A DNA stretch of 20,190 nucleotides from a virus: IMG/VR virus record IMGVR_UViG_3300030333_000108, positions 1 to 20,190 of that record. The stretch is one strand, 5' to 3'. The number at the start of each line of letters is the position of its first letter. Positions within the stretch are counted from its first letter, which is position 1. Made by a program: the position numbers and the translations under genes. The notes beneath the pieces are model-generated. The model saw nothing but the letters and a program-made list of their open reading frames with translations. It searched no databases and was not told the origin of the DNA. This document shows positions 1 through 20,190 of the stretch, piece by piece.

Positions 1-2188
1 AAGTTGTGTTAAAAAATATGTCTCCTGTATCTAAGCTGGTTGTAGGGTTGGTTGCACCAGAACGATAACGTGCAGCAAAGTCATTAACAGTTCCTAAATT
101 AGCAGCTACAGAATTTACGCTTGCAATATTATTACCAACATTATTTACGTTAGTTAAGCTACTAAAAACACTATTTACATTATTAATTGAGTTAGCAACG
201 CTATTTACATTAGTAATTGCATTGGCAACAGTACTTACATTATTTATATTTGTCGCTACCTGGTTAATATTATTATTCGAAGAAGCAACAGTATTAATAT
301 TTGTAGAATTACTATTAACAGCGTTTATATTTGTTTCGTTATTTTTAACAGCATTTATATTTGTCTCGTTATTAGCTACATCATTAATATTATTAGCATT
401 ACTTACTACTGCATTAATATTATTTTGGTTATTTTTAACTGCATTGATATTAGTTTCGTTTCCAGCAACAGCATTGATGTTTGTTGAATTGCTATTAACA
501 GCATTGATGTTTGACGAATTATTATTTACAGCATTTATAGCAGTTAAATTATTAAAGACAGAATTTATATTATTAATATTGGTGTGAACTGTACTTATCT
601 CAGTAGATTTGCTTGCAACTGTTGTTACCTCTGTTGCCTTTGGTGTAAGCCTATGAAATGTATATGTGTTGTTAACTGCACCAGCACTACTTTCTACAAT
701 AAGACCAAAGCCTTGTGGCAATGTTTCATTAGCACCTAAGCCTGTAATAAATACAGTTGAGTTATTTAATGTGCCATTTGCAATTGCTAATTCACCAGCT
801 TGGTTAGCTGTTCTGTTTGTAGATAATGCTTTTATGCTAACTAATGTACCAGCACCATCATTTAAGTCTGGATTAGAATTTGGAAAGCTTAATTCATTTG
901 CTATTGGTACAAAACCACCAACATCATCTACCAGGTCAGTTATCCTGGCATCTATTGCAGCAGTAGTAGCTACCTTGTCATCACTAGCACTCCAGTTCTC
1001 AGTAGAAATTATTTCTGATAAAGTGTCTTTTTGATAAAATATTTCACCAGCTCGTTTAGCAGAATAAACTTCTAAATCACTATTAGATACACCAGAAGTC
1101 TTAATAGCACTACCTGACATTTGGTTAATGACAGGACTTGTTAACGTCTTGTTAGTTAAAGTTTGAGTGTCAGTTAAAGTTACTGCATTATTTAATTTTG
1201 TATGGTCATCATTAGTAAAAACATTAGAGTTATCTGCGTCTTGTACCTTTTGTCTAACTTCTCCAGGAGTTAAATCATCTTTAGCTCCAGCTTCTATTCC
1301 ATCTAATTTTGCCTTATCAGCAGCTGACATTGAACCAGCATTAGTGCCAGTAGCAGCTTGTAATTTTGATCCCTGAATAGCTGTATTTGGGTTTATATCA
1401 GTATCTAAAATAGTTCCATCAATAATGCTGCCAGTACCAACTCTTACATCAGTAGGCAAATCTCCAGAACTTAACTTATCCATAGATATGGAATCGTTAG
1501 CGATCTTAGATCCGTCTATATTTGCACTTGCATTTATATCGTCATCAACAATAGTTCCGTTTGCTATTTGTGTTGAAGTAATACTTCCAGTTCTTTCAAG
1601 ATAATTTTTTGTTACTGCATCTTGTGCATTAATCGGATCAGAAACATTTATAACTTTATTACTATTAGCATTTATATTACCTGTCATTAATGTTGAACCA
1701 TCAGCTTTAAACTGTGTGGCTGTTAATGTTGCAACATTGGCAGTAGCTGTATTTGATGCAGTTTCAGCAGCTTGTGCTTTAGTAGCAGATAAATCATTTT
1801 TATCTTGCTGCTCCTGGACTACAAATAAATTCTGTAAATTTGCATTATTAAGGTTATCTCCAATTAAGTTAGATCCATCTTGAAACTCAACAATTTGACT
1901 ACTATCAGGAGTATCTCTTTCAATAGTTAATTCAACACCATTAGCTAAGTTATGTGGATCTCCAACAGTTGTACCTGAATTAAGAGTAGAACCAATTAAT
2001 TGAACTGTATTATCGCTAGTGAAGTTATAATCTGTACCGTTTACTAATGTAGCTGTTTGAGTGTTATTTAATATATTGCGTCCATAATATAGCTTTATAT
2101 GATCTTTAAGAATATAAGGAAAATCCAGCGTAAAGGTACTCTGTGGGCTACCACTACTTCCTGTAATAGTTTTATATGATAATGGCAT
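1..2188 (-). CDS. T7 gp17-like tail fibre protein (C-terminus cut by window start)
   Basis: Trimeric tail fibre that attaches to the tail by its N-terminus and binds the host receptor with its distal end. The frame is open from the ATG at 2188 to the window edge (729 codons) without a stop. Residues 1-128 match the T7 gp17 adapter domain: a start MPLSYKTITG, a DFPYILKDHIKLYY strand region, and an ERDTPDSSQIVEFQDGS segment that parallels T7's RRVTSTTDRLVDFTDGS. An NKVINVSDPINAQDAVTKNYL segment near residue 180 parallels T7's RRIVNLANAVDDRDAVPFGQL. The middle has phage-fibre commonplaces such as SMSAADKAKLDGIEAGAKD and LTNKTLTSP. Residues from about 535 form a decapeptide repeat, given as a separate entry. 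No Shine-Dalgarno precedes this start; it is chosen because the adapter homology begins exactly here. The receptor-binding tip lies outside the window. Confidence 0.93.
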   Translation of the reverse strand, partial: MPLSYKTITGSSGSPQSTFTLDFPYILKDHIKLYYGRNILNNTQTATLVNGTDYNFTSDNTVQLIGSTLNSGTTVGDPHNLANGVELTIERDTPDSSQIVEFQDGSNLIGDNLNNANLQNLFVVQEQQDKNDLSATKAQAAETASNTATANVATLTATQFKADGSTLMTGNINANSNKVINVSDPINAQDAVTKNYLERTGSITSTQIANGTIVDDDINASANIDGSKIANDSISMDKLSSGDLPTDVRVGTGSIIDGTILDTDINPNTAIQGSKLQAATGTNAGSMSAADKAKLDGIEAGAKDDLTPGEVRQKVQDADNSNVFTNDDHTKLNNAVTLTDTQTLTNKTLTSPVINQMSGSAIKTSGVSNSDLEVYSAKRAGEIFYQKDTLSEIISTENWSASDDKVATTAAIDARITDLVDDVGGFVPIANELSFPNSNPDLNDGAGTLVSIKALSTNRTANQAGELAIANGTLNNSTVFITGLGANETLPQGFGLIVESSAGAVNNTYTFHRLTPKATEVTTVASKSTEISTVHTNINNINSVFNNLTAINAVNNNSSNINAVNSNSTNINAVAGNETNINAVKNNQNNINAVVSNANNINDVANNETNINAVKNNETNINAVNSNSTNINTVASSNNNINQVATNINNVSTVANAITNVNSVANSINNVNSVFSSLTNVNNVGNNIASVNSVAANLGTVNDFAARYRSGATNPTTSLDTGDIFFNTT
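77..586 (-). repeat. In-frame decapeptide repeat in tail fibre (about 16-17 units of 30 nt)
   Basis: Read on the minus strand, this stretch encodes an uninterrupted series of 10-residue units with consensus x-N-x-x-N-I-N-A-V-x. Examples are NNSSNINAVN, SNSTNINAVA, GNETNINAVK, NNQNNINAVV and SNANNINDVA. The units near 300-480 are the most regular. Towards 100 they drift to T-N-V-N-S-V-A forms. The period is strictly 30 nt with no frame slip. Such heptad-free, Asn-rich repeats are expected to form an elongated trimeric rod. The strict DNA period makes unit-number variation by recombination plausible. Confidence 0.9.
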
Positions 2189-2222
2189 CTACTTAAAGGT
2201 AGAGTTCTACGCTACTGTAACA

Positions 2223-5200
2223 TTATTCTAAATTAATAACAGGGTTTTGACGAGATAAATTATTAACTGTTGATTTTGCTTCTTGTAATGCCTGGTCTCT
2301 TAATTCAATTTCTTTAATGTCATTACGTTCTTGCCACTCAATTGCAGCAGGCGAATCGCTTCTACCAATAGCATCAGTTGTGATCAATTCATAATATTTT
2401 TTTAACTGAGACATCATCAGATATGCAGGCATCCTTTTTCTGTCTTGATTAGTTTTGTCTGAAACATTTAAATCAGCAGAAGTTGTTGGATCTGATTGCA
2501 TATTGTCATATATAGGATCATTTATTAATGACCTGGCAGCATCTATAAATGTTCTACCTTTACCTTTTTCGTCAAACACATGCTTTTCAATTAATGGATT
2601 TATTTTTATATCTACTAATTCTTTTTGTTCTTTTAATCTAATTCCTAAATCTTTTAAATTTACAAATACTGGCAAACTTACTCTTATAGATTTATTAGAA
2701 CCTCCTAGTTCTGCTCTTGCTACTGGCCCTAAATTAGGAACATCACCTACTCCTGGAGCAATAGAACCATAAGTGTCGTTAAATTCTTTTTGTAAATCAT
2801 CAGACATAGGTACATCCATTAATCTTTTTCTAAGTAATGGATTAGGGGGATCTAACAGTTCTAGCATTTGCAATTCTGCATATACCTTGTCATTAGGATG
2901 TAAGTGTGGGAAAAATCTATGCTCTAAATAATGAACAAGTTCCATACCAAATGGAAGCTTAATGTCAGACCCTAACCAATCTTTATCTTTATATGCACCG
3001 CCAGCTACGCCAGTAAGACCAGTTACACCAGTAGCAGCATTTTTTAATATTCTTTCTGCATTTTGCAAAACACCAATATCGTACAATTCTTCATCTTTTT
3101 TAGTTGGTTCTGCATCTCTATATAAATTAGATTTTTTTGAATTTGTTGCCCTTTCTCCACTTCTTATAATTCCTATTCCTACCGCTTGACTACCACCTAA
3201 ATAACCGAGGAAATCCATGGGCCTTCTTCTGCCGTATTGATCGCCATAAGCAAGGTCTAATATTTGTGTAACTGTGCCTAATGACGTATTTCTTCTTAAA
3301 TTTCCAACCAATGTATCTAAAATTGCACCAGCTATTGTTTTCTTGTCGTAATCACTTCTTACAGCTTTTTGACCACCATCTATTATGTCGCTTATAAGAA
3401 ACATAGTATTAATCATTGGCAGACCACCAATTAAAGGAACGCCAAACATGCTGTTAGGTTTTTTACCTTGTGCTCTTAATTCTGTAAGCCATGCAGCTCT
3501 TTCCTGTGGGTTAGTTGGGCCGTTACCTATTATCTGATCATTTGCTTTTGCAATAAGAGCTATACTCCAAATGTGCATAGCTAAAATTGCATCAGCTTTT
3601 GCACTAGCTATCTGTTCTGGATTTAATCTTCTATTGCCAGTAACATGGCCTATCCAATCATTTATAGACGAAAAACCAAGACCTTTCATATCTAACGAAA
3701 TTCCTTTCATTGGAGCAACAAGGTATGGAGCAACAGTTATGTCAAATAGTGGAGATGTCTGCCTAGCTCCATTTACAATTTCATAAAACTTTTTACCAAG
3801 AAAATTGCCTTCACCTGGAGGGCTTTGAAACCTCATATCTTGTGAAAATTCAGATGCACCTCTACTAAGGTCATCTAAATTAACAGGCCCGCCATATGTA
3901 TTAGCAACCCTAGTTTTTATTATTTCATCAGCAACAGCTCGATCATCCATTATTCCAGATGGAATGTTTTGCTCTTGTCTATATGCTTTTATTTGTGCTT
4001 CGCTTGGCTCTAGCTTATAAAACTGTTCTGCAAATTGATCATTAATCCATTTATTTATGGACTCTTCATCAAACAAACCAAGCTGCACTCCATCCCTTCT
4101 AGCTTTAAATTCAAGATCAGTTCTTAATTTATAGACATGATAACCATAACCGAATGGAGCATCTAAAGCTGCTAATGCTGAAAAACCTGGCCTAAGTGCT
4201 GCTGGATGTTTTGTTTTTCTATAAAGCCATAAACGTGCATTAGCATGTAATTCTCTTCTATATTTTTCTGGATTTATATAACTAAGCCAATTTCCTTTTA
4301 CGTTTTTTGCATCTTCTAAATCAGCAAGTCTTTTTTCTATTGGCTCATAAAATTTACCGTATGTTTCTACATTGCTGGAATAAAACATTCTGTCACCCTT
4401 CCAGGCATCCATAAATAATTCTTTTCCTGACTCTCTTACAGCCTTATATGCAGCAGCATAACCTTTCCAGTTTGCTTGCCAGGCATCCATAAAACTGCCA
4501 GATAACTTAGTGCCGTAAGGTTTGTATAAAGCATTTTTATATAAAGTATGATATGGCCCTCGTATTGCCATAGCTACGTTAGAACTAAAAGCAAGACCCA
4601 TAGTTCTTAAATTAAATAACTGAGAATCTTTTGCTAACAAGTTTGTATGTCTAAACCTGGCATCTTTTAATCTTTTAGGGTCATACCTTTTTCTTACGTC
4701 TGTTCCCTGGATTCTTATATTGTTTAGCTCCAGGTTTAATTGATCCATTGCTTCTTTTGGCCTTGTTATATTTTCAGAGGCAGCAGTAATTACTCTGGCA
4801 ATAGATTCTTCTTCTGTAGTGTCACCAATTTTTTTTCCAAGAATACCTAAAGAATCAACATAAGATTCAGCAGATTTAATATCGTCAGGTATTACAGAAG
4901 AAGCGTCATCTACTACTTCTAATTGATCTGTAAACAACCTTCCTTGCTGTGCTTTACCAGCTTTTGACCATTGGTTTCTATAAAAATCGTATGTAGCTTC
5001 ACTCATTAAAGCTACTTTGTAGGTGTTAAATGCTTTGCCTAATAATTCTGGAGGTACTTCTGCATTAGGGTTTTTCTCCATAAATATATCTATATCGTCA
5101 ACAGATTTTATGTATGCTTCTTTACCTGTATCGTGAAACCATCTAGCTCTAACTAAATCTTCTACAAAAGTTTTTTCTCCTTCCGTTAATTTATTTATTG

Positions 5201-5645
5201 CATCTAATGCTTCATTAACATTTAGTTTGCCGTCATAAGCATCAGATAACATTTGAGCACTTTTTAAAGGGTCAACATCGAGAAATGCAAACCTTCCATC
5301 TAATGTTTCTTTGCCAGCTCTAAGTAATGCCTGGGAATAATTAGCCCAATTAGCAACAACTTCATCTGGTCTATCTCTTAATTCTTTTACAAAATTAGTA
5401 GGTTGATTTTTAGGAATACTTACACCTGGTTTCTTCTCTGCTTCAATTGCCTTTTTTATGCTTTTTTGTGCTTCTAGTTCTTCTAAATATTTAGCAGTTC
5501 TAGTCATTGCATCCAGGAATGTATCGTCACCTGGTATTTGATTAGACATTTGTATTGTCTTCATCTTTGCAATTTGTTCGTCAATCTCAGCTTTTTTTCT
5601 GATTAATGATTGACGTTGTTCAAATAAATCATCACATTTAGACAT
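2223..5645 (-). CDS. Giant internal/ejection protein, second half of the gp16-like pair (1140 aa)
   Basis: Probable internal virion protein ejected with the DNA; the assignment rests on position (between the gp16-like gene and the fibre) and general character. It begins with a charged coiled-coil-like segment (residues 5-80). A Tyr/Trp/Arg-rich middle (350-510, for example FSSNVAMAIRGPYHTLYKNA) follows, then SPLFDITVAPYLVAPMKG near 631. Two hydrophobic stretches at about 685-702 and 733-755 flank the segment NGPTNPQERAAWL...GKKPNS. That arrangement resembles the large polyvalent-protein-associated (LPD) modules of phage ejection proteins; this is recognition by eye. The start at 5645 is preferred over an in-frame ATG 36 bases upstream (5681), because it sits in a TAATG with the preceding stop and lies 9 nt behind a near-perfect Shine-Dalgarno. 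No catalytic motif was seen. It could be the C-terminal half of a gp16 that is one chain in T7. Confidence 0.85.
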   Translation of the reverse strand: MSKCDDLFEQRQSLIRKKAEIDEQIAKMKTIQMSNQIPGDDTFLDAMTRTAKYLEELEAQKSIKKAIEAEKKPGVSIPKNQPTNFVKELRDRPDEVVANWANYSQALLRAGKETLDGRFAFLDVDPLKSAQMLSDAYDGKLNVNEALDAINKLTEGEKTFVEDLVRARWFHDTGKEAYIKSVDDIDIFMEKNPNAEVPPELLGKAFNTYKVALMSEATYDFYRNQWSKAGKAQQGRLFTDQLEVVDDASSVIPDDIKSAESYVDSLGILGKKIGDTTEEESIARVITAASENITRPKEAMDQLNLELNNIRIQGTDVRKRYDPKRLKDARFRHTNLLAKDSQLFNLRTMGLAFSSNVAMAIRGPYHTLYKNALYKPYGTKLSGSFMDAWQANWKGYAAAYKAVRESGKELFMDAWKGDRMFYSSNVETYGKFYEPIEKRLADLEDAKNVKGNWLSYINPEKYRRELHANARLWLYRKTKHPAALRPGFSALAALDAPFGYGYHVYKLRTDLEFKARRDGVQLGLFDEESINKWINDQFAEQFYKLEPSEAQIKAYRQEQNIPSGIMDDRAVADEIIKTRVANTYGGPVNLDDLSRGASEFSQDMRFQSPPGEGNFLGKKFYEIVNGARQTSPLFDITVAPYLVAPMKGISLDMKGLGFSSINDWIGHVTGNRRLNPEQIASAKADAILAMHIWSIALIAKANDQIIGNGPTNPQERAAWLTELRAQGKKPNSMFGVPLIGGLPMINTMFLISDIIDGGQKAVRSDYDKKTIAGAILDTLVGNLRRNTSLGTVTQILDLAYGDQYGRRRPMDFLGYLGGSQAVGIGIIRSGERATNSKKSNLYRDAEPTKKDEELYDIGVLQNAERILKNAATGVTGLTGVAGGAYKDKDWLGSDIKLPFGMELVHYLEHRFFPHLHPNDKVYAELQMLELLDPPNPLLRKRLMDVPMSDDLQKEFNDTYGSIAPGVGDVPNLGPVARAELGGSNKSIRVSLPVFVNLKDLGIRLKEQKELVDIKINPLIEKHVFDEKGKGRTFIDAARSLINDPIYDNMQSDPTTSADLNVSDKTNQDRKRMPAYLMMSQLKKYYELITTDAIGRSDSPAAIEWQERNDIKEIELRDQALQEAKSTVNNLSRQNPVINLE

Positions 5646-8600
5646 TAGATGCAACCTCCTTTTGCTACTGCTGAATCCCAACCAGCAAGCATGTTGTCAT
5701 ATTCAATCTTTTTAGTGATTAAATATTCATTTATGCGATTAGTTAGTTCGGGGATGCTTCGGCTTGTATCAGCATCCATTCTTGTTATTAATCCGTCTAG
5801 CTGTTCAGGCGTTAATTTATTTATTAATGCCTTTCTTGATAGTTCACCACTTGCTGCTAATTCAAAGACATCAACATATGTTGGATCTTTACCAAGAATA
5901 AATCTTAACTTTTTACCAAATTCATATAGATATTTTTTCATTCTTTCAAATACAGCCTTTAACCCTCCATTTTCTAGCTTGATCTTTTTATTGTTTAACC
6001 AATGACCAAAAGCTTCAGCTTGTATTTCTTTTGCTTCCATTCCAGGTTGAAAATTACCTCTAGATCGTTTAATAATGGAAGACATCTCCTCTAATGCTTC
6101 AGGAGTATTTAATGCTTCAGTTAATTTAGTGTTACCTATTTCATCTAACCAGCCTTGTACTGAGTGAAATGCTTCGTGATATGCGTCAACCCGAAAAGCT
6201 CTTCCGTTTTCTGCAACGCCTGAAACAAGTCCTCCGTAACGCTTCTCTATACCTGGATACAGAGCCAGAAATATTGAGTTCCGAGAAGCATGCTCTGAAC
6301 CACGAGGAACAAAAACGGCTGTGGGTTGACCCTCCGCCACTGCACTTAATGGATCATCAGGATTACGAGCCATAAATGTAGCAAGGTCAGGTCTCCATTT
6401 TGCTGTAGATTTAATATTTTCATCCCTACCAAACATTCTGTTCATATTTATTGTTTCTAAGTACCTAACTCTGCTTGGATCTATACCAGCAATTATTGAT
6501 GCTTCTTTCATAGCCTTACTAGCTTCTAATGCTAATTCTTGACTTTGTTCAAATATTTCTTCGACAGAACCAGTAATTCGTTGACCCCATTCTGCTAATC
6601 GGTCAGCATAACCAATATTCATTCGTTCTTTTGCTACCTGGAGTTGTCTTCTTACTAATGCTTCGTCATAACTTCCACCAGTAAAATCTACCATTGGGCT
6701 AAAACTCATTCTTGGTACTTCAAAAAAACCTTGATCGGGAACTTTAATCAACATGCCAGCAGCATTACTTGCAGCAGCACTACCAGTTTCTGCTTTTACA
6801 TAGTCTTTGACAAATTGATGTACTTTACTTCCATGTATTCTTGCCTTATCAGGATCAATACCTTGTTGTTTTAATAATGCAACGATATCATCTTCTCTTT
6901 TAGATTTTTTGGCTTTACTTCTAATAATGTATGCAACCCTATCTAGGTCATTTTCAAAATCAATTTCACCTAACCCATAACGAGGTTTCATTCTTGCAAA
7001 TTCGTTTGGTAATGTAAATCCTGTTGATTTTGCTGTTTTCTTGTTTAATTCATTTACTACTAACTCGTATTCTGCCTGGCTAACTAATCTTGTATCTATA
7101 GAACTAGATGCAGCACCTTCTAAATCTTCGATTTTTTTAAGTTCAGCTTCAAATAATTGATCACCTATTTGCTCACCATCTTTATATAGTTTTTCTATAT
7201 TTGCATCTGACACTAATTCTAATCTCATTTTTTCAGCTTTTTTCTTAGTTTCAACGTATGGAAACTCTGTACGCTTTTTAGCAATATTGTTTTTTACTCT
7301 TTCTGTTAAAGGAAAACCACCTTGCTCTAGTTCTAACTTTTTAGCTTTTAATTGATCTATAGATAAAGTAGGAACTTGTTTTCTTAGCTTATTAATTGGA
7401 TCTGTAATCATATCAAATTCGAATTTACGATTACCCATTTCCATGTCTTTAAAAAAATCTCTTTGTTTCTTCTGCTCGTAAGTCATGTTATCCCAACCCA
7501 TTTCAGCTCTTTTTTGTGCAATACGATCTGCTTTTATTGCCTCATCTAATGTCTTATGTTCGTCAGCAAGCCTTAATTCATCAGCCATTAATCGTATTGA
7601 ATCGCCATCTATCTTGCCATCTCTAAGATTATTTATAACTTTTGTAGAGTTTACGTTAGTTGCTTTAGGTGTATTTATTAAAGGTGTAGTTGGAGGTCTA
7701 ACTTCGCCATTTTGTGCTGCTTTTTTAATAATATTATTGATCATTACTCTTCTTGGAACTATTGTGTCTTCTGGTTTTGGTGTTTGCACATAGCCACGTT
7801 CATCAACAAATGTGCCTCTTATTTTTACTGTTCCATCTTTTTCAACAAAGGTTTTCTTTGCTATTTGATCTTCATTTATAGTTCGACCTCCAGGCAATTC
7901 TGTAGATGTTGGTAGCTCAGTTTGTATCTCAGGTGTCTTAGTTGGTAAAGCTGGATTATCTATTATTTCGTTTATGATCTTTGGCTGTATTCTTCTTGTA
8001 ACTACACCAACTTTTGCTCCTTCACTTATCTGTTGTGCTCCTTCGTTAAGTAATTTACTAATATTTGTGTCTGCATATTTCTCTGCATCAAATTGAGCTA
8101 TAGCAGTATCAGCAAAATTCTTTTGATTTGCAGCTTCAAATCTATCAATCTTACTACCAGCAGCTTCTAATCTATCCGCACCTCTACCAGCTCTACTGAA
8201 TAAATTACGATCCTGGACTAAATTTCTTTTTATTGATGCAGCTAATTGACCCTTTTCAATCATTAGATTTAACATCTCTGTATTACCAAACAAATCAACC
8301 TGACCACCTTCTGCTGTAGGTGCATTTTTAGCTTGTTGCAATACTTCTGAAAAAGTTGCGTCAGTAACGTCTTTTTTCTGTAAAACCTTATATGCAGTTT
8401 GCATGCCAGTTTCATCAAGACCACTACCGCCAAGTAATAGTCCTCTGTTTTGTGATATTTTGCCGTCTAATACATCCTGGTAAATATTAGGAGGTAATTT
8501 ACTTAAAGCTAAACCTTTTGCTCCTAATCCAGACTTTAATGGAACACCTATATCTGTTAATTGTTCTGGACTTGATATGCCTGATTCCTTCAAAAAGTTG

Positions 8601-10300
8601 GCAGCATCAAATGGAGTACCACCACCTTGAGCAATATTAGTTAATGCACCTTGCTGTCTAGCACCAATAGCATCTGGAGAATCTAAAAATTCAACCTTTA
8701 CTGATGGTATGCCAAGTTCTTTAGCTTTAGCTAATCTGTTATGTCCATTAACAACATAAGTAAGTCCGTCTTTTGGATCTTCCCATACCTGGACTACTCC
8801 TTCTAAATCATTATTCCATTTTTCTACACCTTCTAATGATTGACCTTTTTGTACTCCTTGAGCATCTACACCACCTTTATATTGAAATCTAACTGGATCT
8901 AATTGAATTTGATCTACATTTAAATATGGCATGCCCATTAATCTATTAGGCATTAATGTTTTACCCTCGCCTTCTAGTTTTTTAATACCATTTACTACAT
9001 CTTGCCTTGTAAATTGCTCAAACTCTTTACCAGTAGCTTCTGTTATTGCATCTGATAATTCTGTACCATTTTTAGGATTAGCAAGAGACAATAGGTTATC
9101 AGTAGGTACTTGATTTATACGAGTATTGATGTCAGTTATTGCAAGGCTATTTGTAGGTGCTGATACATCGCTGTATTTCAATAATTGCTGATCACCGTCT
9201 CCAACTCTTTTAGATATTTCTTCTATAACTTCAGGAATATTATTTTCAGCTTGGGCTACTTCTGCTATTTGCGTATCGTCTAAATTTTCTAAAGCTTCCT
9301 GTACTGAATCTGACTCTGGTGTTTGTGGTGTTACCTTTTGTGCGTTTGTTCCGTCTGGATCTACAGTTTTGGTAAAAGCGACTTTACCGCCAGCATCCTC
9401 TGTAATTATGCCGTCAGCTTTTTGCTGACTACGAAACATTCTTCTAAAGTTTGTTAGGCTTTCTGCTGTTTTTGCTCTTTTAACATTAGAAAATAAACCA
9501 CTTAATTGCTTTGCATTTAATAAACCCGCCAAACTACTAGAAATAGATAAATTAATAGGAAAAGCAGCTTGCGATGCTTCTGTCATACTCATGCCTGGCT
9601 TTGTGCCAAAATTATTTCTGTTGTCATCTAAAAATGTACTAGGCACTTCATCAATAGCATTAAGAACACCAAGTCTTCCTATTGCACCCATTAAAGATCG
9701 TGCTTTTGTAGGGTCTATAAACTGCATTGCTTTTGCTACTGCTGGAATTTGCGAACCAGCAATATTACCAACACCTCTTGTTATATATGCTAAAGCAATA
9801 TTTAACATCAATGCTGCCCGCATATCATCGCCATTTTTTTCAGCAGCCGTCATTTCTGAGGGTGGTTTAAAACCGCCAATTTTATATGCTTCTTCTACAA
9901 ATTCATCTGCACCTCTACCTATTTCATAATCTGTATAATCACCTCTTCTCATATCTGTAACAGCTTTCGTAGCGTTACCAATAGCCTTTATAGTTCCTAA
10001 TGCTGCCGTATTATCTAAATGCGTAGGTAGTGCTAAGTCAAAGCCCAGGTGCATTAAAGATCCAAATAATTTACCTCTATCACCGCCAGTTACTTTACCT
10101 TCACCCCTTAATTCTGCTTGTACTTTTTTTGTATAATCACCATAAGCTTGGTAAGCCGTTGCAGCTTTGCCTTGGGTAAAATCCCACCAGGGATAATTAG
10201 GCTTTTCTTTTTCTTTTTCTTTTTCTGCTACAAGAGTTTCTTCTTCTTCTACAGGAGGTGTAATTAACTCTTTATCTTGCTGTTCTTGATTTAATTCCAT
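5645..10300 (-). CDS. gp16-like ejection protein of polyvalent type with ParB/DdrB-like and zincin-like domains (1551 aa)
   Basis: Large internal core protein, expected to enter the cell with the phage DNA. The N-terminus is acidic with an EK run (residues 26-33); hydrophobic helices lie at about 160-210 and 245-265. Residues about 460-720 form a ParB/DdrB-like domain: RFQYKGGVDAQGV, VVQVWEDPKDG, the signature YVVNGHNRLAKAKELGIP (515-532), GALTNIAQGGGTPFDAANFL, and a closing VDLFGN (668-673). DdrB-type ParB domains of phages and plasmids carry the same string of motifs. Lys/Arg-rich coiled-coil-like regions follow (about 900-1060). Near the C-terminus, YHEAFHSVQ gives an HExxH zinc motif (H1375, E1376, H1379), with AEAFGHWL about 50 residues on offering E1429 as a possible third ligand. 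The N-terminal lytic transglycosylase of T7 gp16 is not recognisable. The start follows AGAGG by 7 nt. T7 gp16 is about 1318 residues. The functions of both domains in this phage are inference. Confidence 0.88.
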   Translation of the reverse strand: MELNQEQQDKELITPPVEEEETLVAEKEKEKEKPNYPWWDFTQGKAATAYQAYGDYTKKVQAELRGEGKVTGGDRGKLFGSLMHLGFDLALPTHLDNTAALGTIKAIGNATKAVTDMRRGDYTDYEIGRGADEFVEEAYKIGGFKPPSEMTAAEKNGDDMRAALMLNIALAYITRGVGNIAGSQIPAVAKAMQFIDPTKARSLMGAIGRLGVLNAIDEVPSTFLDDNRNNFGTKPGMSMTEASQAAFPINLSISSSLAGLLNAKQLSGLFSNVKRAKTAESLTNFRRMFRSQQKADGIITEDAGGKVAFTKTVDPDGTNAQKVTPQTPESDSVQEALENLDDTQIAEVAQAENNIPEVIEEISKRVGDGDQQLLKYSDVSAPTNSLAITDINTRINQVPTDNLLSLANPKNGTELSDAITEATGKEFEQFTRQDVVNGIKKLEGEGKTLMPNRLMGMPYLNVDQIQLDPVRFQYKGGVDAQGVQKGQSLEGVEKWNNDLEGVVQVWEDPKDGLTYVVNGHNRLAKAKELGIPSVKVEFLDSPDAIGARQQGALTNIAQGGGTPFDAANFLKESGISSPEQLTDIGVPLKSGLGAKGLALSKLPPNIYQDVLDGKISQNRGLLLGGSGLDETGMQTAYKVLQKKDVTDATFSEVLQQAKNAPTAEGGQVDLFGNTEMLNLMIEKGQLAASIKRNLVQDRNLFSRAGRGADRLEAAGSKIDRFEAANQKNFADTAIAQFDAEKYADTNISKLLNEGAQQISEGAKVGVVTRRIQPKIINEIIDNPALPTKTPEIQTELPTSTELPGGRTINEDQIAKKTFVEKDGTVKIRGTFVDERGYVQTPKPEDTIVPRRVMINNIIKKAAQNGEVRPPTTPLINTPKATNVNSTKVINNLRDGKIDGDSIRLMADELRLADEHKTLDEAIKADRIAQKRAEMGWDNMTYEQKKQRDFFKDMEMGNRKFEFDMITDPINKLRKQVPTLSIDQLKAKKLELEQGGFPLTERVKNNIAKKRTEFPYVETKKKAEKMRLELVSDANIEKLYKDGEQIGDQLFEAELKKIEDLEGAASSSIDTRLVSQAEYELVVNELNKKTAKSTGFTLPNEFARMKPRYGLGEIDFENDLDRVAYIIRSKAKKSKREDDIVALLKQQGIDPDKARIHGSKVHQFVKDYVKAETGSAAASNAAGMLIKVPDQGFFEVPRMSFSPMVDFTGGSYDEALVRRQLQVAKERMNIGYADRLAEWGQRITGSVEEIFEQSQELALEASKAMKEASIIAGIDPSRVRYLETINMNRMFGRDENIKSTAKWRPDLATFMARNPDDPLSAVAEGQPTAVFVPRGSEHASRNSIFLALYPGIEKRYGGLVSGVAENGRAFRVDAYHEAFHSVQGWLDEIGNTKLTEALNTPEALEEMSSIIKRSRGNFQPGMEAKEIQAEAFGHWLNNKKIKLENGGLKAVFERMKKYLYEFGKKLRFILGKDPTYVDVFELAASGELSRKALINKLTPEQLDGLITRMDADTSRSIPELTNRINEYLITKKIEYDNMLAGWDSAVAKGGCI
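5653..5662 (-). promoter_or_regulatory. Strong Shine-Dalgarno for the 1140-aa ejection protein
   Basis: The minus strand reads AAAGGAGGTT here, the best ribosome binding site in the window, with 9 nt between AGGAGG and the ATG at 5645. It lies inside the last codons of the upstream gene. It decides the start in favour of 5645 and suggests that ribosomes reinitiate at the TAATG overlap. Confidence 0.85.
6012..6178 (-). other. Zincin-like HExxH motif region within the gp16-like protein
   Basis: The region runs from H1375-E1376-A-F-H1379 to residue E1429 in the segment EIQAEAFGHWL. HExxH followed 45-50 residues later by a helix with Glu is the layout of a gluzincin-type metallopeptidase. Metallopeptidase modules of this kind occur in phage polyvalent proteins. 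The catalytic residues look intact, so a working protease is plausible but untested. Confidence 0.68.
8141..8923 (-). other. ParB/DdrB-like domain within the gp16-like protein
   Basis: This segment encodes about residues 460-720. The NGHNRL core corresponds to the GxHR-type motif of the ParB/sulfiredoxin fold, and the downstream GALTNIAQGGGTPFDAA and VDLFGN motifs are those of the DdrB branch found in phage and plasmid polyvalent proteins. The canonical ParB motif usually has GHHR; here the second His is Asn (GHNR), so activity (nuclease or nucleotide binding) is uncertain. Confidence 0.78.
10203..10226 (-). repeat. Hexanucleotide microsatellite coding for an EK run
   Basis: On the plus strand, TTTTTC is repeated three times with a partial fourth unit. 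On the coding strand this gives alternating GAA and AAA codons (residues 26-33, EKEKEKEK). Loss or gain of a unit would change the length of the charged N-terminal tract without shifting the frame. Confidence 0.8.
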
Positions 10301-10303
10301 GAT

Positions 10304-12547
10304 TTAACCTCTGTAAATAAGACGTTTTGGTGCTGTTCCTGACAAGACATAAGCAACGTAATTTGTTGCATCAGATAATTGACCATCTCCAGGAGACATG
10401 CCTTTTACTGAATTTTTAAGACCCATAAGCTTGTTACCTTTCTGAAGTAGAAAATTTATTTCTTCTTCACTAGGGTAGAACTCCTCATCCTTATAATGCT
10501 CTAAAGTATCAACAAGTAGCTGATATGGCGAGATATTGTATTTATTTGCAAGTGATCGCATTGGCATAGGTATCTTTTCGCCATCCAATGCAAGTTTTAA
10601 TACTTTTTGCGTATCATTTGCAGACATTATTGGAAACTCTTTATAATCTCTTTTTTCTATCCTGGAATCAGGTACTACATCTAAACTAGACAACCTATAA
10701 GTAGGAGGTGTATCTATTGGCTTATCTTTCTTTTCGTCTTTTTTTATTGCATTTGGAAAAAATTTATCTAATGCTTTTTCATCTTTATTAAATTCAGTAA
10801 TAGTATCTTCAATTATTTTTCTTTGTGCCGCTGGATCTAATGCACCTTTTTCATTAATTTCATTAGCAAGATCTGTATATATCCTATCTTCAAGTGCATT
10901 TTTATAATTTATAGCTGAATCTTGTTGGTTATTTTTTAAATTACCAATATATTCAGTAACATTCATTTTACTTATGTCTTGCCCTCTCATAACAGCAGTA
11001 GCTATATCTGGATAATATTTTTCTGTTACTAATGCAGTAGCCTCTTTTACTTTGTTATTTATTATTGTTGTTTCATAAGCACCACTAGCTTCAGCTCTTT
11101 TTTGCCTTGCCATAGTTGCAAATTCTTTCCATTTTTGTGACTTATATTCTGCAAGTTCTGGAGGTACGCCAGCTAATGCTTCTGTAAGCTCTTTCCTTAC
11201 TGCAACTTCGTCAAATTTAACTCCATGCCTACTTTGATTTAATGAAAATATTTCTTCTACAGGTGCAGTATTAAAAGTTGTTTTTGCCCTGGCTTCATCC
11301 ATCTCATCTATATCAGCAAATAATTTTATTTTTTTATCAAAAGGTAAATTTTCATCCGCAAATAATTCACTTACAGCAGCGTTGTACTCATCGCTTCCTT
11401 TTTCTAATGGAACTATAGTTTCAGCCCATTTCAATACAAAGTCTTTTTCTGCGGCTTCTTCCTTTCTTTTATTTATTTGATGAGCAGCATTACCAATTTT
11501 GTTCTGTTCAAGTAAAAAATCTACGCCAAACATTTCACCAGCAGAAATTAATTCTTTTGGCCTACCTTTTTTGTCAGTAATTATATGAACAGGCACACTA
11601 TCTAACATGCCTAAAAAGCTTGCAGCTCTTTGGCTATGCTTGCCATTTATATCGTTAGCCTCTACTTCTAGTTGTCCTCTTAATGCTAAAAGTACTTCTT
11701 TCTTAAATTCAGTTGGCTCTAATGGTAATCCTAATTTTTTTACTTGATCATTTAATATGACCCCTAATTGTGCTACTAAATCATTTTCTGTAAGTTCATC
11801 TTTTTTCCAATTAACTAAAGCTTGATATAACTGACCTTTTGTTAAAGTTTTTTGAAATTCTTTTTGAAATTTTGTATAAGCTTTTAAATGTTTTTCATTA
11901 AAACCTTGCCATGCTTTGTTTATAGCAGGTGTTGTGTAATCAATAAAACTTGCACTTGTTTCGTCAACACCCCAATCTTGTGCTAACTGTGTAGTCGCTT
12001 CTGCTTTAATTTGATCTAGTCTTGGGTTTAATGGATCTAAAGATATTATTTCTGAAGCATATTGATTAAATGCTCTATCAAAATATATACCAGCTTCACC
12101 AGCAGCTAATTTACTTAATTGATCTTCTCTTGATTTTTGCCTCCAGGGATTAACTTCATCCATCATCATGCCAGCAATTGCATCTTCCCTAGATACCTGC
12201 CTATTAGTAGCGGCATAATTTTCTGCATTATTAATTGCTTGTCTATTAGCAAGAGACAAAGCTTTTATGACATCATTTCTACCTTTCTGTTCTTCATTAC
12301 TTTTAACTACTGGCCCTATTTGACTTACCGCTTGACTTGTTTTTGCTAAAGCATCAGATAATTGTTTAAAGCTGTTATAGCCTTGAACATTCATCTCGTT
12401 AGATCGTTGAATTATATTTATGCCTTTTGGTGTTGGCATCTCTACTAACTTTGGAGGTGCAACAGGTTGCTCTGACCTATAAGACAAAAATGTATTTACA
12501 GGTTTAGCAGTAGGTCTTAATTGATTTTTTGGTAATTCTCTAGCCAT
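10304..12547 (-). CDS. gp15-like internal core/ejection protein (747 aa)
   Basis: Internal virion protein of the core stacked on the portal; in T7, gp15 is ejected and forms the periplasmic part of the DNA conduit. The assignment rests on synteny (third of the internal proteins), a length like that of T7 gp15, and a largely helical, highly charged sequence without enzyme motifs. The N-terminus is proline-rich and disordered-looking (residues 1-45). Regions such as 355-375 and 590-640 are rich in Glu/Lys and probably form long helices. No signal peptide or membrane segment is evident. The start is in a TAATG with the preceding stop, with GGAG about 10 nt upstream. The stop lies 3 nt before the gp16-like start, so the two are likely translated together and needed in related amounts. 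Confidence 0.85.
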   Translation of the reverse strand: MARELPKNQLRPTAKPVNTFLSYRSEQPVAPPKLVEMPTPKGINIIQRSNEMNVQGYNSFKQLSDALAKTSQAVSQIGPVVKSNEEQKGRNDVIKALSLANRQAINNAENYAATNRQVSREDAIAGMMMDEVNPWRQKSREDQLSKLAAGEAGIYFDRAFNQYASEIISLDPLNPRLDQIKAEATTQLAQDWGVDETSASFIDYTTPAINKAWQGFNEKHLKAYTKFQKEFQKTLTKGQLYQALVNWKKDELTENDLVAQLGVILNDQVKKLGLPLEPTEFKKEVLLALRGQLEVEANDINGKHSQRAASFLGMLDSVPVHIITDKKGRPKELISAGEMFGVDFLLEQNKIGNAAHQINKRKEEAAEKDFVLKWAETIVPLEKGSDEYNAAVSELFADENLPFDKKIKLFADIDEMDEARAKTTFNTAPVEEIFSLNQSRHGVKFDEVAVRKELTEALAGVPPELAEYKSQKWKEFATMARQKRAEASGAYETTIINNKVKEATALVTEKYYPDIATAVMRGQDISKMNVTEYIGNLKNNQQDSAINYKNALEDRIYTDLANEINEKGALDPAAQRKIIEDTITEFNKDEKALDKFFPNAIKKDEKKDKPIDTPPTYRLSSLDVVPDSRIEKRDYKEFPIMSANDTQKVLKLALDGEKIPMPMRSLANKYNISPYQLLVDTLEHYKDEEFYPSEEEINFLLQKGNKLMGLKNSVKGMSPGDGQLSDATNYVAYVLSGTAPKRLIYRG

Positions 12548-13323
12548 TATGTTAATGCTCCATAAGTAGATACGCCAGCAGATACGCCACCAGCAACAGC
12601 ACCAAGCAATCCAGCTCCAGCACTTGGGCCACCACCAACCATTGACGGCCCAGCGGGGCCAATCAAAGTAGGTAACGGAGCAAATGGAGGAATTGGATCA
12701 AGATATTCTTGCTGTTGATAAAATTGCTGACTATTGTATTGATTTAAGTATTGAGATACAGCACCAGCTTGTTGCCTTGTGTACTGACTCTCTTTAAATC
12801 CGTCATTGATACGTTTTAAGGTTGTAAAATCTCCAACTTGCCTTGCATAATCATTCATTAAACGATCTACAGATGGCCCAGCAGTATTACCCGCTGCTAT
12901 AGAACTTCTTGCTTTTAAAGCCTGGACTTTAAATTGAAATAATGCAACAGCATCAGCCATTGCTTCTTGTTGAAATCCTTCAGCAAAAGCTTGACTTGTA
13001 CTTAAATAATCTGCACCAGCAGATGACCTGGCTCTAGCAACTTCTTCTGCACTAACTATTGCTTTACTTAGCTCGTAATTTCGTAAGGAATTAGTATATG
13101 CAAGATTTTGACCATAATTTATTTTCTCACCCCAAAACTTATATTGATTATTTATGTCTGCCTGTGATGCTTGCTGTCTTGCAGACCAAGTAGCAAATTG
13201 ATCAGATGCTTTCTTGTAAGCTAATTTATTAACGTAATCTTGTCTTTGTGCCTGGTAATTGGCTATCCCACTTAAAAAGTTAAGACCTCCAGAAACAACA
13301 CCAAAAGCTAATTCTGGCCCCAT
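12547..13323 (-). CDS. gp14-like internal core protein (258 aa)
   Basis: Internal virion protein that in T7 is ejected and forms the outer-membrane part of the channel. The N-terminus is hydrophobic (residues 5-22, AFGVVSGGLNFLSGIANY). An Ala/Gln-rich helical body follows, including the segment SSIAAGNTAGPSVDRLMNDY (about 139-158), which parallels T7 gp14 around ESMLEGSSMDRIKR. The C-terminus is Pro/Gly-rich and ends in a hydrophobic Gly/Ala tail (about 230-258). It is longer than T7 gp14 (196 aa), mainly because of that tail. The start is fixed by a TAATG overlap and a strong GGAGG at 13332-13336, 8 nt upstream. Confidence 0.87.
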   Translation of the reverse strand: MGPELAFGVVSGGLNFLSGIANYQAQRQDYVNKLAYKKASDQFATWSARQQASQADINNQYKFWGEKINYGQNLAYTNSLRNYELSKAIVSAEEVARARSSAGADYLSTSQAFAEGFQQEAMADAVALFQFKVQALKARSSIAAGNTAGPSVDRLMNDYARQVGDFTTLKRINDGFKESQYTRQQAGAVSQYLNQYNSQQFYQQQEYLDPIPPFAPLPTLIGPAGPSMVGGGPSAGAGLLGAVAGGVSAGVSTYGALT

Positions 13324-13769
13324 TAGTTAAACCTCCAAAATTGACAGAACAAGGCTCTGTTATGCCCATATGGTCTTGGGTCATTTACTGTAAAGCCGAG
13401 ATATTTTAACCATTTAATAGATTTTTTATTTTCTGCATAAACCCAATTTCCTATAGGTTTACCAACTTCTTTTAAGCAATAATCAATCCATTTTTTACCA
13501 TCAACGCACAATGTTTTTTTATGATTTTTAGATGACGTTAAACCATCAGTACCTAGCATCCATATTGCTTGTTTAGTAACACCTGTCATACCAACAGGAG
13601 TTCCGTCATCTCCTTCAATTGCTCTGCAAATATCTGAATTTATAAAGCTTTCCAACATTGCTGTTACTGGATCTAAGTCATGACTAAGACGTACTTCCAA
13701 CTCGTCTTCTTCCCTCATTCCTAGACCAATATCAATTGCCATTTCTTGTGTAGCTTTAATTAATTTCAT
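13323..13769 (-). CDS. gp13-like internal protein with GNAT-type fold (148 aa)
   Basis: Occupies the gp13 place between tail tubular protein B and gp14. T7 gp13 (138 aa) is needed for virion assembly and resembles N-acetyltransferases. Visible GNAT-like traits are the start IKATQEMAIDIGLGMREED, a strand GTPVGMTGVT, and a C-terminal NKKSIKWLKYLGFTV (about residues 115-129), the usual last helix-strand of the fold. The acetyl-CoA pyrophosphate loop (Q/R-x-x-G-x-G/A) is not evident, so catalysis is doubtful and a structural role is likely. The ATG overlaps the preceding stop as ATGA, with GAGG 8 nt upstream. Confidence 0.8.
   Translation of the reverse strand: MKLIKATQEMAIDIGLGMREEDELEVRLSHDLDPVTAMLESFINSDICRAIEGDDGTPVGMTGVTKQAIWMLGTDGLTSSKNHKKTLCVDGKKWIDYCLKEVGKPIGNWVYAENKKSIKWLKYLGFTVNDPRPYGHNRALFCQFWRFN
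13332..13336 (-). promoter_or_regulatory. Shine-Dalgarno GGAGG of the gp14-like gene
   Basis: GGAGG on the minus strand lies 8 nt before the ATG at 13323, within the end of the gp13-like gene. It fixes the start and supports coupled translation at the TAATG junction. Confidence 0.8.
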
Positions 13770-16315
13770 CGTAGTGACCTCGCTTTACCTGTTATCAATG
13801 CAACCCATTCACAAGTAGAAAACTTGCATGGATGTGCTGTATCGTTTTTTATTTCAACAACACATCTTTCTCCCCTGGACATTATTGGAATAGTAAATAC
13901 GCCTTCTTTATATCTGTCATCGTCAGGATCATATCCATTAGGTAGAGCAGTACCTATTTTTGACAACCTACTTCCAAGAACTGTTCCATCAAATTTATAA
14001 ACAGAAGTATCTCTTCTTTCAGCAGTTACTTCAATATCAAAATATGCAGTTTCATGGTATCTAAGTTTTGCATGTCTTACTTGTGTTCTCTCTACGTTTG
14101 CAGCAGCTTTACCACCGCCTATCTCTTTATATAATTTAAATTTGGTAAATCTATATCTAAATTCATATCTTTCGCCAAAAAAGATTGGTACGTTTCGCCA
14201 ATCTCCTGAAGCAATGACAGTATTACCTGAAGTAATAGTAGATAATAAAACACCACCATTTGATGTCGTATGGAATCCTGACCAAGCTTGTGTTGTAGCA
14301 GCAGCAGTAAAAGGTAAAGTCCAGGTGGTTGTATTAGCGGTAGGACTATAGTTTCCAGAAGCTACCCTCATAGCAGCGGGTGTATCAGTTGTCGTAGAAA
14401 CTCTTCTATCTAACAACAACGGATAAGGGCTGCCAGAGGGCGGTTCTGGACTTCTATCTTGTACTGGTATTTTTTCTAAAAATACTTTTGTGCCATACCT
14501 CATTAAACAAAATAAAGTTTCTCTTATACAAAGCACTTGCAATATTTCATCTGCTCCACTAAAAGTCCAATGACTCCAACTTGATTGTGCTCTTTCTACT
14601 CCACCACCTGAATTTCTTAAAAAGTATTTATAAATATAAATCCTATCTTTAAAACCTGTTTTGCCACTTAAGGCAAATAAAGCATTACTTGTATCATTAA
14701 CAGTTATTTTAAAAACGCTACTAGGAACATAAGCCGAAACATACCCTGTTAAATCTTGAGCATCAGCAGTTAAAGCAGTACCAGCACCCCTTACACTAAA
14801 CTCTCTAAATTGTGAAAAATCACCATTAGCTTGGCAAAATATAATTCCACCACCTGCAAGCTGCGGCCTTACGTTTGTATCTATTTCAAACTGCGTTAAT
14901 ACTGTAATCTGTGCTGTTGCTGGCGTTAATATTGTTTCTGCTGCATTAAATCTAAATTGATATTGAGAGCTAAATAAAATTAACTCGTCCTGGTAAGGAA
15001 TTGCATACTTTAGAATACTTACTCTGTTATTACTTGCAACAACATCTATTGGGTCACTATCTAAAACAGTAGTTACTGTTTCTGGAAAAAAATCAAATAA
15101 TGCTCTTACCCTGGATAAAATTACATGCTCATCGGCAAGAAACCCAAGTCTGTTTTTGTAGATAAAAATATCATTTATAGGATTACCAATAAAACTCGGA
15201 TCAGGAGCTGTATCTGTATCACCTGCAATACGTTCTCCCCAACTAGGAATCCTTACTTGCCAGGAATCACCATTAGGATAATTGCCATTTATGATAGTGC
15301 CGTCTGCTGGGCCAAAATGAAAAGTTCCATCAGGTAAAGCAACTAATAAATGTGGCATTTTATTTTTATCAATTTTATATTTATCTCCAGGTTTAACAGT
15401 TTCACTCCAAGTACCTTCTCCAAAATCTCCGCTTTTTGGAACAAAAGACACATGAAAATCATCGAAACTATTAGTTGGATCACCCTCTATAGTTATTTGA
15501 TAATTATTAGGAGCTATTGTTGGTAGTTCAGTAAAGGCTTGAACTTTATCAAATATTGCAGTTATATCAGCATTTGATCTTGCATCAGATACAGAAACAC
15601 TAAAAGCATTGTCTGATTGGACATGAATAACAGCACCACTTCTTGAAAAAGTTACATCTGAAAAAGCAGAAAAACCAGCAATTATATTTGTCGCTATATC
15701 TTCAGAGCTAATTCTATTTTCTGTAACTGTACTTCCACTAGCAACAACAGGAGCAACAGCGGTTGTTACTGAAACTTCAGTTGCAGTTGAATCACCAGCT
15801 CGTTTTATACTAACTTTATATGTTTGACCATAAGTAGCAGCCCTTACCCATATCAACGCTTCATGTGCTTTAGGTCTTGCAACAGCAGGTGCTGTAGAAG
15901 TTTCCATTTCTGGTTTTGTAAGAGTATTTGTTATGAATGTATAGTCAGCAATCGTTACTGCTCTTAATTGTGTTTTTGCATCTGTAATCGTACTTAAATA
16001 TCCAAAATTCCCCCCATGTGTTACAACATTCTTTGATTGACCATCTAAATCATAAACTTGGATATTTGAAGAAGTTATTACAGCTAAATATTCTTCTACC
16101 TTATCTCTCAAAATACTATGAATAAAACAATCACCAAAACTACTATTAGAAACTAAACCTATTGTTTCGCTGCAATCTCTTTTTCTTAAACCTTCAACAA
16201 TGGATGACATTCCATTAACTTGGATCTCAGCTTGTGAAGGATCTCGTTGAGCATCAGGTTGTTGGCTAATACCCTGAGCTAAATTTGGTATTGAATAACT
16301 TGTTAAAGAACTCAT
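13766..16315 (-). CDS. Tail tubular protein B, gp12-like (849 aa)
   Basis: Nozzle protein that forms the distal hexameric tube of the short tail and closes it until ejection. The N-terminus, SIPNLAQGISQQPDAQRDPSQ (about residues 8-28), parallels T7 gp12 SIKNLKGGISQQPDILRYPDQ, and VNGMSSIVEGLRKRD parallels VNGWSSETEGLQKRP. The rest is beta-rich, including NDIFIYKNRLGFLADEHVILSR (about 380-400), which is typical of the family. The C-terminus has FTIPIMSRGERCVVEIKND. It is slightly longer than T7 gp12 (794 aa). The ATG overlaps the stop of the gp11-like gene as ATGA, with only a weak TAGG in front, so translation is probably coupled to gp11. Confidence 0.96.
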   Translation of the reverse strand: MSSLTSYSIPNLAQGISQQPDAQRDPSQAEIQVNGMSSIVEGLRKRDCSETIGLVSNSSFGDCFIHSILRDKVEEYLAVITSSNIQVYDLDGQSKNVVTHGGNFGYLSTITDAKTQLRAVTIADYTFITNTLTKPEMETSTAPAVARPKAHEALIWVRAATYGQTYKVSIKRAGDSTATEVSVTTAVAPVVASGSTVTENRISSEDIATNIIAGFSAFSDVTFSRSGAVIHVQSDNAFSVSVSDARSNADITAIFDKVQAFTELPTIAPNNYQITIEGDPTNSFDDFHVSFVPKSGDFGEGTWSETVKPGDKYKIDKNKMPHLLVALPDGTFHFGPADGTIINGNYPNGDSWQVRIPSWGERIAGDTDTAPDPSFIGNPINDIFIYKNRLGFLADEHVILSRVRALFDFFPETVTTVLDSDPIDVVASNNRVSILKYAIPYQDELILFSSQYQFRFNAAETILTPATAQITVLTQFEIDTNVRPQLAGGGIIFCQANGDFSQFREFSVRGAGTALTADAQDLTGYVSAYVPSSVFKITVNDTSNALFALSGKTGFKDRIYIYKYFLRNSGGGVERAQSSWSHWTFSGADEILQVLCIRETLFCLMRYGTKVFLEKIPVQDRSPEPPSGSPYPLLLDRRVSTTTDTPAAMRVASGNYSPTANTTTWTLPFTAAATTQAWSGFHTTSNGGVLLSTITSGNTVIASGDWRNVPIFFGERYEFRYRFTKFKLYKEIGGGKAAANVERTQVRHAKLRYHETAYFDIEVTAERRDTSVYKFDGTVLGSRLSKIGTALPNGYDPDDDRYKEGVFTIPIMSRGERCVVEIKNDTAHPCKFSTCEWVALITGKARSLR

Positions 16316-16974
16316 AACCTATATGCAGTACCAATCCTTCTCGTAGCAAGACCCATTGCTGGATCATATGTTGGAAATGGTAGATAATTTCTACCACCAG
16401 TTAATAAGTTAGGAACTTCTTGTTGTTGTTCCATTCTTTCTAAAACTACTAATGCGTCTTCTTCGTCTTTAGTAGTGTATTTAAATAAAGCATCAGATCC
16501 TAAAACACGAGCAGCAAATACTCTTGCAGCTCTTATTGTCACCCATCTGTTATAAGCTTCTGGAACTGTATCCCAAGATAATAACCACACAACATCAGCT
16601 TTTATTTCATTTACTGTAGTTTCCATCGTATATCTTCTTTCTTGTAGGTCATATACTTTCTGACCTCGCAATTGATAACGCCCAGCATATAAATAAGGAT
16701 CTAATGCAAACTGCAAAATATTTGCTGGAACTGTAACTTCTTTTGTTGTTGAATCTTTTTGAAAAGGATATTGAAATTCAGTATTCCAACTCCAACCTTT
16801 TGTCTGCCCTTCTTTGTGAAATTCTAATATTGTTCTTTCTGCAATACGAGCATCTTGTATCTGCTCAGTTTCCAAACTATTTATAGGTTGCTCTCCAATA
16901 TTTTCCAATAGGATATTTACAGCGTCTAATAACGTAGTGCGGCCTTGTGTAATTGATTGGTTGGCAATCCCCAT
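16312..16974 (-). CDS. Tail tubular protein A, gp11-like (220 aa)
   Basis: Gatekeeper ring between the portal and the nozzle. The segment LLDAVNILLENIGEQPINSL (about residues 15-34) parallels T7 gp11 SAVNDILASIGEPPVSTL. KGWSWNTE parallels RGWTFNIE, and PEAYNRWVTIRAARVFAARVLG (about 138-159) parallels [22 protein letters not shown]. T7 gp11 is 196 aa. It is the first gene after the capsid terminator. Its start lacks a Shine-Dalgarno and is preceded by AT-rich DNA with the perfect palindrome ACACATGTGT (16983-16992). Confidence 0.95.
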   Translation of the reverse strand: MGIANQSITQGRTTLLDAVNILLENIGEQPINSLETEQIQDARIAERTILEFHKEGQTKGWSWNTEFQYPFQKDSTTKEVTVPANILQFALDPYLYAGRYQLRGQKVYDLQERRYTMETTVNEIKADVVWLLSWDTVPEAYNRWVTIRAARVFAARVLGSDALFKYTTKDEEDALVVLERMEQQQEVPNLLTGGRNYLPFPTYDPAMGLATRRIGTAYRL

Positions 16975-17011
16975 AATTATTTACACATGTGTTGAGTATA
17001 TTCTACAAGAA

Positions 17012-17043
17012 TAAAAAAAAAGAGCCAGTAAATGACTCTTTTA
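17012..17043 (-). terminator. Rho-independent terminator behind the capsid gene (T-phi position)
   Basis: On the minus strand, AAAAGAGTCA, loop TTTAC and TGGCTCTTTT form a 10-bp stem with one G-U pair. A run of T follows immediately, nine in all including the stem end. The G-U pair forms only in minus-strand RNA, so the structure favours termination of the structural transcript. It lies about 35 bp after the capsid stop, exactly where T7 has its T-phi terminator, and would raise capsid mRNA over tail mRNA. Confidence 0.88.
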
Positions 17044-17077
17044 TGACCAAAGTATGCAATTTGATATTAAACCAAAT

Positions 17078-18103
17078 TTAAGGAATTACAATTTTACATG
17101 CAGATTCAGCTCTTAGAACACCCATGCCTAATGCTTGACGAGCAACCATTAAATCGGCTTGATGCTGAACTCTAAATTCTTCACCTGTCATTTGTAATTG
17201 TGGAGATAGTAGTGATACAACTCCTACAGCTTCTTTGTTAAAGATAAGACCCTTACACTTGCTTAAGTTCTGTGCATAATCAGCGTTATGATCACCAGCT
17301 ACAAGTGAATAGTTAGCTTGAGTAACGTGATTAGACATTAAGATAGGAATACCAGCAACTTGCAAAGTACGACCATCAGCAATTGTTCCACTACCACCGA
17401 AGTCAGCGTTAATAGCTCTTGATGATTGAGTGATTAAATAATAATCTTCAGGGCCGAATACAGCACACATATCTGTAATACTTACGTCTTTGGATTCAAA
17501 ACCAACACGAGCATCAAAGATAGCGTTAACCAAAGCATCACCTTTAGCTTGGCGAGTAGCTCCAGAAGCTGTGTAATCTGTGCCAAGTGTTATTCCTTGA
17601 CCAGTTCTACCGCTGTTAGATGACTTATTAAGAGGCTCAGTAGCATTAGAGGCAGCAGCGAAAATCATTCTCGCAACACGCTTATCGTATTCTACGGCTA
17701 AAGCCCTTCCCAATTCGGTTGTATAAATTTGCCTTACGTCAAAATACGACATTAATTCATCAACCTCTAGGATCGCAACGTCTGCAACCATTAATGCGTC
17801 AAGATTAATGATACGCTCGTTTAGATCGGAAGGATCATTACCATTTCCAGTAATGACAGTTCCAGGTTGATGGTAAGAAGCAAGTAGCTTACCTGTAATT
17901 GGGAAGGCCACGGATTTGCCTCCTCTTATGTTTCTTTCTCTAGTTTTACCCTTGAAAACACAATTTCTTTCAAAAGCATCTAGAACCTCAGCAGAGCCGA
18001 GTTTGAGCATCAAAGCTCTATCTGTATCAAGACCAGTAGCACCCGCTTGCCAAGTGGCAGCAGTACCCTTAATCTGACCCAGACGACTTAGAGTTACAGC
18101 CAT
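17078..18103 (-). CDS. Major capsid protein, gp10-like (341 aa)
   Basis: HK97-fold subunit of the icosahedral head. The assignment rests on place (after the scaffold), length (T7 gp10A is 345 aa), and sequence features. These are a capsid N-arm, FKGKTRERNIRGGKSVAFPI (about residues 50-69), AYK-like TTELGRALAVEYDKRVARMIF (about 128-148), and a conserved C-terminus EEFRVQHQADLMVARQALGMGVLRAE. No frameshift-made longer form is apparent: the stop is followed by the terminator rather than by an extended frame. There is no Shine-Dalgarno; the leader directly before the ATG is very AT-rich. CGT/CGC make up 7 of its 19 arginine codons by my count, more than in the AGA-dominated neighbours sampled, as expected for the most abundant protein. 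Confidence 0.95.
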   Translation of the reverse strand: MAVTLSRLGQIKGTAATWQAGATGLDTDRALMLKLGSAEVLDAFERNCVFKGKTRERNIRGGKSVAFPITGKLLASYHQPGTVITGNGNDPSDLNERIINLDALMVADVAILEVDELMSYFDVRQIYTTELGRALAVEYDKRVARMIFAAASNATEPLNKSSNSGRTGQGITLGTDYTASGATRQAKGDALVNAIFDARVGFESKDVSITDMCAVFGPEDYYLITQSSRAINADFGGSGTIADGRTLQVAGIPILMSNHVTQANYSLVAGDHNADYAQNLSKCKGLIFNKEAVGVVSLLSPQLQMTGEEFRVQHQADLMVARQALGMGVLRAESACKIVIP

Positions 18104-18150
18104 TGGGATTAAAAATAAATTTACAAAAAACTTTTTAGTTCGCCCAATTC

Positions 18151-18197
18151 ATTTGCATAAAAGGTTATCCACCTAAGTGGGCCTTTTGCATGAAATG
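18151..18197 (-). promoter_or_regulatory. Interrupted inverted repeat in the capsid leader
   Basis: An imperfect inverted repeat lies in the 112-bp non-coding stretch between scaffold and capsid (18104-18215). The outer arms AAAAGG/CCTTTT plus TGC/GCA (with an AT bulge) enclose an inner CCAC-loop-GTGG hairpin. No T run follows, so it is a poor terminator. T7 has its promoter phi10 and an RNase III site in this place, so a processing site or mRNA-stabilising structure is the best guess. No promoter can be named by eye. Confidence 0.5.
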
Positions 18198-18215
18198 CGT
18201 ACTGCTTAAAATATA

Positions 18216-19061
18216 CTAGAAAACATCAGATTTGAGTAGTATTTGTGCAACTTTATCTCTGTAAGCTTCATCAACATCATATAATCTTTGTCCTTTAGAA
18301 TTAGTTTTGTTCATTGCATCTAATACTTGCTGCTTACTTTCATACTTAGTTTCACTTGGTACATTTCCACCTCCGTAGAGTTTTGGCTCTACAACAGATC
18401 CAGGAGACTTCATTTGAGATTGGAAATACTTTAATGCCCAAGTAGTTGCTTCTTTATTTGTATCAGCAATTTGGTTGTATTGATCCAATGTCTCTTTGTC
18501 TAAATTTTTTACAGCCCATTCAGTAACTTCTTTAAATGCTTCATCACCACCAATAGCATTTCTTACTTCAACGCCGTCTTCAGCGGTAAGACCTTCAGCA
18601 CCTGCTTGCGATTGCTGTGCCGCATTAACATAATTTTCTACAACAGCTTTTGGCACTTTAAAAACTTCAGCCATTGCTTCATATGTTTCACTTATATCTT
18701 CTCCGCTATCAGCTTTTTTCATAATATCAGCCATATCTAGCCCTTTTTCTGCTAAAGCATCGACATATTCTTTGCCATATAATTCAGCGGCAGCTTCGGT
18801 GGTATAAGTTTCGTCTGTTTCTTCGTAGGATGATGGTTCGGCAGGCTCTTTTTCTGTATTTTGCCCAACTCTTTTCTCTAATTCTGTATATGCCTTAGCT
18901 AAATCTTCTGGCGTATTAAATTTACCTAAAATTTTGTCATTTTTTTGTGCATTTTCTTGTTCTTGCACAAATTCTTCAAGAATATTTTCTTGTCCTGGAG
19001 CAACAATACCTTCTAATTGCTCAGGTGTTGACATTTGAGGTGTGTTTGCGGAGTCGGTCAT
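18216..19061 (-). CDS. Scaffold (capsid assembly) protein, gp9-like (281 aa)
   Basis: Internal scaffold that guides capsid assembly and leaves the prohead on maturation. The sequence is very acidic and poor in aromatic residues. The segment KFNTPEDLAKAYTELEKRVG (about residues 47-66) is the typical scaffold motif. A helical middle and a C-terminus YDVDEAYRDKVAQILLKSDVF follow; in T7 the C-terminus contacts the capsid shell. The length is near that of T7 gp9 (307 aa). It sits 2 nt after the portal stop, directly before the capsid gene. No Shine-Dalgarno is visible, so it may depend on coupling to portal translation. Confidence 0.92.
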   Translation of the reverse strand: MTDSANTPQMSTPEQLEGIVAPGQENILEEFVQEQENAQKNDKILGKFNTPEDLAKAYTELEKRVGQNTEKEPAEPSSYEETDETYTTEAAAELYGKEYVDALAEKGLDMADIMKKADSGEDISETYEAMAEVFKVPKAVVENYVNAAQQSQAGAEGLTAEDGVEVRNAIGGDEAFKEVTEWAVKNLDKETLDQYNQIADTNKEATTWALKYFQSQMKSPGSVVEPKLYGGGNVPSETKYESKQQVLDAMNKTNSKGQRLYDVDEAYRDKVAQILLKSDVF

Positions 19062-19063
19062 GG

Positions 19064-20190
19064 TTATTCAGTAGGTGTTTCTGTTGGATCTTGCATTTCT
19101 TGCGACATTTGTGCCGCATTTGCAAGTTTTTGAGGGTCGGCCATGCCAGATTGCATAGCCTGTTGTGCAAGTTGCAACTGTTGTTGTTGTTGCATCTCTT
19201 GCATCAACTCTTGCTCAGATTTAACTAATCCCACTATGTCAATACCCATTGAATATGCTAATCGCTTAATTAATTCAGATGGTTTGACATAAGTAGCTAG
19301 TGATTCTGGCCCCATTGTTTGCCCAAGTGTTTGAACAAACCTTACTAATTGCTCTAAATCATTACCTCTACCAACAGCAGACAAACCAACTGTTATTACT
19401 GGCTGTACTAAATCAGATGGTAACTTAGGTACTTTGCCTTCTCTTGTAAGAATATCTAGCTTACGAGCAACGTATGGTATTTGAAATTCTGTACTTAAAA
19501 TAGAATAAATAGATCCTAAAGAATTTTCTATCTGTAAAGCCTGGAGCCTAACTTCTTCTGCTGTAACTCTTTCTGCATCTCTCATATCAGCAAGCATAAA
19601 AGCTTGTGATAACCGCATTTCTATTTGTTGTTTTGCCTGCATTGCAACTGACATATCCTGACTTTTTTGTACTTGCAAAGCTAATACGTCATTTGGATCG
19701 CCAGTAACAAAAGATCCATTAGCAGCTCTTGCTAAATCTGCTGCTTTTGTAACTCCAGAAGGTTTAGTTAAAAATAAAACTTTTGATGAAGCTAATGCAC
19801 CTTCTGCTATTGCTTGGCATAACGCTTCAACTGTTTGTAAGTCTGCTAAAGCTGCACTTTCTACATAAGAAACTCCGTATGCTTGTCCATCTACTCTGGT
19901 CATACGCAATGGAAGCCAGGGCGATCTATCTTTTGGTGCTTTACCTTCTGTTCCTGGAATAATTTTGTTCTTTACTTCTTGATGCCAATAAACCTGGCCG
20001 TCACGCCACTCAATATGAGTATATAAACGACATTTCTTCTCATTATCTGGCTGTGCCATAGGGTTATCAGCTTCAATAGTGCCTTTTAGCTCTTCATTTT
20101 CTTCCGATAACATTGCTTTTATTGCATCAGGTAAAACTTCAATCGCTAATTCTTCACAAATTACAGCTTCCATTGGATTGCCCATTGGAT
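19064..20190 (-). CDS. Portal (head-tail connector) protein, gp8-like (N-terminus outside window)
   Basis: Dodecameric portal at the head vertex through which DNA is packaged and ejected. The visible C-terminal part (about 375 residues) aligns by eye with T7 gp8. RLYTHIEW parallels DVYTHIYL. PLRMTRVDGQAYGVSYVE parallels PIRMVRLDGESYGRSYIE. GSFVTGDPNDVLALQVQK parallels GDFVTGRPEDISFLQLEK. ERVTAEEVRLQA and LGSIYSILSTEFQIP parallel ERVTAEEIRYVA and LGGVYSILSQELQLP. The frame stays open to the right edge, so the Met at 20185 is internal. From the T7 alignment about 170 residues are missing. The C-terminus is Gln/Met-rich (MQEMQQQQQLQLAQQAMQ), as in T7. Confidence 0.96.
   Translation of the reverse strand, partial: PMGNPMEAVICEELAIEVLPDAIKAMLSEENEELKGTIEADNPMAQPDNEKKCRLYTHIEWRDGQVYWHQEVKNKIIPGTEGKAPKDRSPWLPLRMTRVDGQAYGVSYVESAALADLQTVEALCQAIAEGALASSKVLFLTKPSGVTKAADLARAANGSFVTGDPNDVLALQVQKSQDMSVAMQAKQQIEMRLSQAFMLADMRDAERVTAEEVRLQALQIENSLGSIYSILSTEFQIPYVARKLDILTREGKVPKLPSDLVQPVITVGLSAVGRGNDLEQLVRFVQTLGQTMGPESLATYVKPSELIKRLAYSMGIDIVGLVKSEQELMQEMQQQQQLQLAQQAMQSGMADPQKLANAAQMSQEMQDPTETPTE

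Follow-up and report, generated by a model that had tools for sequence, protein, structure and literature searches.

To leave the virion, ejection proteins have to pass a narrow tail, after which they refold in the envelope; in our sample, those made as a single chain are almost without cysteine. T7 gp16, an inner-membrane/DNA-handling ejection protein of 1318 aa encoded between gp15 and gp17, is one chain with separated hydrophobic regions and 0 Cys. According to PMC8954989 it carries an N-terminal transglycosylase, a feature that is not universal, and comprises a periplasmic N-terminal part (residues 1-228) and a remainder that starts with a membrane region at about residue 243. Single-chain gp16 proteins, named 'internal virion protein D', are also encoded by the pelagiphages HTVC011P/HTVC041P and the roseophages CRP-114/CRP-171, and the internal proteins of the P-SCSP phages (MPP-C cyanophages) were guessed from size and place in the account given by PMC9860041. 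Disulfides between different proteins have been described in virions of Agrobacterium phage Milano (PMC10491603) and of crAss001 (PMC10172136); the bonded proteins named there include those of the shell, neck, collar and tail. Neither a split gp16 nor a disulfide between ejection proteins appeared among the titles and abstract openings listed in searches of open-licence PMC papers. We consider it probable that the two giant proteins at the gp16 place of the locus analysed here, X and Y, are a gp16-type ejection protein divided into two chains, which a single inter-chain disulfide staples together where they are cut.

Two giant genes at the gp16 position

The window, a 20,190-nt stretch of IMG/VR virus record IMGVR_UViG_3300030333_000108, corresponds to the structural operon, on the minus strand, of a podovirus of the T7-like kind. 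The gene order is portal (cut), scaffold, capsid, gp11, gp12, gp13-like, gp14, gp15, X, Y and fibre (cut); the gp13 slot holds a gp13/acetyltransferase-like gene, the fibre is gp17-like, and the gp15 label is based on gene place and size only. The place of gp16, between gp15 and gp17, is occupied by X followed by Y (Table 1). The Y ORF extends from 2223 to 5681(-), and its ATG at 5645 gives the 1140-aa product. The junction reads ...aaaggaggttgcatcTAATG, with the X stop and the Y start combined as TAATG. The Shine-Dalgarno of Y is 8 nt long, lies 8 nt from the ATG and is the longest among the ten genes that start in the window, as ranked by the longest match to the anti-Shine-Dalgarno complement; the next best are those of gp14 (GGAGGT, 6 nt) and X (GAGGT, 5 nt). 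An earlier note on this DNA had described two genes of 1551 and 1140 codons in the gp16 place, joined by TAATG and the strongest Shine-Dalgarno of the window, and the ORFs and this ranking confirm both points.

Table 1. Features of the X-Y locus and its neighbours, in window coordinates
Feature	Coordinates	Strand	Remarks
X, first half, 1551 aa	5645..10300	-	ends ...KGGCI; only Cys is residue 1550
Y, second half (1140 aa, counted from the ATG)	2223..5645	-	only Cys is residue 4 (MSKCDDLF)
X/Y junction	5643..5663	-	Shine-Dalgarno AAGGAGGT within last X codons; X stop TAA and Y ATG share one base
gp15-position protein, 747 aa	10304..12547	-	without Cys
gp14-like protein, 258 aa	12547..13323	-	without Cys; no MC start, unlike single-chain relatives
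Predicted X C-terminal helix (about residues 1498-1546) and GGC tail	5648..5809	-	AF2, partly pLDDT <50
Predicted Y N-terminal helix (about residues 3-34)	5544..5639	-	Cys4 at start; AF2, low confidence at ends
ParB-like CTPase fold and HTH in X (about residues 456-659)	8324..8935	-	Foldseek, VIA
HExxH...E zinc-peptidase-like motif in X (H1375, E1376, H1379; E1425)	6026..6178	-

A junction could be read in 162 locus extracts with the same order of X then Y, although many of these are re-extractions of the same contigs; 69 remained at <95% identity of the Y N-terminus (95% set), 32 at 70% and 22 at 50%. T7-type gp16 is a single polypeptide, whereas the protein was in two chains in 69/69 pairs. 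The split also occurs in the cultured phage S-SRP02. A chance or assembly error as its origin is ruled out because the arrangement is common to a cultured phage and many contigs. When annotated phage records were searched by tblastn, Y was found in one record and X in 19. The best gp12 records were those of MedDCM S37-C6 (71.8%), S-SRP02 (65.0%), S31-C1 (56.6%) and S38-C3 (55.7%), with all others among the best 60 of 2507 at <=36%, and 4/4 of these phages have the two-gene arrangement. In a gp12 tree of 15 phages, in which the S37-C6 sequence is incomplete at the end of its record, the five split phages formed one group with support 100/100. One gene is present at the gp16 place in HTVC011P, HTVC041P, CRP-114, CRP-171, T7, P-SSP7, Syn5 and RHEph01.

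Within the split group, the window gp12 sides with that of S37-C6 (98/95), yet for X and Y the window belongs with the S31-C1 type (window versus L027, L001). The X-Y pair therefore seems, on these sequence relationships, to have been exchanged as a unit between phages.

Correspondence of X and Y to parts of single-chain gp16

Y is homologous to the main body of single-chain gp16. HHalign of 43 Y sequences against 63 single-chain marine gp16 sequences (pelagi-/roseophage type, not de-duplicated) gave P 99.8 and E 1.8e-29, with Y columns 98-1086 aligned to gp16 columns 343-1169 of 1216; every HHalign E-value quoted here is for one pair. The match indicates that Y is the C-terminal body of gp16 and that its start would fall near gp16 column 245. 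By position, and as an analogy only, a cut near this column may separate the same two regions as those described for T7 gp16. The T7 protein itself gave no significant HHalign match with Y (P 5.2), and X showed no significant homology to it. Sequence searches of the PDB returned nothing useful, whether run with X and Y themselves or with profiles built for these two and for gp16. The structure alignment of Y covered 37/42 Y proteins (the window and 36/41), and the fold search of Y yielded no informative PDB match, the cyanophage A4 ejectosome chain 9k2v_A (Z 5.0) being within noise.

A fused form is present in two cyanophages. The single chain of the Prochlorococcus phage P-SCSP1g (2563 aa) contains, in order, gp16-N at residues 155-293 (P 86.7, E 4.4e-6; seven control comparisons <=P 0.8), an X-like core at 446-1317 (P 100, E 4.4e-49) and gp16-C at 2035-2528 (P 97.8, E 1e-12). 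The 1596-aa protein of P-SCSP2 contains an X piece at 450-563 (P 98.1) and, after it, gp16-C at 678-1587 (P 99.1); the latter region also matches Y directly (P 77.3). Y and P-SCSP1g gave no direct HHalign match, and their link passes through single-chain gp16. From the order of these segments, X and Y correspond, at the level of profile similarity, to consecutive parts of a single chain that is present elsewhere. The P-SCSP chains differ from the X-Y pair in being fused and lacking Cys, and that of P-SCSP2 has only an X piece of ~110 residues. The gp16 proteins of HTVC011P/HTVC041P and CRP-114/CRP-171 likewise are one chain with 0 Cys, and no X-core match was found in them. The deep forks of the tree favour neither the splitting of a fused ancestor nor the reverse.

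The earlier proposal of a split gp16 position is supported by way of marine gp16 and P-SCSP1g, where X-like and Y-like parts are successive; neither protein matches T7 gp16 significantly, and the two are not simple halves of gp16. The main C-terminal body of single-chain marine gp16 is covered by Y alone, most of X is additional sequence that varies, and X alone does not account for all of gp16, since the P-SCSP1g chain holds X-like and then Y-like parts.

The genes that follow the giant gene in P-SCSP1g and P-SCSP2 were considered as Y candidates and set aside as fibre-like; they are related to each other and to the window gp17-like fibre (L002:14333-17572; L003:11576-14887). If the gene numbers of PMC9860041 follow the locus tags, our analysis argues against the guess in that paper, which places P-SCSP2 g31 among the internal virion proteins.

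X ranges in length from 924 to 1861 aa, those of S-SRP02, S37-C6 and S38-C3 being shorter than that of the window. Window-type and S-SRP02-type X share one stretch of ~100 residues (P 99.2) and the terminal Cys. The N-terminus of X gave no significant match to gp16-N in profile comparisons (P 0.7 and 1.8, against at most 0.8 for controls). A weak full-length hit of S-SRP02-type X (P 23.8) was lost with N-terminal profiles, as was a BLAST hit between S31C1 X and CRP114 (E 0.002).

A ParB-like region in the window X was recognized by Foldseek (E 1.7e-4, prob 1.00; 7bnr_A) and by VIA (Z 10.4, 180 aligned, rmsd 4.6; 6t1f_D) in a model of moderate confidence. The motif GHNR, which we take to bear on CTP binding/DNA clamp closure in ParB/Noc-type CTPases, occurs in 12/17 window-type and 0/22 S-SRP02-type X; another G-x-NR is present in 12 of those 22. 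The HExxH motif (1375-1379) and Glu1425 are invariant in 17/17 window-type X, and HExxH is absent in 22/22 of the S-SRP02 type. No zincin fold appeared among the Foldseek/VIA matches listed for X, where this region is modelled at low confidence. Neither X nor Y gave a Pfam hit to a lytic transglycosylase at E<=1, a profile search that may miss a distant one. At a Kyte-Doolittle cut of 1.2, the window has three hydrophobic segments in Y and one in X, and the strongest segment of S-SRP02 and S38C3 is in X. The earlier note had assigned enzymatic-looking domains to the first protein and membrane-proximal-looking modules to the second; the ParB-like fold and HExxH of the window X and the three segments of its Y agree with this, but 'enzyme here, channel there' is not a rule of the group because the motifs are missing in a subgroup and X as well as Y has hydrophobic segments.

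Other phage proteins, with lengths of about 400-2700 aa, also contain the ParB-like region of X (L049-L098). This region matches PHROG 21, whose label 'portal protein' is perhaps misleading for this domain.

X could instead be added ejected cargo (a DNA clamp and a peptidase) placed between gp15 and gp16, with Y alone being gp16 and the terminal Cys serving as a tether for the cargo, a role compatible with a disulfide. Such an addition would account for the coverage of the main gp16 body by Y, for the variable length of X and the little that its two types share, and for the mismatch between X-N and gp16-N; that gp16-N, X-core and gp16-C follow one another in one chain in P-SCSP1g, and that Y begins at about the end of gp16-N, argue against it, and we regard it as unlikely, if by no means negligible.

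Paired cysteines at the cut ends

The last Cys of X was located 1-3 residues from the C-terminus in 69/69 non-redundant split pairs (1, 2 and 3 residues in 52, 11 and 6 pairs, respectively). Y contained exactly one Cys in 69/69, at residues 3-6 in 68 and at residue 46 in one. Both terminal Cys were present together in every pair, and pairs with only one numbered 0. The exceptional Y, from L293 (9731-13237), is extended at its N-terminus by 42 residues, with much Ala, Gly and Val, and its Cys is at the helix start rather than at the N-terminus. In the first set (8 pairs, one single X and one single Y), the one Cys of X was the last or last-but-one residue and the one Cys of Y was residue 3-4 from the ATG. 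The rule was followed in 43/43 pairs with a readable junction, first set included, and among 38 further pairs at <95% identity to earlier ones X conformed in 38/38 and Y, at residues 4-6, in 37/38. Y rows without a junction (3/46 in the earlier set, 6/44 in the later set) were excluded from these pair counts; for some locus scans one of the two peptide patterns included the Y N-terminal Cys, and the patterns of the other scans were without it. The called X ORF had an extra Cys near its start in 3/69 pairs; X ORFs were called mechanically, and at the four loci inspected every extra Cys was upstream of a later in-frame ATG. The same split and the same Cys rule are found in S-SRP02 ORF46/ORF47 and in MedDCM S31-C1, S37-C6 and S38-C3. 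What is constant across the group is the cut together with the paired Cys.

The X and Y cysteines are encoded by TGC and TGT (37 and 6 in X, 34 and 9 in Y; 43 pairs), and the gap between the genes is -8, -1, +1, +2 or +3, so that each of the three relative frames is represented. Because both codons are used and the overlap geometry varies, it is the amino acid that is kept and not a nucleotide signal; a constraint on the Cys codons from the overlapping Shine-Dalgarno is ruled out by these features and by the L293 extension.

The ten single-chain proteins compared (eight gp16 and the two P-SCSP chains) contained 0 Cys. The same was true of 41/41 complete non-redundant single-chain gp16 and, with partial sequences counted, of 51/52, the exception being a partial one. 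These gp16 proteins amount to 1 Cys in 58,909 residues versus 175 in 48,975 for neighbouring ORFs (L163-L242). X and Y resemble T7 gp16 in being otherwise free of Cys, and differ from it in their two terminal Cys.

The gp15 proteins of single-chain relatives had 0 Cys in 40/40, and Cys is almost wholly avoided in gp15 and gp16 of these relatives (L163-L242). Their gp14 has one Cys, at residue 2 (MC...), in 35/35 complete non-redundant sequences (L163-L242). In the first split set gp14 was without Cys in 32/33 and gp15 in 37/37; at the later split loci L280, L299 and L284 the gp15-position ORF has one. Loss of the gp14 Cys2 accompanies gain of the X/Y Cys pair.

Candidate disulfide between X and Y

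A heptad-like hydrophobic pattern was detected in two 30-residue stretches, one that precedes the GGC-type tail of X and one that follows the Y Cys (22 pairs, 50% set). The pattern beside both Cys was reached by 0/200 shuffles; two control stretches were reached by 89 and 139/200. AF2 models had mean pLDDT of 66 and 63, with the ends lower. The simplest arrangement of these elements is a helical hairpin that is cut in its loop and has one Cys on either side of the cut, in which the helix at the X end would pair with the helix at the Y start.

In the arrangement that we favour, Y is the conserved C-terminal body, whose counterpart in T7 gp16 is the membrane- and DNA-handling part, and X would be the N-terminal part, to which variable cargo has been added: in the window, a ParB-like DNA-clamp fold and a zincin-like motif. 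The single Cys at each cut end would form an inter-chain disulfide once virions exit the reducing cytoplasm, or in the periplasm, and would restore one continuous chain across the hairpin loop. X and Y, presumably both virion proteins, could then pass out through the tail as a single thread, which would fix their order and keep their numbers equal. The bond would resemble those of Milano and crAss001 in linking different proteins of the particle, and would differ from those described there in joining the parts of a split internal ejection protein.

Alternatively, X and Y may dock non-covalently by their terminal helices, with the Cys forming homotypic X-X/Y-Y bonds or a shared metal site at the oligomer axis. 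The heptad pattern on both sides of the cut would suit such docking, and several X or Y Cys could be close together, given the tetrameric gp16 of the T7 core described in PMC8954989; we nevertheless think this rather improbable, as both Cys are at the cut ends, never one alone, and other Cys are nearly absent from the neighbouring ejection proteins. A programmed frameshift or readthrough that yields an X-Y fusion, so that the split is only apparent, is very improbable: the genes overlap closely and one relative frame accounts for 38/43 pairs, with Y in frame with X in 2/43, but no common frameshift joins X and Y because the gaps cover all three frames, and Y has its own strong Shine-Dalgarno.

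If the X-Y disulfide exists, host redox might also time genome entry or channel disassembly. The bond would close only after the reducing cytoplasm is left and would open in the reducing cytoplasm of the host, freeing the DNA-handling Y from the periplasmic X; we hold this extension to be possible though doubtful.

Cysteines at the cut ends of the largest ejection protein offer a direct test of the mode of travel (one thread or separate chains) and of a 1:1 stoichiometry, as well as of the stages of the route at which conditions are oxidising or reducing. The annotation of this cultured cyanophage lineage is corrected as well. In S-SRP02 and the MedDCM phages, X and Y carry the labels hypothetical or 'chromosome segregation ATPase-like' and are not annotated as ejection proteins; by position, ORF45, ORF46 and ORF47 of S-SRP02 are gp15, X and Y, whereas PMC8790148 names ORF45 an amidase, probably a lysis gene, and labels ORF46 'chromosome segregation ATPase-like'. 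A word search of that paper returned 'mass spectrometry' 0 times. The gp15-position 'amidase' of S-SRP02 (L025:8904-11810) had no Pfam hit at E<=0.1, and the gp15-position protein of L013 (2731-5382) matched an M23 peptidase with E 6.6e-7.
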